A DNA stretch of 64,000 nucleotides from the NCBI RefSeq assembly GCF_030362815.1, contig NZ_JAUCGR010000001.1, positions 984,024 to 1,048,023 on the forward strand, written 5' to 3'. The notes under the pieces are model-generated. The model saw only the letters and a program-made list of their open reading frames with translations. It did not search any database and was not told where the DNA came from. The position numbers and the translations under genes are program-made. Source of the stretch: Cellulomonas edaphi. GTDB taxonomy: Bacteria > Actinomycetota > Actinomycetes > Actinomycetales > Cellulomonadaceae. Below, piece by piece: positions 1 through 64,000 of this stretch (the first letter of the stretch is position 1; every line of letters begins with the position of its first letter).

Positions 1-81
1 GGGGACTTCCCCATGGTTCCTCCTCGGTTACGGCCACCACGGTAGGGCGACCGGGCTGTGGGTGCGCGGTGACGGGCCGCA

Positions 82-1422
82 TCACGTGCCGCGGGTCCGG
101 CGGCGTCGGAGCACCTGGCGCACGGGTGGCACCATGGTGCCGTCGGCGAGCAGCTGGGCCCGGGTGCGGCGCCGGCTGTGCAGCACGCCCGCGACGCCGA
201 TGAGCCACGGCACCAGCAGCGAGCTGAACGCGAGACGGTAGGCGTCCAGCGAGTAGGTGGTCGCGCCCGGTGGCGAGGCGAGCTGGAGCACCACTCCGAC
301 GGCCAGGACCGCGCCGATGGTCGAGATGAAGCCGCCCGTGTTGACGAAGCCGGTGGCCGTGCCCAGCGAGGCCGCGGGCGTGGACGTCCGCGCGAAGTCC
401 ATGCCCACGAGCGACACCGGCCCGCCCGCCCCCACGGCGATCACGAAGACGACGAGCACCCACATGGGCCGCGGCGTCGACGGTGCCAGCAGCAGCACCC
501 AGGCCGCGAGCGTGACCACACAGCTGGTCAGCACCGCCCAGCTGCGGCGCAGCGGGTGGCGGGCCGCGAACATGCCGACGACCGGTCCGGTGCCCATCGC
601 CGTGAGCGTGAGGATGGTGAGCAGCAGGCTCGCCTGGGCACGCGTGCAGCCCTGCGCCGTGAGGAAGAAGGGCACCCCCCACAGCAGCGCGATGACGTTC
701 GCGCTGAACGGCGTCACGAAGTGGCTCCAGAAGCCCAGTCGCGTGCCCGGGGGGCGCGTGGCGAGGCGCACGGCCGGCATGAACCTCGACGCGGGCGCGG
801 GCTGCACGCGGCCCGACGAGCGGATGCCGACGAACGCGACGACGCCCGCGACCGCGCCCACCGCGGCGAGCGAGCCGAACGTGGCCTCCCAGCCGCGCGA
901 GTGCAGCAGCCACGCCACCGGGATGGCGGACGCCAGCTGGCCCGACTGCCCGATCAGGCCGGTCACCTGCACCATCACGGGCACGCGCCGGGCGGGGAAC
1001 CACTCGGTGACCAGGCGGATGGCGCTGATGAACAGCCCGGCGTCGCCCGCGCCGATGAGCACGCGGGCCAGGAGCGCCGTGGGCACCGAGTCGGCGAGCG
1101 CGAGCACCAGCTGCCCGGACGCCATGACCAGGGAGCCGGCGGTGATGACCGCGCGCGGCCCGAAGCGGTCCAGCAGCCGGCCCGCCGGGATCTGCATGCC
1201 GGCGTACACGACGAGCTGGGTCACGGACAGCGCGGCCAGGCCGGTCGCGGACAGCGAGAACCGGTCGATCGCCTCGACGCCCGCGACGCCGAGCGCGGTG
1301 CGGTGCGTGACCCCGACGAAGTAGGCGATCACCGCACAGGTCCAGACCGCCATGGCGCTGCGACCGGCCGAGCCGATCGAGGGTGCGCGTGCGCCCGCAA
1401 CCGGCACGGGCGCGCCCGACAT
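82..1422 (-). CDS. MFS transporter (12-TM)
   Basis: A 446-residue polytopic membrane protein of the major facilitator superfamily. The hydrophobic profile fits 12 transmembrane helices in two halves. A motif-A-like loop (GRLLDRFGPR) follows the second helix, around residues 82-91, as expected for MFS loop 2-3. A long Gly/Ala-rich helix 4 (LIGAGDAGLFISAIRLV) resembles anion/organic solute or sugar-phosphate type permeases. The N-terminal 25 residues and the Arg-rich C-terminus are presumed cytoplasmic. It is transcribed away from the ECF sigma cluster, from which it is separated by about 100 bp, so co-regulation is not indicated. The substrate cannot be told from sequence. Assignment to the superfamily is firm and the specificity is unknown. 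Confidence 0.9.
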   Translation of the reverse strand: MSGAPVPVAGARAPSIGSAGRSAMAVWTCAVIAYFVGVTHRTALGVAGVEAIDRFSLSATGLAALSVTQLVVYAGMQIPAGRLLDRFGPRAVITAGSLVMASGQLVLALADSVPTALLARVLIGAGDAGLFISAIRLVTEWFPARRVPVMVQVTGLIGQSGQLASAIPVAWLLHSRGWEATFGSLAAVGAVAGVVAFVGIRSSGRVQPAPASRFMPAVRLATRPPGTRLGFWSHFVTPFSANVIALLWGVPFFLTAQGCTRAQASLLLTILTLTAMGTGPVVGMFAARHPLRRSWAVLTSCVVTLAAWVLLLAPSTPRPMWVLVVFVIAVGAGGPVSLVGMDFARTSTPAASLGTATGFVNTGGFISTIGAVLAVGVVLQLASPPGATTYSLDAYRLAFSSLLVPWLIGVAGVLHSRRRTRAQLLADGTMVPPVRQVLRRRRTRGT

Positions 1423-1525
1423 CGACAGCCTCTCGATCAGCGGTGCGGCGTGCTCGACCCCCAGGGGTGCCGCGGGAAGACACCAGCGTACGTCCGCCCG
1501 GCGAAGCCTCCGGTCACCGCTCCGG

Positions 1526-2593
1526 TCACCGCTCGGGGACCCACTGCGCCGACGTGATGGCCTGGAAGCTGGTGACCGTGGGCTCGTCGAACACGGTCCC
1601 GGGCAGCCCGGTGCCCACCAGCTCCCAGCTGAGCAGCTGCCCGGTCGCCGGGTCGATCACCAGGAGCCGCAGCGCGTCGGTCGCGTCTGGCCCGTGCATG
1701 ACGACCGCCTCGCCGGTACGGCCCACACGGTCGCGCGTCGTGCCCAGGGTGCGGGCGGCTGGCTCGTCGGCCAGCATCGCCCAGACCGTCGCCGACAGGT
1801 CGGCCGGGACCACCGCGCGGCCGTACAGGTCGGTGATGGCGTAGTAGAGGCAGCGCTCCTCGTCGTCGGTGGAGGCGCGGCACTGCGGGTCGGTGGCGAG
1901 GAAGGCGTCGCGCAACGCGACCGGGTCGCGCGGCAGCTGGGCGGCGTAGTCGGCGTCCATGGTGCCCGCGGGAAGCCGATCGACGCTGGCCGCGCCGCCC
2001 AGGGGGTAGCGGTCGGGGTCGATGACGTCGCCGTGCAGGTCGAGCGCGGGGGCCCGCACCTCGCGGCTGACGACCGAGCCGTCGGGCGAGATCCGCAGGT
2101 CGGTGAACGTGGTGGCGAGCTCGGCGTCCTGGCGTGCGGCGTCGAAGTTGAGGTACCAGGCGTACGACTGGATCCGCTGCACGCCCGAGCCGCCCGTCGC
2201 GGGCTGGGCGGCCGCCGCGCCGGAGATGGCGGTCAGGGTGTCCCGCGCCGACGGCAGGGTGTCGGCGAGCGCATCGTCGACGGTGCCCGCGGAGAACTCG
2301 AGCACGGGCGGCGGCCCGGCCTGTGCGCCCGTCCCGCGGGACTGCCAGGAGATGCCCGCCACGACGAGCCCGAGCACGACCGCCGCCGCGACCGCGATGC
2401 GCGCCGGTCCGCGCGCGGCCCAGGGCCGGCGCGCGGGCTCGGCGGGGACCGCGACCGGCGTGGCGAGGATCCGGGCCAGCAGCGCCTCGTCGGCCGTGCT
2501 CAGCGGCTCCCGGGGGGCGTGCTCGGGCGCACCCAGCAGCGTGCGCAGGCGACGCGCCTCGTTGTCGGCGCGCAGGTCGTCGTCCGTGCTCAC
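1526..2593 (-). CDS. CU044_5270-like membrane protein, probable sigma-factor partner
   Basis: 355 residues. The start is the GTG that overlaps the stop of the upstream sigma factor by 4 bp (GTGA), so the two are translationally coupled. Residues 1-60 are a hydrophilic, charged cytoplasmic segment. One transmembrane helix (IAVAAAVVLGLVVAGISW, about residues 70-88) follows, and the remaining 265 residues are an extracytoplasmic domain with no catalytic motif recognised. This layout (short cytoplasmic end, one TM, large external sensor) and the position directly after an ECF sigma gene match the actinobacterial CU044_5270 family, which is thought to act as anti-sigma or sensor partner. No zinc-binding HxxxCxxC anti-sigma motif is present in the N-terminal part, so direct sigma binding is inferred only from gene context. 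Confidence 0.75.
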   Translation of the reverse strand: MSTDDDLRADNEARRLRTLLGAPEHAPREPLSTADEALLARILATPVAVPAEPARRPWAARGPARIAVAAAVVLGLVVAGISWQSRGTGAQAGPPPVLEFSAGTVDDALADTLPSARDTLTAISGAAAAQPATGGSGVQRIQSYAWYLNFDAARQDAELATTFTDLRISPDGSVVSREVRAPALDLHGDVIDPDRYPLGGAASVDRLPAGTMDADYAAQLPRDPVALRDAFLATDPQCRASTDDEERCLYYAITDLYGRAVVPADLSATVWAMLADEPAARTLGTTRDRVGRTGEAVVMHGPDATDALRLLVIDPATGQLLSWELVGTGLPGTVFDEPTVTSFQAITSAQWVPER

Positions 2594-3162
2594 GAGCCCA
2601 CCTCCCGCAGGTCGCCCTCGCCCAGCACGGCGGCCAGGCGGCGGCGCGCACGGCTGAGGCGCGCGCGCATCGCGGTCGGGCTGCAGCCCAGCGCGTAGGC
2701 CGCCTCGGCGGGCGTCAGGGCGTGCCACACGACGAGCTCGAGCGCGTCCCGGTCGGTGTCGGGCAGCGCGGCCAGCACGCGGGCCACGCGGTCGTCGCCC
2801 ACCACGCGGTCGGTCGGGTCGTCGCCCAGCTCGCGCCGCGCCGCGGCCCGTTCCGCGGTGTGCTGGCGCCGCGACCGCGAGCGGAGCGCGTGCGCGCACT
2901 CGTAGTGCGCGGTGCGGTAGATCCAGGCGCGGCGCATGCCGTGGTCCTCGGGCAGCTCGGCCCAGCGACGCCACGCGGTGGTGAACGTCTCGCTGACCAC
3001 GTCGTCCGCGGCGTCGTCGCCCACCGTGCGGGCGACGTACCGACGGACGCGCGGGGCCACCTCGCGGAACAGCGCCTCGAACGACGCGGCCGCCTCCGCG
3101 TGGCCGGGCGCCAGCGCGTCGAGCACCACGCCACCCCCCGGTCGGATCGCCACGGCTAGCAC
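2590..3162 (-). CDS. ECF-type RNA polymerase sigma factor
   Basis: 190 residues. Residues 25-100 carry sigma region 2, including the DDVVSETFTTAWRRW core-binding/-10 recognition helix and the RAWIYRTAHYECAHALR segment typical of region 2.3-2.4. Residues 128-180 carry region 4 with a helix-turn-helix (LTPAEAAYALGCSPTAMRARLSRARRRL). Region 3 is absent, which defines the ECF/group 4 class. The reading frame opens with GTG, and a downstream GTG (residue 12) preceded by a G-rich stretch is an alternative start. It is coupled by a GTGA overlap to the membrane protein that follows, which is probably its regulator. The target regulon is unknown. The small secreted protein just upstream on the same strand could be a target, but this is inference. 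Confidence 0.9.
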   Translation of the reverse strand: MLAVAIRPGGGVVLDALAPGHAEAAASFEALFREVAPRVRRYVARTVGDDAADDVVSETFTTAWRRWAELPEDHGMRRAWIYRTAHYECAHALRSRSRRQHTAERAAARRELGDDPTDRVVGDDRVARVLAALPDTDRDALELVVWHALTPAEAAYALGCSPTAMRARLSRARRRLAAVLGEGDLREVGS

Positions 3163-3166
3163 CCGT

Positions 3167-3556
3167 CTAGCACTCTGTGGTTCCGAGGATACGGAACGAG
3201 CGAGCCGCCACCGAGGTGGCGCTGACCCGGGTCCCCGGCGGGTAGCAGCGGCTGGTCCCGGTGCCGTCGAGGCCGCTGTAGACGCGCGCGGCCGTCGAGG
3301 CGCGGTTGCTGACCGACCGCGCGGTCGACAGCCCGGTGTCGTACACCGCGGTCGAGAAGGTGCTCACCATCACGCCCGCGTACGGCGCGACGGTCCACAG
3401 GCACAGCCGGCCGTCCGGGCACGCGGACGCGGAGAAGACGAGCGCCACGGAGTCGTCGTCCTCGTCGGCGTGCGCGGCCGTGGACGTCGCCGCCGCAGTC
3501 ACGACGAGAGCGCCGACGAGCATGCCGCTCGCTGCCAGATGGATCACGCGGTGCAC
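3167..3556 (-). CDS. Small secreted peptidase-inhibitor-I36-like protein
   Basis: 129 residues with a classical Sec signal peptide: N-terminal Met-His-Arg, hydrophobic core MLVGALVVTAAATSTAAHA, cleavage expected after AHA near residue 30. The mature part contains CPDGRLCLWTVAPYAG followed by a second small cysteine pair (RCYPPGT and the terminal TTEC). The CPxGxxCLW motif with downstream cysteines is the hallmark of the inhibitor I36/SMPI-like beta-gamma-crystallin fold common in actinobacterial exported proteins. Four cysteines suggest two disulphides. The gene ends only 4 bp before the ECF sigma gene on the same strand, so it may be the first gene of that transcript. A Crp-like site lies 56 bp upstream of the start. 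Inhibitor activity is not demonstrated by sequence alone. Confidence 0.75.
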   Translation of the reverse strand: MHRVIHLAASGMLVGALVVTAAATSTAAHADEDDDSVALVFSASACPDGRLCLWTVAPYAGVMVSTFSTAVYDTGLSTARSVSNRASTAARVYSGLDGTGTSRCYPPGTRVSATSVAARSFRILGTTEC

Positions 3557-3611
3557 GACGCCTCCCCTCCGCGGTCAGGCAGAACCTAGACCGCCCGTGC
3601 GCATCCGCACA

Positions 3612-3627
3612 TGTGACGTGGATCACT
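3612..3627. promoter_or_regulatory. Crp/GlxR-like binding site
   Basis: TGTGACGTGGATCACT fits TGTGA-N6-TCACA with one mismatch in the last base. It lies 56 bp upstream of the I36-like start codon. Crp/GlxR-family regulators of actinobacteria recognise this consensus, but binding here is inferred. Confidence 0.4.
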
Positions 3628-3677
3628 CTAACGAGGCGTCACGCCGCAGGCTCGAGCGGGCACTCACGAGGTGGGGG

Positions 3678-3740
3678 CAGGAGTCGCGATCGAGGGTGGG
3701 GCCGGGTAGGGGGCGGCCTCACCCGCGGTCGCGACTCCTG
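3678..3740. repeat. Long two-part inverted repeat between divergent genes
   Basis: Outer arms 3678-3689 (CAGGAGTCGCGA) and 3729-3740 are perfect reverse complements (12 bp). Inner arms 3694-3704 and 3714-3724 pair over 11 bp with a single G-T, leaving a 9-nt loop and a small internal loop. It sits between divergent genes, so it is unlikely to be an ordinary terminator. It may be a cruciform operator or a 5'UTR structure of the 3874 operon. Confidence 0.6.
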
Positions 3741-3873
3741 CCTCGGTCGCGCGCGTGCACCGATCGCCCCCCGCCCTGATCGCCCAGAGAGCCGGTATCA
3801 CAGCGACGGCTCGGGCACTCCTTCTGTGACACCTCCGGTCGCCGACCGGACGGCCCACAAGGGGGAGGGCAGC

Positions 3874-6759
3874 ATGAACCGGATCACGGAGGCGACGGGC
3901 GGGATCCCGCTCAAGGACGTCGACGCCATGGCCACCAGCATCGCGGGCTCGGGCTTCAAGGCCGTCGAGCTCGCACCAGCACTGAGCGACGCGTTCGGCA
4001 GGAGTCCGAACCGCGCGGTCGCGCTCGCCAGCGCCTACGCGAAGACGCTGCCCACGCTCGACGACCATCGCCAGCTGTTCCAGGCGGCCGCCAAGCTGGA
4101 ACCAGGGGAGCACCGTTCGCTCGTGGACGGCTATCGCAAGGCCGGCCAGGCGCAGGCCGTGGTGCACGCCGTCGGCCTGCTGCCGCGCGCCGAGGGCCGC
4201 ACGATCATGGCGGACCTGCTGCACAAGCCCGACGGCTCGATCGACAAGGCCGGCGCCACATCGGTGGGCCTGTGGCTGCGCGACGCGGGCCAGCAGCTGC
4301 TCGCCGCTCAGACCCCGACGCCGCCCGAGGACCACGACGACGCGATCGTGGACTTCATCGAGGACGTCGGCGACGCCATCTCCGACGCGGTGAGCTCCGT
4401 GATCGACGCGATCGGCGACGCCATCGAGGACTTCGTCGCCGCGATCGCGGACGTCGTCAACTGGGTGGCCACCGAGGTCGCCGCGCTGGCCCGGTCGCTC
4501 GTGGCCGCGTTCGCCACCCTGGCCGACCTGTTCACCAAGGTGATCGAGGCCGGCTACGAGGTGCTCCGCAAGATCGTCAAGGGGCTCGAGGACATCGGCA
4601 AGTCGATGTTCCAGATGCTCGACGCGGCGTTCGCGCTGGCGCGCGACGCGCTCGTGTCGATCCTGCGGGCGATGGACAGCCTGGGCCGAACGCTCGGACA
4701 GCTGCTGTCGTACCTGGTCAACAAGGCCGCCGACCTGGTGCGCAAGGGGATCGACGCGCTGCTGGCGATCGGCAAGACGATCGGCAACCTCATCGAGCAG
4801 GCCGCGGCCGCGGCGCTGTCCCTCGTGGACAAGGTGGTGCGCGCGCTCGTCGAGCTCGGCAAGGCCGTCGGCGAGATCCTGGCGACCATCGTCGCGAAGT
4901 CGCTCGAGCTGCTCAAGCAGGTGGTGTCCACCCTGGTCTCGCTGGGCCGCGCGATCGGGCAGCTGCTGCAGGACGCGCTCGCCCTCGGCCTGGACTTCCT
5001 GCGCAAGATGGCGCAGGCGGCCGCGGCGATCGGTGCGGCCCTGGCCGACCTCGCGACCTTCATCGCGACGGCCGCGGCGGCCGCGGTCAAGGCCGTCGTG
5101 GCCGGGATCCTCGCCGCCACCAACTCGCTGATCAGCCTCGTCATCGAGGTCGCGAAGGTGGGCTTCGCGGTGCTCAAGAAGGTGGTCGCGGCGGTGTTCG
5201 AGCTGGGCCGCACGCTGGGGAACCTGCTCAAGGAGCTGGCCAAGGCCGTCGTCAGCACGCTGCGCGACGTCCTCAAGGCCGCGTTCGAGCTGGGCAAGAC
5301 GATCGCCGAGTTCGCGGCGGAGATGGTCCGGTACACCTACCGGGCCGCGGCCCGGTTCGTGGAGGCCGCGATCGCGGCGGGCGCCGCGGTGGCCGACCTG
5401 CTCGAGTCCGTCGTGGAGCAGGGCTACTTCGTGTTCCGCCGCATGGTCAACGGCATCCTGCAGGCGCTCGGCTCGGTGGCGTCCGTCTTCGGGTGGCTGC
5501 TGGCCCGGGGCGCCGACCTCGCCTCGGAGCTGTGGCGACAGGCGGTGCTCGCGGTCCGGTTCGTCAAGAACGCCGTCAACGAGATCCTGTCGTGGGCCTT
5601 CACCCAGGCCAAGGCGGTCTTCGAGACGATCGTCAAGGCGATCGAGGCGGTCGGCTCGGCCATCGCGGAGGTCATCGACTGGGCGCTCGCGGCCGGTGCC
5701 GCGGCGCTCGAGTGGCTGGGCGAGGTCACGGTGAAGATCGGCAACTCGCTGTCCTACGTGCTGTCGTACATCGAGGACGACGTGCTGCCGGCGATCGCCT
5801 CGGTCATCAAGGGCGCGCTGCGTGCCGGTGCCGCGATCGCCGGCATCATCGCCTGGGCGGTCGAGCGGGCCGCGGCGACCTTGCGGACCGCCGTCGAGGC
5901 GCTGCTGGCGGCGGGGGCCACGATCGGCCAGCTCGTCGTCGCGACGCTGCTGCACCCGGGCGACGCCCTGGGCAACCTGCTCCAGGCGCTCGACGCGCTC
6001 GGGCAGGCGTTCTCCACGATCGCCGACGACGTGTGGAGCATCGGGGGCGAGGCGTGGGAGCGGTTCGTGCTCGCTGCCAAGGAGGTGGGCCGCGGGGTCG
6101 TCGAGATCCTCGAGGCAGCCCTCGAGATCGTGGGCGGGGCCGTGGCCTCCGCCATCGCGATCCTGCTGCGGACCCTGGCGTCCTACCGGGAGATGTCGCC
6201 GCAGGAGAAGGCCGACGCGGCGCTCGTGTTCGGCCCCGCCCTCGACCTGTCCGACGTGTACGTCGCCACCGAGAGCCTGACCAACGACGTCATCTTCGGC
6301 ATCCAGGACTTCTTCACCGGCAACCCGGACTCCCGGGCGTTCGTCACCGACACGCTGATCAACTTCGACGTCGACGACGGCCCGCTCGAGCGCCGCAAGA
6401 TGATCCACGAGCTGACCCACGTCTGGCAGTTCAAGACGACGGGCCCGTTCTACCTGGTCGAGGCGATCCACGCCCAGATCGCAGGCGACGGCTACAACTA
6501 CGGGTACGACGAGGGCGTCGCCAGCGTCTCGATCGTCACCGACTACGCCGGCACCACCAGGAACGAGGACCGCGGCGAGGCGACCGGCGAGGGCGCGCAG
6601 GACGACCTCATCGCGGCGGGCGGCGACTTCGACCACTTCAACCGCGAGCAGCAGGGCCAGATCCTCATGCACTGGTTCGTGCGGGCGGTGCTCCAGGCCC
6701 GACCCGCGGCCGAGGTCGCGGCGTGGGAGCCCTACGTGCAGGCCGTCCGGGCGTCGTGA
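3874..6759 (+). CDS. Long amphipathic-helix-repeat protein with C-terminal HExxH (HELTHVWQ) zincin motif
   Basis: 961 residues from the ATG preceded by a strong GGGGGAGGG ribosome site at 3861-3869; the open frame extends further upstream without one. Residues 1-145 form a hydrophilic helical head. Residues about 150-780 are an unbroken run of amphipathic helices in units of roughly 29-31 residues, with recurring cores such as ALVELGKAVGEIL, TLVSLGRAIGQLL and AVFELGRTLGNLL, poor in Pro and lacking Cys. Residues about 800-961 form a globular end with HELTHVWQ (His845, Glu846, His849) and NREQQGQIL (Glu925), the pairing seen in zincin-like domains of toxin, tail or eCIS-associated proteins. No signal peptide is seen. 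It is first gene of a five-gene coupled operon; its stop overlaps the next GTG. The repeats could coat membranes, form a fibre or act as a tape-measure; which is unknown. I do not recognise an established family for the full length. Confidence 0.85.
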   Translation: MNRITEATGGIPLKDVDAMATSIAGSGFKAVELAPALSDAFGRSPNRAVALASAYAKTLPTLDDHRQLFQAAAKLEPGEHRSLVDGYRKAGQAQAVVHAVGLLPRAEGRTIMADLLHKPDGSIDKAGATSVGLWLRDAGQQLLAAQTPTPPEDHDDAIVDFIEDVGDAISDAVSSVIDAIGDAIEDFVAAIADVVNWVATEVAALARSLVAAFATLADLFTKVIEAGYEVLRKIVKGLEDIGKSMFQMLDAAFALARDALVSILRAMDSLGRTLGQLLSYLVNKAADLVRKGIDALLAIGKTIGNLIEQAAAAALSLVDKVVRALVELGKAVGEILATIVAKSLELLKQVVSTLVSLGRAIGQLLQDALALGLDFLRKMAQAAAAIGAALADLATFIATAAAAAVKAVVAGILAATNSLISLVIEVAKVGFAVLKKVVAAVFELGRTLGNLLKELAKAVVSTLRDVLKAAFELGKTIAEFAAEMVRYTYRAAARFVEAAIAAGAAVADLLESVVEQGYFVFRRMVNGILQALGSVASVFGWLLARGADLASELWRQAVLAVRFVKNAVNEILSWAFTQAKAVFETIVKAIEAVGSAIAEVIDWALAAGAAALEWLGEVTVKIGNSLSYVLSYIEDDVLPAIASVIKGALRAGAAIAGIIAWAVERAAATLRTAVEALLAAGATIGQLVVATLLHPGDALGNLLQALDALGQAFSTIADDVWSIGGEAWERFVLAAKEVGRGVVEILEAALEIVGGAVASAIAILLRTLASYREMSPQEKADAALVFGPALDLSDVYVATESLTNDVIFGIQDFFTGNPDSRAFVTDTLINFDVDDGPLERRKMIHELTHVWQFKTTGPFYLVEAIHAQIAGDGYNYGYDEGVASVSIVTDYAGTTRNEDRGEATGEGAQDDLIAAGGDFDHFNREQQGQILMHWFVRAVLQARPAAEVAAWEPYVQAVRAS

Positions 6760-7631
6760 ACGTCGTCCTGGTGGCACCGTCGGCGGCGCGGGCACTGCTC
6801 GCGCCGCTGACGGCGTGCTGGTCGGTGACCTACGCGTCGCCGTCGGCCCCGATCGACCAGGTGGTGAGGGGCGCGGACGCGGTGCTCGTCGCGGGCTCGC
6901 ATCATCGCGCGCCCCGCACCGTCCTGCCCGGCCCCGTGGTGCTCGACGACGGGCGCCCCGTCCCGGTGGCGTGGCTGCCGTTGGTGTCCGACGAGGCGAC
7001 CGCGCGCTTCGCGCGGGCGGCGGCGTCCGTGCACGCCCGCGCATCCCGGCGCCGAACCGTCGCGGTGCTCGGGCAGCGGCTGTCCCGGTACGACGACCTC
7101 GCGGGGCGGATCGCGCGCGTCGCCTCCGCCCACGGACCCGTGCGGCGGTGGACGTCCTACGACGTGGTGCGCGACGACCTGGTGGCCGGCCTGCGGCGCG
7201 GTCCCGCGCTCGCGGTCTACGTCGGCCACGGCCGCTCCATCGGGTGGGTCGGCTACGCGGGACTGCGGGCGCACCACTTCCCGGCGGCGCCGGGGGCCCC
7301 CGTCGGCGCGGTCCTGTCGCTGGCCTGCCGCACCGCGAGCAGGCAGCGCACCGGGCTGTCGTTCACCGAGGCCCTGGTGGTCCGCGGCGTCGCCGCCTCG
7401 GCCGTCGGGGCCACGGGCCCCACCCTGCACACCGCGAATGCCCGGTGGGCGTTGCGCGTGGCCGACGGCGCCGCCCGCGCCGCCACGGTCGGCGAGCTCG
7501 TCGCGGCGGCCGCCGCCGCGGACCCGCACGCCGACTTCTACCGGATCGTCGGCGACCCCACGGCCCCCCTGCTCGACGACCCGGCGTTCGATCCCGACCC
7601 TGAGCTGGACCCTGAGCTGGAGGTGCCCTGA
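6756..7631 (+). CDS. Gingipain-like (C25/caspase-fold) cysteine peptidase
   Basis: 291 residues from a GTG overlapping the previous stop (GTGA). The second half has the signature of clan CD peptidases related to family C25: a hydrophobic strand ending in VYVGHGRSIGW (catalytic His158) and a second strand ending in SLACRTAS (catalytic Cys191), followed by LSFTEALVVRGVAASAVGATGPT, which resembles the segment after the nucleophile in gingipains. There is no signal peptide or transmembrane helix, so it is predicted cytoplasmic, unlike secreted gingipains. The N-terminal 130 residues are Rossmann-like and may form the first half of the fold. The context (zincin-like partner upstream, acyl carrier protein and ketosynthase downstream, all coupled) suggests processing or transacylation within one pathway, which is inference. 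Family assignment is by motif only. Confidence 0.7.
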   Translation: MNVVLVAPSAARALLAPLTACWSVTYASPSAPIDQVVRGADAVLVAGSHHRAPRTVLPGPVVLDDGRPVPVAWLPLVSDEATARFARAAASVHARASRRRTVAVLGQRLSRYDDLAGRIARVASAHGPVRRWTSYDVVRDDLVAGLRRGPALAVYVGHGRSIGWVGYAGLRAHHFPAAPGAPVGAVLSLACRTASRQRTGLSFTEALVVRGVAASAVGATGPTLHTANARWALRVADGAARAATVGELVAAAAAADPHADFYRIVGDPTAPLLDDPAFDPDPELDPELEVP

Positions 7632-7885
7632 TGCCGACCGTCGACACCGACGTCCTGGCCCGGCTGCGCACGGAGCTGGCCTCCGTCCGCCCGGACATCG
7701 CCGCGACCGCACCCGCGGACGCGACGCTCAAGCACGACCTGGAGATCGACTCGCTCGACGTCCTCGAGTTCGTGGCCCGCGTCGAGGCCGCGTTCGGGCT
7801 CGTCGTGCCGGACGAGGACTGGCAGGCCGTCGCCACGCTCGACTCCCTCGCGGCGTACGTGGCCGAGCACCGGACCCGACCGTGA
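7631..7885 (+). CDS. Acyl carrier protein
   Basis: 84 residues, starting at an ATG that shares one base with the previous stop (TGATG). It is a four-helix carrier domain with the phosphopantetheine attachment motif EIDSLDVLEF; Ser41 is the expected 4'-phosphopantetheine site. Acidic helix II and the downstream segment EAAFGLVVPDEDW are typical. It differs from the housekeeping AcpP in the Thr/Ala-rich N-terminus and in lying outside any fab cluster. It sits directly upstream of a ketosynthase (GTGA overlap), so it probably carries the substrate of that enzyme. A dedicated phosphopantetheinyl transferase is not seen in the window, so modification would rely on the host AcpS or Sfp-type enzyme. 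Confidence 0.92.
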   Translation: MPTVDTDVLARLRTELASVRPDIAATAPADATLKHDLEIDSLDVLEFVARVEAAFGLVVPDEDWQAVATLDSLAAYVAEHRTRP

Positions 7886-9018
7886 CCGACATGACCGCCG
7901 TCGTCTCCGGCTACGGCGCGATCACCGCGCTCGGGGCCGCCGACGACACCTGGGCGGGCGTGCTCGCGGGCGCCACGGCCGCGCGGAGCTGGGAGGACCT
8001 GGCGGACGAGGGCTTCCCGGTGACGACCGCGTGCCGGGTGACGTCGCTCCCGCCGGGTGACCCCGTCCGCCGCGGGCGCGACCTCGCGTCCGCCGCCCTG
8101 GCCGACGCGCTGGCCATGGCTCCCGGGGCGCTCCCGGGCGTCCCGTCCGACCGCGTCGGGGTCTACGTCGGCACGACGATGGGGGAGTCGGCGGGCTACG
8201 AGCGGGCCACCACGGCGTTCGCGGCCGACGAGCACAACGGCGCGGCGCTGGCCCGGCACGTCGCCGGGGTGGTCGGCGCGACCGGCCCGGTGCGGGCGTA
8301 CGGCACCGCGTGCGCGGCAGGCAACTACGCGATCGGGGCCGCCGCGGCGGCGGTTCGCGCCGGACGGGTGGACGTCGCGATCGCGGGCGGCGTGGAGCCG
8401 TTCTCGCGGATCGCGATGGTCGGGTTCGCGCGCATGCGGGCCATGACGCCCGACCTGTGCCGGCCCTTCGTCGCAGGGCGCCGCGGGATGCAGCTGGGGG
8501 AGGGTGCGGCTTTCGTGGTCATCACGTCGGCCGCGCGCGCCGGCCAGGCCCGCGCCGTCGTCGGCGCCCTGGGCCTCGCCTCCGACGCGCACCACCCCAC
8601 GTCGCCGCGTGCGGACGGGTCCGGCATGGCGGCGGCCATGCGCTCGGCGCTGTCGCGCAGCGGTGTGCCCGCCGACGACGTCGACTGGGTGTGCGCGCAC
8701 GGGACCGGCACGCCGCAGTCCGACGCCGCCGAGGCCGCCGCGCTCCGCACCGAGTTCCCGGCGGGCGTGCCGGTCTCCTCGATCAAGGGCGCGATCGGGC
8801 ACACCATGGGCGCCGCCTCCGCGGTCGAGACCGTGATCGCCGTGCGCGCTCTCGAGGCGGGGGTGGTGCCGCCCAACGTGAACGGGCCGTCGGCCGACCC
8901 GGGCCTCGGCCTGGACGTGGTCGCCGCACCGCGGCCGGGTGACGTGCGCTGGGTGCTCAACTGCGCGTACGCGTTCGGCGGGCTGGACTCCGCCCTCGTG
9001 CTGGGGCGTGCGGCATGA
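7882..9018 (+). CDS. Beta-ketoacyl-ACP synthase (KAS I/II-type, Cys-His-His)
   Basis: 378 residues from a GTG overlapping the ACP stop. It is a thiolase-fold condensing enzyme with the complete catalytic triad: Cys144 in YGTACAAG, His273 in VCAHGTGTP and His307 in GAIGHTMGA, plus Lys302 in SIKGA. The GMQLGEGAAF motif is also present. The triad places it with decarboxylative elongating synthases (FabB/F or type II PKS KS-alpha) rather than FabH. It is shorter than a usual FabF (about 410 residues). It is coupled to the degenerate partner downstream (ATGA overlap), resembling KS-alpha/KS-beta pairs in type II polyketide or aryl polyene pathways. No ketoreductase, dehydratase or malonyltransferase lies nearby, so the product cannot be predicted. 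Confidence 0.9.
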   Translation: MTDMTAVVSGYGAITALGAADDTWAGVLAGATAARSWEDLADEGFPVTTACRVTSLPPGDPVRRGRDLASAALADALAMAPGALPGVPSDRVGVYVGTTMGESAGYERATTAFAADEHNGAALARHVAGVVGATGPVRAYGTACAAGNYAIGAAAAAVRAGRVDVAIAGGVEPFSRIAMVGFARMRAMTPDLCRPFVAGRRGMQLGEGAAFVVITSAARAGQARAVVGALGLASDAHHPTSPRADGSGMAAAMRSALSRSGVPADDVDWVCAHGTGTPQSDAAEAAALRTEFPAGVPVSSIKGAIGHTMGAASAVETVIAVRALEAGVVPPNVNGPSADPGLGLDVVAAPRPGDVRWVLNCAYAFGGLDSALVLGRAA

Positions 9019-9506
9019 GCGAGGTCGTGTCGCCGCCGCTGGTCGCCGCCGGGGACGCGGTGAGCGCGTGGGCCGCGGCCACGCTGCTCGACCTGTGGGG
9101 CCCCGACGCCGGGTTCGACGCGCTCTACGTCGCGACGAGCGAGGCGGGCGCGGGCGAGGCGCTCGCGTTCTGGGCCGCGGCCCGGACCACGGGGTTCGCG
9201 CTCGCGGCCCCCGGTGCCTTCCCGTACACGCTCGCCAACGCGCCCGCGGGCCGGATCGGCACCGCGCTCGGCATCCGCGGTCCCTCGGTCACGCTGCTGG
9301 GCTCGCTCGCGGAGGCGCTCGAGGTCGCGGGGGAGGACCGTGCGGACGGGCTCGCCGACCGCGCCCTCGTGGTGCACCTGGACCCCGTGGTCGCCGCGGC
9401 GACGGCCGCTCCGCCGGCCACCCGATGGCGCCTCGTCGACCGGGTCGTCGCGTCGCCGCCCAGCGCCGACGCCCGGCCGGACGTCGCGGCGGCGGCCGGC
9501 CGATAG
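9015..9506 (+). CDS. Degenerate ketosynthase-like / chain-length-factor-like protein
   Basis: 163 residues, starting in an ATGA overlap with the ketosynthase stop. The centre, AFPYTLANAPAGRIGTALGIRGPSVT, matches the dimer-interface segment of ketosynthase N-terminal domains, where it normally precedes the active cysteine. Here the nucleophile position reads LLGS and no Cys is present. The protein ends where the second thiolase half would begin, so it is a half-size, catalytically dead KS-fold protein like the short ketosynthase-like or chain-length-factor partners of some type II systems. It is the last gene of the operon; a convergent membrane-protein gene ends 20 bp downstream. A role as heterodimer partner of the upstream ketosynthase is inferred. 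Confidence 0.7.
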   Translation: MSEVVSPPLVAAGDAVSAWAAATLLDLWGPDAGFDALYVATSEAGAGEALAFWAAARTTGFALAAPGAFPYTLANAPAGRIGTALGIRGPSVTLLGSLAEALEVAGEDRADGLADRALVVHLDPVVAAATAAPPATRWRLVDRVVASPPSADARPDVAAAAGR

Positions 9507-9525
9507 CGCGCTCGGGGTGACGAGC

Positions 9526-10098
9526 TCAGCGGCGGCGGAGCCAGACGACGACGGCGAGCGGCCACAGCGCCTGCGCGCCCGCGACCAGGCGCTCCGTCAG
9601 GCCGACGGCGTCGCCGTCGCGCTGGAGCTCGAGCACGAAGGCCCCGAGCAGGCCGACGAGCACCACGGACGCGGCGATCCCCACCGCGGGCCGCAGCGCG
9701 CCGGTGCCGCCGCGCCGCCAGGCCAGCGCGGGCCACAGCGCGAGCGCACCGAAGCCCACCGCGGCGGCGACCCCGTGCGGGTGCGGGTAGGTGTCCACCG
9801 GCAGGGCCGCCACCGCGAGCGTCGCGAGACCGCCGACGGCGTGCAGCACCCGGGCAGGCCTCGGCACCGGCCGCAGCCCGGCCGCGGTGAGCACGTGCGC
9901 GACGCCGGTGACCGCGAGACCGGCGGTCATGATCCACGGGTCGGTCGCCGTGGTCGCGGCGAGGTCGCTGATGGTGCTGGCCACCGGGTCGAAGGACGGC
10001 TGGCGCGCGGCGGCGATCGTCCAGCCGCCGATCATGGCGACAGGGGCGGCGAGCGCGGAGGCGACCGACCAGCGGGGGACTGCGGAGCGGCGCGTCAT
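9526..10098 (-). CDS. DUF998 family membrane protein
   Basis: 190 residues with six predicted transmembrane helices. The N-terminal FDPVASTISDLAA motif after the first helix, and the later GVAHVLTAAGL and LPVDTYPHPHG segments, are characteristic of DUF998 proteins. Function of the family is unknown. It faces the ketosynthase operon convergently with a 19-bp gap and is probably not part of it. Upstream lies a tandem-repeat region. Confidence 0.85.
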   Translation of the reverse strand: MTRRSAVPRWSVASALAAPVAMIGGWTIAAARQPSFDPVASTISDLAATTATDPWIMTAGLAVTGVAHVLTAAGLRPVPRPARVLHAVGGLATLAVAALPVDTYPHPHGVAAAVGFGALALWPALAWRRGGTGALRPAVGIAASVVLVGLLGAFVLELQRDGDAVGLTERLVAGAQALWPLAVVVWLRRR

Positions 10099-10170
10099 GG
10101 CGGCCTCACGCTAGCGGGGCGTCGGCGCTGCCGCGCGCCGGTGCAACCCGCACGCCGGTGCAGCCGCACC

Positions 10171-10250
10171 TCGGTGCCGGTGACCCTCGGTGCCGGTGAC
10201 CCTCGGTGCCGGTACCCGTCGCTGCCGGTGCCCGTCGGTGCCGGTGACCT
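10171..10250. repeat. 16-bp tandem repeat, five copies
   Basis: Five head-to-tail copies of a 16-bp unit, TCGGTGCCGGTGACCC, start at 10171, 10187, 10203, 10219 and 10235. The first two are identical; the others carry one to three changes. It lies in the gap between the divergent DUF998 and DNA polymerase genes. Confidence 0.85.
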
Positions 10251-10282
10251 GGGCTGTGGGCGGTGTGCGGCAGGCTGAGGGC

Positions 10283-11974
10283 GTGCTCATGGTCGTCGCC
10301 CCGCCCGCGCCCGTGCGCGCGGGTCCCGAGGGAGCCGACGGGCTGGTCCGCGTCGGCGAGGTCCCGGGCGACGTCGCGCCGCACGGCGTGGTCGGCGCGG
10401 CGGTGGGCGGGGAGAAAGCCGTGCGCTGGGCATGGGACGACACCGCCCGCTGGTACCCGCGCCTGCTGGCCGACGGAGTGCGGGTGGAGCGGTGCCTCGA
10501 CCTGCGGCTCGCGCACCGCCTGCTGCGGGGCTCGGCCACGACGGCGGGCTCGCGGCTCGCGACCGGCCCGGTCGGACCGTTCGACGGCACCCCGGACGCG
10601 CCGCCGGAGCCGGATGCGGTCGACTCGCTGTTCGACGTGGCCCGCACGGAGGACCGGCCCGGCGCGGACGAGCTGCTCGCCGAGATCGGCACGCAGGACG
10701 AGGCGGTCGCCGGTCACGCGCGGCTGCGGCTGCTGCTGGTCGCCGAGTCGGCGGGGGCGCTCGCCGCGGCGGAGATGCGCCACACGGGCCTGCCGTGGGA
10801 CAGGGCGGTGCACGACGAGGTGCTGGCCGAGCAGCTCGGCCCGCGCCCGCTCGGCGACGCGCGTCCGCCGCGGATGGCCGAGCTCGCCGAGCAGGTGCGC
10901 GCCGAGCTGGGCGCGCCCCGCCTCAACCCGGACTCGCTGCCGGACGTGCTGCGCGAGCTGAGACGCAACGGGCTGGCGGTGAACTCCACCAGCAAGTGGG
11001 AGCTGCAGGGTGTGGACCACCCCGCCGTCGCGCCCCTGCTCGCGTACAAGAAGCTGTCGCGACTGAACAGCGCCAACGGCTGGACCTGGCTGGACCGGTG
11101 GGTGCCCGACGGGCGATTCCGGCCCGAGTACGTGGTGGGTGGCGTCGTCACCGGGCGCTGGGGGTCGAGCGGTGGCGGTGCGCTGCAGCTGCCCAAGCAG
11201 GTGCGCCGCGCCGTCCGGGCCGACGACGGCTGGCGGCTGGTGGTGGCCGACGCCGCGCAGCTCGAGCCGCGCGTGCTGGCGGGGCTGGCGCGCGACGAGC
11301 AGATGGCGGAGGCGGGGCGCGGACGCGACCTCTACCAAGGCATGGTCGACGCGGGTGTCGTCGACTCCCGCGACCACGCCAAGCTGGGCATGCTGGGCGC
11401 GCTCTACGGCGGCACCACCGGGCAGAGCGCGGCCGTCCTGCCCCGCATCAACCGGGCCTTTCCCGCGGCCATGGCCCACGTCGAGGCGGCCGCGCGCGCC
11501 GGCGAGCGGGGCGAGGTGGTCAGCACCCTGCTGGGCCGCAGCTCGCCTCGCCCGGGTGCGCAGTGGAACCAGGTCCAGGCCGACGCGCTCGACGACGACG
11601 CGGGCGCGGGCGCGCAGTCCCGGGCGCGGTCCCAGACCCGCGCCTGGGGGCGCTTCACGCGCAACTTCGTGGTGCAGGGCACCGCGGCGGAGTGGGCGCT
11701 GTGCTGGATCGCGGAGGTGCGTCGGCGGCTGTGGGCGATGGGGGAGGCGGGAGGCGAGGGGCGGGTACCCGCGCCGTTCGCACGCCGCCCGCACCTGGTC
11801 TACTTCCTGCACGACGAGCTGGTGATCCACGCGCCCGACGAGCTCGCCGACGCAGTCGCCGACCAGGTGCGCGCGGCCGCCGCCGCGGCCGGGCGGCTGC
11901 TGTTCGGCGACTTCCCCGTCGACTTCCCGGTCAGCCTGGCCGCGGCCCGTTCCTACGCGGACGCGAAGGGCTAG
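10283..11974 (+). CDS. Stand-alone family A DNA polymerase (bifunctional 3'-5' exonuclease/polymerase type)
   Basis: 563 residues from GTG 10283; ATG 10289 is an equally possible start. The C-terminal half carries family A palm and finger motifs: motif A VVADAAQLEPRVLAGLA (the usual DxSQIE appears as DAAQLE), motif B around AKLGMLGALYGGTTGQSA, and motif C FLHDELVIH with the catalytic Asp-Glu. The N-terminal 200 residues replace the proofreading region and lack obvious DxE exonuclease residues, and there is no 5' nuclease domain, so this is not the housekeeping polA (about 880-900 residues). Proteins of this type are annotated in many actinobacteria as a second family A polymerase of unknown physiological role. 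A CAGGCT box 6 nt upstream of the GTG suggests a leaderless transcript. Confidence 0.85.
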   Translation: MLMVVAPPAPVRAGPEGADGLVRVGEVPGDVAPHGVVGAAVGGEKAVRWAWDDTARWYPRLLADGVRVERCLDLRLAHRLLRGSATTAGSRLATGPVGPFDGTPDAPPEPDAVDSLFDVARTEDRPGADELLAEIGTQDEAVAGHARLRLLLVAESAGALAAAEMRHTGLPWDRAVHDEVLAEQLGPRPLGDARPPRMAELAEQVRAELGAPRLNPDSLPDVLRELRRNGLAVNSTSKWELQGVDHPAVAPLLAYKKLSRLNSANGWTWLDRWVPDGRFRPEYVVGGVVTGRWGSSGGGALQLPKQVRRAVRADDGWRLVVADAAQLEPRVLAGLARDEQMAEAGRGRDLYQGMVDAGVVDSRDHAKLGMLGALYGGTTGQSAAVLPRINRAFPAAMAHVEAAARAGERGEVVSTLLGRSSPRPGAQWNQVQADALDDDAGAGAQSRARSQTRAWGRFTRNFVVQGTAAEWALCWIAEVRRRLWAMGEAGGEGRVPAPFARRPHLVYFLHDELVIHAPDELADAVADQVRAAAAAAGRLLFGDFPVDFPVSLAAARSYADAKG

Positions 11975-11975
11975 T

Positions 11976-11998
11976 GGGGATCCGAAGGATCCTGCCCC
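11976..11998. terminator. Possible bidirectional terminator hairpin
   Basis: GGATCC at 11978-11983 and 11987-11992 form a stem around GAA, flanked by GG and CCCC. It lies between the convergent polymerase and pstB genes. The stem is short and there is no T-run. Confidence 0.35.
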
Positions 11999-12004
11999 GA
12001 CCGC

Positions 12005-12922
12005 TCAGCCGAACCGGCCGTTGACGTAGTCCTCGGTGCGCGAGTCGCGGGGGGTGCCGAACACCTGCGTGGTCGGGCCGTGCTCGACGATCCCGCCCGG
12101 GACGCCGTGCTCGGCGAGAAAGAAGGCGCACTGGTCGGAGACGCGCGCGGCCTGCTGCATGTTGTGCGTGACGATGACGATGGTGACCTCGCCCGCCAGC
12201 GCGCCGATGGTCTCCTCGACGCGGCGCGTGGAGGTGGGGTCGAGCGCCGAGCAGGGCTCGTCCATGAGCAGCACCTTGGGCCGCACGGCGAGCGAGCGCG
12301 CGATGCACAGGCGCTGCTGCTGCCCGCCCGACAGGCCGCCGCCGGGGGCGCGCAGCCGGTCCTTGACCTCGTTCCACAGGCCGGCGCGCGTGAGGCACTC
12401 CTCCACGAGCGACGCGCGCTCGCCGGCGGAGATCCGCACGCCCGTGAGCGACAGACCCGCGGTGACGTTGTCCTGGATGGACATCGCCGGGAACGGGTTG
12501 GGCTTCTGGAACACCATGCCGATGTTGCGGCGGGCGTCGGTGACGCGGCGCACGGGGTCGTAGATGTCGCGCCCGTCCAGCAGCACCTCGCCGGCCAGCG
12601 CGGCACTCGGGATCAGCTCGTGCATCCGGTTGAGGATGCGCAGGAAGGTGGACTTGCCGCAGCCCGACGGGCCGATCAGCGCGGTCACCTTGCCCGCAGG
12701 CATCGCCAGCGACACGCGCTCGAGCACCTTGTGCGTGCCGAACCACGCCGAGACGGCGCGCGCCTCCATGGCCGGCAGCGTCACCTCGGTGGGGACGGGG
12801 GCCAGGACCTGGGTCGGCTGGTCGGGCAGGGCCGGGGCCTCGGGGGCCAGGGCGACGAAGGAGTCCACGCTCACCTGGGCACCTTGGCGCATCGAGGTGG
12901 CCGACGGGTGAACGCCGGGCAT
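12005..12922 (-). CDS. pstB: Phosphate ABC transporter ATP-binding protein PstB
   Basis: 305 residues. It has an ABC ATPase core with Walker [10 protein letters not shown], the PstB-typical stretch [24 protein letters not shown]-loop [11 protein letters not shown], signature LSGGQQQR and Walker [14 protein letters not shown], then the H-loop [12 protein letters not shown]. The PNPFPAMSI and NRMHELIP segments identify PstB among ABC ATPases. It energises inorganic phosphate import through PstC/PstA. About 50 residues precede the usual PstB N-terminus; GTG at 12874, preceded by AAGGTG, is a likely alternative start that would remove 16 of them. It is the last gene of the minus-strand pst operon, separated from the permease genes by four other genes, an unusual order. 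Confidence 0.95.
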
Positions 12923-12932
12923 CGGGCGGCTG

Positions 12933-13838
12933 TCAGACGAGGTTGGGCAGCAGGACGAAGATCTGCTCCGCCACGAGCACGCCGCACAGCAGGAGCAGCG
13001 GGAGACCCACGACCCACGCCTGCCAGTGGCCCCACCAGCGACGCAGCGCCGCGACGAGCACGGCGGAGGCGGCCAGGGCTGCGAGGGCCAGCAGCAGCAG
13101 GGGCCAGGCGTCGTCGTCGCCGGCGAACGCCGCCTCGTCGTCGGACAGCAGCACGGGGGTCAGCACGGCCCGGGGGGTGGGGAACGCCTCGCCGACGAGC
13201 GCGGCGTCCACCCGCAGCACGTCGTCGGGCGCCCATCGGGGGCCGGTGGCGCTGACGAGCGTCAGCCTTCCCGCGCCGGCGGCGAGCGGGTCGGGCAGCG
13301 GGTCGCCCGTGCGGCGCAGGCCCGTGACCGCGTAGGTGGCCTCCCCCTGGCCCGTGACGGTCGTGATCACGTCACCCTGCCGCAGCGTGTCGAGGTCGGC
13401 GAAGACGCCGCCGTACGCGCCGTGCCGGCCCATCACCACGACGGGCCCGGCCTGGCCGGGGAGCGCGGTGTCGCGGCGGTGGCCCGGCCCCGACAGCAGC
13501 GTCTTCGAGGTCGTGCCCTCGAGGACCACGTCGTCCACCCCGAGCCGCGGGATCGTGAGGATCGCCACGGGTGTGCCCGGCGCCAGCAGCCGGTCGGCCG
13601 ACGTGACCTGGCCGACCGGCGCCGTGCCGTTGGCCAGCTGGGCGCGGAACGCCCAGCTGGCCACGTCCTGGTCCCGCTCGTACCGCAGCGGTGAGACCAC
13701 CAGGGCGTTGACCACGATGCCCAGCGCCAGGGCCGCGACGATCGCGAGGGTGGTGCCCACCAGGCGAGCGCGCTCGCTGGCAGGGACCGGCCGGATCGCG
13801 GCGTCGAGGCTCGACGCCTCGGGCATCGTGGTCGTCAC
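12933..13838 (-). CDS. Sortase-fold membrane protein lacking the catalytic cysteine (pseudo-sortase)
   Basis: 301 residues: cytoplasmic N-terminus, one TM at about 28-50, an extracytoplasmic sortase-like domain (about 85-215) and two C-terminal TM helices. Sortase landmarks are [49 protein letters not shown] and [12 protein letters not shown]. In active class D/E-like enzymes the last motif reads TLxTC; here it is SA, so Ala197 occupies the Cys position. The usual GHR is GRH, which displaces the catalytic His by one residue (His139). Arg201 is kept. The protein is therefore probably not a transpeptidase. It lies one base after a binding-protein gene and 10 bp before pstB. A scaffold or substrate-holding role for the surface binding proteins is a guess. 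Confidence 0.75.
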
Positions 13839-13839
13839 G

Positions 13840-15870
13840 TCACTTGCCCTGCGTGACCGTCTTGGCCGCCGACGCCTTGGCGTTGACGGTCGCCGAGCCC
13901 GTGTAGGTCACGACCAGCGTGTGCTTGCCGGCCTTGAGCCTCGGGAGCTTGACGGTCGCCTTGCCGCCCTTGAGCGTGACGGTCTTGATGACCTTCTTGC
14001 CGTCCTTGATCGTCGCCTTGCCGGTGGGCGTGACGCCCGTCGCGGAGACGGTGATCTTCAGCGTGGCGTACGCGCCCTTGGCGACCTTCGTGGGCGCCGT
14101 GAAGGAGACCTTCGGGGTCGCCTTGGCCACCTTGACCGTGACGACCGCGCTGGTGCTGCTCTTCACGACGGTGGGGGCGGACGAGGTGTAGAACGCCTTG
14201 ATCGCGTACGACGTCTTGGTGGCCTTGAGGGCGAGCGCGGCCTTGGCGGAGGCGACCTTGACGGTGGCGAGCTTCCTGGTGCCGTCGTAGAACGCGACCG
14301 AGCCGGCCGGCGTCTTGGAGGCGGCGACCGTGGCCGTCAGCGTGAACGACCTGCCCACCACGGGCTTGGCGCTCGAGGCGACCTTGACGCTCGACGCGAC
14401 TGCCGGGACCACGGGGACCGGGGTGACCTCGAGGGTCGAGGCCGGCGAGGTGGACGACGCCACGCCCAGGAGGTTGGGCAGGAACACGGCCGTGACCGAC
14501 TGGACGCCGACCGTCGAGGTGGTGATCGAGCCGGAGCCGGTGGTGGAGCCCGCCGCGACCGGGACAGAGCCCAGCAGCGTGGAGCCGTTGTAGAGCCGCA
14601 CGGTGCCGCCGCCGTTGCCGACGGAGCTGACCGAGACGTTCGCCGTGACCTTCTGGCCGGAGACGACGGAACTCGACGAGAGGGTCAGGCCCGTCTCGCT
14701 GGTCGAGGGCTTGTAGGCGCGCGTGGTGGTGTCACCGCACGCCGTCGAGCCGGTCAGGAGGCCGAAGCCGAACGCGGTGATGGTGCCCGTCTGCTGGCAC
14801 ACGCGCGACGTCGAGCCGACGAAGGTCTTGGCGATCTCCGAGGTGGGGTCGTCCGCCAGGACGGAGGGGACGATGTTGTAGACGGGCCGGGTGAACGCGT
14901 TGTACGACGGGTTGAGCGCGAAGCTTCCAGCCGAACCCGTCGTGGCCGCCTGGCTGTTGACGGCGTTGATGCGCACACCGGCGCGCAGGTCGGGCGTCTT
15001 GGCGTTGCCCTGCGCCACCCACTGCGCGATCGAGAACGGCGCGATCGCACCGGAGTCCTGCGCGTCGGTGCCCGACACGAGCGAGCCGCCCTGGTGCTCC
15101 TGCACCGCGTTGCCGGCGAAGTCCTTGTCCTTGAGGTTCGGGTAGGTGCCCGCGGAGATGTTCGCCTCGGTGATGCCCATCTGGCCGAGCCAGTAGGAGC
15201 GGGTGCCCGAGCCGACCGCGGGCAGGAACGTGGTGATCGGGGTCGCGACGTCGCCCGCCTGGAGCGCGTACGCGGGACCCTCGAGGTGGGTGCTGCTCCC
15301 GTTGACGATCACCTGCGTGAGCTCGCCCTTGAAGATCGAGACGATCTGGGCCTTGGTCAGGTCGGTCGGGATGACGCTGTTGGGGGCGGTCGCGTAGGAC
15401 ACGGCGTCCACCGCGAAGGGGATGTACGTCAGCACGCCGTCGTCGGCCACGTCCGCGCTGCCAGCGCCGCCGGAGCTGCGGGCGAACTGGACCTGGCCGG
15501 CGATCGTCGAGGTCGTGACCGTGACCGGAGAGGAGTTGAAGACCGGGATGGCGGCGGTCTCGGTCTGGCCGATGGCCACGCGCAGCAGGTCGCGCCCGCC
15601 GCCCGAGTTGTTCGCGCGCGGGACCGCGACGCCGCCCGCACGCGTGAGCACGGAGGCGCTGCCGGTCGCGTCGTAGGACGCCAGGACGTTGCCGCCGATC
15701 GCGGTGGCGAGCCCGCCCACGACGGCCTGCGTGGTGTCCGAGCCGAGGCCCACGAGCGTGCCGAACGTGCCGGGCGTGGGGTCGGCCTGGGCCGGCGCGA
15801 CGACGGCACCGAGCGCGAGCGCCGCCATCCCGGCGCACAGGCCGAGCTTTCCGAAGGTAGAAACCTTCAT
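13840..15870 (-). CDS. Secreted PstS-type binding protein with C-terminal Ig-like repeats
   Basis: 676 residues. It has a signal peptide of about 29 residues (hydrophobic core LGLCAGMAALALGAVV, cleavage after AQA). Residues 30-390 resemble a type II periplasmic binding domain of the PstS class: GLGSDTTQAVVGG near the start, the GGGRDLLRVAIGQTE anion-loop region, and TKAQIVSIFKGELT in the middle. Residues about 395-676 are Ser/Thr/Lys-rich bacterial Ig-like repeats, each with a SGTVRLY / GSVAFYDG / GKATIKDG turn. There is no LPxTG or C-terminal membrane anchor. A good SD (GAGAGGAA) lies 7 nt upstream. It is in the pst operon after a 110-bp gap. The Ig tail suggests cell-wall or polysaccharide association. 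The ligand, presumably phosphate or a phosphorylated compound, is inferred. Confidence 0.8.
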   Translation of the reverse strand: MKVSTFGKLGLCAGMAALALGAVVAPAQADPTPGTFGTLVGLGSDTTQAVVGGLATAIGGNVLASYDATGSASVLTRAGGVAVPRANNSGGGRDLLRVAIGQTETAAIPVFNSSPVTVTTSTIAGQVQFARSSGGAGSADVADDGVLTYIPFAVDAVSYATAPNSVIPTDLTKAQIVSIFKGELTQVIVNGSSTHLEGPAYALQAGDVATPITTFLPAVGSGTRSYWLGQMGITEANISAGTYPNLKDKDFAGNAVQEHQGGSLVSGTDAQDSGAIAPFSIAQWVAQGNAKTPDLRAGVRINAVNSQAATTGSAGSFALNPSYNAFTRPVYNIVPSVLADDPTSEIAKTFVGSTSRVCQQTGTITAFGFGLLTGSTACGDTTTRAYKPSTSETGLTLSSSSVVSGQKVTANVSVSSVGNGGGTVRLYNGSTLLGSVPVAAGSTTGSGSITTSTVGVQSVTAVFLPNLLGVASSTSPASTLEVTPVPVVPAVASSVKVASSAKPVVGRSFTLTATVAASKTPAGSVAFYDGTRKLATVKVASAKAALALKATKTSYAIKAFYTSSAPTVVKSSTSAVVTVKVAKATPKVSFTAPTKVAKGAYATLKITVSATGVTPTGKATIKDGKKVIKTVTLKGGKATVKLPRLKAGKHTLVVTYTGSATVNAKASAAKTVTQGK

Positions 15871-15980
15871 CTGACTGTTCCTCTCCGAGGCATGAGAATC
15901 GACGCGATTCCCGCGTCGCGCCGAACGTTAGGGACGCCGGGCGAACGCGGGCGGTCCAGCAGGAAAACCCGGGACGGTCG

Positions 15981-18551
15981 TCACACGAAGTCGCCCGGCC
16001 ATTCGCCCATTTCCTCGCGCTCGGCGAGCGTGCGCCCGCGGCGCATGAGAAGGGGGCCGGTGAGGGCGCATGCGGCGCCCAGGCCGATCGAGCCCGCGAC
16101 GCCCAGGCGTGCGGCCCCGAGCGGGCCACCGCCCGTCAGCCGGGGTGCGGCCGGCGTGGCCGTGCCCGTGTCCGGGTCGACCGGCGCGGGCGTGGTCGCC
16201 GGGCCGGTCGGCGCGGCGGGACCCGACGGCCCGGGCACCACGGCGCCGCCCGACGGTGGCGTGGGCTCGTCGTCCACGTCCGCGCTCGGGCTCGGCGTGG
16301 GCGAGGCGGTGGGCGTCGCGCTCGGGGCCGGTCCGGCGTCGGTGCCGCACGTCCGGGCCACCGCGCTGTCGTCGACGAGTCGGGCCGCGACCGCGGTGGT
16401 GGTCGCGACCTGCGCCTCGTCGAGCGGGAGGTAGCCGCGGGGGAGCAGGCCCTTGGACTCGCCGAGGCGCTGCCCGGTCGTCGCGGCGTAGCTGAGGAAC
16501 GCGGCGTAGTCCTTGCGCTGCTCAGCCGTCGTCGAGCACACCGAGACGCCCGCGTAGTCCACGAGCGTGAGCGGGTAGGCGTCGCGCACCCGCTGCGTCG
16601 GGTCCGCGACCACGACCCCGTCGACGTCGGTGTCGCCCATCGCCGAGACGGCCGCCCGCATGGTCGCGTCCGTGGCGGCCAGCGACTGCCCGGCCGCGTT
16701 GACCAGCCGGGCGGTGCGCAGGCCGAACCGCTGCGCCGAGACGAGGTCGGTGATGGCCAGCGAGAACCGCTGGCCCGGCAGCTGGGCACCGGACGACGTG
16801 AACCCCGCGGGCACCTTGTTGAGGTCCCAGACGATCTTGGCGCCGGCGTTGGCCTTCTGGGTCCGCCCGGCGGCATCGGCCATGTCCGAGGCGTACGGCC
16901 GCAGGTCGAGCGTGCCGTAGCCCGGCGCGGGCACCGTCTCGTCCTGGCGGAACGTGGACAGGTCGGCCTTGGGGAAGCTGTCCAGCGTCGTGTCGTGCGT
17001 CAGGTCCAGCTTTTCGTAGACCGGATTCACCGTCATGCCGTGCTCGTCGGGCTCGCCCTCGAGAAATGCGCGCGCAAACGGGTCGGCAATGATCCAGCGC
17101 CACACCTCGGAATAGGCGTCCGACGTCCCCAGCCCGACCATCAGACCGTCGGGCGCGGCCGTGTGCACGAATTCGGCCATCTCGGGATTGAGCGCGATGA
17201 ATTCAGGGTCGTTGACGATGCTGCGCGGATTTTTCGCGACCGGGGCGGACGCGCCGCCGCCGGGGACGTCCGCGCGGTAGGACTGGGTCAGCAGCTTGGC
17301 CACCAGGCGGGGGTTGAGCACGAGGTCCTCGACCGCCGTGCCCGCCCGGTCCGCGAGCGGGCTGCCGAGCCGGTACTGCCGGTCGATCGTGTACGCCACC
17401 ACCAGGGCGGTCTGGCTCACGGGCGCGTAGACGACCGGCCGGTCCTTCTCGGGAGCGAGCGGACGGTTGACGACGGCGAGGCCCGAGGCGCCCGCGACGT
17501 CGCTGAGCAGCTGTCCCCGCGCCTCCTCGTCGCCCACCTGCGAGAAGCCGTAGGTGGTCCCGGTGCCGCACAGCGCCGACTGCCACGAGGTCATCGCGTC
17601 GGCGAACAGCTCGTTGCCGACGAGCCGCTGCTCCGCGTTGCCCAGCGCGCACGAGGAGCCGATGGGGGCGAACTGCATCGGGAACACCATCCGGTGCGAC
17701 CACGCCGTCGCCGACAGCGGCGAGCCCGAGATGGTGCCGGCGGACGACTGGTCCGCGAAGGAGCCGTCGGCGTCGGTCTCGCCGCGCGGCACGACCACGA
17801 GCCAGCAGCCGCGCGCCGCACCCGAGGAGAGCGTGGCCCCGCAGCCCAGGTGCGGTGCCTCGAGAGAGGTCTGGATCTCCATGTTGGCCGTGCCGGTGCC
17901 GTCGCTCCCGGTCCGGGCCGCCGTGATCTCGTTGGTCGAGGTCGGTGTGAAGTAGTCGGCCACGTCGGTCACCGAGCCGCCCGAGACGGGGGTGAAGGGA
18001 ACCGTGTACGCCTTGAGGTTGGGGTTGGTCACCGGCGGCGGCACCAGGTGCGCCTCGTCGTAGGCCTGCTTCGGGTCCTCCCCGCGCTTGAGCGCACGCA
18101 GGCCGGTCCGGTCGCCGAGCAGCGTGCTCAGGCTCGGGTTGGGCGCGCCCCACTGGCACTGCTGGGGGTCCGGACCGCTCGGGTCGTCGCCCCAGCACTG
18201 CATGATCTGCAGGTAGTCGGTGGCGAAGCGCCCCGACGAGGTGGGGCGCGCGCCCTTCCAGTCCACCGTGACGCCCTGGTGCGACAGGTTGCGGGTCTGG
18301 CTCACGGTGACCTCGAGCTTCGCGAACGTCGCGTAGTCGGGGTCCTTGCGGTCGCGTTCGCCCACGAGCGAGGCGTCCGACCAGGCCTGCACCACCTGCG
18401 ATCCGCCCTCGACGGCCTCGACCACCGGCGCACGGCCGCCGTCGGCGGCAGCGCTCCCCGTCGCGAGCAGCAGCGCCGAGCCGAGCGTCGCCGCCGTCAC
18501 GCCGACCACCGTGAGCCACGCCCCCGCGCGGCGCAGGCGTGCCGGGTTCAC
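15981..18551 (-). CDS. Large surface-anchored PstS-related binding protein
   Basis: 856 residues from a GTG overlapping the pstS stop (GTGA). Signal peptide or anchor at residues 8-35 (GVTAATLGSALLLATG). The body contains segments recalling PstS-class binding proteins (PMQFAPIGSSC, GLAVVNRPLA, SAMGDTDVDGVVVADPTQRVRDAYPLTLVDYAGV) but is about twice the usual length. A Pro/Thr/Ser-rich linker (about 770-815) precedes a C-terminal TM helix and a basic cytoplasmic tail (RRGRTLAEREE). It is therefore tethered to the membrane outside the cell. Two regions use slightly less GC-biased codons (ATT, TTT, AAT near 17000-17230), unusual for this chromosome. Function presumably concerns phosphate-compound capture with the Pst permease, but a polymer-binding role is equally possible. 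Confidence 0.75.
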   Translation of the reverse strand: MNPARLRRAGAWLTVVGVTAATLGSALLLATGSAAADGGRAPVVEAVEGGSQVVQAWSDASLVGERDRKDPDYATFAKLEVTVSQTRNLSHQGVTVDWKGARPTSSGRFATDYLQIMQCWGDDPSGPDPQQCQWGAPNPSLSTLLGDRTGLRALKRGEDPKQAYDEAHLVPPPVTNPNLKAYTVPFTPVSGGSVTDVADYFTPTSTNEITAARTGSDGTGTANMEIQTSLEAPHLGCGATLSSGAARGCWLVVVPRGETDADGSFADQSSAGTISGSPLSATAWSHRMVFPMQFAPIGSSCALGNAEQRLVGNELFADAMTSWQSALCGTGTTYGFSQVGDEEARGQLLSDVAGASGLAVVNRPLAPEKDRPVVYAPVSQTALVVAYTIDRQYRLGSPLADRAGTAVEDLVLNPRLVAKLLTQSYRADVPGGGASAPVAKNPRSIVNDPEFIALNPEMAEFVHTAAPDGLMVGLGTSDAYSEVWRWIIADPFARAFLEGEPDEHGMTVNPVYEKLDLTHDTTLDSFPKADLSTFRQDETVPAPGYGTLDLRPYASDMADAAGRTQKANAGAKIVWDLNKVPAGFTSSGAQLPGQRFSLAITDLVSAQRFGLRTARLVNAAGQSLAATDATMRAAVSAMGDTDVDGVVVADPTQRVRDAYPLTLVDYAGVSVCSTTAEQRKDYAAFLSYAATTGQRLGESKGLLPRGYLPLDEAQVATTTAVAARLVDDSAVARTCGTDAGPAPSATPTASPTPSPSADVDDEPTPPSGGAVVPGPSGPAAPTGPATTPAPVDPDTGTATPAAPRLTGGGPLGAARLGVAGSIGLGAACALTGPLLMRRGRTLAEREEMGEWPGDFV

Positions 18552-20236
18552 CGTCGTGCCTTGCGGGCCGCCGCGCCGCGGGAGACCAGCGGCGGGATCA
18601 CGACGAGGCCGACCGCCAGGAGGCACGCGGCGACGACCGCAAGCGGTCCGACGCCGCCGGACTGCGGGGCGTCCGTCTCCACGGGCATCGACACGAGGTT
18701 GGTGCACTCGCCGGTGTCGTCGGAGCACACCACGGGGCCTCCGCCCGTCGTGGCTCCCGCGACCACCGCGCCGCCACCACCCCCGCCGGCCGTGCCGGCG
18801 TCGCCGCCCCCGTCGGTGCCGGTGGGGCCCGTCACGGCGCCCCCGTCCGTCCCGGGGTCGTCGCCCGTGCCCGCGGTCCCGGTGCCGCCCGTGCTCGTGG
18901 TGCCCTTGGCGGGCGTGCTCGGCTCGGCACCGGCCCCCGACGGCGTCGAGCCCTTGCCGGGTGCCGGTGCGGCGCCGCCCGTGGGCTTGTCGCACTGGTC
19001 GTTGCCCTGCTTGTCGCACTCGGAGGGCTGCGGCGCGTTCTTGGTGAGAGTGTTGCTGCCGTCGGCCGAGAACGTGGGGTTGTGGCACTTCTTGATGTCG
19101 ACGTTGGCGTCGGTGGCCCCCGGGATCTTGCCCACCTGGTCGAGGCCCGCCTGCACCAGGTTGATCGGCAGGGGCGAGTAGCCAAGCACCTCGGCCTGCT
19201 GCTGGCCCTCGCACAGGAAGTAGCTGGCGAACGCGCCGAGCGTGTGGCCCTTGGGCGCGGTGAACCCGTTCTGCGCGCTCGTCGGGACCACGATGTAGCT
19301 GTAGGACGACAGCGGGTAGGTGCGCTTGTCCTTGTTCGTGTAGACGCCGCTGAGGTCCTGCGTCAGGTACTTCGGCGAGCTCTCGTCGGTGTTGATGCGC
19401 GCGCCCAGCAGGCCAACGGCGACGTTCGAGGCGGTCGGCTCGACGTAGTACCCGGCCTCGTTGAGCACCTTGGCAACCGGGTAGCCCGTCTTGAGCGCGT
19501 AGGAGTACTCGACGTACGTGATGGTGCCGACGTTGCCGCGCTGGGCGACGTAGCCCGCCACGCCCTGGGAGTTGGGCTGGGCGACGAAGCCCTTGCCGGG
19601 GATGGTCGGGTACGACGACGTCACGCCGCACGGCGTCGAGCGGCCGGCCGCCTTGCAGTACGCGTCCCAGGCGGACTGGTGCCGGGCGGCCATCCACGTG
19701 GTGAACTGCGCGGTCGAGCCGGAGCCGTCCGAGCGAACCACCGGCACGATCTTGCGCCGGGGGAGCGCGAGCCCCGGGTTGTCCTTCGCGATCGCGGCGT
19801 CGTCCCAGCTGGTGATGGTGCCGGTGAAGATGCCCGTCACCACCTCGCCCGACAGGCGCAGGTTGGTGACCTGCTTGCCGCCGACGGACAGGTTGTACAT
19901 GAAGGCCGTGCCGCCCGCGACGATCGGCATGTAGACGAAGCCGCGGCTCGGCGGGGTGTCGACCACGCCGCCGTCCTTGAGGCCGTACGGGATCTCCGTG
20001 ATCGCGAAGTCCACCGTGCCGGCCTTGAACTGGTTGCGGCCGTCCGACGACCCGGTGCTCGCGTAGTTGATCCGCATGCCGTACTGCTCGACGTTGCGCC
20101 GCCACTGGTCCACGGCGTTCGAGCTCCACGAGGATCCGGCTCCGTTGACGGGCACGAACGAGTCGGCCGCCGCCGGCGCGGCGCCCGTGGCGAGCAGCGA
20201 GCCCGCGAGGACGAGGAGGGCGAGGGCGCGTCTCAT
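18548..20236 (-). CDS. pstS: Phosphate-binding protein PstS with C-terminal membrane anchor
   Basis: 562 residues. The start ATG overlaps the pstA stop (ATGA). The signal peptide ends about residue 24 (ALALLVLAGSLLATGAAPAAA). The mature N-terminus VNGAGSSWSSNAVDQWR, the ASTGSSDGRNQFKAG anion loop, and VDFAITEIPYG followed by VRSDGSGSTAQFTTWM are classical PstS ligand-binding segments. After the 370-residue binding domain come a Gly/Thr/Pro-rich spacer, a cysteine pair (VVCSDDTGECTN) and a C-terminal TM helix with a basic tail (SRGAAARKARR), so the protein is anchored by its C-terminus rather than by an N-terminal lipid as in most Gram-positive PstS. It delivers phosphate to PstC/PstA. Confidence 0.92.
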   Translation of the reverse strand: MRRALALLVLAGSLLATGAAPAAADSFVPVNGAGSSWSSNAVDQWRRNVEQYGMRINYASTGSSDGRNQFKAGTVDFAITEIPYGLKDGGVVDTPPSRGFVYMPIVAGGTAFMYNLSVGGKQVTNLRLSGEVVTGIFTGTITSWDDAAIAKDNPGLALPRRKIVPVVRSDGSGSTAQFTTWMAARHQSAWDAYCKAAGRSTPCGVTSSYPTIPGKGFVAQPNSQGVAGYVAQRGNVGTITYVEYSYALKTGYPVAKVLNEAGYYVEPTASNVAVGLLGARINTDESSPKYLTQDLSGVYTNKDKRTYPLSSYSYIVVPTSAQNGFTAPKGHTLGAFASYFLCEGQQQAEVLGYSPLPINLVQAGLDQVGKIPGATDANVDIKKCHNPTFSADGSNTLTKNAPQPSECDKQGNDQCDKPTGGAAPAPGKGSTPSGAGAEPSTPAKGTTSTGGTGTAGTGDDPGTDGGAVTGPTGTDGGGDAGTAGGGGGGAVVAGATTGGGPVVCSDDTGECTNLVSMPVETDAPQSGGVGPLAVVAACLLAVGLVVIPPLVSRGAAARKARR

Positions 20237-21504
20237 GACTGCTCCTGGGGGGAGGGCTCGAGCGGGAGGTGCTCGACAGGGGTGTGCTCGACAGGGGTGT
20301 GCTTGACGGGGGTGGAGCCGCCTGGCGCCGCGGCATGCTCGCGGGCGAGGGCGGACAGCGAGGAGAGCCGCGCGGGTCTCTTGCTGCGCGAGGTGCGCCG
20401 CCGGGCGCGTGCCTGCTCCTTGGCGCGACGCCGCTCGTCCTTCTTCAACGGGTTGCTGCCGCCGATCACCCGCGCGACGACGAACAGCGCGAGCACCAGG
20501 AGCATGAGCACGGCCGCGGTGCCGAAGCCGCGCGCGACCATCGTCGGCTCCGGCGACTTCACGAACTGGAAGATGGCCAGCGGCAGGCTGACCATCGGCC
20601 CGGAGGTCGGGTCGGAGTTCATCGCGGCCGTGAAGCCCGAGGTGAGCAGCACCGGCGAGGTCTCGCCGATGCCTCGGGCCGTGGCCAGGATGACCGCCGT
20701 GGTCAGGCCGGACCGCGTGGTCGGTAGCACCACCTGCCGCACCGTGCGGAACTGGCCCGCGCCCAGCGCGTACGACGCCTCCTTGAGGGTGCCCGGCACC
20801 AGCCGCAGCACCACGTCGGCCGACCGGATCATGATCGGCAGCATCATGATGCTGATCGCGGTGGCGGCCGCCACGCCGGACTTGGGGACGCCCAGCGCGA
20901 GCACGAGCGTCGCGTAGACGAACAGGCCCGCGACGATCGACGGCAGCGCGGTCATGGCCTCCACGACCGTGCGCACCAGCCGCGCGAACCGCCCGGGCAT
21001 CTCGGTGAGGAACACCGCCGTGAGCAGGCCCAGCGGGATGGTGATGACGAGCGCGATCGTGATCTGGATCAGCGTCCCCACGATGGCGTGCGCGATGCCG
21101 CCGACGTCCAGCGGGTCCAGCGGCCCGGCCTTGGCCATGTCGTCGGTGAAGAAGTTGAGGTGCGGCAGCGCGGCCGCGCCGCGGGCGAACGTGAACACCA
21201 CGATGAACACCAGGACGGCGAGCACCGTGAACGCGAGGCCGTGCACCATGACGGTGACGAGCCGGTCGCGCACGGCGACGCCGCGCTCGGCGAGCGAGAC
21301 GAGCAGGGCGTACAGCGCGAGGAAGATCGCCGCGGCGAGCGCGACGAAGCCCAGCGGGCTGGTGACGGGGGCCAGCTGGCTGCTGATCAGCGCGGTGAGC
21401 GCGACGGCCGCCGCGCCGGCGCCGCACAGGTTGAGCAGGTCGCTGATGCGCAGGCCGGTGAGCTGACGGCGTACCTCGCCGCGGGCCGGTGCCAGGTCGG
21501 CCAT
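20233..21504 (-). CDS. pstA: Phosphate ABC transporter permease PstA
   Basis: 423 residues from the ATG that shares one base with the pstC stop. The permease core has the inner-membrane component motif (EASYALGAGQFRTVRQVVLPTTRSGL) that docks onto PstB, preceded by ALPSIVAGLFVYATLVLALG. About 110 extra N-terminal residues hold three additional TM helices relative to E. coli PstA, which is common in actinobacteria. The C-terminus is Lys/Arg-rich (KKDERRRAKEQARARRR) and then Pro/Glu-rich with short repeated VKHTPVEHTPVEH units encoded near 20270-20310. It forms the transmembrane channel with PstC. Confidence 0.93.
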   Translation of the reverse strand: MADLAPARGEVRRQLTGLRISDLLNLCGAGAAAVALTALISSQLAPVTSPLGFVALAAAIFLALYALLVSLAERGVAVRDRLVTVMVHGLAFTVLAVLVFIVVFTFARGAAALPHLNFFTDDMAKAGPLDPLDVGGIAHAIVGTLIQITIALVITIPLGLLTAVFLTEMPGRFARLVRTVVEAMTALPSIVAGLFVYATLVLALGVPKSGVAAATAISIMMLPIMIRSADVVLRLVPGTLKEASYALGAGQFRTVRQVVLPTTRSGLTTAVILATARGIGETSPVLLTSGFTAAMNSDPTSGPMVSLPLAIFQFVKSPEPTMVARGFGTAAVLMLLVLALFVVARVIGGSNPLKKDERRRAKEQARARRRTSRSKRPARLSSLSALAREHAAAPGGSTPVKHTPVEHTPVEHLPLEPSPQEQS

Positions 21505-22526
21505 CAGCTGCTCGCCCCCGAGCGGGACCGCGCGACGACCGACGACGCCCCGAAGTTGATGGCCAGCGTCATGAGGAACAGCGCCAGACCGGCGGCCATG
21601 AGGGCGGACATCCCGAACGGGGTCGACTCGCCGTAGCGCAGGGCGATGAGCGAGGAGACCGAGCTGCCGCCGTTCGCCAGCACGTGCCACTGGATGGCGA
21701 ACACCGGCGAGATGATCATGTAGACCGCGATGGTCTCGCCGAGCGCGCGGCCCAGGCCCAGCATGGTGCCGCCGATCATCCCGCCCTTGCCGTAGGGCAG
21801 GACGACGCGGCGGATCATCCCCCAGCGGGTCGCCCCCAGGGCCAGGGCACCCTCCCGCTCGCCCACGGGCGCCTGGGTGAACACCTCGCGCATGATCGAG
21901 GCGATGACCGGCGTGATCATCATGGCGACCACGAGGCCGGCGATGAACGTCGACGACGTGTACACGGTCGCCGTCGCCAGCGGGTCGTCGGGGTCGGAGC
22001 CGGGCACCTGGAACGGCGGGAACCAGTCGAACGTCGTCGACAGCCACCGGGCAAGCCCCGTGATGTGGCCCTGCAGGAAGAAGAAGCCCCACAGGCCGAA
22101 CACCACCGAGGGGATGGCGGCCATGAGGTCGACGATGCTGATGAGCGACTGCCGGAGCCTGGGCGGCGCGTACTCGCTGATGTAGAGCGCGACGCCGACC
22201 GCGAACGGCACGGCCACCACGACGGCGACGGTCGCGATGAGGATGGTGCCGACCAGGATCGCGGCGATGCCGAAGTTCCCCGAGTCGGGCTCCCACGCCT
22301 GCGTCGTGAGGAAGTCCCAGCCCGCCTGGCTCAGGGCGTCCCACGCCCGCAGGAACAGGAAGATGCCGACGAACCCCATGATCGCGAGCACGGCGACGCC
22401 ACCGCACAGCAGCACCGCGCGGAAGACGCGGTCGCCGAGGGAGCGGCGGGTGCCGATCGGGCGAGGCACGTCGGCGTCGCGCGGGACCTCCGGCTGGACC
22501 CGTGGCGCCTGCATGGTCGCGCTCAT
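21504..22526 (-). CDS. pstC: Phosphate ABC transporter permease PstC
   Basis: 340 residues. Six core TM helices with the ABC permease loop EGALALGATRWGMIRRVVLPYGKGGMIGG and the upstream AIPSVVFGLWGFFFLQG typical of PstC. A long periplasmic loop follows (RWLSTTFDWFPPFQVPGSDPDDPLATA). It is the first gene of the minus-strand pst operon; ATG 22514 is an alternative start. The 617-bp region upstream should hold the operon promoter. Confidence 0.93.
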   Translation of the reverse strand: MSATMQAPRVQPEVPRDADVPRPIGTRRSLGDRVFRAVLLCGGVAVLAIMGFVGIFLFLRAWDALSQAGWDFLTTQAWEPDSGNFGIAAILVGTILIATVAVVVAVPFAVGVALYISEYAPPRLRQSLISIVDLMAAIPSVVFGLWGFFFLQGHITGLARWLSTTFDWFPPFQVPGSDPDDPLATATVYTSSTFIAGLVVAMMITPVIASIMREVFTQAPVGEREGALALGATRWGMIRRVVLPYGKGGMIGGTMLGLGRALGETIAVYMIISPVFAIQWHVLANGGSSVSSLIALRYGESTPFGMSALMAAGLALFLMTLAINFGASSVVARSRSGASS

Positions 22527-22912
22527 GGACCCCGTCTCTCGTCGTGCGGCATGCCGTGCACGACCGCACCGCGGCCGCGCGGCCGTACGGGTTCCGCGCG
22601 GCCGGTCAGACCGTCCCGCGTCCGGCCGACGCCCAGGCGTCGGCTGGGTGACGGGGAACCGGCGCGTGGATGAAGTGGTGGCGCGACCCGGACGAGTCCG
22701 GCAGCGCGGCGCAGGGGTGCTCGGTCCGGCGCGTGCCGTGCGAACGTGCAGGTCACGGGTGCGCGCGAGCGGCGTGCCGGTGCGCCCCGTCGCGGAGCCA
22801 CGCAGGCGTCCCTCGACGGTCGTCATCGGCACGCGCGGACGGGCCGGGAGAATCACCCACCGAACTGGCCTGGACGTTTGACCAGCAGGCCGTTCGTGGC
22901 GCACACTCGCAT

Positions 22913-22999
22913 CGACGGTGCGTATCGCCTGCCCCCTGCGCGGTGCGCACCGTCGCTCACGTCCGCGAAGGGCGGGACCTCCACCGGTCCCGCCCTTCG
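22913..22999 (+). ncRNA. Candidate small RNA ending in a strong hairpin
   Basis: TTGACC (22878-22883) and CACACT (22902-22907) with 18-bp spacing could promote a short plus-strand transcript. It would fold into a 10-bp stem (22913-22922 with 22946-22955) and then a perfect 14-bp stem (22966-22979 with 22986-22999, 6-nt loop) of terminator type. No gene ends here on either strand, so the terminator-like hairpin needs another explanation. No known RNA family was recognised. Confidence 0.3.
22966..22999. terminator. Terminator-like hairpin, perfect 14-bp stem
   Basis: CGAAGGGCGGGACC and its exact reverse complement are separated by TCCACC. No T-run follows on either side. It lies between divergent genes. 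Confidence 0.5.
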
Positions 23000-23017
23000 T
23001 GCGTGGGGGGCGGGTCC

Positions 23018-23049
23018 GTGCGGGGTAGGCCGCGTGCGGGGTAGGCCGC
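23018..23049. repeat. Perfect 16-bp tandem duplication
   Basis: GTGCGGGGTAGGCCGC is repeated twice head to tail at 23018-23033 and 23034-23049, in the region upstream of the helicase-like gene. Confidence 0.85.
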
Positions 23050-23143
23050 GCGCAGGGCAGGTGTGGCGCGTGCGTGGCGGAACACGCGCCGCGTGCGGGA
23101 GTGTCTGCGCGGCTGGCGCCCGGGGCGCGGTTACCGTCGATCC

Positions 23144-26100
23144 GTGACCGTTCCCGCGCGCGTGCCCGGCACGGGAACCACACCGGGTCAGGTGCAGGTT
23201 CCCGTCGCAGACAACCCTGCCGTCGTCCTCGTCGAGCCCCCGTCGGCCGACGAGCTCGTCGAGGGAGCCGTCGCCACGTGGCGCGCGGCCCTCGTGGAGG
23301 CCGCGGGCGGGTCGACGCTCGCCGACGTCGAGCTGCTCGGCGACGCGGCGCTGGACCTGTCCGCCGCGCACCCCTCGGGCATGGCGCAGCTGTTCGCCGG
23401 CCGCGAGACCCGACTGTCCAACCTGGTCCGGGAGGGCTCGGCCCTCTCGACGGCGCGACGGCGCGCCCGCGCGGTGGGCGCCAGGTCGGCGGCCTACGCG
23501 CAGCAGTACGGCATCGCGCCCACGTCGGTGGCGATCGGTGTCGCCACCTGGACCGAGCGCACGGCGCCCGAGGCCGCGCAGGACGACGTGGCCGCGCTCG
23601 CCTCGATCACGCGGCAGCGCCAGCGGCCCGACGACGAGCCCGCCGACCGCTCGCCGCGCACCGTCCGAGCCCCCGTGCTGCTCCGTCCCGTCACGCTGCG
23701 CGCGCGAGGGACGGGCGAGGCCGACTACGAGCTCGCGCTCGAGCCGTCGCTCGAGGTGAACCCCGTCCTGGCCCGTGCGCTGCGGTCGCGGGGAGCGCTG
23801 CTCGATCCCGGTGCGGTCGCCCGCGGCGCGTTCACCCCGTCGGGCTTCGACCCGCGGGCCGCGCTCAAGCGGCTGGCGTCGCTCGGCGAGGCCGTGCTGG
23901 AGGACTTCGCGCTCGCGGAGCGGGTGGTCGTCGGCACCTTCGTACACCCGGGCCAGGTGCTGGTCGACGACCTCGACCAGCTGGCCGGCACGCTGGACCG
24001 GCACGAGGTGGTTGCGGCGCTCGCGGGCGTCGACGCCGATGCGCTCGCCGGCCGCGCGCTGCCCGAGCCCGTGGTGGGCGACCGCGACCCCGCGCTCGAG
24101 CGCGGCGTCGGTGACCTCGACCCGGCGCAGCAGCACGTCCTCGACGTCGTCGCGACCGGCACGCACCTGTTCGTCGACGCCCCGACGGGAGCCGACGTCA
24201 CGGGCACCCTGGCCGCCCTGGTGGCCGACGCCGCGGCCTCGGGCCGGACGGTGCTCTACGTGCCCGGGCACCGACGCTCGGCGACCGCGCTCGTCGAGCG
24301 CCTCGAGCGACTCGGCCTGGGCGACCTGGTCCTGGACGTCGCGCCCGAGGCGGGCTGGCGGACGACGGCGGCCCGCCGCCTGCTCGGCGCGATGACCCTC
24401 GAGGTGCCCGGTGTGGACGCGCACGGGCTGCACACGCTGCGCTCGGAGCTGGTGGCGCGCCGCGAGCAGCTGCGAGGCTACGTCGTCGGCCTGCACGCGC
24501 CGCGCGAGCCGTGGGGGGTCTCGGCCTACGACGCGCTCCAGCAGCTCGCGCGCCTGACCTCCACGCGCCCGACGCCCCGCACCACCGTGCGGCTCGCGCC
24601 CGACGTCACGCGCGTGCTCGACGCCGCGGCCCGGGCCGACCTCGCCGACGCCCTCACGCGCGTGGGCGAGCTGGGCGCGTTCCGCGTCCGCCCCACCGAC
24701 ACGCCCTGGTACGGAGCCGACCTGCGCACGCGCGCCGACGCGGACGTCGCCGTGCGCCGCCTGGAGCGGCTGCTCGACTCCGGGATCCCGACGCTGCTCG
24801 AGCGCACCGAGCAGGTGGCGAACGAGACGGGCCTGAACCGGGCGACGACGCTCGCCGCCTGGTCCGAGCAGCTCGCCATGCTCGACGGCGTGCGCGCCGC
24901 GCTGGACGTGTTCCAGCCGATCGTCTTCGAGCGCACCGCCTCCGACCTCGTCGCGGCGACCGCCACGGCGCAGTGGCGGCAGGAGCGCGGCATCGACATG
25001 GGCTCGGTCGTGCGTCGCCGGCTGCGCAAGCAGGCCAAGGACATGGTGCGCCCGGGCCGGCCGGTCGCCGACCTGCACGGCGCGCTCCTGGAGGTCGCCG
25101 AGCAGCGGCAGATCTGGCACGCGCACTGCCCCGGCGGCGGCTGGCCCCGCCTGCCCGACGGCCTGGAGCAGATCGAGGAGGAGCTCGCCGCGCTCCGCGG
25201 CGACATCGAGGCGCTCGACGGGGTGCTCGCCACGACGCCGGACGGCGCCGGCCTGTCCGACCTTCCGCTGAGCACCCTGCTCGAGCGGCTCACCCGCCTG
25301 CGCGCGGGTGCCGACGCGCTGGACACGCTGCCCGACCGCACCGCGCTGCTGCACCGCCTGCGCGGCGCGGGCCTGGGCGAGCTGGTCGACGACCTCGCCC
25401 ACCGGTCGGTCGACCCGGGCCTGGCTGCGGCCGAGCTGGACCTCGCGTGGTGGAGCACCGTGATCGAGCAGATCCTGGGCGCCGAGCCGACCCTGGCCGG
25501 CTACGACGGGACCGCGCTCGGCTCGCTCGCCGCGCAGTACGCGCAGCTGGACCGGGAGCACGTCGCGCGCCTGTCGGGACCGGTGCTCACGGGCGCGGTC
25601 GCCCACGTGAGCACGGTGCTGCGCCAGCACCGCGCGCAGGCGGAGGACCTGTTCGCCGAGCTGGTCGAGGAGCGCCTCACGTCGCTGCGCGACACCTTCG
25701 GCCGCCACCCCGACGTGGCCCGTCGCCTGCGCCCGATCATCGCCGCGAGCCCCATGCTGGTGCCTCAGGTGCTGCCGCCGTCGCGCACCGTGGACCTCGT
25801 GGTGATCGACTCCGCCGCGCACCTGCCGGTGGAGATGGCGCTCGCCGCGGTGTCCCGTGGGCGGCAGGTGGTCGTCGTCGGCGACGCCCGCTGTGCTTCG
25901 GGCACCGCCGTGCGCGAGCTCGCCGGGGTCCTCCCGGGCGTCGCGCTGCACGCGCGCGCCTCGCGCCGCGACCCCTACCTCACTGCCTTCCTGGCGCGGC
26001 ACGGCTACGAGGGCGTGCTCAGCGCGCTGCCGCTGCCGCAGCAGGAGCCGCTCGTGCACCTCGAGCTCGTGGACGGCACGGGGATGCCGGACGGCGAGAC

Positions 26101-28060
26101 GGGCATGGTGGCGACGACGGCTGCCGAGGTGGACCGCGTGCTGGAGGTCGTCCTCGACCACGCGCTGAGCCGCCCCGAGGAGTCGCTCGCGGTGGTCACC
26201 GTCACCCCCGCCCACGCCGAGGCGGTCCGTGAGGCGGTGCTCGCCGAGGTGCGCACCAACCCCGCGCTGGCCGCGTTCTTCGACGCCGGGCGCGCGGAGC
26301 CGTTCGTCGTGACCGACCTGACGAACGTCGCCGGCCTGCGCCGGGACGCGGTGCTGCTCACGTTCGGGCTGGGGCGCACGCCGCACCGGCGGGTGCTGCA
26401 CACCTTCGGGCCGATCAGCGGCCCGGGCGGGGACGCACTGCTGCTGGACGCGCTGGGGTCGACCGCGCACCGGCTCACGGTGGTCTCCTGCTTCGCGGCC
26501 GACGACCTGGACCGGGCACGCCTGCGCGGGCCGGGGCCGCGGCTGCTGCGCGACCTGCTCGCGTTCGCGGCGTCCCGCGCGGCCGGCGGGACCGAGCTCG
26601 AGGCCGACTGGACCGAGGCGCCGCTCGCTCCCGAGGCCGGGTCGCTGGTCGGGATCGTCAGCGACGCCGTGGCCGCCGCCGACGGGCTCCGGGAGGACTC
26701 GGGCGTCGGCTCGGACTCCGACGCCAGCGCCGAGTCCGCATCTGACTCCGAGGCTGGCTCTGGCTCTGGCTCTGCCGATGCTCCGACCGGCGCCGCCTCC
26801 TCCGCTGACGCCGGCCCGCAGGGCGCCCGGACGGACGAGGTCCCGACCGGCGACGACGCCTCGCACACGCAGGCCGGCCCGGTCGCTGGCGCCGCACCGA
26901 CCGACGCCCCGGCTGCGGACCAGCACCCCGCCGCCGCCCCCGAGCCCGATCGCCTGCTGCTCGACCTGGCCGAGCGCCTGTGGCGGCACGGCCTGGTGGT
27001 GGACGTCGACTACGGCATCCCCGGCGGCACCCGCATCCCGATGGTCGTGGGTCACCCCGACGTGCCCGGTCGGATGCTGGTCGCGGTGCTGACGGACGAC
27101 GACGCCTACGTCGCGGAGCCGAGCATCCGCGTGCGTGAGCGGCTCGTGGCCGACAGGCTCGCCGACCTGGGCTGGTCGGTGATCCGCGTGTGGTCGGCCG
27201 CGGCGTTCCTGGACCCGCAGGCCGAGGTGGACCGGATCCGCCGCGCGGTGCACGCCTGCGTGCCCGCGCAGCCGGTCGAGCCGAGGTCTGCCACGCTGAG
27301 CGTGCCGGTGGTGGTCGAGTCCGAGCAGGCCGACGACGTCGTCGCGGTCCCCGCGCCGGTCGCGTCCGGGCAGGGCGACGAGCGGGCCGACGACGAGCGG
27401 ATGGCGGACGAGCGGGCGGTCGCCGTGGCGGACGGCGCGCGTCCGGACGAGCCTGCCGGTGCACCCGGGGCGGACGCGCCGCACGCGGGCGTGATCGACG
27501 AGGCCGCCGCACCCGTGGCGGACGCGCGGGACGCCGGCGTGGTCGACCGAGCCGCTCCCGACTCCGTGCCCACCGCATCGCGCCCGGCGCCGGCCGACGA
27601 CGAGCCCGCGCGGCACTCGCAGCCGATGGCGACCGTGCACGGCGGCGTGATGGAGATCCTCGCGCCGGTGGAGCCGGCGCTCCCCGGCGCTCTGCTCGAG
27701 GTCACGGTCTCCACCCCTGCGGCCGGGGTGCTCGCGCCGTCGCCCAAGGCCGCCGCGGCGGTCAAGCGCGCGACCGACGCGGCCGACGCGGAGCCGGCGC
27801 CGGCGTCCCAGCCCCTGCAGCTGGTGCTCGCCGTGCCGACGCGGCAGCGCCCGGATGTGCGCAAGGGCCTGCCGATCGGTGCCTACTCCGACGACCAGCT
27901 CGACGAGCTCGTCGCCTGGCTGCGGTCCGACGGGCAGGAGCGCACCCGCGACCAGCTGGCCGCGGCCCTGCGCGACGAGCTGGGGATCACCCGGCGGTCC
28001 TACCGCGTCGACACCGCCGTGCGGGGTGCCGTGACCCGCGGCCTCGCCTCGGAGTCCTGA
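23144..28060 (+). CDS. Giant SF1-helicase/nuclease-like protein with degraded catalytic motifs
   Basis: 1638 residues from GTG 23144, 6 nt after a TACCGT box. The architecture resembles actinobacterial AAA/DUF4011-type helicase-nuclease proteins: an N-terminal region with LSNLVREGSALSTARRRARAV; a split ATPase (P-loop position at about residue 345, Walker B position near 886, and the C-terminal helicase segment up to about 1180); a Ser/Ala/Asp-rich linker; a very-short-patch-repair-like endonuclease domain (about 1270-1365, ending in RLADLGWSVIRVWSAAAF); a second low-complexity linker; and a C-terminal winged-helix-like segment (RDQLAAALRDELGI). The P-loop reads DAPTGADVTGT instead of GxxGxGKT, the Walker B reads VVIDSAAHLP instead of a DEA-type motif, and the nuclease reads RIPMVVGHPD and VAVLTDDDAYV where active relatives have Asp and Glu. 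It is probably a pseudoenzyme. Role unknown. Confidence 0.8.
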   Translation: MTVPARVPGTGTTPGQVQVPVADNPAVVLVEPPSADELVEGAVATWRAALVEAAGGSTLADVELLGDAALDLSAAHPSGMAQLFAGRETRLSNLVREGSALSTARRRARAVGARSAAYAQQYGIAPTSVAIGVATWTERTAPEAAQDDVAALASITRQRQRPDDEPADRSPRTVRAPVLLRPVTLRARGTGEADYELALEPSLEVNPVLARALRSRGALLDPGAVARGAFTPSGFDPRAALKRLASLGEAVLEDFALAERVVVGTFVHPGQVLVDDLDQLAGTLDRHEVVAALAGVDADALAGRALPEPVVGDRDPALERGVGDLDPAQQHVLDVVATGTHLFVDAPTGADVTGTLAALVADAAASGRTVLYVPGHRRSATALVERLERLGLGDLVLDVAPEAGWRTTAARRLLGAMTLEVPGVDAHGLHTLRSELVARREQLRGYVVGLHAPREPWGVSAYDALQQLARLTSTRPTPRTTVRLAPDVTRVLDAAARADLADALTRVGELGAFRVRPTDTPWYGADLRTRADADVAVRRLERLLDSGIPTLLERTEQVANETGLNRATTLAAWSEQLAMLDGVRAALDVFQPIVFERTASDLVAATATAQWRQERGIDMGSVVRRRLRKQAKDMVRPGRPVADLHGALLEVAEQRQIWHAHCPGGGWPRLPDGLEQIEEELAALRGDIEALDGVLATTPDGAGLSDLPLSTLLERLTRLRAGADALDTLPDRTALLHRLRGAGLGELVDDLAHRSVDPGLAAAELDLAWWSTVIEQILGAEPTLAGYDGTALGSLAAQYAQLDREHVARLSGPVLTGAVAHVSTVLRQHRAQAEDLFAELVEERLTSLRDTFGRHPDVARRLRPIIAASPMLVPQVLPPSRTVDLVVIDSAAHLPVEMALAAVSRGRQVVVVGDARCASGTAVRELAGVLPGVALHARASRRDPYLTAFLARHGYEGVLSALPLPQQEPLVHLELVDGTGMPDGETGMVATTAAEVDRVLEVVLDHALSRPEESLAVVTVTPAHAEAVREAVLAEVRTNPALAAFFDAGRAEPFVVTDLTNVAGLRRDAVLLTFGLGRTPHRRVLHTFGPISGPGGDALLLDALGSTAHRLTVVSCFAADDLDRARLRGPGPRLLRDLLAFAASRAAGGTELEADWTEAPLAPEAGSLVGIVSDAVAAADGLREDSGVGSDSDASAESASDSEAGSGSGSADAPTGAASSADAGPQGARTDEVPTGDDASHTQAGPVAGAAPTDAPAADQHPAAAPEPDRLLLDLAERLWRHGLVVDVDYGIPGGTRIPMVVGHPDVPGRMLVAVLTDDDAYVAEPSIRVRERLVADRLADLGWSVIRVWSAAAFLDPQAEVDRIRRAVHACVPAQPVEPRSATLSVPVVVESEQADDVVAVPAPVASGQGDERADDERMADERAVAVADGARPDEPAGAPGADAPHAGVIDEAAAPVADARDAGVVDRAAPDSVPTASRPAPADDEPARHSQPMATVHGGVMEILAPVEPALPGALLEVTVSTPAAGVLAPSPKAAAAVKRATDAADAEPAPASQPLQLVLAVPTRQRPDVRKGLPIGAYSDDQLDELVAWLRSDGQERTRDQLAAALRDELGITRRSYRVDTAVRGAVTRGLASES

Positions 28061-28109
28061 CTCTTCCCGACGGGTCTGCGCCCATCGCGTGCGGTGGGAT
28101 CATCGAGGA

Positions 28110-28364
28110 GTGAACCAGCCTCGACCGCGCAGCCGCCGGGCCGTGCGCCCGGCGGGGACGGTGGGCACCGACGACGCGGTGCTCGTGTCCTCGCACCCCG
28201 CGGCGCCGGCCCCCGATCGGCCTGAGCCCGTGAGCGCGGCCCCCTCCCCGGTTCGCGAGCCGGCGATCGACCTGCGCAGCGCGGACGACACCGACCTCGG
28301 CTGGGGCGAGGCGGGCGGCGGTAACGACGACCGGCTGCAGCGCGACAAGCCGCCGCACTGGTAG
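28110..28364 (+). CDS. Small conserved hypothetical protein (C-terminal DKPPHW)
   Basis: 84 residues from a GTG preceded by GAGGA. The N-terminus is basic and Pro-rich and probably disordered; the C-terminus DDTDLGWGEAGG...DDRLQRDKPPHW is a recurring tail of short hypothetical proteins in Micrococcales. No signal peptide or membrane segment. It starts 50 bp after the helicase-like gene on the same strand. Function unknown. Confidence 0.65.
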   Translation: MNQPRPRSRRAVRPAGTVGTDDAVLVSSHPAAPAPDRPEPVSAAPSPVREPAIDLRSADDTDLGWGEAGGGNDDRLQRDKPPHW

Positions 28365-28385
28365 CGGGCCCGCGGTCAGGACGGG

Positions 28386-28513
28386 GCCGGGAAGCGGCCG
28401 ACGCGGGCCCGGGAGGTGCCGGGAAGCGGCCGACGCGGGCCGGGGAGGTGCCGGGAAGCGGCCGACGCGGGCCGGGGAGGTGCCGGGAAGCGGCCGACGC
28501 GGGCCGGGGAGCG
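28386..28513. repeat. 32-bp tandem repeat, four copies
   Basis: Four contiguous 32-bp units start at 28386, 28418, 28450 and 28482. Each begins GCCGGGAAGCGGCCGACGCG. Copies 2 and 3 are identical and the first and last differ by one or two bases. The array lies between the convergent ends of the small hypothetical gene and mscL and is not part of a convincing gene. Confidence 0.9.
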
Positions 28514-28551
28514 GCCGGAAGGTGCGGTCGGTAGCCGGCTGGGTACCGCGG

Positions 28552-29076
28552 TCAGTACGCGGGCGGGGGTCCGGGCGGGGGAGCTGCCGGGCCGGCGTCG
28601 TTCGCGGCCGCCGCGTTGGGGCGGGCAGCGAGCAGGTCGCGGATCTCCTGCAGCAGCAGGATGTCCTCGGCGGGTGCGGCCGGCTCGGCCTCCTCGCCGC
28701 GCTTGCGGCGCGCTGCGAGCGCGTTGAGCGGCAGCACGATGAGGAAGTAGATGGCCGCCGCGGTGAGCAGGAACTGGACCAGCGCGTTGATGACCACACC
28801 GACCTGGATGGGCTGGGCGGGCTCGTCGCCCCACGAGTAGGGGCCGATGTCCCAGAGGTGGTCCAGGTTCGGCTGGCCGAAGATCCACCCGACGAGCGGG
28901 TTGATGACCGCCTCGACGAAGGCGCTGATGACCTTGCCGAAGGCCGCGCCGATGACCACGCCGACTGCGAGGTCGACGACGTTGCCTCGCGAGATGAAGT
29001 CCTTGAACCCCTGACCGACCTTCGCGAGACCGGTCAGGCGTCTCCCCGTCGCGGTCGTTGCCTGGTCCTTCGCCAC
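28552..29076 (-). CDS. mscL: Large-conductance mechanosensitive channel MscL
   Basis: 174 residues. The N-terminal amphipathic helix (GFKDFISRGNVVDLAVGVVIGAAFGKVISAFV) matches S1/TM1 of MscL almost exactly, followed by a periplasmic loop and TM2 (VVINALVQFLLTAAAIYFLIVLPLNAL) and a charged cytoplasmic bundle (EDILLLQEIRDLLAA). A Pro/Ala-rich tail ends in PPPAY. It opens under membrane tension to relieve hypo-osmotic shock, as a homopentamer. A mycobacterial mscL lies in a comparable position near galU and fau. Confidence 0.96.
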   Translation of the reverse strand: MAKDQATTATGRRLTGLAKVGQGFKDFISRGNVVDLAVGVVIGAAFGKVISAFVEAVINPLVGWIFGQPNLDHLWDIGPYSWGDEPAQPIQVGVVINALVQFLLTAAAIYFLIVLPLNALAARRKRGEEAEPAAPAEDILLLQEIRDLLAARPNAAAANDAGPAAPPPGPPPAY

Positions 29077-29139
29077 GTACGCCTCCTCGCTGGTGCCCCA
29101 CGGTCGTCGCTGCCTGGGACGATGCCCCGGCCGGCTCGA

Positions 29140-29817
29140 TCATGGCACGACGACCGCCGACAGCAAGGCGGACGCAGCGGCGGCCGCCAGCTCGTCCACC
29201 TCGTCGGGGGCGACGGCGAGCAGCACGGGGTAGCTGGTGTCGTCACCGGCGGGGACGGCGAAGGGGCCGGGCTCGTCCGCCGCGGCGGGTGGCGCAGGCA
29301 GCACCAGCGCTCGGGCCGCGACCACCCGCCCGCGCTCGTCGTCCGGTGTCGCCGACAGCACGTCCACGCGCATGCCCGCGGCCAGCAGGGAAGCGACCGC
29401 CGGATCCGCCAGCCGGACGGCCGCGACCACGGTGCCTGGCGGCCCGGCGAGGTCGTCGGGAACCAGCAGGCCCGGCACCACGGGCGTGCCGGCGGTCAGG
29501 GGCACCGCGGTGGCCGCGCCGAGCAGCGCCGCCGCTCCGTGCGCCGCGCCGTCGGGCGCCACGGCGACCGGGAGCCGGACGAGGCGCACGTCGTCGACTC
29601 CCAGCGTGCGCCCGGCCGGGAGCGCGCGCGCTGCCACGACAACGCCGACCGTCGGCGGTTCGGGAGGCCGCAGCGCGTCCACGACCGACGAGGCCACGGC
29701 CGCGAGGCAGACGGCGACCACCACGAAGCGTCCGCGCCACATCAGCGCGCGCACGGTGACCGCGAAGGGTGCCCGTCGGCGTTCGAGCGGCGGGGGCGCG
29801 GAGGCGAAGTGGCTCAC
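29140..29817 (-). CDS. SAF-domain protein (CpaB/RcpC-like)
   Basis: 225 residues with a TM helix at about 30-50 (GRFVVVAVCLAAVASSVVDAL) and an extracytoplasmic SAF domain around 57-120 (VGVVVAARALPAGRTLGVDDVRLVRLPV). The SAF fold occurs in CpaB/RcpC pilus assembly proteins and in sugar-binding enzymes. No pilus genes are nearby, so a Flp pilus role is not supported; single SAF proteins next to mscL and fmdB are common in actinobacteria and remain uncharacterised. It is followed by mscL on the same strand and preceded by the FmdB-like gene. Confidence 0.8.
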   Translation of the reverse strand: MSHFASAPPPLERRRAPFAVTVRALMWRGRFVVVAVCLAAVASSVVDALRPPEPPTVGVVVAARALPAGRTLGVDDVRLVRLPVAVAPDGAAHGAAALLGAATAVPLTAGTPVVPGLLVPDDLAGPPGTVVAAVRLADPAVASLLAAGMRVDVLSATPDDERGRVVAARALVLPAPPAAADEPGPFAVPAGDDTSYPVLLAVAPDEVDELAAAAASALLSAVVVP

Positions 29818-29988
29818 GCGAGGAACGGTAACGACGCCCGGAGTTGCCGGTCAGCCTCCCGTGACACGTGTGTGCGGCGGGCACGCCCGGTGCGCGGCTG
29901 TGGATGCCTCGACGCGCTGCAGGGGCCGCAGCTGGCTCAGGTGCCGGCGGAAAGGTCAGCCGGCGGCGAGTCCGAGCCCGCGGCGGGG

Positions 29989-30315
29989 TCAGCCCGCGGC
30001 GGGCTTGGCCGCGGCGGCCGGTGCCGAGGACGCGGGCGCAGCGGCGGGCGCCGGGGCGGCCGGAGTCGACGCGGGAGCCGTGGAGGTGGACGAGTCGCTC
30101 GAGCTGGCCGCGGGGATCGAGGACGACTTACCCGAGCCGGCGCGCGCGTCGTTGCGGTAGAAGCCGGAGCCCTTGAAGACCACGCCCACCGAGGAGAACA
30201 CCTTGCGCAGGCGCCCGTCGCACTCGGGGCACACGGTCAGCGACGCGTCGCTGAAGGACTGCTGGATGTCGAACGCGTGGCCGCACACGGTGCACGCGTA
30301 GGAGTAGGTAGGCAC
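29989..30315 (-). CDS. FmdB-type zinc-ribbon protein, probable Ruc-like stress chaperone
   Basis: 108 residues from GTG 30315 (usual FmdB start VPTYSYACTVCGH; a GGAGAA site lies just upstream). The first 45 residues are a zinc ribbon with two CxxC pairs (CTVC and CPEC) and the FmdB core RLRKVFSSVGVVFKGSGFYRND. Residues 55-108 are Ser, then Ala/Pro-rich and disordered. This layout equals mycobacterial Rv0991c (Ruc), a zinc-ribbon plus disordered-tail protein described as a redox-regulated chaperone, which lies next to the homologue of the fau gene found here at 33.1 kb. A CIRCE element precedes it, in keeping with heat-shock control by HrcA. Equivalence to Ruc is inferred from layout, regulation and neighbourhood. 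Confidence 0.8.
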   Translation of the reverse strand: MPTYSYACTVCGHAFDIQQSFSDASLTVCPECDGRLRKVFSSVGVVFKGSGFYRNDARAGSGKSSSIPAASSSDSSTSTAPASTPAAPAPAAAPASSAPAAAAKPAAG

Positions 30316-30358
30316 AAGGTTCTCCACTGGCAGACGTTCGCCGGGCGGCCGTCGCCGC

Positions 30359-30383
30359 TGGCACTCACAGGGTCTGAGTGCCA
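30359..30383. promoter_or_regulatory. CIRCE element (HrcA operator)
   Basis: TGGCACTC at 30359-30366 and GAGTGCCA at 30376-30383 are perfect inverted repeats separated by exactly 9 nt, which fits the CIRCE consensus (GCACTC-N9-GAGTGC). It lies about 45 bp upstream of the FmdB-like start and within 110 bp of the divergent acylase. Confidence 0.85.
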
Positions 30384-30463
30384 ATCGTAACCGCCCGAAC
30401 CCGTCCGATGTTCCACGGGGCGAGTCGGCGGTCGGCCCCCGGAGGACGAACTACCCTCGCAGG

Positions 30464-33022
30464 GTGTCCCGCCGTGCTGTCCGACTCACCGTCGTCTCCG
30501 TCGCCATCGTGCTCGTCGTCGCCCTCGTGGCGGCCATCGTGGCGGCGGTCGTCGTCATCCGTCGCCCCCTGCCGCAGACGAGCGGGAGCCTGAAGCTCCC
30601 CGGGCTCACCGCGCCGGTGCTGGTGACGCGGGACGCCCGCGGCATCCCCACCATCACCGCGAAGACGAGCGCCGACCTCTTCCGGGCGCAGGGATACGTG
30701 GCCGCGCAGGACCGGTTCTTCGAGATGGACTACCGCCGCCACGTCACGGCCGGCCGCCTCTCGGAGCTGGTGGGCGAGAACGAGGACGCCCTCGAGGCGG
30801 ACAAGGTGATCCGCACGTTCGGCTGGCGCCGCGTGGCCCAGCAGGAGTGGTCGCTCATCGAGCCGGAGACCAAGGCGGCGCTGCAGGCCTACGCCGACGG
30901 CGTGAACGCCTACCTCGACGGCAAGGCCCCCTCGCAGATCGCCGTCGAGTACACGGTGCTCGGCCTGCAGCTCGACGTCGACGCCCCGGAGAAGTGGGAC
31001 CCCGTGGACTCCCTCGCCTGGCTCAAGGCGATGGCGTGGGACCTGCGCGGCAACTACGACGACGAGCTGTCCCGCGCCCGCACGTTCGCCTCGGTGCGTG
31101 ACGTCAAGAAGGTCGACGCGCTCTTCCCGACGTACCCCGAGGACACGAACGCACCCATCCTCAGCCGCGCGGACGTGGTCGAGGACACGACCACCGTGGC
31201 GTCGCAGCACCCGCTCGACCTGCACGACGCCGACCTGCAGAAGGCGCTGGACGCGGCGGACGCCGCTCTCACGGCGGTCCCGCACCTCGTCGGCCAGGGC
31301 GAGGGCGTGGGTTCCAACTCCTGGGTGGTCGGCGGCGACCACACCGCGTCGGGCAAGCCGATCCTGGCCAACGACCCCCACCTGTCCATCTCGGCGCCGG
31401 GCATCTGGCAGCAGATCGGGCTGCGCTGCGCGCAGGTCGGCACGGCGTGCCCGTACGACGTGTCCGGGTTCTCGTTCGCCGGTATGCCCGGGGTGGTCAT
31501 CGGGCACAACGCGCAGCTTGCCTGGGGACTGACGAACCTGGGGGCGGACGTCACCGACTTCTTCCTCGAGCGCGTCAACGGCACGGTCGTCGAGCGCGAC
31601 GGCGGGACCGAGCCGATGACCATCCGCACCGAGACCATCAAGGTCAACGGCGCCGAGCCGGTCGAGATCGAGGTGCGCAGCACCCGGCACGGCCCGATCA
31701 TCTCCGACGTCATCGACGCGGACGCCGTGGGCGACGCGCCGCTGGCGGACGGCTCCGTGGGGCGCAGCTACGCCGTGTCCCTGGGCTGGACGGCACTCGC
31801 ACCGGGGCACACCGCGGACGCCTTGCTGTCGATCGACACGGCACGCGACGCCGACGACATCGCCAAGGTCGGCCGGCTGCTCGAGGTGCCCTCGCAGAAC
31901 ATCGTGTTCGCGACCACGGACGGCCACATCGGCTACCAGGCGCCGGGCCGCATCCCCGTCCGCGCACGGATCCCGGGCGCGGTGCCCTCGGACGGCACGT
32001 GGCCGCGGCCGGGCTGGGACAGCGCGTACGACTGGCAGGGCTACGTCGACCCGACCGACATGCCGCATGCTCTCGACCCCGCCAGTGGCGTGATCGTCGC
32101 GGCGAACCAGCAGGTCACGCCCCGGGGCACGGGGCCCTTCCTCACCAAGGACTGGGACTACGGCTTCCGGAGCCAGCGCATCCTCGACCTGCTCGGCGCC
32201 GCCGTGGAGGACGACGGCACGCTCGGCGTCGCCGACATGGCCACCATCCAGCTCGACCAGCACAACCCGTACGCCGACGTGCTGGTGCCGACGCTCCTCT
32301 CGCTGAACATCGAGAACGACTTCGACGACGACGGGCAGGACCTGCTGCGCACCTGGGACCGCACCAACGCGAAGGACTCGGCCGCCGCGGCGTACTTCGC
32401 GGCCGTGTGGGCGGACGTGCTGCGTCTGGCGTTCGACGACGACCTGCCGGACGCGGAGTCGCCCGACGGTGGCTCGCGGTGGCTCGAGGTGGTGCGCGAG
32501 CTGCTGTCCAAGCCGGAGTCGCCCTGGTGGGACGACCGGTCGACGCCGGGCGTGGTCGAGGGCCGCGACGAGGTGCTGACGCGGGCCATGGTGAACGCAC
32601 GCCGGCAGTTGACGGCCAAGCTGGGGCGCGACCCGCAGGACTGGGCTTGGGGCCGCCTGCACGTCGCCGCGCCCGAGCACGCCGTGCTGGGCGGCGACAG
32701 CCTCCCGGCGCTCGTGCGCCGCCTGGTCAACCCGCAGCCGCTGCAGGTGGGCGGCGGGTCGTCGATCGTGGACGCGACCGCCTGGGACGCCAGCTCTGAC
32801 TCGTACGGCGTGACGGCGGGCCCGTCGATGCGCATGGTGGTCGACCTCGGCGACCTGGACTCCTCGACCTGGGTGAACCTCACGGGCTCGTCGGGACACC
32901 CGGCCAGCAAGCACTACACCGACCAGTTCGCTGCGTGGGCGCACGGCACCACCTACCCGTGGCCGTTCTCGCCCGCCGCCGTCCAGGCCGACGCGAGCGA
33001 CCACCTGACGTTCACGCCGTAG
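30464..33022 (+). CDS. Penicillin acylase family protein (Ntn amidohydrolase)
   Basis: 852 residues. TM or signal anchor at residues 8-32 (VVSVAIVLVVALVAAIVAAVVVI). The order is that of penicillin-G-acylase-type precursors: alpha-chain region with VTRDARGIPTITAKTSADLFRAQGYVAAQDRFFEMDYRRH, a spacer, then autoprocessing at Gly283/Ser284 in GSNSWVVGGDHTASGKPILANDPHL, where Ser284 becomes the catalytic N-terminal nucleophile of the beta chain. The later GHNAQLAWGLTNLGADVTDFF and the C-terminal SGSSGHP-like segment (GSSGHPASKHYTDQ) are also present. It would hydrolyse amides or acyl-homoserine lactones outside the membrane; the substrate is unknown. GTG start lies 6 nt after TACCCT, suggesting a leaderless transcript. 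Confidence 0.93.
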   Translation: MSRRAVRLTVVSVAIVLVVALVAAIVAAVVVIRRPLPQTSGSLKLPGLTAPVLVTRDARGIPTITAKTSADLFRAQGYVAAQDRFFEMDYRRHVTAGRLSELVGENEDALEADKVIRTFGWRRVAQQEWSLIEPETKAALQAYADGVNAYLDGKAPSQIAVEYTVLGLQLDVDAPEKWDPVDSLAWLKAMAWDLRGNYDDELSRARTFASVRDVKKVDALFPTYPEDTNAPILSRADVVEDTTTVASQHPLDLHDADLQKALDAADAALTAVPHLVGQGEGVGSNSWVVGGDHTASGKPILANDPHLSISAPGIWQQIGLRCAQVGTACPYDVSGFSFAGMPGVVIGHNAQLAWGLTNLGADVTDFFLERVNGTVVERDGGTEPMTIRTETIKVNGAEPVEIEVRSTRHGPIISDVIDADAVGDAPLADGSVGRSYAVSLGWTALAPGHTADALLSIDTARDADDIAKVGRLLEVPSQNIVFATTDGHIGYQAPGRIPVRARIPGAVPSDGTWPRPGWDSAYDWQGYVDPTDMPHALDPASGVIVAANQQVTPRGTGPFLTKDWDYGFRSQRILDLLGAAVEDDGTLGVADMATIQLDQHNPYADVLVPTLLSLNIENDFDDDGQDLLRTWDRTNAKDSAAAAYFAAVWADVLRLAFDDDLPDAESPDGGSRWLEVVRELLSKPESPWWDDRSTPGVVEGRDEVLTRAMVNARRQLTAKLGRDPQDWAWGRLHVAAPEHAVLGGDSLPALVRRLVNPQPLQVGGGSSIVDATAWDASSDSYGVTAGPSMRMVVDLGDLDSSTWVNLTGSSGHPASKHYTDQFAAWAHGTTYPWPFSPAAVQADASDHLTFTP

Positions 33023-33049
33023 CCGGGCGCCCGAGCTCGGGCCGGGGTG

Positions 33050-33697
33050 TCAGCGCGCGCCGGGGCCCACCGAGCGCCAGCCGTCCGGCGTCGCGACGAT
33101 GTCGACCGTGCGGTCGTGCGGCTCGCGCGGCAGGGGACGGGTCGAGGCGTCGTAGAGCTCCTCGGGGAAGACGAGCGCGATCACGGGGACGCCCGGCCGG
33201 GCGTGCTCCAGGGCGCGGTCGTACCAGCCGCCGCCCTGCCCGAGCCGCGCGCCGTCGGTGTCCACCGCGAGCGCCGGGGCGACGATCGCGTCGGCCTGGG
33301 CAAGGGCGTCGGGGCCCAGCGTGGGCCCGCCCGGCTCGGGCGGCCTGCCGGGGGCGCGCTCGCGCAGGTCCTCCGGGCCCGCGTACTCCGCCCAGTCGCG
33401 CTGCAGCCCGGAGCCGAGCACGGGCAAGAGCACGCGCGCACCCCGCGCTGCGAGCCGCTCGAGCAGCTCGAGCGTCCCCGGCTCGGTGGGGCGGGCCGCG
33501 TAGACCGACAGCACCGGGGCCTCGGCGACGGCGGGGATCCCGGCGACCACGTCGGCCAGTGCGACCGCGGCCTGGTCACGCAGGCGCTGCGAGCGCGCGC
33601 GGCGACCGGCTCGGATCGCCGTGCGCAGCCGCTCCTTGACGTCCTCGATCTCGTCGCCCTCGGCGGCGTGCGGGTACGGCTGGGCGGCGGTGCTCAT
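33050..33697 (-). CDS. 5-formyltetrahydrofolate cyclo-ligase
   Basis: 215 residues. The N-terminal basic helix (KERLRTAIRAGRRARS) and the late GQGGGWYDRALEH motif, which binds ATP and folate, define the family. It converts 5-formyl-THF with ATP to 5,10-methenyl-THF, returning a storage form to one-carbon metabolism. A GGGAGAG ribosome site precedes the ATG. It is divergent from galU, an arrangement conserved across actinobacteria (Rv0992c/Rv0993 in M. tuberculosis). Convergent with the acylase. Confidence 0.93.
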   Translation of the reverse strand: MSTAAQPYPHAAEGDEIEDVKERLRTAIRAGRRARSQRLRDQAAVALADVVAGIPAVAEAPVLSVYAARPTEPGTLELLERLAARGARVLLPVLGSGLQRDWAEYAGPEDLRERAPGRPPEPGGPTLGPDALAQADAIVAPALAVDTDGARLGQGGGWYDRALEHARPGVPVIALVFPEELYDASTRPLPREPHDRTVDIVATPDGWRSVGPGAR

Positions 33698-33811
33698 GCA
33701 TCCACTCTCCCAAACTCCAAGCGGATCTTTGAACCAAACGCGGCGAACGTCACATGACGAGTCGGCGCCAGGTGCGGCGCGCCGGCGCGTGCGCCGCTAG
33801 CCTCCGAACGT

Positions 33812-34720
33812 ATGACGATCCACAAGGCAGTCATCCCCGCAGCCGGTCTCGGTACCCGATTCCTGCCCGCCACGAAGTCGACGCCCAAGGAGATGCTCCC
33901 GGTCGTCGACAAGCCCGCCATCCAGTACGTCGTCGAGGAAGCCTGCGCCGCGGGTCTCGACGACGTCCTGCTCATCACCGGCCGGTCCAAGCGCACGCTG
34001 GCGGACCACTTCGACGCGGTGCCCGAGCTCGAGGCCGCCCTGGAGGCCAAGGGCGACCTGGAGCGGCTCGCGAAGGTGCGCGAGTCCACCGAGCTGGCGC
34101 ACGTGCACTTCGTGCGGCAGGGCCAGCCCAAGGGTCTGGGCCACGCGGTGCTGCAGGCGAAGCACCACGTGGGCTCCGAGACCTTCGCGGTGCTGCTGGG
34201 CGACGACCTGATCGACGAGCGCGACGTGCTGCTCACCACCATGATCGAGGTCGCCGAGCGCACGGGAGGGTCGGTCATCGCGCTGCTGGAGGTGCCCCCG
34301 GAGCAGATCTCGCTGTATGGCTGCGCGGCCGTCGAGCCGTTCGAGGGCGCCGCGGACGACGACGAGGTGCGCGTGACGGCGCTCGTCGAGAAGCCCGCGG
34401 CCGACGAGGCACCGAGCAACCTGGCCATCATCGGGCGGTACGTGCTGAACCCGGCGGTGTTCGACGTGCTGGAAAGCACCGAGCCGGGCCGCGGCGGCGA
34501 GATCCAGCTCACGGACGCGCTCGCGACCCTCGCGGGCATGCCCGCGGAGCAGGGCGGGGGTGTCTACGGCGTGGTCTTCCGCGGCCGGCGGTACGACACC
34601 GGGGACCGGCTCGACTACCTCAAGGCCGTGGTGCGCATCGCGGTCGACCGGCCGGACCTGGGCCCCGACTTCCGGTCCTGGTTGTCCGAGTTCGTCCCGT
34701 CGCTGGACGGACAGGACTGA
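33812..34720 (+). CDS. galU: UTP-glucose-1-phosphate uridylyltransferase GalU
   Basis: 302 residues. Nucleotidyltransferase signature AVIPAAGLGTRFLPATKSTPKEMLPVVDKP at the N-terminus, then QGQPKGLGHAVLQAK, LLGDDLID and VTALVEKPA, and RGRRYDTGDRLDYLKA at the end, all diagnostic of GalU. It makes UDP-glucose for cell-envelope glycans and trehalose or glycogen precursors. A TAGCCT box (33798-33803) ends 8 nt before the ATG, suggesting leaderless initiation. First gene of the galU-glp-rimJ-glpR run. Confidence 0.97.
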   Translation: MTIHKAVIPAAGLGTRFLPATKSTPKEMLPVVDKPAIQYVVEEACAAGLDDVLLITGRSKRTLADHFDAVPELEAALEAKGDLERLAKVRESTELAHVHFVRQGQPKGLGHAVLQAKHHVGSETFAVLLGDDLIDERDVLLTTMIEVAERTGGSVIALLEVPPEQISLYGCAAVEPFEGAADDDEVRVTALVEKPAADEAPSNLAIIGRYVLNPAVFDVLESTEPGRGGEIQLTDALATLAGMPAEQGGGVYGVVFRGRRYDTGDRLDYLKAVVRIAVDRPDLGPDFRSWLSEFVPSLDGQD

Positions 34721-34775
34721 TCGCGCCCGTCGCGCCCCGCCGGTGCCGGACGCGCCGCCGGGGCACAATGCGCGC

Positions 34776-35999
34776 ATGAGATCGGTCCAGGACCACCTGG
34801 CGGCGGTGCTGGCCGCGGTCGGGCCCGTGGCGCCCCTGGACGTGGCGCTGCACGACGCGGCTGGCTGCATCCTCGCCGCCGACCTCGTGGCGGACGCCGA
34901 CCTGCCCCGCTTCGCGGCCGCGACGCGCGACGGCTACGCCGTGGCCGCGCACGAGACCGTGCACCCGGACGCTGTGCTGCCCGTCGCGCACGACGTGCGT
35001 CCCGGCCGCGGCGCGCCCCTGCGCCTCGCGCCGGGGCAGTCCGTGCGGATCGCCTCGGGCGCCCCGCTGCCGCTGGGTGCCGACGCGGTGGTCCCGCTGG
35101 AGGAGTCGGACCGGGGGACCGTCCGCGTGGCCCTGCAGCGGCCGGCCGTCGCGGGGCAGCACGTGCGGGCCGCGGGATCCGACGTCCGCGCGGGCGACGT
35201 GGTGCTGGAGGCGGGCACGCGCCTGGGTGCGCGGCAGCTGGCCATCGCCGCGTCGCTGGGGCGCGGGAGGCTGAACGTGCACCCGACGCCGCGCGTGGTG
35301 CTCCTCGCGGTCGGCGACGAGCTGGTGGAGCCCGGGTCCACGCGCTTCGAGGAGGGCGCCGTGTTCGAGGCCGACGGTCACGCCCTCGAGGCGGCCGTGC
35401 GGGACGCGGGTGCGTCGCCCGTGCGGGTGGCGATCCAGGGCGACGACCGCGGCCGGTTGCGTGAGGCGCTCGAGGACCAGCTGGTCCGCGCCGACCTCGT
35501 GGTCGTCTGCGGCGGGCTGTCCGAGCTCGCGGAGGACACCGTCAAGGACGTGCTCGCCCCGCTGGGCACCGTGCGCCTCGACCAGGTGGCCATGACGCCC
35601 GGGCACCGCCACGGGTTCGGCACGGTGGGCTCGGAGCTGGGCCGGGAGCGCGCGGTCCCGATCTTCGCGCTCCAGGGCCACCCCGTCGCCGCGCAGGTGT
35701 CGTTCGAGGTCTTCGTCCGGCCCGCGCTGCGCGCCATGGCCGGGCACACCGAGGTGTTCCGCCCGTCGGTCGCCGCGCGCGCGACCGAGGGCTGGTCCTC
35801 GCCGCCGGGGCTGCGCCAGTTCGTCCCCGCCGTGGTGCTCGGCTCGCCCGACGAGGGCTACCGCGTGACGCCCGTGGGGGACCCCTCGGCGCCGTCCATC
35901 AGCGCGCTCGCGCACGCCAACGCGCTCGCCGTGGTCGGGGAGCACGACCTGTCGGTGCAGCCCGGGCAGACGGTCCACTGCCTGGTGCTGGAGGGCTGA
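34776..35999 (+). CDS. glp: MoeA/gephyrin-family protein, probable divisome-associated Glp
   Basis: 407 residues from ATG 34776, 6 nt after CACAAT. The MoeA fold is recognisable: AATRDGYAVAA, SGAPLPLGADAVVPLEE, AVGDELVEPGS and CGGLSELAEDTVKDVL. The canonical MoeA loop GGVSxGxxDxVK is altered here (GGLSELAEDTVK), so molybdate-insertase activity is doubtful. The gene lies between galU and rimJ-glpR, the position of M. tuberculosis moeA1 and of corynebacterial Glp, a gephyrin-like protein that binds FtsZ and the membrane receptor GlpR. A cell-division role is therefore favoured, on synteny. The stop overlaps the rimJ start by one base. Confidence 0.8.
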   Translation: MRSVQDHLAAVLAAVGPVAPLDVALHDAAGCILAADLVADADLPRFAAATRDGYAVAAHETVHPDAVLPVAHDVRPGRGAPLRLAPGQSVRIASGAPLPLGADAVVPLEESDRGTVRVALQRPAVAGQHVRAAGSDVRAGDVVLEAGTRLGARQLAIAASLGRGRLNVHPTPRVVLLAVGDELVEPGSTRFEEGAVFEADGHALEAAVRDAGASPVRVAIQGDDRGRLREALEDQLVRADLVVVCGGLSELAEDTVKDVLAPLGTVRLDQVAMTPGHRHGFGTVGSELGRERAVPIFALQGHPVAAQVSFEVFVRPALRAMAGHTEVFRPSVAARATEGWSSPPGLRQFVPAVVLGSPDEGYRVTPVGDPSAPSISALAHANALAVVGEHDLSVQPGQTVHCLVLEG

Positions 36000-36613
36000 T
36001 GGCCGTCGGCTGGCCCGCCCACCTCGTCGACGGTGACGTCGTGCTGCGTCCGCTGCGCCGCAGGGACCAGAACACCTGGATGCTGCTGCGCGCCTCGAAC
36101 GCCGCGTGGCTCGAACCGTGGGACGCCACGAGCCCGGTGCCGCTCGAGGGTCCGCGCCCCACGTTCCCGACGTTCGTGCGCACGCTCGCGGCGCAGGCAC
36201 GCGCCGGGACGGCGCTGCCCTTCGCGGTGGAGTTCCGCGGGGCGCTCGTCGGCCAGCTCACCGTCTCCTCGATCACGTACGGCTCGCTGCGCTCCGCGAG
36301 CATCGGCTACTGGGTGTCGCGGCACGTGGCCGGGCTCGGCATCATCCCCACGGCCGTCGCGCTGGCCACGGACCACTGCTTCGAGGTGCTGGACCTGCAC
36401 CGGGTCGAGATCAACGTCCGGCCCGAGAACGGCCCCTCGCTGCGCGTGGTGGACAAGCTCGGGTTCCGCGACGAGGGGCTGCGCGAGCGGTTCCTGCACA
36501 TCGGCGACGCGTGGTGCGACCACCGCACGTTCGCGCTGACCACCGAAGACGTCCCGGAGGGCCTGCTGGCACGGTGGCACGCGACCCGCTCGGGGGGCGC
36601 TGACCCGCGCTAA
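35999..36613 (+). CDS. GNAT N-acetyltransferase, RimJ-like
   Basis: 204 residues starting one base inside the glp stop (TGATG). GNAT fold: VVLRPLRRRDQNTWMLLR at the start, IGYWVSRHVAGLGIIPTAVALATDHCFEVLDLHRVEINVRPENGPSLRVVDKLGFRDEG as motifs A and B with the acetyl-CoA loop. Similar to RimJ, which acetylates the N-terminus of ribosomal S5, but the family also modifies other substrates. Order galU-glp-rimJ is conserved in actinobacteria (Rv0995). Confidence 0.85.
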   Translation: MAVGWPAHLVDGDVVLRPLRRRDQNTWMLLRASNAAWLEPWDATSPVPLEGPRPTFPTFVRTLAAQARAGTALPFAVEFRGALVGQLTVSSITYGSLRSASIGYWVSRHVAGLGIIPTAVALATDHCFEVLDLHRVEINVRPENGPSLRVVDKLGFRDEGLRERFLHIGDAWCDHRTFALTTEDVPEGLLARWHATRSGGADPR

Positions 36614-36703
36614 GCGGCGCGGGTGAGGGCACCGCTGGTTCACAGCCGGCGACACGCCGCCCGGCTCCGGCGTTGGGCGGCTCGCGCGCCCTACCGTCGG
36701 TGC

Positions 36704-37663
36704 GTGACAGATCTCGCAGGACCCGTCGCGCTCGCGCTGGTGGTCCTGTGGGTCGCCTACCTGGTGCCGCACAAGCTGCGGCACCGGCAACAGCTGCTCG
36801 AGTCCCGGGCGGATGACCGGTACTCGGACGCGTTGCGTGTGGTGGCGGTGAGCGACCGGTCCGGCCGGTCGCTCCGCACCAGCGAGGCGCGCCGACCCGC
36901 AGCACGCAGCACCACGGGGTTGTTGACCCCGGGCAAGGGGGTCCCGGTCCGCCGGTCGGGTCCCGACACAGGAGGTACCACCGTGGACCGACCCACCGCG
37001 ACCCAGGACCGCATCGCCACCGAGGCCGCGCGCCGCACCGCGCAGGCCCGTGCCGCGCACGCCGCCGCTACCGCGCGGCGGGGCGCCGCCGCCCGACGAC
37101 GGGGCATGCTCGCCGGGTTCCTGACGCTCGCCACCGTGGCGGGGTGGGTCGTCGCCGGTGTCGCGCCCGCCGTGACGTGGGTCGCCGGCGCGATCCCCAC
37201 GGTGCTGCTCGCGACCGTCGTCGTGCTGGGCCGCCGTGCCGTCCTGGCCGGTCGTGCCGCCGACGTGGCGTGGGAGAACCGTCAGGCCGCCGAGGCGCGG
37301 GCTGCTGCCGCCCGGACCGCCACGCCCGCGCGCGGCACGCTGGTCGCCCGCAGTGCGGCTCCCGGTCGCGCGGTCCGGCCCTCCAACACCGACACCGAGA
37401 TGTTCGCGGCCGTCGTGATCGACAGCCCCGCCGCCGACGCCGACGGCTGGTCGCCGGTCCCGGTTCCCCGGCCCACGTACACGATGAAGGCGCCGGCCCC
37501 GCGCCGGGAGCCCGCCGCCCTGGAGAACCTCGAGGGCTCGACGGCCGTGCGGCCCGCCGAGGACGCCCGGACGGAGGTGCGCGTGGCCGAGCCCGTGGCC
37601 GAGACCACGGGGTCGATCGACCTGGACGCCGTGCTCGCGAAGCGTCGCGCGTCGGGCGAGTAG
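36704..37663 (+). CDS. glpR: Membrane receptor GlpR / SepX-like division protein
   Basis: 319 residues from GTG 36704, 6 nt after TACCGT (leaderless candidate). TM1 at residues 4-22 (LAGPVALALVVLWVAYLVP) is followed by HKLRHRQQLLESRADDRYSDALRVVAV, a cytoplasmic region, two closely spaced TM helices at about 135-170, and a long disordered tail ending SIDLDAVLAKRRASGE. This plan and the position after galU-glp-rimJ match Rv0996, corynebacterial GlpR and Streptomyces SepX, membrane proteins that link the gephyrin-like Glp to the FtsZ divisome. Sequence similarity over the tail is low, so the assignment rests on topology and synteny. Confidence 0.78.
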   Translation: MTDLAGPVALALVVLWVAYLVPHKLRHRQQLLESRADDRYSDALRVVAVSDRSGRSLRTSEARRPAARSTTGLLTPGKGVPVRRSGPDTGGTTVDRPTATQDRIATEAARRTAQARAAHAAATARRGAAARRRGMLAGFLTLATVAGWVVAGVAPAVTWVAGAIPTVLLATVVVLGRRAVLAGRAADVAWENRQAAEARAAAARTATPARGTLVARSAAPGRAVRPSNTDTEMFAAVVIDSPAADADGWSPVPVPRPTYTMKAPAPRREPAALENLEGSTAVRPAEDARTEVRVAEPVAETTGSIDLDAVLAKRRASGE

Positions 37664-37711
37664 GCGGTTTCTGTTCGACGCCCGCAGGGTGTTAATGTGT
37701 TGCCCGCTCGA

Positions 37712-37786
<75 letters not shown>

Positions 37787-37793
37787 GAAGGAT

Positions 37794-37824
37794 GAAGCGG
37801 GACATCGGTCAGGTGTCCCGCTTC
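37794..37824 (+). terminator. Rho-independent-like terminator after tRNA-Ala
   Basis: GAAGCGGGACA (37794-37804) and its exact reverse complement (37814-37824) enclose a 9-nt loop, followed by GTCGTTGTC. It begins 10 nt after the tRNA. Confidence 0.8.
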
Positions 37825-37938
37825 GTCGTTGTCAGGGCGGCACGGGCCGCGCGGCGGTCGAGCCTGTGGTTGCCCGCGTTCCGGGCCGGAAGCGTGGACA
37901 ACGACCGGCTCGAGGGCTGCGGCCGCCCGGCGCGTGGG

Positions 37939-38382
37939 TCAGTCGCCTGCGCGGAAGGTTGCCATCGCGTCGTCGAGCGCCGCGCGCAGTGCCGCGGGGT
38001 CCCGGGACTGCACGAGCAGGTTCTCGCCGGTGCGCATGGTCAGGCCGACCACGGCGGTCCCGATGGTCTGGACGTAGGCGCCGCCCACCAACCGCCCGCC
38101 CATCGAGTCGCCCTCCCGCGAGACGCCCCACGGTTGGATGTCGGCGAGCGGGATGCGCGCGCGCCCGGCGCGCAGCTCGACGTCGGTGAGCGTGATGTTC
38201 CCGTACCGGCCGGTGCTCCACATGGTCAGTGCGGCGATCGACCCGAGCATCCCGACGAGCACGGAGGCCAGCACCCAGCCGCCGCCCGCGAGCGCGAGCG
38301 CCGCCCAGCCCACCGCGCACGCCCCGAGGAGCACCAGCCACGCACGGCGACCGGGAGAGCGCTCCTGGTACCGGATCACCAC
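37939..38382 (-). CDS. Small two-TM membrane protein
   Basis: 147 residues. Two TM helices at about 14-33 and 36-56, then a soluble C-terminal part with beta strands (GNITLTDVELRAGRARIPLADIQPWGVSREGDSMGG) reminiscent of bacterial PH-like domains. The GTG of the start is 14 bp after the preceding minus-strand gene, so it may be the last gene of the 41596-37939 cluster. No specific family recognised. Confidence 0.7.
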   Translation of the reverse strand: MVIRYQERSPGRRAWLVLLGACAVGWAALALAGGGWVLASVLVGMLGSIAALTMWSTGRYGNITLTDVELRAGRARIPLADIQPWGVSREGDSMGGRLVGGAYVQTIGTAVVGLTMRTGENLLVQSRDPAALRAALDDAMATFRAGD

Positions 38383-38395
38383 ACCTGCCCCCTCG

Positions 38396-39025
38396 TCACA
38401 GGAAGTCGAACTGGACGATGCGCTGCTGCTTGGGCAGCAGGCCGGAGTACGCGCGGTCGAGCACCCACATCACGGGCAGCAGCACCTCGGCGAGCGAGGC
38501 GGACTCCTGCCAGGCGACGTGCGGGGGCCCGGTGTCGGACCGGGACCGGCCCGGGACGGGGCGCAGCTCGTGCGTGACCACGGCAGCCTTCTCCCCGGCC
38601 CGCGTGAGGTCGAGCCGGTCGGCGAGGATCCGGCCCTCGGGCCGCCATTGCCAGGTGCGTCCGCCGGGCCCGTGCACCGCGAGGCTCCACCGGTCGAGGC
38701 CGCTCCGCTGGCGCTGGACGTCCACCCGCAAGCCCAGCACCAGGGCGGGCATGACGGTGAACTCCCACACGATCCCGCCGGGGCCCGAACCGGACTCGGC
38801 CGTCGCCCGGACGATCTCGCGCGGCCCGTCGGCGGAGGCGAGCGACGCCACCAGCTCGCGGTGGTGCCAGCTCAGGTCGACCCGGTGCCCGGCGACGTCG
38901 AGGTCGCATCGGTGGGCGTAGGGCGTCGCCCGCGGCATCGTGAGCAGGTCGGTGACGCTCAGCTCGTCCCGGACCGGGATCCGCCCCGCGCGGCCCAGCG
39001 GAGCCCAGACGTCCACCTCGCTCAC
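38396..39025 (-). CDS. Unknown protein, partner of type VII effector-like cluster
   Basis: 209 residues from GTG 39025, overlapping the upstream stop (GTGA), so coupled to it. Mixed alpha/beta soluble protein without signal peptide or TM segment; Trp/Arg-rich beta segments (GGRTWQWRPEGRILADRL, ASLAEVLLPVMWVLDRAYSGLLP). No catalytic motif recognised. The tight coupling suggests a chaperone, immunity or accessory protein for the effector-like gene, which is inference. Confidence 0.75.
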   Translation of the reverse strand: MSEVDVWAPLGRAGRIPVRDELSVTDLLTMPRATPYAHRCDLDVAGHRVDLSWHHRELVASLASADGPREIVRATAESGSGPGGIVWEFTVMPALVLGLRVDVQRQRSGLDRWSLAVHGPGGRTWQWRPEGRILADRLDLTRAGEKAAVVTHELRPVPGRSRSDTGPPHVAWQESASLAEVLLPVMWVLDRAYSGLLPKQQRIVQFDFL

Positions 39026-39300
39026 TGCGGCTGCCGATCCCGTCGCTCGCGCGCCTCCTTCTCGTGGTCGGCGGCACGGCGCGCCTCCCCGCGCACCCGC
39101 GCGGCCTCGTCGCGCAGGTTGCGCGCCGCGCTGCGGGCGGCCGACCGCCAGTGCTTGAGCGCGTCGCGCACGTCATGGGCGTTCTCGCACTCCCAGTTCT
39201 CGGAGCTCGAGACGGTGATCGCGGTGTCAACGCACACCTCGACGTCGTCGGCGAGCGCGTCGAGGTGGTGGGCCTTGGCGTACAGCTCCACGGATGTCAT
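39022..39300 (-). CDS. Small helical WXG100-like protein
   Basis: 92 residues, ATG 39300. Almost entirely alpha-helical with a central ENWECENAHDVRDALKHW turn between two helices, as in the helix-turn-helix hairpin of WXG100/ESX proteins, although a strict W-x-G is missing. The second half is Arg/Ala/Glu-rich. Lies 11 bp after the effector-like gene and overlaps the next gene. A role as secretion partner or targeting factor is inferred. Confidence 0.7.
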   Translation of the reverse strand: MTSVELYAKAHHLDALADDVEVCVDTAITVSSSENWECENAHDVRDALKHWRSAARSAARNLRDEAARVRGEARRAADHEKEARERRDRQPQ

Positions 39301-39311
39301 GGCATGGCCCC

Positions 39312-40766
39312 CTAGAACCAGTTCATCGGGTTGACCTTGGAGTTCTTCACGTCGTCCAGGCGATCGCCCGCCCAGTCCGCCGCGTCGTCCACGCGGTCCC
39401 CGGCCCAGTCGGCGGCGACGTCGGCGGCGTGCGTGATGTCGTCCCAGTGCTCGACCACCTCCGCGCCCGCCCAGACCGCGCCCGTGACGGCCACGAGGCC
39501 GAGCGTCACGGGGTTGGGGGCGATGAGGGCCGCCGTCATCGACGCGTTGAACGCGGTCTCGGCGTACTCGCCGATCACGTGGGCCTTGCCGGTGGTCCCG
39601 CCCTCGGACCACGCCTTCGCGTTCTCCTCGCGGTCGTTCACCAGCCCGACGACGCCGTCCACGGTGGCGAACGCGCTGCCTGCGACGCCGGCGACGCGCA
39701 GGACGCCAGCGGTCTTGGCCGCCGTCGCCAGGCCCGACTCGCCCGCGAGCTTGAGGAGGTTGCCGCCGCCGCGGACGTAGGTGTTGCCCGCCGCGTCGAC
39801 CCACCCGGAACCGAACCACGTCTGGCCCCAGCCGGCGAGGCGCGATGCGGTCTGGCCGGGCGCGGTCTTGAGGAGGTCGGAGACCCACGACGTGACGGTC
39901 ACGCCCTGCCTGCTCTGGAGGAGCTGCGCCAGGATCGTCGGCCGCAGCTGCGACTCGCCCCTCACCAGCACCTGGTAGGGCTTCTGCTTCGCCGCCATCG
40001 TCGCGACCCACTCGTCGAAGCTCTCGACGGCCGGGCTGACCTTGAGCAGGACGCGCTGCGTCAGGTTGGGCACGAAGGTGCCGGGGGCGGTGAACGAGGC
40101 CTTGCCGCGCAGGTAGTTGGTGTTGGCGAACTCGAACGCCGCGCGCAGCTTGTTGGCCAGCGCCGGGTTGTTCCCGGGCTGGCCGAGCGTGTCGAGTGCG
40201 GCCAGCACCCGGTGCTCGCCGAGCCACCGCACCAGCGCCGGACCGCCCTTGAGCAGCAGCTGCGAGGTGACCGCGATGGCTTGGGCACTCGTCGTCTGGA
40301 GGTCGCGCATGTCGTGGTACGCGTCGACGAGCTTCTGCGCCTGCTCGGCGTCGGTCATCCCGGCGAGCTTGCGCAGCGCCTCGGCCTCGAGCTGGTCGAA
40401 CCACTCGCTGAGGTTGGCCGGGTCCTCGTTCTCCCAGGCGCCGGCGGCCGTGCCCGTGGTGCGCAGCGCGACGAGCGCGTCCTCGACGTGCATCGACTGG
40501 CCGGCGATCTCCAGCGCCTGCGGGCCGGTCATCCGCACGCCGCCGAACGACGGGCTGGCCTCGGACATCTGCTCCAGGACGCCGATCCGTCCCTGCAGGT
40601 CCTTGACCGTGTCGACGGCCCAGGCGTCCGCGCCGTTGAGCCCGGCCAGGTCGATCCGAGCGTCCAGGCTCGCGGCGCGGGAGAACAGGCCGGGCAGCTC
40701 GGCCGCGAGGTTGTCCAGCGCGACGACCGTGGCGGCCAGGACCTCCTTGTCGACGCGGACGGTCAC
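39312..40766 (-). CDS. Type VII secretion effector-like protein
   Basis: 484 residues from GTG 40766, overlapping the upstream stop (GTGA). Residues 1-100 form an ESX/LXG-like helical domain (DKEVLAATVVALDNLAAELPGLFSRAASLDARIDL). The middle (100-330) is helical with a WFDQLEAEALRKLAGMTDAEQAQKLVDAYHDMRD repeat-like stretch seen in large actinobacterial T7SS substrates. Residues 345-430 are Gly/Ala-rich and hydrophobic (VLRVAGVAGSAFATVDGVVGLVND, SMTAALIAPNPVTLGLVAVTGAVWAG), typical of the pre-toxin region. The end (HWDDITHAADVAADWAGDRVDDAADWAG) has no known toxin motif. No signal peptide. Context with EspG-like and WXG-like genes supports export by a T7SS encoded elsewhere. Confidence 0.75.
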   Translation of the reverse strand: MTVRVDKEVLAATVVALDNLAAELPGLFSRAASLDARIDLAGLNGADAWAVDTVKDLQGRIGVLEQMSEASPSFGGVRMTGPQALEIAGQSMHVEDALVALRTTGTAAGAWENEDPANLSEWFDQLEAEALRKLAGMTDAEQAQKLVDAYHDMRDLQTTSAQAIAVTSQLLLKGGPALVRWLGEHRVLAALDTLGQPGNNPALANKLRAAFEFANTNYLRGKASFTAPGTFVPNLTQRVLLKVSPAVESFDEWVATMAAKQKPYQVLVRGESQLRPTILAQLLQSRQGVTVTSWVSDLLKTAPGQTASRLAGWGQTWFGSGWVDAAGNTYVRGGGNLLKLAGESGLATAAKTAGVLRVAGVAGSAFATVDGVVGLVNDREENAKAWSEGGTTGKAHVIGEYAETAFNASMTAALIAPNPVTLGLVAVTGAVWAGAEVVEHWDDITHAADVAADWAGDRVDDAADWAGDRLDDVKNSKVNPMNWF

Positions 40767-41596
40767 GATGCGGCTGCCCGCTCGACCGTGCCGCGCAGCT
40801 CGGCCGACGAGGGCAGGAGGTCGGCCAGGGCTCGCCACACCTGCCCACCCGTCACGGGCTCGAACGTCGCGAGAGTGTCGGGGGTGATGTCGGCGTCGGC
40901 GAGCGGCTCGGCGGGCGCGGTCCGCAGCCAGTAGCCGCCGTCCCCGCAGCTCCACAGCGCGAGACCGCGCGCGTCGGACGCCACGTCGGGGCCCCACACC
41001 ATGGTCACGCGGCTGCTGGCCTCGAGGTGGGACAGCGTCGCCATGAGCATGGTGCGGTCAGGATCGCCGACCTCACGGAAGAAGCGGTCGAGCTGGGCCG
41101 TGGCCACGGTCCGGGCCGGCTCCCACTGGCCCTCCTCGAGCGACATGGTCTGCACCACGGCGTCGATCGCCCGCAGGGGGACCGTGAACGACCTGGCCGC
41201 ACGGGGCACCTCGTGCCGGCGCAGCCCGACGAGCCGCGCGAGGATCCACAGCAGCTGGGGCAGCTCGTCGCGGCAGTAGGTGACGGGCGCGTCCACGTCC
41301 GCGCGAGGCCACGGGTCGGTGTACCAGACGGTCTCCTCGCGGACGGCGAGCACCGCGCTGGCCGGGCCTTGGGGGCCGGCCGTCTCGATCGAGCACTCGA
41401 TCATGGGCGCGGTGACCACGGCGACGAGGTCGAGCACCAGGGGGGCGACGACGCCCTCGGCGTCGACCAGACCGGTGTCCTGCAGCAGCTGCCGCTGCGC
41501 CTCGTCGACAGGCTCGCCGTTGTGCACCCGCCGCAGCGTCTCGAGCTCGTGGTCGGTCAGCTCGATCCGCTGCCTGACCTCGTCCAGCCGCGCCAT
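40763..41596 (-). CDS. EspG-like ESX secretion-associated protein
   Basis: 277 residues, ATG 41596 with a GGGGG ribosome site 6 nt upstream. Soluble alpha/beta protein. LTDHELETLRRVHNG at the N-terminus and the two-half arrangement with VTMVWGPDVASDARGLALW resemble EspG chaperones that bind PE/PPE or LXG-like effectors. Its stop overlaps the effector-like start by 4 bp, so it is expected in equal amounts. First gene of the cluster. Similarity is by layout, not by an invariant motif, so the family is provisional. Confidence 0.6.
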   Translation of the reverse strand: MARLDEVRQRIELTDHELETLRRVHNGEPVDEAQRQLLQDTGLVDAEGVVAPLVLDLVAVVTAPMIECSIETAGPQGPASAVLAVREETVWYTDPWPRADVDAPVTYCRDELPQLLWILARLVGLRRHEVPRAARSFTVPLRAIDAVVQTMSLEEGQWEPARTVATAQLDRFFREVGDPDRTMLMATLSHLEASSRVTMVWGPDVASDARGLALWSCGDGGYWLRTAPAEPLADADITPDTLATFEPVTGGQVWRALADLLPSSAELRGTVERAAAS

Positions 41597-41690
41597 GCCC
41601 TACCCCCTGGTGCCCCGTTTGTCCCGTGCCGGGCAGCAGAGTACCGACACGGGCGTCCGGCGGCGCCCGTCGCCGGGCGCCGCCGTCGCG

Positions 41691-41945
41691 TCAGCGGCGC
41701 TTGCGCCCGGACACGAGCGCGACGCCGATCACGGCGAGCACGAGCTGGGCCGCGATCTCGATCCAGTCGATGCCGTCGGTGTCGCGCAGGCTGCCCACGA
41801 TCAGGGTGCCCAGCAGGGCCGCCACGATGCCCACGATGATCGTCACGAGGACCGAGATGTTCTGCTTCCCGGGCAGGATCAGCCGGGCGAGCGCCCCGAT
41901 GATGGCCCCGATGACGATGGCGCTGATGATGCCTTCGATGGTCAT
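41691..41945 (-). CDS. GlsB/YeaQ/YmgE family stress-associated membrane protein
   Basis: 84 residues with three TM helices. The N-terminal IISAIVIGAIIGALARLILPGKQNISVLVTIIVGIVAALLG contains the Gly-zipper and LARLILPGKQ motif diagnostic of the transglycosylase-associated/GlsB family. GGGAGAT-like SD (AGGGAGATCAAC) precedes the ATG. Function is unknown, and expression is often stress-linked. A monocistronic gene with a 95-bp gap to the EspG-like gene downstream of it. Confidence 0.92.
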   Translation of the reverse strand: MTIEGIISAIVIGAIIGALARLILPGKQNISVLVTIIVGIVAALLGTLIVGSLRDTDGIDWIEIAAQLVLAVIGVALVSGRKRR

Positions 41946-42040
41946 GTTGATCTCCCTCGTTGTTCGGCGGATGAGCCGCGAAGGGGAGGCTAGGCGGGAT
42001 TGGCCGATCCCGCCTGTCGAACGCTGCGAGGATGGGCGCC

Positions 42041-43027
42041 GTGCCCGACCGCCACGCCCCGCCGCGCCGTGGGCTCGTGGCCACGGCGCGCGGCTGGGTG
42101 GACCCGCTCGTGGTGGCGATCCTGGCCGTGCTGGCGCTCGGCCTGGTGCTGCCGGCCACGGGGACGGCCGCGGACGTCCTGGAGACGGTGCGCACCGTGG
42201 CGATCGTGCTGCTCTTCTTCGGCTACGGCGCACGCATGCCCACGCGCGAGGTGTGGGACGGCCTGCGCAGCTGGCGCCTGCAGGGCTCCATGCTCGCCGC
42301 GACCTACGTCGTCTTCCCGCTGCTCGGGCTCGCGGCCCAGCTGCTCCCGGAGACGGTGCTCGGGCCCGAGCTCGCCAGCGGGGTGCTGTACCTGTCCGTG
42401 CTGCCGTCGACCGTGCAGTCGTCGGTCGTGTTCACGTCCATCGCTCGCGGCAACGTGGCGGGCGCGATCACCGGGGCGACCATCTCCAACGTCGCCGGTG
42501 TGGTCGTCACCCCGCTGCTGGTCGCGCTGCTCCTGGGCGCCGGGGCCAGCACGTCCGGCTCGCTCGGCGGCATCCTGCTCCAGCTCCTGGTGCCGTTCGT
42601 CGCGGGGCAGCTGCTGCAGCCATGGATCGGCGGGTGGGTGCGCGCGCACGGCTCGCTGACGCGTGCCACCGACCGGGCCACCATCCTGCTCGTGGCGTAC
42701 ACCGCCGTGAGCGAGGCCCAGACGTCCGGGGCGTGGGCGGGCGTGACGCTGCGGGTGCTGCTGCTGCTGCTCGCGGTGTGCGCCGCGATGCTGGCGGCGA
42801 TGCTGAGCCTGACGTGGCTGACCGGACGCGGCATGCCGCTCGCCGACCGCATCGCGCTGCTCATGGTGGGCTCGAAGAAGAGCCTCGCCACCGGGCTGCC
42901 GATGGCGGCCGTGCTCTTCGCGCCCGCGACGGCCGCGAGCATCGCGCTGCCCGTGATCGCCTTCCACCAGCTCCAGCTCGCGACGTGCGCCGTGATCGCC
43001 CGGCGGCTGGCCACGCGCCGCGACTGA
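42041..43027 (+). CDS. Bile acid:sodium symporter family (YfeH/SLC10A7-like) transporter
   Basis: 328 residues from GTG 42041; ATG 42032, three codons earlier in frame, is an alternative. Ten TM helices. Motifs of the bile acid/sodium symporter 7 group: LFFGYGARMPTREVWDGLRSWRL, LPSTVQSSVVFTSIARGNVAGAITGATISNVAGVVVTP and LLMVGSKKSLATGLPMAAVLF. The conserved polar core implies Na+-coupled transport; substrate unknown. A GAGGAT box ends 7 nt before the GTG, favouring a leaderless start there. Confidence 0.9.
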   Translation: MPDRHAPPRRGLVATARGWVDPLVVAILAVLALGLVLPATGTAADVLETVRTVAIVLLFFGYGARMPTREVWDGLRSWRLQGSMLAATYVVFPLLGLAAQLLPETVLGPELASGVLYLSVLPSTVQSSVVFTSIARGNVAGAITGATISNVAGVVVTPLLVALLLGAGASTSGSLGGILLQLLVPFVAGQLLQPWIGGWVRAHGSLTRATDRATILLVAYTAVSEAQTSGAWAGVTLRVLLLLLAVCAAMLAAMLSLTWLTGRGMPLADRIALLMVGSKKSLATGLPMAAVLFAPATAASIALPVIAFHQLQLATCAVIARRLATRRD

Positions 43028-43109
43028 GGGGACCGTCGTCCCCTCCGCGCGACCGTCCGTCCAGTAGCGTCATCCCCAGATCCACGCAGAGCGTCGCAAA
43101 GGAAGCACC

Positions 43110-44573
43110 GTGCCCCAGATCGCCCTCGTTCCTCGCCCTCGGTCGGTCGAGGTCCAGGACGCGCCCCCCTTCGTGCTCGACGAGGCGACGACCGTCGTGG
43201 TGGAGCCCCGACCGGAGCTCATCCAGATCGCCGTGCTGGCCGCTGACCTGCTGGGACGGGTGGGCGAGCAGGCCATCCAGGTGCGCTACCGGGATGCCGG
43301 CGAGCGCGGCGTGCTGCTGCTGCGCCTCACCGACGAGCTGCCCGCCGGGGAGGAGGCGTACCGGCTGACGGTGCGCGCCGACCGTGTCGATGTCGAGGCG
43401 CGCTCGTCGGCCGGGCTCATGCGCGGCGTCGTCACGCTGCGACAGCTCCTCGTGCGCGACCGGGCGGGCCGGACCGCAGCACCGGCCGTGCGCATCGAGG
43501 ACTCGCCCCGGTACGCCTGGCGAGGCCTGTCCGTCGACGTCGCGCGGCACTTCTTCACGGTCGAGGAGCTCAAGGTCGTCATCGGCGTGATGGCGCACTA
43601 CAAGCTCAACGTGCTGCACCTGCACCTCACCGACGACCAGGGGTGGCGGCTGCACATCCCGTCGCGCCCCAACCTCACCCGTCTGTCGGCGAGCACCGCG
43701 GTCGATGGCGACCCGGGCGGCTTCTACTCGCCGTCCGACTTCGCGGCGCTCGTGCAGTACGCCGGCGCGCGCGGCATCCGCGTGGTGCCCGAGATCGACG
43801 TCCCGGGCCACGTGAACGCCGCCACCCACGCGTACGGGGAGCTCACGCCGTCGGGGGAGCCCACGGACGCGTACACCGGCATCGAGGTGGGCTTCAGCTT
43901 CCTCACCGCCGACCTGCCCGCGACCACGCCGTTCCTGCAGGCCGTGTTCGGGGACGTCGCGGCGGTGTCGCCGGACGCCTACATCCACATCGGCGGCGAC
44001 GAGGTGCTCACGATGGCTCCGGAGGAGTACGCGTCGCTCGTCGCGACCGCCTCCCAGGCCGTGCGGTCCTCCGGCCGGCAGGTGGTGGGCTGGCAGGAGA
44101 TCGCGCACACGCCGCTCGAGCCGGGCACCGTGGTGCAGTTCTGGGACCCGCGGGTCGACTCGGCACCGTTCGTCGAGGCCGCCAAGGCCGGCGCGAAGTT
44201 CCTCATGTCCCCGGGGTCGAAGGCGTACCTCGACATGAAGTACGACGCGAGCACGGAGCTGGGCCTGGAGTGGGCCGGGCACATCGAGCTGCGCGACTCC
44301 TACGACTGGGATCCCGCGACGCTCATCGAGGGGATGCCGCCCGAGGCCGTCATCGGCGTCGAGGCGGCCGTGTGGACGGAGACCCTGCGTGACCTGCCCT
44401 CGCTCATGTCGATGCTGCTGCCGCGCCTCGCCGCGGTGGCCGAGGTGGCGTGGACGGCGCAGGAGCTGCGCGACTGGGACGACTTCAGCGACCGGGTGGC
44501 CGGCCAGGCGGCGTTCTGGGACCGGCTCGGCCTGCGCTGGTACCCGAGCCCGCAGGTGGAGTGGCGCCGCTGA
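43110..44573 (+). CDS. Family 20 glycoside hydrolase (beta-N-acetylhexosaminidase)
   Basis: 487 residues, GTG start with AAAGGAAG 5 nt upstream. Residues 1-125 are the GH20b alpha/beta domain. The catalytic TIM barrel begins with YAWRGLSVDVARHFFTVEELK and includes KLNVLHLHLTDDQGWRL, VVPEIDVPGHVNA, the catalytic pair in HIGGDEV (Asp297, Glu298) and GVEAAVWTETLRDLPSLMSMLLPRLAAVAEVAWT. It should remove terminal GlcNAc or GalNAc from chitin-derived or glycan substrates by substrate-assisted catalysis. No signal peptide, so it is cytoplasmic and probably acts on imported chito-oligosaccharides or recycled muropeptide sugars. Confidence 0.96.
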   Translation: MPQIALVPRPRSVEVQDAPPFVLDEATTVVVEPRPELIQIAVLAADLLGRVGEQAIQVRYRDAGERGVLLLRLTDELPAGEEAYRLTVRADRVDVEARSSAGLMRGVVTLRQLLVRDRAGRTAAPAVRIEDSPRYAWRGLSVDVARHFFTVEELKVVIGVMAHYKLNVLHLHLTDDQGWRLHIPSRPNLTRLSASTAVDGDPGGFYSPSDFAALVQYAGARGIRVVPEIDVPGHVNAATHAYGELTPSGEPTDAYTGIEVGFSFLTADLPATTPFLQAVFGDVAAVSPDAYIHIGGDEVLTMAPEEYASLVATASQAVRSSGRQVVGWQEIAHTPLEPGTVVQFWDPRVDSAPFVEAAKAGAKFLMSPGSKAYLDMKYDASTELGLEWAGHIELRDSYDWDPATLIEGMPPEAVIGVEAAVWTETLRDLPSLMSMLLPRLAAVAEVAWTAQELRDWDDFSDRVAGQAAFWDRLGLRWYPSPQVEWRR

Positions 44574-44585
44574 GGTCGTGTCGGT

Positions 44586-44630
44586 GGTGCCACCTACGGT
44601 CAGACGGACACGACGACCGTAGGAGGCACC
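44586..44630 (+). promoter_or_regulatory. Inverted repeat covering the ribosome-binding site of the isochorismatase gene
   Basis: Left arm 44586-44601 and right arm 44615-44630 are reverse complements at 15 of 16 positions with a 13-nt loop. The right arm contains the SD GTAGGAGG and ends exactly at the ATG. It could act as terminator of the GH20 gene or hide the SD of the next gene. Confidence 0.65.
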
Positions 44631-45182
44631 ATGACCACGCTCCAGGACCGTGACCGGACGGCGCTGCTCGTCATCGACGTGCAGAACGCCGTGGTCGAGG
44701 GCGCTCACGAGCGCGACGACACCGTCGCGCGCATCGCGGGCGTCGTCGAGCGCGCGCGCGGCGCGGACGTGCCGGTGGTGTGGGTCCAGCAGACGGACGA
44801 GCGGCTCGTCGAGGGGAGCGACGGCTGGGCGATCGTGCCCGAGCTGTCGCCCGCCGAGGGAGAGGCCCGCATCCTCAAGGAGTACGGCGACTCGTTCGAG
44901 GCGACGCCCCTCGAGTCCGTGCTCGCCGAGCACCGGGTGGGGCGCGTGGTCGTGGTCGGTGCGCAGACGGACGCGTGCATCCGCGCGACGATCCACGGGG
45001 CGTTCGTCCGGGGGTACGACACGACGCTGGTGAGCGATGCGCACACCACGGAGGACCTCTCGGACTGGGGTGCACCGCCGCCCGACAAGGTCATCGCGCT
45101 CACCAACCTCTACTGGCAGTACCAGGACGGGCCGGGGCGCGTGGCCCAGGTCGTCGAGTCGGCCGAGCTGGTGCTGACCTGA
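44631..45182 (+). CDS. Isochorismatase-like cysteine hydrolase
   Basis: 183 residues. Isochorismatase-fold triad: Asp16 in LLVIDVQNAVV, Lys83 in RILKEYGDSFEATPL and Cys116 in VGAQTDACIRAT, the last preceded by the usual cis-peptide position. It lacks the metal-binding residues of nicotinamidases and is closer to the cysteine hydrolases that act on small amides such as ureidoacrylate or N-carbamoyl compounds. The substrate is unknown. A strong hairpin overlaps the SD. Confidence 0.88.
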   Translation: MTTLQDRDRTALLVIDVQNAVVEGAHERDDTVARIAGVVERARGADVPVVWVQQTDERLVEGSDGWAIVPELSPAEGEARILKEYGDSFEATPLESVLAEHRVGRVVVVGAQTDACIRATIHGAFVRGYDTTLVSDAHTTEDLSDWGAPPPDKVIALTNLYWQYQDGPGRVAQVVESAELVLT

Positions 45183-45222
45183 CGGCGACGTGGGCCGGGG
45201 GCCGGGCCGCGGACGAGGGTGG

Positions 45223-47145
45223 CTAGATCCAGGAGCGCAGCCACATGCGCGAGTGCCACTGGTCGTAGGAGATGACCCACCCGCTCCACACCGGGTAGAA
45301 GTAGAAGCCCGCCGCGACGATGAGCGCCACCACGGCGCTCACAGCGATGATCGCCTTGCGCCGGCCCCGTGCGTCGAGCTCGGGCGGCCCGACGATGAGG
45401 CTGAGCACGTAGGCCAGCGTCATGGCGATCCAGGGCACGAACACCACCGAGTAGAACGTGAAGATGGTCCGGTGCGGGTACTGGAACCACGGCAGCCAGC
45501 CGGCGGCGATGCCGGAGAGCACCGCCGCGGCGCGCCAGTCCCGGTACCGCACCAGCCACACCGCGGCGACGAGGATCGCGGCGGCGGCGGCCCACCACAG
45601 CAGGGGGTTGCCCAGCGCGACGATCGGCTGCGAGCAGCTCGTGGAGCCGCACGCGTCCAGGGCCTCCTGCCCGCTCAGCCCGGAGATGCTGCTCGGGTAG
45701 TAGAACGACGTCGGCCGCCACTGCACGATCCAGCCCAGCGGGTGCGCGGCGTAGTCGTGGGGCGTGTCCAGGCCCGTGTGGAAGTCCCACATGTCGCGGT
45801 GGTACTTCCACAGCGAGCGCAGCGACTCGGGCAGCCACTGCACGCCCTGACCCGGGTTCTCCGCCGCCCACTGCCTTCCCCACGCGCCCGGGTGCGTGAA
45901 CCACGTGGCCCAGGACGCCAGGTAGACCGCGAACGCGCCGCCCACCAGCACCACGCCGGCGACGATCCCGTCCTTGACCGCTCCCGCGACCGCCCACAGG
46001 TCCACGCCGACGATCCGCCGCGCGGCCATGTCCCAGGCGACCGTGAGCAGCCCGAGCACCGCGATGAAGTAGATGCCCGACCACTTGGTGCCGCACGCGA
46101 GCCCGAGCATGACGGCCGCCACCACGCGCCACCAGCGCATGCCGAGCCCGGGGCCCCACCCCAGGTCCCTGCCCTCGTCGATCCAGGCCGCGGTCCGTGC
46201 CGCCAGCCGCCTGCGGGCCTGCTCGCGATCGAGCACCAGCGCGCCGAACGCCGCGAGCACGAAGAACATGAGGAAGCCGTCGAGCAGGCTGATGCGGGAC
46301 ATGACGATCGCCTGGCCGTCGAGCGCGAAGAACAGCGCCGCCACCGTGCCCCACGCCGTCGACGCGAAGAGCCGGCGAGCGATCCGCCCCACCATGAGCA
46401 CCGCGACGGTGCCGAACAGCGCCGCGGACAGCCGCCAGGCCGTCGAGCTCTCCATGCCGCCGCCCAGGTGCATGCCGAGCGCGATGAGCCACTTGCCCAC
46501 CAGCGGATGCACCACGTACTCGGCGTCCGTCCGCAGGCCGCTGGGGTCGCCGGCCTCGAACTGCGGGTTGGAGTTGTCGTCCCAGTTCGCCTCGTAGCCG
46601 TTCTGCAGGAGCGACCAGGCGTCCTTGACGTAGTAGGTCTCGTCGAACACGAGCTGGTGCGGTGTGCCCAGGTGCAGGAAGCGCATGATCCCGCCGAGCA
46701 CCATGACGGCCAGCGGCAGGGCCCAGCCGAGGATGCGCGCCGCCCGGGTGGAGTCGAGCCGCAGCGCGGCATCGCCCAGCAGCCGGCGCAGCAGGCGGTC
46801 GTGCGTGCTCTCGGCGCGATCGTCGTCGTGGGGCGCCGTCGCGACGAGGGTGTCCGTGCCGTCGTCGGCGGCCTCGGCGTCGGTCTCGCCCAGCTCGGGC
46901 CAGGACCGCGCGGCGCTGCCCGTCAGCGCGTCGCGGCCCGCGGGCTCGACGGCCTCGCCGGCACGGTCGTCGGCCGGCCGCGCGCTCGGTGCGGCCGCAG
47001 CGGCGGGCGACTCCGCGCCGGGCGTCGCGCCCACCTCGCCGCGCGACTCCGTCCCGGACGTCGCGCCCGCCGGGGTGGGCGGCGGGCCGTCGGCGTCGGG
47101 CGCGGCGGGGACGTCGTCGTCGGTGGCAGGCGGCACGCCCGTCAT
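45223..47145 (-). CDS. pmt: Protein O-mannosyltransferase (PMT, GT39)
   Basis: 640 residues: a 125-residue acidic disordered N-terminus, then 10-11 TM helices. The first external loop holds the catalytic Asp-Glu in LVFDETYYVKDAWSLLQNGYE; VVHPLVGKWLIALGM and the later HRDMWDFHTGLDTPHDYAAHPLGWIVQWRPTSFYY are family landmarks. It transfers mannose from polyprenyl-phosphate-mannose to Ser/Thr of exported proteins as they leave the Sec pathway. Divergent from rsmI, the arrangement found for Rv1002c and Rv1003. Confidence 0.95.
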   Translation of the reverse strand: MTGVPPATDDDVPAAPDADGPPPTPAGATSGTESRGEVGATPGAESPAAAAAPSARPADDRAGEAVEPAGRDALTGSAARSWPELGETDAEAADDGTDTLVATAPHDDDRAESTHDRLLRRLLGDAALRLDSTRAARILGWALPLAVMVLGGIMRFLHLGTPHQLVFDETYYVKDAWSLLQNGYEANWDDNSNPQFEAGDPSGLRTDAEYVVHPLVGKWLIALGMHLGGGMESSTAWRLSAALFGTVAVLMVGRIARRLFASTAWGTVAALFFALDGQAIVMSRISLLDGFLMFFVLAAFGALVLDREQARRRLAARTAAWIDEGRDLGWGPGLGMRWWRVVAAVMLGLACGTKWSGIYFIAVLGLLTVAWDMAARRIVGVDLWAVAGAVKDGIVAGVVLVGGAFAVYLASWATWFTHPGAWGRQWAAENPGQGVQWLPESLRSLWKYHRDMWDFHTGLDTPHDYAAHPLGWIVQWRPTSFYYPSSISGLSGQEALDACGSTSCSQPIVALGNPLLWWAAAAAILVAAVWLVRYRDWRAAAVLSGIAAGWLPWFQYPHRTIFTFYSVVFVPWIAMTLAYVLSLIVGPPELDARGRRKAIIAVSAVVALIVAAGFYFYPVWSGWVISYDQWHSRMWLRSWI

Positions 47146-47240
47146 CGTAGGGGCGGGAAGCCCCGAACTCCCCGAACTCCGGCTGGGGACCCCGTGTGGG
47201 ACTGGCGGGCGGCCGAAGAGCGGGATGGGAGGGTAGGCGG

Positions 47241-48086
47241 GTGGAACAGCAGCGTGGACGGCTCGTGCTGGCGGCGACGCCCATCGGCAACGCGGAGGAT
47301 GCCTCGGCGCACCTGCGGCGGCTGCTGGCCGAGGCCGACGTGGTGGCGGCCGAGGACACCCGGCGGCTGCGCGCGCTCGCGGCTCGGCTGGGCGTGACCG
47401 TCGGCGGGCGCGTGGTCAGCTACTACGAGCACAACGAGGCGGCCCGGGCCGAAGAGCTGCTCGAGGTGGTGGACGGCGGCGGGACCGTGGTCGTCGTCAC
47501 CGACGCCGGCATGCCCTCGGTCTCCGACCCCGGCTTCCGCCTCGTCGCGGCGGCCGTGCGCGCGGGCGTGACCGTGACGTCGGCGCCCGGCCCCAGCGCC
47601 GTGCTGACCGCGCTCGCGCTCTCCGGGCTTCCGACCGACCGGTTCTGCTTCGAGGGCTTCCCGCCGCGCAAGGCCGGCGAGCGTGCGCGCGCGCTGGCCG
47701 ACCTGGCCGACGAGCGCCGCACCATGGTGTTCTTCGAGGCGCCGCACCGCGTGGGCGAGCTGCTCGCGGCCATGGCCGAGGCCTTCGGTCCCGAGCGTCC
47801 CGCGGCGGTGTGCCGCGAGCTGACCAAGACCTACGAGGAGGTGCTGCGCGACTCGCTCGCGAACCTCGTGACGTGGGCGCAGGGCACGGAGGTCCGCGGC
47901 GAGATCGTCGTGGTCGTGGCCGGGTCCGAGCGCCCCCAGGCCTCGACGGCCGACCTCGTCGCGGAGGTGCTCGCCCGAGCGGACGCGGGGGAGCGGCTCA
48001 AGGAGGCCGTCGCGGACGTGGCGTCGGCCGCCGGCGTGGCCAAGCGCGACCTGTACGCCGCGGCCCTGGCGGCGCGGGCGCGCTGA
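47241..48086 (+). CDS. rsmI: 16S rRNA (cytidine1402-2'-O)-methyltransferase RsmI
   Basis: 281 residues from GTG 47241. Tetrapyrrole-methylase fold: [90 protein letters not shown] and [17 protein letters not shown], all diagnostic of RsmI. It methylates the 2'-OH of C1402 in the decoding centre using SAM. Divergent from pmt with a 95-bp gap. Confidence 0.97.
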
Positions 48087-48143
48087 CCGGCGGGCCGGGA
48101 CGCCTCCGGCGCGGGGCGGCGCGCGGGCCGGGACCCCCTCCGG

Positions 48144-48722
48144 CTAGAGGCTCGTCGACGTCGTCAGGGTGACGCCCGCGGCCCGCAGCTCCTCACGCGC
48201 CGCGGCGCCCAGCTCGGGGGTGACCGGCACGGTCAGGTCGGTCAGCACCCGCGTGTCCAGACCCAGGGCGTGCGCGTCGAGCGCCGTGGCCCGCACGCAG
48301 TGCGACTCCGCGATGCCGACCACGTCCACGGCCGTGATCCCCTCGGCGGCGAGGATCGCCGCCAGCGGGCGCCCCTGCGCGTCAGTGCCCTCGAAGCCCG
48401 AGTACGCCGCCGCGTACGCGCCCTTGCGCACGCTCGCGTCCGGTCCGAGCTCCGAGAGCGCGGGGTGCAGCTCGGCCTCCGCCGTGCCGGCCACGCCGTG
48501 CGGCGGCCAGGTGTCGACGAAGTCCGGGGTGTCGCTGAAGTGCTCGCCCGGGTCGACGTGCCAGTCCTGGGTGGTGACCACCAGGGCGTACCGGTCGCGG
48601 CGCGCCGCCGCGTGCTCGGCGATCGCCCGGGCCACCGCGTTCCCGCCGGCGACCGCGAGCGCGCCCCCCTCGCAGAACGTGGGCTGCACGTCCACGACGA
48701 CCAGTGCGCGGTGCTCGCTCAT
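48144..48722 (-). CDS. pncA: Nicotinamidase (PncA-like)
   Basis: 192 residues, ATG 48722. Triad Asp11 (VVVDVQPTFCEGG), Lys100 (VRKGAYAAAYSGFEG) and Cys142 (GIAESHCVRATALDA); metal site Asp53/His55/His61 in TQDWHVDPGEHF. The WPPHGVAGT motif and SGFEG are typical of nicotinamidases, which convert nicotinamide to nicotinate in NAD salvage. It begins divergently 45 bp from the PQQ-type dehydrogenase gene. Confidence 0.9.
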   Translation of the reverse strand: MSEHRALVVVDVQPTFCEGGALAVAGGNAVARAIAEHAAARRDRYALVVTTQDWHVDPGEHFSDTPDFVDTWPPHGVAGTAEAELHPALSELGPDASVRKGAYAAAYSGFEGTDAQGRPLAAILAAEGITAVDVVGIAESHCVRATALDAHALGLDTRVLTDLTVPVTPELGAAAREELRAAGVTLTTSTSL

Positions 48723-48766
48723 GAGCCCAGGGTGGCACGCGCGCGCCCGACGTGTTGGGCTGGGGC

Positions 48767-49963
48767 ATGCCTCGCACGCTGGTCGTCGCCGCGGTTGCTG
48801 CCGCCACCGCCGTCGCCCTGCTCGCCGGGTGCACCGACGACGGCGCGGACGTCGCGGACCCGACGACGCCCGCGGCGCCTGCACCGTCGCCCAGCCCGAC
48901 CGAGACCGCCGCGCCGTCGCCCACCCCGACCGCGGCGACCCCGAGGTCCACCCCGACCTTCTCGGCGGGTCCGGCCAGGGTGTCCGTCACGCACGAGGAC
49001 GTTGTCGCGACGGACCTCGACGTGCCGTGGGGGATCGCCTTCCTGCCGTCGGGTGACGCGGTCGTGACGCTGCGCGACGAGAAGAAGCTGGTCCTGGTCT
49101 CCGCCGACGGCGACGTGCGCCCGGTGACGGGCCCCGGGGCCGACCAGCTCGACGAGCTCGTCCGGCCCGACGGCGAGGCCGGCCTGCTGGGTGTGGCGGT
49201 GCTGGGCAGCGACGACGACGGCGTCGACCTCGCGCTGTACGCGACCGCGGCCGACGACAACCGCGTGCTGCGCGCGACGCTCACCGGAGCGCGGCTCGGG
49301 ACGGTGACGCCCCTGCTGACCGGGATCGCGAAGGCCGGCAACCACGACGGCGGACGCCTCGCGGTGGGTCCCGACGGCTTCCTCTACGTCACCACGGGCG
49401 ACGCCAGCAACCGGCCCGACGCGCAGGACAAGGACTCGCTCAACGGCAAGATCCTGCGGATCACGGCGGACGGTGACCCCGCTCCGGGCAACCCCTTCGA
49501 CGGGTCGCCCGTGTGGTCGCTGGGGCACCGCAACGTGCAGGGCCTGGGCTGGGCCGCCGACGGGCGGATGTTCGCCTCGGAGTTCGGGCAGAACACGTGG
49601 GACGAGCTCAACCTCATCGAGCCCGGGCGCAACTACGGCTGGCCCGTCGTCGAGGGCATCGGCCGGCAGAAGGGCTACACGGACCCGCTGCGCCAGTGGG
49701 CCACGTCCGACGCCTCGCCCAGCGGGCTCGCGGTGACGGACGAGGGCGTCTACCTCGCGGGCCTTCGAGGCCAGCGCCTGTGGCGGGCGCCGCTGCGCGC
49801 GGACGGGGTCGGCAAGCCGCAGGCGCTCCTCACGGACCGGGGTCGGTTGCGCGCGGTGGCGCTCGCCCCGGACGGCTCCCTCTGGGTGCTGACGAACAAC
49901 ACCGACGGGCGGGGCTCGCCGCGCGACGGTGACGACCGCATCGTGCGCATCACGGTGGGCTGA
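48767..49963 (+). CDS. PQQ-dependent sugar dehydrogenase-like lipoprotein
   Basis: 398 residues from ATG 48767. Lipoprotein signal with lipobox LLAGC (Cys about residue 26), then a Pro/Thr/Ser linker. The six-bladed propeller shows WGIAFLPSGDAVVTLRD, AGLLGVAVL, the GNHDGGRLAVGPDGFLYVTTGDA active-site strand with catalytic His, and SLGHRNVQGLGW and ELNLIEPGRNYGWP, matching soluble glucose/aldose dehydrogenases. It would oxidise sugars outside the membrane if PQQ or a related quinone is available; PQQ synthesis genes are not in the window. Confidence 0.92.
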   Translation: MPRTLVVAAVAAATAVALLAGCTDDGADVADPTTPAAPAPSPSPTETAAPSPTPTAATPRSTPTFSAGPARVSVTHEDVVATDLDVPWGIAFLPSGDAVVTLRDEKKLVLVSADGDVRPVTGPGADQLDELVRPDGEAGLLGVAVLGSDDDGVDLALYATAADDNRVLRATLTGARLGTVTPLLTGIAKAGNHDGGRLAVGPDGFLYVTTGDASNRPDAQDKDSLNGKILRITADGDPAPGNPFDGSPVWSLGHRNVQGLGWAADGRMFASEFGQNTWDELNLIEPGRNYGWPVVEGIGRQKGYTDPLRQWATSDASPSGLAVTDEGVYLAGLRGQRLWRAPLRADGVGKPQALLTDRGRLRAVALAPDGSLWVLTNNTDGRGSPRDGDDRIVRITVG

Positions 49964-49988
49964 CCCCGCGGGCACCTAGGATCGGCGC

Positions 49989-51773
49989 ATGTCTCGCATC
50001 CTGTCCGCCGTCGCGTGGCCCTACGCCAACGGCCCCCGCCACATCGGTCACGTCGCCGGGTTCGGCGTCCCCTCGGACGTGTTCTCCCGGTACATGCGTA
50101 TGGCGGGCCACGACGTGCTGATGGTCTCGGGCACGGACGAGCACGGGACCCCCATCCTGGTGCAGGCCGAGCAGGAGGGCGTCGGCCCGCAGGAGCTCGC
50201 GGACCGCTACAACCGCGTCATCGTCGAGGACCTCGCCCAGCTGGGCCTGTCCTACGACCTGTTCACGCGCACCACCACGCGCAACCACTACGCCGTGGTG
50301 CAGGAGATGTTCCGCACGGTGCACAAGAATGGCTACATGGTCGAGCAGTCGACCATGGGCGCGATCAGCCCGAGCACGGGGCGCACGCTGCCCGACCGGT
50401 ACATCGAGGGCACGTGCCCCATCTGCGGGTACGACGGCGCGCGCGGCGACCAGTGCGACAACTGCGGCAACCAGCTCGACGCGATCGACCTCATCAACCC
50501 GCACAGCCGCATCAACGGCGAGACGCCGAAGTTCGTCGAGTCGACCCACTTCTTCCTGGACCTGCCGGCGTTCGCGAGCGCGCTCGAGGCGTGGCTCAAG
50601 GGTCGCCAGGGCTGGCGCCCCAACGTCCTGAAGTTCTCGCTCAACCTCATCGACGACATGCGCCCGCGAGCGATGACGCGCGACATCGACTGGGGCATCC
50701 CGGTGCCGCTCGCCGGCTGGGAGGACAACCCGAACAAGCGGCTCTACGTCTGGTTCGACGCCGTGATCGGGTACCTGTCCGCATCCATCGAGTGGGCGCG
50801 GCGCACGGGCGACGACGACGCGTGGCGCCCGTTCTGGAACGACCCCGAGGCCCTGAGCTACTACTTCATGGGCAAGGACAACATCACGTTCCACTCCCAG
50901 ATCTGGCCCGCCGAGCTCATGGGCTACGACGGTCGCGGCGACAAGGGCGGTGCGCCGGGCCCGTACGGCACGCTGCAGCTGCCCACCGAGGTCGTCTCGA
51001 GCGAGTACCTCAACGTCGCGGGCCAGCAGTTCAGCTCGTCGCGCGGGGTGGTCATCTACGTCCGCGACATGCTGAGCCGGTACCAGCCGGACGCGCTGCG
51101 CTACTACCTGTCGGTGGCCGGGCCCGAGACGCAGGACGTGGACTTCACGTGGGCCGAGTTCAAGCGGCGCACCAACGACGAGCTCGTCGCGGGCTGGGGC
51201 AACCTGGTCAACCGCACCGCGAGCATGATCGCGAAGAACTTCGGGGAGATCCCGGCCGCCGGCGAGCTGCAGCCCGTGGACCGCGCGCTGCTCGCGACGA
51301 CGGGCGAGGCGTTCGGGTCGGTCGGCGACCTGCTGGGCGGGCACCGCAACCGCGCAGCCATCGGCGAGGCCATGCGCGTGGTGCAGGAGGCCAACCGGTA
51401 CATCTCGGAGACCGAGCCCTGGAAGCTCTCGGGCGACCGGGAGCGGCTCGGCACGGTGCTCAACACGGCCGCGCAGGCCGTCTCCGACGCCAACACGCTG
51501 CTCGCGCCGTTCCTGCCGTTCGCCGCGCAGAAGGTGCACGAGACGTTCGGGCGCACGGGCACGTTCGCGCCGCAGCCGCGGATCGACGAGGTCACCGACC
51601 TGGACGACGACTCGCGCACCTACCCGATCATCACCGGCGACTACAGCGGCACGCCGCGGTTCGCCTCCGTGCCGGTGGTCGCGGGGACGCCCGTCGGCAA
51701 GCCGACCCCCGTGTTCACCAAGCTCGACGACGACATCGTCGAGCAGGAGATCGAGCGCGCGACGAAGGGCTGA
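49989..51773 (+). CDS. metG: Methionyl-tRNA synthetase
   Basis: 594 residues. Class I HIGH-type motif in [25 protein letters not shown], a zinc knuckle with CPICG and [23 protein letters not shown], and a KMSKS-equivalent loop that reads QFSSSRG. The C-terminal anticodon-binding helices follow; there is no fused tRNA-binding C-domain. Charges tRNA-Met. A TAGGAT box (49977-49982) is 6 nt before the ATG, suggesting leaderless initiation. tatD follows after 3 bp. Confidence 0.97.
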
Positions 51774-51776
51774 CAC

Positions 51777-52706
51777 GTGGCCCGCACGCGCGAGCGCGGC
51801 TGGCCGGCGACACCGGAGCCGCTGCCGGTGCCGGTCGTCGACAACCACACCCACCTGGACACGGTGGTGGAGTGGGTCGCCGACGGGTGGGAGCAGGGTT
51901 CCGCGGCCGGGACGACGACCCTCGAGCAGCAGCTCGAGCGGGCGGCTGCCGTCGGCGTCACGCGCATGGTCCAGGTGGGGTGCGACCTGGACGCGGTGAG
52001 GTGGACGGACCGGGTCGTGCGCGCACACCCCGAGCTGCTGGGGGCCGTCGCGATCCATCCCAACGAGGCCGTCCTGCACGCGGGTGTGCACGAGGTGGCG
52101 CCGGACGGGCTCGACCCGGACCCGCAGCCGCGGCACGCGTCGTCGCTCGACGACGCGGTCGACGCGGTGATGCAGGCCGCCCGCGCGAACCCGCGCATCC
52201 GGGCGATCGGTGAGACCGGGCTCGACCACTTCCGCGCCGGGCCGAGGGGGCGTGCAGTGCAGCGCGACGCGTTCCGCGCGCACGTCGCGCTCGCCAAGGA
52301 GCTCGACCTGGCCCTGCAGATCCACGACCGCGACGCGCACGACGAGGTCGTGGAGGTCCTGCTCAACGACGGCGCTCCCGAGCGCACCGTCTTCCACTGC
52401 TTCTCGGGTGGCCCCGCGCTGGCCCAGGTCGCCGCCGAGCAGGGGTGGTACTGCTCGTTCGCCGGTCCGGTGAGCTTCGGGGCCAACGGCGAGCTCCGGG
52501 CGGCCCTGCGCGAGCTGCCCGCGGAGCTCGTGCTGGTCGAGACCGACGCGCCCTACCTCACGGTGCACCCGTTCCGTGGCCGCCCGAACGCCCCGTACCT
52601 GCTGCCGGGGACCGTGCGGGTGGTCGCGGACGAGCTCGGGCTGGACCTCGAGAGCGCGTGCCGCAGGATCTCGGTGAACTCGGAGGCCGTGTACGGCACC
52701 TGGTGA
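51777..52706 (+). CDS. tatD: TatD family metal-dependent hydrolase/DNase
   Basis: 309 residues, GTG start 3 bp after metG. TIM-barrel amidohydrolase metal ligands: VVDNHTHLD, IGETGLD, LQIHDRDAHDEV, VFHCFSGG and VETDAPYLT. TatD proteins are Mg-dependent 3'-5' exonucleases for single-stranded DNA or RNA. Located between metG and rpf genes as in most actinobacteria and Firmicutes. Segment 95-140 carries an extra loop before the second metal site. Confidence 0.95.
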   Translation: MARTRERGWPATPEPLPVPVVDNHTHLDTVVEWVADGWEQGSAAGTTTLEQQLERAAAVGVTRMVQVGCDLDAVRWTDRVVRAHPELLGAVAIHPNEAVLHAGVHEVAPDGLDPDPQPRHASSLDDAVDAVMQAARANPRIRAIGETGLDHFRAGPRGRAVQRDAFRAHVALAKELDLALQIHDRDAHDEVVEVLLNDGAPERTVFHCFSGGPALAQVAAEQGWYCSFAGPVSFGANGELRAALRELPAELVLVETDAPYLTVHPFRGRPNAPYLLPGTVRVVADELGLDLESACRRISVNSEAVYGTW

Positions 52707-52790
52707 CCGACACGCCGCCCGACACGCCGGTGCGCGCGACGCAGACGGGTGAGTGCGGCCCGCGGTGTCCGATCTCGGGTTCCTGCTCCG

Positions 52791-52807
52791 GTCACGGATC
52801 GGTTACG
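52791..52807. promoter_or_regulatory. MtrA-like direct repeat upstream of rpf-like gene 1
   Basis: GTCACG-GATCG-GTTACG is two GTnACG half-sites 11 bp apart. It overlaps a TACGGT -10-like box (52804-52809). An almost identical site precedes the second rpf gene. MtrA response regulators of actinobacteria bind GTnAC-type direct repeats and control rpf and cell-wall genes. Confidence 0.6.
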
Positions 52808-52815
52808 GTCTGACG

Positions 52816-54060
52816 ATGCTTCGGGCGGGACGAACCCGCCGGGACGGCGAGAGGACACGCGTGAGGGACGGCGAGCAGGGCGCGGGGACGCGCACCGCCG
52901 CGCGCCGCCGGCGCCGCGGCACCCTCGTCGCGCAGGCCGCCGTCCTCGCCGTCGTGGCAGGCGCGACCAGCGCCTTCGCCGTGATGCACAAGCAGGTCAC
53001 CGTCGACGTCGACGGCAGGCTCGTCCAGGTCGAGGGCTTCGGGCGCACCGTCGGCTCGGTGCTGGCCGGAGCCGAGATCGAGGTCGGTGCCGGTGACCTC
53101 GTCGCGCCCTCGCTGCACGACAGCGTGACCCAGGGCGAGCAGATCGTCGTCCGCCACGGCCGCAACCTTGAGCTCGTTGTCGACGGCGAGCCGCAGACGG
53201 TGTGGACCACGGCGCTGACCGTCGGCGAGGCCGTCGAGGGCATGGGCCTGCGCGACGGCGACGTGCGGCTGTCGGCATCCCGGTCGGCGCCGCTGGGCCG
53301 CGAGGCGCTGCGCGTCTCCACCCAGAAGACGATCCACCTGGTGGTCGACGGGCAGATCATCGACGGGGTCAGCAGCGCGCCCACGGTGCGCGACGCGCTC
53401 AAGGACATCGGCCTGGTGCTCAACGAGGGAGACGAGGTGTCGGTGCCGCTGGACGCGACGGCCGTCGACGGCCTGGCCGTGCTCGTGACCCGCGCGCAGA
53501 CCGACGCCGAGACGCGCACCGAGGCCGTCAAGTTCGCCACCGAGGAGATCGAGGACCCCGGCCTGGCCAAGGGCACCAAGGTCATCGTCACCAAGGGCAA
53601 GGCCGGCATCCGCACCACCACGTACCAGCTCGACTCCGTCGGCGGCGTCGTCACCGGGCGGCAGGCACTCTCGTCGGTCGTCACCACGAAGCCCGTGACG
53701 CAGGTGGTCCACGTCGGCACGATGGTGCTGCCGGATCCCACGGACATCAAGGTGGCACCCGGCAGCGCCCAGGAGATCGCCCGTGGACTCGCCGCCGCGC
53801 GCGGGTGGGGCGACGACCAGTTCGCCTGCCTGGTCCCGCTGTGGACGCACGAGAGCGGCTGGCGGGTCAACGCCGAGAACCGGTCGTCGGGCGCCTACGG
53901 CATCCCGCAGGCCCTGCCCGGGACCAAGATGGCCTCGGTGGGGGCCGACTGGCGCACCAACCCGGTCACGCAGATCACCTGGGGCCTGAACTACATCAAG
54001 AGCCGGTACAAGACCCCCTGCGGGGCCTGGTCGTCTTTCCAGGCGCAGGGCTGGTACTGA
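52816..54060 (+). CDS. Resuscitation-promoting-factor-like protein with DUF348, G5 and lysozyme-like domain
   Basis: 414 residues from ATG 52816 (6 nt after a TACGGT box, leaderless candidate); GTG 52861 with a GAGAGGA SD is the alternative start. TM/signal helix LVAQAAVLAVVAGATSAFAV, three DUF348 repeats (VTVDVDGRLVQVEGFGRTVGSVL; LELVVDGEPQTVWTTALTVGEAV; IHLVVDGQIIDGVSSAPTVRDAL), a G5 domain (RTEAVKFATEEIEDPGLAKGTKVIVTKGKAG) and a C-terminal lysozyme-like domain with WTHESGWRVNAENRSSGAYGIPQALPG. The last differs from a true Rpf domain and resembles the aggregation-promoting-factor type transglycosylases. It probably cleaves or remodels peptidoglycan outside the cell. Confidence 0.9.
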   Translation: MLRAGRTRRDGERTRVRDGEQGAGTRTAARRRRRGTLVAQAAVLAVVAGATSAFAVMHKQVTVDVDGRLVQVEGFGRTVGSVLAGAEIEVGAGDLVAPSLHDSVTQGEQIVVRHGRNLELVVDGEPQTVWTTALTVGEAVEGMGLRDGDVRLSASRSAPLGREALRVSTQKTIHLVVDGQIIDGVSSAPTVRDALKDIGLVLNEGDEVSVPLDATAVDGLAVLVTRAQTDAETRTEAVKFATEEIEDPGLAKGTKVIVTKGKAGIRTTTYQLDSVGGVVTGRQALSSVVTTKPVTQVVHVGTMVLPDPTDIKVAPGSAQEIARGLAAARGWGDDQFACLVPLWTHESGWRVNAENRSSGAYGIPQALPGTKMASVGADWRTNPVTQITWGLNYIKSRYKTPCGAWSSFQAQGWY

Positions 54061-54114
54061 CCAACGCTTGACCGGAGGGCTCGGAGCGGAGTCCGCCGCA
54101 GAGTTGGCACGTCG

Positions 54115-54131
54115 GTCACGATTCGGTTACG
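54115..54131. promoter_or_regulatory. MtrA-like direct repeat upstream of rpfB
   Basis: GTCACG-ATTCG-GTTACG repeats the site at 52791 with only two differences in the spacer. TACGGT (54128-54133) is a candidate -10, so transcription would begin near 54140 and give a leader of about 225 nt. Confidence 0.6.
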
Positions 54132-54139
54132 GTCGCGTG

Positions 54140-54365
54140 TCGCTCCTGACGGATTCGCCTCATTGGTCGTCCTGAACCCGTCGCCGGAGCGGACGGCCCC
54201 GGGCTGAGCCCGGGCGCCGAGACGGCCGGATCGGGGATCCGGAACCGACGGGGACGCCTCCCTCCAGGCGTCCGCCGGCCCGCAGCACCGGGGCCGCCGC
54301 CGGGTGTGCCGGGATCGGCACGCGCTCCGCACCCCGTGCCCGGGCACCTCGACGGCTGGAGCCCC
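54140..54365 (+). promoter_or_regulatory. Probable ydaO-type (c-di-AMP) riboswitch in rpfB leader
   Basis: The leader is 225 nt with many paired GC segments: CCCGGGCTGAGCCCGGG, GATCGGGGATC and GACGCCTCCCTCCAGGCGTC stems. The order GAACCCGTCGCCGGAGCGG, then GGGGATCC with GGAACCGACGGGG, a short hairpin and a closing GCAGCACCGGGGCC, is like the actinobacterial ydaO-yuaA leaders that precede rpf genes. I judged this by eye without a covariance model, and the boundaries are approximate. Confidence 0.5.
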
Positions 54366-55589
54366 GTGCAGTTCACGACCCGCATCCTCGGTCCCTTCAC
54401 GCGCAAGCGACCCTCCGACAACGAGCAGGGGGACCGCCGATCCGGTCGTCGCACCCTGCCCATCGTGGCCGGTGCCACGGTGCTCGTCCTCGCCGGCGGC
54501 ACGGCCGCCTACGCGCAGGTGCACAAGACCGTCCAGCTGGACGTGGACGGACAGGTCCGCAACGTCGGCACCTTCGCCGGCTCGGTGGACGCCCTGCTGG
54601 CGGACGAGGGCGTGCGGGTAGGTGCCCGCGACGCCGTCTCCGCGACCGGCGGGCTGTCCGAGGGCCAGGACGTGGTCGTGCGGCACGCGCACCAGATCAC
54701 CGTCGCCGAGGACGGCGTGCACCGGTCCGTCTGGACCACGGCGCTCACGGCCGACGAGGCGCTCGACACGCTCGCCGCGCGCGACGCGTCGGTGTCGCTC
54801 GTCGCGTCGCGCAGCTCGGGCGGCCGCGCCGACCTGCCGCTGGACCTCGTGCTGCACGGGTCGGTGGACGTGCTGGTCGACGGCAAGACCCTCACCGGGC
54901 AGGACGCCGAGGCGTCCGTGGGCCAGGTGCTGGGCGAGCTCGATGTGACCCTCGCGCCGCTCGACCGCGTCTCCGTGCGCCAGAGCGAGACCGGCCGCGT
55001 CGAGGTCGTCGTCAACCGGGTGGTCGTCGCCGAGAAGACGACGCACAAGAGGGTCGGCTTCGACTCGACGACGAAGAAGGACGCCTCGCGCTACGAGGGC
55101 ACCAAGGTCGTCACCACCGAGGGCAAGAAGGGCCGGCGGACCATCGTCACCCGCGTCACCACGGTGGACGGCAAGGTGACCGACAGGGTCAAGCTGTCGG
55201 ACAAGGTCACGCGCAAGCCGGTCGACGAGGTCGTCGCGATCGGCACCAAGGAGCGCCCGGTCGTCGTCGTCCCCGAGACCACCCGCTCGAGCTCGAGCTC
55301 GGGCTCCGGCTCCTCCTCGTCCGGCCCCATCAAGGCGGGCGGCAAGGCCGACTCCCTCAACTGGGCCGCGCTCGCCGCGTGCGAGTCGGGCGGCAACCCC
55401 CGCATCGTGTCGTCCAACGGGCTGTACCACGGGCTCTACCAGTTCTCGGTGAGCACCTGGCACGCGGTCGGCGGCGCGGGCGTCCCGTCGCAGGCCAGCG
55501 CCTCGGAGCAGACCGCTCGGGCCAAGATGCTCTACAACCGCTCGGGTGCCGGTCAGTGGCCCGTGTGCGGCAAGCGCCTCTTCTCCTGA
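54366..55589 (+). CDS. rpfB: Resuscitation-promoting factor RpfB
   Basis: 407 residues from GTG 54366. TM/signal helix at 33-52 ([19 protein letters not shown]), three DUF348 repeats, a G5 domain ([36 protein letters not shown]), a Ser/Gly linker and a complete Rpf domain: [40 protein letters not shown] with catalytic Glu340, Cys339 and Cys ([10 protein letters not shown]) forming the disulphide. It is a muralytic transglycosylase that promotes resuscitation and cell separation. The leader probably contains a c-di-AMP riboswitch and the promoter an MtrA-like site. Confidence 0.95.
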
Positions 55590-55613
55590 CGCACACGCCC
55601 GACGCACCACGTC

Positions 55614-55648
55614 CGACGCCCGCCGCTCGCTCCGAGCGGCGGGCGTCG
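55614..55648 (+). terminator. Terminator after rpfB
   Basis: A perfect 16-bp stem, CGACGCCCGCCGCTCG paired with its reverse complement, around a CTC loop, followed by TCGTCTTCTCG. It lies 24 bp after the rpfB stop and before rsmA. Confidence 0.85.
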
Positions 55649-55674
55649 TCGTCTTCTCGCATAGGCTCGGGCGC

Positions 55675-56607
55675 ATGTCGACGAACGCCCTGCTCGGGCC
55701 CACGGAGATCCGTGAGCTGGCTGCCCGGGCCGGCATCCGCCCCACCAAGCAGCTGGGGCAGAACTTCGTCCTCGACGGCGGGACCGTGCGCAAGATCGTG
55801 CGCCAGGCGGACGTCGAGCCGGGCGACCGGGTGGTCGAGGTGGGCCCCGGGCTGGGCTCCTTGACGCTCGGCCTGCTCGAGGCGGGCGCGGACGTGACCG
55901 CGGTGGAGATCGACCCCGTGCTGGCGCGCCTGCTGCCCGAGACCGTCTCCCGGCACGTGCCCGACCTGACCACGACGACCGAGGGCGATGCCGTCGTGCT
56001 GCGGGACCCGGCGGGGCGTGCCCGGCTCACGCTCGTCACGGCCGACGCGCTCGACGTCACCGCACTCCCGGGCGAGCGGCCCGTCGCCTTCGTCGCCAAC
56101 CTGCCCTACAACGTCTCGGTGCCGGTGCTGCTGACCTTCCTCGAGCGGTTCGACTCGATCGAGCGCGGTCTGGTCATGGTGCAGGCCGAGGTCGCGGACC
56201 GGCTCGCCGCGCCGCCCGGCAGTCGCACCTACGGGGTCCCGTCCGCCAAGGCGGCCTGGTACGCCGCCACGCGGCGCACCTCGACCATCGGGCGGTCCGT
56301 GTTCTGGCCCGTGCCCAACGTCGACTCGGCGCTGGTGCGCTTCGACCGGCGCGAGCCGCCGTCGACGACCGCGTCGCGGGCCGAGGTGTTCGCGGTGGTC
56401 GACGCGGCGTTCGCCCAGCGCCGCAAGATGCTCCGCTCGGCCCTCGCGCCCTTGGCCGGCTCGGCGGACGCCGCCGTGGCCGCGATCGAGGGCGCGGGCG
56501 TGGACCCGCAGGCGCGCGGGGAGCGCGTGGACATCGTCGGGTTCGCGCGCATCGCCGAGCGCCTGGCGAGTGGTGCCCCCCGGTTGTCTGGCAGGGTGGA
56601 AGCGTGA
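55675..56607 (+). CDS. rsmA: 16S rRNA (A1518/A1519-N6,N6)-dimethyltransferase RsmA/KsgA
   Basis: 310 residues from ATG 55675, 7 nt after TAGGCT. SAM-binding Rossmann domain: [61 protein letters not shown] with the NLPY catalytic motif, then [20 protein letters not shown] and the C-terminal helical domain ([13 protein letters not shown]). It dimethylates two adjacent adenines near the 3' end of 16S rRNA. Overlaps ispE by 4 bp. Confidence 0.97.
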
Positions 56608-57542
56608 CGTTGACCCCCGTGGAGCCGCTGCCCGAGCACGAGGTCCGGGTGCGAGCCCCAGGGAAGGTCAACCTCTCGCTGCGCGTCGGCGCGCGCCAGG
56701 AGGACGGGTACCACCCGCTGAGCACCGTGTTCCAGGCCGTGTCGGTGTACGAGGAGGTCGTGGCGACGCCGTCCGACGCGCGCACCGTGACCCTGTCGGG
56801 CGTGCAGGCGGAGCTGGTGCCGACCGACGCGAGCAACTTGGCGCTGCGGGCGGTCGAGGTGCTCGCGCGCCACACCGGGATCGACGACGGCGTGCACCTG
56901 CACCTCGACAAGGGCGTCCCCGTCGCGGGCGGCATGGCGGGCGGCTCGGCCGACGCCGCCGCGGCGCTCGTGGCGTGCGACGCCCTGTGGCACACGGGGC
57001 TGTCCCGGCCGGAGCTCATCGAGCTCGCCGCGGAGGTGGGCTCCGACGTGCCCTTCATCCTCATGGGCCACACTGCCGTGGGCCAGGGCCGTGGTCACCT
57101 GCTCACGCCGGCGCTCACGCGCGGCGAGTTCCACTGGGCGTTCGCCGTGCAGGACCGCGGGCTGTCGACGAGTGCGGTCTACGCCGCGTTCGACGAGGTG
57201 CACGGCGGCTCGCTGGGCGGGCCCGACCCCGAGCTGGACGTGCCGCTCATGCAGGCGCTGCGTGCCGGGGACCCCCGTGCTCTCGGTGCCGCGCTGCACA
57301 ACGACCTGCAGGTCGCCTCGCTCGAGCTCGACCCGCTGCTGGCCGAGCCGCTCACGGTGGCCACCGACGCGGGAGCCCTGGGGGTCGTCGTGTCGGGCTC
57401 GGGGCCCACGGTCGCCGCGCTCGGGCGCAGCCGGCAGCACGCGCTCGCGCTCGCGGCCGCGTTCACCGCGTCGGGCGTCGCCGACCGGGTGCTGACCGCG
57501 ACGGGTCCGGTGTCCGGCGCACGGGTGCTCGCCGCCGACTGA
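56604..57542 (+). CDS. ispE: 4-diphosphocytidyl-2-C-methyl-D-erythritol kinase
   Basis: 312 residues, GTG in a GTGA overlap with rsmA. GHMP kinase: [31 protein letters not shown], the ATP loop [27 protein letters not shown], and the C-terminal [14 protein letters not shown]. It phosphorylates CDP-methylerythritol in the MEP isoprenoid pathway, supplying polyprenyl carriers and menaquinone. The rsmA-ispE-ABC-F order is typical of actinobacteria. Confidence 0.96.
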
Positions 57543-57691
57543 CCGCGGTCGCGGGCCGCCCTTCCGCGGGCAGGCGTGCCCGCGTCACCCGGTGGCTCAC
57601 CCGCCACGCAGAGGCGAATCCTGCCGAGCCCAGACGTGCCCGCGCGCGCGGACGCGCCGCGCAGCACCGCGACATCGAGTTCGCTCACCCC

Positions 57692-57719
57692 TTGACATCC
57701 CGACGCGCGGGGCAATACT
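57692..57719 (+). promoter_or_regulatory. Promoter of the ArsR-SRPBCC operon
   Basis: TTGACA (57692-57697) and AATACT (57714-57719) with 16-bp spacing. The predicted start point, 57726-57727, falls on the ATG, so the message is probably leaderless. Confidence 0.65.
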
Positions 57720-57734
57720 TAAGCACATGCTTAA
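57719..57734. promoter_or_regulatory. Palindromic operator overlapping the ArsR start
   Basis: TTAAGCA-CA-TGCTTAA is a perfect 7-bp inverted repeat straddling the end of the -10 box and the start codon, in an AT-rich island. Probably the autoregulatory ArsR site. Confidence 0.65.
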
Positions 57735-58053
57735 CAATCTGGACGAGGTGTTCGGTGCCTTGTCCGACGCGAGCCGTCGCGCCATGGTCGAACGCCTGGT
57801 GCGTGGTCCCGCATCCGTCAGCCAGCTCGCCGAGCCCTTCGCGATGAGCCTGCCGGGCGTCGTCCAGCACCTCGCGGTGCTCGAGGCCGCCGGGATCGTC
57901 AGCTCGCACAAGACCGGCCGCGTGCGCACCGTGCAGCTCGTGCCCGGCGGCCTCGGCCCCGCGACCGCGTGGATCGGCCGCCAGCGGCTGCCCGCCGAGG
58001 CCCGGCTCGACCGCCTCTCCGTTCACCTGTCACCTCCGGAGGACCTCTCATGA
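57727..58053 (+). CDS. ArsR-family winged-helix regulator
   Basis: 108 residues. LDEVFGALSDASRRAMVERLVRGPASVSQLAEPFAMSLPGVVQHLAVLEAAGIVSSHKTGRVRTVQL is a typical ArsR HTH, with recognition helix SLPGVVQHLAVLE. No metal-binding cysteines are visible, as in the ArsR members paired with SRPBCC proteins. The stop overlaps the next start (ATGA). It should repress its own operon. Confidence 0.93.
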   Translation: MLNNLDEVFGALSDASRRAMVERLVRGPASVSQLAEPFAMSLPGVVQHLAVLEAAGIVSSHKTGRVRTVQLVPGGLGPATAWIGRQRLPAEARLDRLSVHLSPPEDLS

Positions 58054-58517
58054 CCACGCTCACCGACCGCTTCACCCAGCACGCCACCTTCGTCGTCGAG
58101 CGCACCTACCCCGTGCCGGTCGAGCGCGTGTGGGCCGCGCACGCCGACAACGCCCAGCGCGTGCAGTGGTTCGGCGCCGAGGACTCGTTCGTCGCGACCG
58201 AGGACACCCAGGACTTCCGCGTGGGCGGGCGGACCGTGAACGACGGCCGCTGGCACGACGGCCCGACCAGCCGCTACGTGTCCACGTACACGGACATCGT
58301 CGAGAACCGCCGCATCGTCAACACCTACGACATGTGGGTGGACGGGGAGCACCTGTCCACGTCGATCGCCACCACCGAGCTCGAGCCTGTCGACGGCGGC
58401 ACGCGGCTGACCTACACCGAGCAGGGCGTCTACTTCGACGTGCTCGACCACGCCCCCCAGCGCGAGCAGGGCTGCGCCGGGATCCTCGACGCCCTCGGCG
58501 CGTTCCTGACGCGCTGA
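58050..58517 (+). CDS. SRPBCC (AHSA1/START-like) domain protein
   Basis: 155 residues, ATGA overlap with the ArsR gene; SD in CGGAGGACC. Activator-of-Hsp90-ATPase homologue fold: FVVERTYPVPVERVWAAHADNAQRVQWFG, DFRVGGRTVNDGRW, and LTYTEQGVYFD, ending in a long helix. ArsR-SRPBCC pairs are common and may respond to hydrophobic ligands bound in the START-like cavity. Ligand unknown. Confidence 0.93.
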   Translation: MTTLTDRFTQHATFVVERTYPVPVERVWAAHADNAQRVQWFGAEDSFVATEDTQDFRVGGRTVNDGRWHDGPTSRYVSTYTDIVENRRIVNTYDMWVDGEHLSTSIATTELEPVDGGTRLTYTEQGVYFDVLDHAPQREQGCAGILDALGAFLTR

Positions 58518-58614
58518 CGCCACGCGCAGCGCGCAGGCCACGCCCGGCACGCGCCACGCCCGGCTCGTCCGCCCCGCCCGGCTCGTCCGACGCGTCCGGC
58601 TCGTCGCCCGATCG

Positions 58615-58676
58615 CTTCGCCGATTCCGCACCGATCCGCCGATTCGAATCGGCGGATCGGTGCTGGATCGGCGAAG
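58615..58676. terminator. Long palindrome, probable terminator
   Basis: The core 58628-58663 is a perfect 36-bp palindrome with no spacer, and imperfect arms extend it to 58615-58676. It lies between the SRPBCC gene and the ABC-F gene. It could end transcription in both directions or be a protein-binding site. Confidence 0.6.
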
Positions 58677-58733
58677 TGACGGCCCCGGGCGGCGACGGGG
58701 ATCCGGCCGGAGGCGGGTAGCCTCGGAGCCCTC

Positions 58734-60521
<1,788 letters not shown>

Positions 60522-60586
60522 GATCCGCGCGTGCTCGGAGCAGCCGGTCCGGGGGATCCCGTCGCCGGCTGCCTGCCCGCTCTGCG

Positions 60587-60615
60587 TTGACCGGAGGGAT
60601 TTGCCGGGTTAGAGT
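60587..60615 (+). promoter_or_regulatory. Promoter of the GH92 gene
   Basis: TTGACC (60587-60592) and TAGAGT (60610-60615) with 17-bp spacing. The expected start point is near 60622, just before the operator. Confidence 0.6.
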
Positions 60616-60624
60616 TCCGCGACC

Positions 60625-60638
60625 TGACAACGCTGTCA
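60625..60638. promoter_or_regulatory. LacI-family operator
   Basis: TGACAACGCTGTCA has TGACA/TGTCA arms with the central CG, the typical LacI-family pattern for CAZyme regulators of actinobacteria. It lies just after the predicted start point of the GH92 transcript. The regulator gene is not in the window. Confidence 0.65.
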
Positions 60639-60669
60639 TCCCCCATCGACGTGGATGGAGATCTCCTTC

Positions 60670-63600
60670 ATGGCCCGAACTCTGCGCCCTCGCGCGCCCG
60701 AGACGCCTCGACCTCGCCGCCGCACTGCCACGCTCACGGCACTCGTGGCCGCCGCGGCGACGACCGCCGCCGGCCTGATCGTGGCGCCGTCGGCCCAGGC
60801 CGCCGAGCCCGTGGCCTACGTGAGCGACCCCGCGCAGTACGTCAACCCGTTCATCGGGACGCAGGACGAGGGGAACACCTACCCGGGCGCGACCGTCCCG
60901 TTCGGCATGGTGCAGCTGTCCCCGGACACCGGGCACAACACCGGGTACGACTACACGCAGGGCACCGTCCGTGGGTTCTCCACGACGCACATGTCCGGGG
61001 TCGGCTGCGGGCTCGACGGCTTCGTGCCGATCCTGCCCACCACCTCGACGCCGAGCAGCACGGACTACGCCAGCAGCGGCTACAACCGCTCGTTCAAGAA
61101 GGTCGACGGTGCCAAGGTCGAGTCGGCCGCGCCCGGCTACTACACCGCGACGCTGACCTCCGGCACGGACGTCGACATCCGGGCCGAGCTCACGGCCACC
61201 GAGCACACGGGCCTCCAGCGCTACACCTATCCCGAGACCACGACCGCGAACGTGCTCATCAACGCGGGGCAGTCCCTGTCGTCGGTGAGCGCCTCGAGCG
61301 TCACGGTGGTCGGCGACGACACCGTGCTGACGACGAGCACCGTGAGCGGCTTCTGCCAGGCGACCGCCCCGTTCACCGTCTACTCGGTGACGAAGTTCTC
61401 GCGCCCCTTCGCCAGCGCCAAGACGTGGGTGGACAACACGTACAGCGCGAGCACCGAGGCGAGCTCGTCGAAGCGCACGGGCGCGCTGCTGCAGTTCGAC
61501 ACGTCGGGCGCGAACAGCCGCGACGTCACCTTCCAGACGGCCATCAGCTACGTCGACGAGGCGGGCGCCAAGGCGAACCTGGCGGCCGAGGCGACGACGT
61601 TCGACGCGGCGAAGGCGGCCGCGAGCTCCACGTGGAACAGCCAGCTCGCCAAGATCAAGGTGCCCGCGACCTCGTCGGACCCGGACCCGCTGTCTCCGTA
61701 CGCGACGCAGCTGCGAACCTTCTACTCCTCGCTGTACCGCACGTTCCTGGCGCCGAACACCGGCACCGACGTCGACGGGCGCTACCGCGGCTGGGACGCC
61801 GGCATCCACGACGTCGACGCCGAGCCGGGTCTCGGGAAGTACTACCAGAACTACTCGCTGTGGGACACGTACCGCACGCAGCAGCAGGTGCTCGCGCTTC
61901 TCGAGCCGCAGCGCTCGAAGGACATGGCGCTGTCGGTCGTGCTCCAGTCGGAGCAGGGCGGCTGGGCTCCGCGCTGGGGCTACGGCCCGGTCGAGACCAA
62001 CATCATGACCGGCGACCCGGTCACGCCGTTCCTGGTCAGCGCCTGGCACCAGGGCCTGCTCACCCGTCCCCAGGCCGAGCGCGCGTACGCGGTGCTCAGG
62101 CAGAACGCGGACGAGGTCCCGCCCGCGTCGTCGGTGTTCAACGGCCGCATGGGCAACCCGACCTACATCAAGGACGGCTACGTCGCGTTCAACCCGGGCG
62201 CTGCCCACAAGCCGGGCGACTTCGACCTCGCCCACGGCGGTTCGGCCACGCTCGAGTACGCGCTCGCCGACGCGACGCTCTCGACGCTCGCGGCCGACCT
62301 CGGGCACGAGAAGGATGCCGAGCGCTACGCGCAGCGCGGCCAGAACTTCCGCGCCGTCTGGGACGCCGAGCACCGGACGTTCCGTTCCCGCGGTGCGGAC
62401 GGCCTGTTCGTCGCCGAGACCGACCCGTCGCAGATCGACGGCTTCCACGAGGGCACCTCGCTGCAGTACGAGTGGCTCGCGCAGCAGGACATCCCGGCGC
62501 TGATCGACCTGTTCGGCGGCACCGACGCCACCAACGAGCGGCTCGACGACTTCTTCGTCTACGGTCCCGAGCTGCTGGCGACGCCCAATGCGGTCGCCAA
62601 GCCGGCGACCAACAGCGAGGGCGGCTGGGTGACTGGCGCCTACAGCTACTACGGCACCACCACCTACAACCCCAACAACGAGCCCGACCTCCACTCCCCG
62701 TTCGTGTACCTGTGGACGGGCCAGCCGTGGAAGACGACGGACGTGGTGCGCGCCGCGCTCACGCTCTTCACCGACGGTCCGCAGGGTGTCACCGGGAACG
62801 ACGACCTCGGCCAGATGTCCTCCTGGGCGGTGGCGAGCTCGCTCGGGATCTTCCCGATCATGCCCGGCTCCGACGTCTGGGGACTCAGCACGCCGGTGTT
62901 CACCTCGATCGACATCACGCTCGACGAGTCGTTCTACCCCGGTAGCAACGGCCATCTGGTCATCAACGCGCCCGGGCGTACCGACGCCGACCGCTACGTG
63001 CAGTCCCTCCGGGTGGGCGGCGAGACGATCGACCGTGCCCACCTGACCGGCCCGGAGCTCGTCAACGCGGGCACGATCGACTACACGGTGGGCTCCGCGC
63101 CGTCGTCGTGGGCCACCGCGCCCGCGGCCGCGCCCGGCACCATCGCCACCGCGGAGGCGCCCACGCGGGTGTACGTCCCGAACGGCACGGCCCAGGTGGC
63201 CGCCGAGCCGGGCGAGACCCTCACCGGCAAGATCGCGGCGATCGTGCAGGGGCCCCAGGCCCTGAGCGGGACGGTCACGGTGGTCGGCACCGATCAGATC
63301 AGCGCCGTCGGCTCGGGTGAGTGGACCGCGGACACGCGCGGCGGTTCGGTGCAGCTGCCGATCCCGCTCAAGGTCGCCGACGACGCGCCGCCCGGGGTCT
63401 ACCCGATCACCGTGCGGATCGAGACGACGGAGGGCGTCGCCGCGAGCGGGACCGCCGTCATCTCGGTGGGCCAGCGCTCGTGGCTGGCCGCCACCGGGGC
63501 CTTCGACAACAAGGCCATCGGCCAGCCCGTCGCCGGCTCGGCGAACTTCGCGAACGGCGAGTTCCTCATCCGCTCGGGGATGGCGGGCGCCGGCCTGGCG

Positions 63601-64000
63601 CCCGGGGTCGTCCTCACGGCGCCGACGGACAGCTCGCTGACCTACGTGCTCCACGACCTGGGGCCCGAGTCGACGCCGCAGCAGTACGACAACCTGCTCG
63701 CGCAGGGCCAGACCACGGACGTGACCGAGGGCATGGCGGGGGCGACGAAGATCGCGTTCATCGGCAGCGTCAACAACGGTCCGGTCGCGCCTGCTCCACT
63801 GACGCTGACGTACACGGACGGCTCGACGCAGACGATCGCGGACTTCGGCTTCACCGACTGGTGCAGCGGGAGCCCGCAGACCGAGGGCAACGTCCTGGTC
63901 GGCAAGACGCCTCAGCGCTGGGCCGGCGGGATCCAGAACCTGGCGTGCGGCCTGTGGGCGACGAAGTCCTACAGCCTCTCCCCGGGCAAGGACCTCCAGT
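60670..64000 (+). CDS. Secreted GH92 alpha-mannosidase, multidomain (truncated by window end)
   Basis: At least 1110 residues, open at the window edge. Twin-arginine-like basic N-terminus and a signal core TLTALVAAAATTAAGLIVAPSAQAA. Residues 48-780 are the GH92 module: YVNPFIGTQDEGNTYPGATVPFGMVQLSPDT, GFSTTHMSGVGC, WDTYRTQQ, the catalytic acid in FHEGTSLQYEW (Glu594), NEPDLHSPFVYLW and TGNDDLGQMSSWAVASSLGIFP (Asp711, Asp712), which supply the general base and calcium site. Residues about 820-930 hold an NPCBM-associated-like beta domain and a further beta-sandwich module begins about 935. It should release mannose from mannans or N-glycans outside the cell. Further binding modules are likely beyond the window. 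Confidence 0.95.
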   Translation, partial: MARTLRPRAPETPRPRRRTATLTALVAAAATTAAGLIVAPSAQAAEPVAYVSDPAQYVNPFIGTQDEGNTYPGATVPFGMVQLSPDTGHNTGYDYTQGTVRGFSTTHMSGVGCGLDGFVPILPTTSTPSSTDYASSGYNRSFKKVDGAKVESAAPGYYTATLTSGTDVDIRAELTATEHTGLQRYTYPETTTANVLINAGQSLSSVSASSVTVVGDDTVLTTSTVSGFCQATAPFTVYSVTKFSRPFASAKTWVDNTYSASTEASSSKRTGALLQFDTSGANSRDVTFQTAISYVDEAGAKANLAAEATTFDAAKAAASSTWNSQLAKIKVPATSSDPDPLSPYATQLRTFYSSLYRTFLAPNTGTDVDGRYRGWDAGIHDVDAEPGLGKYYQNYSLWDTYRTQQQVLALLEPQRSKDMALSVVLQSEQGGWAPRWGYGPVETNIMTGDPVTPFLVSAWHQGLLTRPQAERAYAVLRQNADEVPPASSVFNGRMGNPTYIKDGYVAFNPGAAHKPGDFDLAHGGSATLEYALADATLSTLAADLGHEKDAERYAQRGQNFRAVWDAEHRTFRSRGADGLFVAETDPSQIDGFHEGTSLQYEWLAQQDIPALIDLFGGTDATNERLDDFFVYGPELLATPNAVAKPATNSEGGWVTGAYSYYGTTTYNPNNEPDLHSPFVYLWTGQPWKTTDVVRAALTLFTDGPQGVTGNDDLGQMSSWAVASSLGIFPIMPGSDVWGLSTPVFTSIDITLDESFYPGSNGHLVINAPGRTDADRYVQSLRVGGETIDRAHLTGPELVNAGTIDYTVGSAPSSWATAPAAAPGTIATAEAPTRVYVPNGTAQVAAEPGETLTGKIAAIVQGPQALSGTVTVVGTDQISAVGSGEWTADTRGGSVQLPIPLKVADDAPPGVYPITVRIETTEGVAASGTAVISVGQRSWLAATGAFDNKAIGQPVAGSANFANGEFLIRSGMAGAGLAPGVVLTAPTDSSLTYVLHDLGPESTPQQYDNLLAQGQTTDVTEGMAGATKIAFIGSVNNGPVAPAPLTLTYTDGSTQTIADFGFTDWCSGSPQTEGNVLVGKTPQRWAGGIQNLACGLWATKSYSLSPGKDLQ

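What the first reader, a model, noticed from the sequence alone, without database searches (positions are those of the whole stretch)
3874..9506. Five-gene coupled operon joining a helical-repeat zincin-like protein, a C25-type peptidase, ACP and a ketosynthase pair
Each junction is a 1-4 bp start/stop overlap (GTGA 6756, TGATG 7631, GTGA 7882, ATGA 9015), so the five proteins are probably made in fixed proportion. A cytoplasmic gingipain-like peptidase and a HExxH-bearing giant helical protein have no known reason to be coupled to an acyl carrier protein, a ketosynthase and a dead ketosynthase-like partner. One reading is a system that builds an acyl chain and attaches it to, or uses it to activate, the helical protein after cleavage; another is a defence or secretion device with lipid and protease parts. 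I know of no described system with this combination.
Basis: partly seen in the sequence, partly recalled or inferred. Interest (0 to 1): 0.85.

Follow-up and report, generated by a model that had tools for sequence, protein, structure and literature searches.

The report
Acyl-synthase and protease five-gene system
Some soil actinobacteria carry a tightly linked set of five genes in which a small fatty-chain-building enzyme set travels with two protein-cutting enzymes, one of them on the end of a long rod of fixed length; the combination recurs in distantly related genomes and matches no system I could find described, and its job is unknown.

Summary
Five ORFs (3874-9506) overlap by 1-4 bp at all four junctions. 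The same five genes, in the same order, occur in 7 distinct genomes (4 of the genus, 3 of one other family); gene 1 falls to 38% identity and 26 of 28 junctions overlap. No sixth gene is shared, so the unit is five genes. It is rare: 4 of 81 genomes of the genus.

Refined anatomy: (1) a 961-aa protein with a new conserved N-terminal domain, a helical region of exactly 615 residues in all six proteins aligned (29-residue repeat, no indel), and a C-terminal VgrG2b-like gluzincin domain with presumed zinc ligands invariant; (2) a C25 peptidase with His/Cys dyad; (3) an ACP; (4) a FabF-like ketosynthase with intact active site; (5) a cysteine-free half ketosynthase, best read as a half-size chain-length factor like ApeC of aryl-polyene synthases.

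Best guess (0.35): an acyl chain built on the ACP lipidates or loads the helical protein, which C25 matures. The tape-measure resemblance is compositional (reversed-sequence control), and the own genome lacks the eCIS marker tested. Held papers searched describe no such combination.

The parts
3557..3873 (+). Upstream region between a divergent gene and the operon; ribosome-binding-site-like AAGGGGGAGGG just before 3874
   Evidence: Sequence; no sigma-70-type consensus or terminator found
3874..6759 (+). Gene 1, 961 aa: N-terminal domain + helical repeat region + C-terminal metallopeptidase
3874..4323 (+). N-terminal all-helical domain (residues 1-150), 37 invariant columns in 6 proteins, no Pfam family
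   Evidence: pLDDT block means 60-86 for residues 1-140
4324..6168 (+). Helical region, residues 151-765: about 21 tandem 29-residue amphipathic repeats with a GxxxG-like pair in many; 615 residues in all six proteins aligned
6169..6759 (+). VgrG2b-like zinc metallopeptidase (gluzincin) domain, residues 766-961
6406..6429 (+). HELTHVWQ, zinc-binding HExxH (H845, E846, H849)
   Evidence: H845, E846, H849 invariant in A7
6637..6654 (+). FNREQQ; E925 is the presumed third zinc ligand (aligned with the NxEQQ of VgrG2b)
   Evidence: VgrG2b ligands H935, H939, E983 from PMC6899460 (passages); the pairing with E983 is my inference from the alignment
6756..7631 (+). Gene 2: C25-family (clan CD) cysteine peptidase, 291 aa
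   Evidence: PF01364 29 bits, cut-off 23; six-protein alignment
7227..7229 (+). Presumed catalytic His158 (YVGHGR)
   Evidence: Invariant; place checked in sequence
7326..7328 (+). Presumed catalytic Cys191 (SLACRTAS)
   Evidence: Invariant; place checked in sequence
7631..7885 (+). Gene 3: acyl carrier protein, 84 aa; Ser41 of DSL at 7751-7753
   Evidence: PF00550 37.1 bits, cut-off 20.8; DSL in 7 of 7 genomes
7882..9018 (+). Gene 4: FabF-like ketosynthase, 378 aa; C144 (8311-8313), H273, K302, H307 invariant
9015..9506 (+). Gene 5: half-size ketosynthase-fold protein, chain-length-factor-like, 163 aa, without any cysteine

Best explanation
A self-contained device that couples acyl-chain synthesis to a proteolytically matured helical protein. 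SHOWN by sequence and structure comparison: an ACP, a ketosynthase with intact active site and a half-size ketosynthase-like partner, i.e. the condensing core of a dissociated (type II) synthase; gene 1 ends in a gluzincin domain of the VgrG2b type behind a repeat region of fixed length; gene 2 is a clan-CD peptidase with its dyad; all five are always found together in the genomes examined. INFERRED: the KS and partner build a chain of set length on the dedicated ACP, borrowing malonyl transfer (and probably the reductive steps) from the host's FAS II. The chain is used on or by gene 1's long amphipathic protein, by covalent lipidation or as bound lipid. The C25 peptidase trims gene 1's product, or (as PorU does in type IX secretion) joins it to another molecule, releasing an active membrane- or envelope-directed metallopeptidase. 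The target (own envelope, rival cells, phage-infected self) is not known.
For: Same five genes and order in 7 of 7 genomes with a strong C25 match, with coupled junctions. Identity to the window for L001/L003/L004/L024/L025 falls in the same order in each protein, save near-ties of the last two: gene 1 93/80/53/38/39, C25 88/72/53/39/38, KS 81/73/58/46/44, partner 70/62/55/29/30. The N-terminal domain of gene 1 occurs in 3 of 120 genomes of the other family, the same 3 that have a strong C25 match (overlapping samples). Active-site residues of KS, C25, ACP and metallopeptidase are invariant. Up to 8 kb of flank on each side shows no gene shared by all carriers. The partner profile with all subgroups finds KS chains (best 4.2e-8), and its model's top match is a half-size chain of 7f28, ApeO-ApeC. 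The own genome has a separate cluster with FabD-, FabH-, ACP- and FabF-like genes (labels by eye), its FabF only 37% identical, so this is a second, dedicated set. Helical region: 615 residues in 6 of 6, no indel.
Against: No acyltransferase, thioesterase, KR or DH lies in the unit, and nothing shows that gene 1 is acylated. No cleavage site was identified. No secretion route is encoded and I ran no signal-peptide predictor. There is no sixth gene that could be an immunity protein, which a VgrG2b-type toxin would be expected to have. The model of gene 1 is of low confidence (mean pLDDT 43.7), so whether the repeat region is an extended rod, a bundle or lipid-bound is open. The C25 profile A2 found no solved C25 chain (only a ribosomal protein at 0.033). 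The window-type partner profile alone gave no significant KS match (1j3n at 0.25, below an aminotransferase at 0.043).
Confidence: 0.35

Rival explanations
1. A small specialised-lipid or polyene biosynthesis cluster. KS, half-size partner and ACP make the product with help from FAS II, and gene 1 is a phasin- or apolipoprotein-like amphipathic coat or scaffold that holds it; the two peptidases serve the scaffold.
For: Gene 1 passes Pfam's Phasin_2 cut-off in the window (27 vs 24.9 bits) and in L024 (30.8 bits). The KS/half-size partner resembles the APE-type core. A periodic amphipathic helix is shown by moment and 29-residue period.
Against: Phasin_2 is under the cut-off in L025 (21.1 bits), and ApoLp-III is under its cut-off in all three proteins scanned. 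Amphipathic repeats attract such matches by composition: the reversed sequence matches tape-measure families about as well as the real one; no such control was run for Phasin_2. Strict length conservation is not what a lipid coat needs. It gives no reason for a conserved gluzincin domain and C25 peptidase. No KR, DH, ligase or transporter in the unit.
Confidence: 0.25
2. An antagonism or polymorphic-toxin-type effector: a VgrG2b-like peptidase toxin on a helical stalk, with C25 as releasing peptidase and the acyl set as toxin-activating modification (compare acyl-ACP-dependent activation of RTX toxins, recalled).
For: VgrG2b is an antibacterial metallopeptidase effector (PMC6899460, passages). 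[quoted passage not shown] L024's C-terminal domain taken alone passes Pfam's eCIS_core cut-off (24.8 vs 22 bits). Rare, patchy distribution.
Against: The C-terminal domain is of one kind in 6 of 6 aligned proteins, no variable tips. No immunity gene and no delivery genes noticed beside the unit. eCIS marker Pvc16_N absent from 4 of 7 carrier genomes, the own genome among them.
Confidence: 0.2
3. A self-triggered immune device: C25 acts as a caspase-like executioner that is switched on by stress or phage and cleaves gene 1, which then damages the cell's own membrane, as protease-activated bacterial gasdermins do (recalled).
For: Clan-CD peptidase next to a large amphipathic protein; patchy distribution.
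Against: PADLOC found only weak matches, ZorA 0.0061 to the helical region and TmtA 0.00078 to the ACP. No sensor domain recognised. It gives no role to KS, partner and ACP. No defence-like neighbour was noticed in the loci read.
Confidence: 0.1
4. No joint function: a chance operon kept by close relationship.
For: L001 and L002 share flanking genes with the window on both sides where held, and L003 shares upstream genes.
Against: L024 and L025 share no flanking gene with any other carrier, nor with each other, and L004 only ABC-transporter-type matches of about 31%, yet all five genes and most overlaps are kept.
Confidence: 0.03

Closest known systems
ApeO-ApeC (aryl-polyene KS / half-size chain-length factor)
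VgrG2b C-terminal metallopeptidase (6h56)
   Same: HExxHVWQ, distal Glu in NxEQQ, same fold over 165 of 181 residues.
   Different: Carried behind a helical repeat region and a new N-terminal domain, not on a VgrG or PAAR spike; no immunity gene seen; in actinobacteria.
eCIS core domain (DUF4157, PVC metallopeptidase)
   Same: HELxHVWQ motif; L024's domain alone over the cut-off. Long linkers beside DUF4157 are described (PMC8213781, passages).
   Different: In multidomain eCIS toxins the domain is N-terminal (PMC8213781, passages); here C-terminal. Under the cut-off in the full-length L024 and L025 proteins (21.4 and 17.5 bits) and in the window's domain (12.5). Marker Pvc16_N in 3 of 7 carrier genomes.
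C25 peptidases (gingipains, PorU)
   Same: PF01364 over cut-off in window, L024, L025; dyad invariant.
   Different: Small one-domain proteins; only the C-terminal part of the profile matches (positions 210-373 of 374 in the window); L004 just under cut-off (22.1 vs 23); no solved C25 chain found with profile A2. That PorU is a C25 enzyme is recalled; its sortase role was seen in the start of an abstract (PMC4804311).
Phage tail tape measure proteins
   Same: Long helical repeat region of kept length; many PHROG matches (2e-15).
   Different: The reversed sequence matches about as well (6.5e-14), so homology is not supported; no tail genes noticed beside it.

Membership tests
VgrG2b-type gluzincin domain | HExxH plus distal Glu ligand, domain fold of 6h56 | tested here: met
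VgrG2b-type T6SS effector | Fused to VgrG/PAAR or beside T6SS genes, with adjacent small immunity ORF | tested here: not met
   Not fused; no gene besides the five is shared by the carriers in up to 8 kb of flank
eCIS effector (DUF4157) | Pfam eCIS_core over cut-off | tested here: inconclusive
   L024 domain alone 24.8 bits (cut-off 22), window domain 12.5; full-length L024 21.4, L025 17.5
eCIS effector (DUF4157) | Carrier genome has an eCIS | tested here: not met
   Pvc16_N in 3 of 7 carrier genomes, none in the own genome, 99.97% complete; other eCIS genes not tested
Peptidase family C25 | Profile match over curated cut-off and His/Cys dyad | tested here: met
   29 vs 23 bits; H158 and C191 invariant
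Peptidase family C25 | Proteolytic activity | not testable with these tools
   Needs an assay
Type II KS-CLF synthase | KS with Cys, two His and Lys of the active site | tested here: met
   C144, H273, K302, H307 invariant
Type II KS-CLF synthase | CLF-like partner of KS fold lacking the nucleophile | tested here: met
   A9 to KS chains 4.2e-8; model to 7f28_C and many KAS chains; no Cys in window protein. Against: A5 alone not significant; hhalign to the KS weak, probability 48.6 with A9 and 3.5 with A5
Aryl polyene cluster | KR, DH and further APE genes together with KS-CLF | tested here: not met
   None in the five-gene unit
[quoted passage not shown]
   Same C-terminal domain in 6 of 6; no shared sixth gene
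Phage tape measure protein | Sequence similarity beyond composition; tail-gene context | tested here: not met
   Reversed control about equally strong; no tail genes noticed among the neighbours read
Bacterial gasdermin system | Gasdermin-fold pore protein with adjacent protease | tested here: inconclusive
   Gene 1 predicted helical except in its last domain (low confidence); PADLOC listed no gasdermin

The most novel reading that the evidence does not exclude
A new kind of protein-lipid device: a dedicated KS/half-size partner/ACP set makes an acyl chain that the C25 enzyme, acting like a sortase, joins to (or exchanges on) a fixed-length helical rod carrying its own VgrG2b-type metallopeptidase head. 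The result would be a stand-alone, acyl-armed, membrane-spanning effector that needs no phage-tail-derived injection machine.
Probability: 0.13. Interest if true: 0.92.

Novelty: categorically new. Interest (0 to 1): 0.72.

Why it matters
Each part is of a known kind, but together they fit no system I could find: condensing enzymes of lipid or polyketide synthesis fixed to two unrelated peptidases and a helical region whose length has not changed by one residue while only about four in ten residues stayed the same. If the acyl chain acts on that protein, it would be a new way of arming or anchoring a protein. If not, it still defines a new conserved domain, a new carrier for VgrG2b-type peptidases outside secretion systems, and a type II synthase core in an unexpected setting. 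The questions are directly testable in non-pathogenic soil bacteria.

Tried and rejected
Tape-measure homology of gene 1: PHROGs matches to 2e-15 looked strong, but the reversed sequence of residues 150-765 matched at 6.5e-14; rejected as compositional. Two IMG/VR loci found with A7 (L068, L069) have no HExxH in their long plus-strand frames.

eCIS effector as sole explanation: own genome lacks Pvc16_N. Viral or plasmid carriage: no relative of the metallopeptidase domain, C25 or N-terminal domain in viral contigs; none of C25, metallopeptidase domain or N-terminal domain in plasmids; none of C25 in phages. The KS matches 695 plasmid records, all under 60% identity; not informative.

Upstream sigma factor and small secreted protein as members: missing beside the unit in L003. 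MFS gene: near the unit in the window, L001, L002 and L003, but no flank of L024 or L025 matches, and L004's flank gives only ABC-transporter-type matches. Empty-site search: the DNA-polymerase-like neighbour was found in 75 of 81 genomes of the genus, but the other neighbours were not beside it in the four regions read, so no clean empty site was obtained.

Weak matches not counted as carriers: C25 G427 (1.1e-5; a large protein with no ACP or KS seen in the 3.5 kb read), G489 (2.8e-4), G986 (8.3e-4, stop inside) and G1031 (9.8e-4), and metallopeptidase G586 (9.3e-4); apart from G427 their surroundings were not studied. The match of gene 5 to 7f28_C is partial (TM 0.55, rmsd 4.4-5.8) and its lead over KAS III chains is under 1 Z. 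9s5h, whose chains B and C are the best matches of KS and partner, could not be identified: both chains are full length and the one paper listed for the term was unrelated, so I do not use it as proof of a KS-CLF pair. Promoter and terminator scan empty; GC of the operon is that of the window's surroundings. The window beyond about 14 kb was not annotated.
Full report
OBSERVATION. Overlaps are 4, 1, 4 and 4 bp. In the window the unit is bounded by a divergent ORF upstream and a convergent ORF downstream. GC content is that of the surroundings (74.4% against 74.0%), and no mobile gene was noticed beside it.

RECURRENCE. A scan of one genome per species with the C25 protein gave 4 loci: three Cellulomonas (L001-L003) and an uncultured Marmoricola assembly (L004). 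All five genes are there in the same order. A profile search of 294 genomes of the family of L004's genome gave 5 matches: that genome, two further strong ones (G985, G809) and two weak ones. G985 and G809 again have all five genes in order. Distinct carrier genomes are thus 7, own included; that L001, L002 and L003 are the genomes G712, G158 and G717 follows from contig numbers and positions. Tallies for the C25 query, own genome included: 2 of 297 genomes of the order, 3 of 396 of the phylum, two of them weak, 4 of 81 of the genus, 1 of 316 of the class; these samples overlap. The metallopeptidase profile matched 2 of 396 genomes of the phylum, own and one weak. The system is rare but not a strain oddity. 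In the seven genomes 26 of 28 junctions overlap by 1-4 bp. Flanks: the window, L001 and L002 share neighbours; L003 shares upstream genes such as the MFS gene but not the sigma factor, the small secreted protein or the downstream neighbour; L024 and L025 share nothing with any other carrier, and L004 only ABC-transporter-type matches of about 31% with the window and L002, in up to 8 kb held on each side (L001 and L003 hold only 0.8 and 1.1 kb downstream, L004 2.2 kb upstream). In 120 genomes of the other family the new N-terminal domain of gene 1 occurs in the same 3 genomes that have a strong C25 match (the sample overlaps that).

GENE 2. C25 profile over the cut-off in the window, L024 and L025, just under it in L004 (22.1 against 23). 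No NCBIfam match and no solved C25 chain found with the five-sequence profile. His158 and Cys191 invariant.

FUNCTION. What is shown is a conserved unit with four intact active or carrier sites and a helical region of fixed length. The step from there is inference. The least forced reading is that the chain made on the ACP is used on gene 1's product and that C25 matures it; the gluzincin head is then the working end. A lipid-scaffold reading and a toxin reading are close rivals. The toxin reading lacks an immunity gene, variable tips and a delivery system; the eCIS marker is present in 3 of 7 carrier genomes and not in the own. Defence is not supported by PADLOC.

NOVELTY. Searches of the held papers for 'peptidase C25' with ketosynthase and acyl carrier protein, 'peptidase C25' with operon and acyl carrier, and DUF4157 with ketosynthase gave no paper; a six-term mix gave two, one on polymorphic toxins (passages seen) and one on papain-like peptidases (listing only), neither shown to describe such a unit. 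Two eCIS papers hold none of the PKS terms asked for. Only open-licence papers are held, so this is not proof of absence. I rate it categorically new as a combination, with known parts, and say plainly that the mechanism is not established.

Noticed in passing
3167-3556 (minus) and 2590-3162 (minus): A small secreted-looking protein and a sigma-factor-like gene (labels by eye) lie divergently upstream in the window, L001 and L002 but not beside the unit in L003, so they are neighbours and not members.
   Followed up: partly
12933-13838 (minus): A sortase-like gene sits between a pstB-like and a phosphate-binding-protein-like gene, and does so in L002 too; labels are by eye.
   Followed up: no
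10190-11974 (plus): A family-A DNA-polymerase-like gene (label by eye) near the operon, with a match in 75 of 81 genomes of the genus.
   Followed up: partly
window 3874-6759, residues 151-765: 29-residue periodicity with GxxxG-like pairs and no indel over 615 residues in six proteins; no described protein with this repeat was identified by the searches run.
   Followed up: partly
L024:3-926 (minus): A WXG100/ESX-substrate-looking protein (by eye) some 7 kb upstream of the operon in G985.
   Followed up: no
L008 (G427): A long C25-type protein elsewhere in the phylum, without ACP or KS seen in the 3.5 kb held.
   Followed up: no
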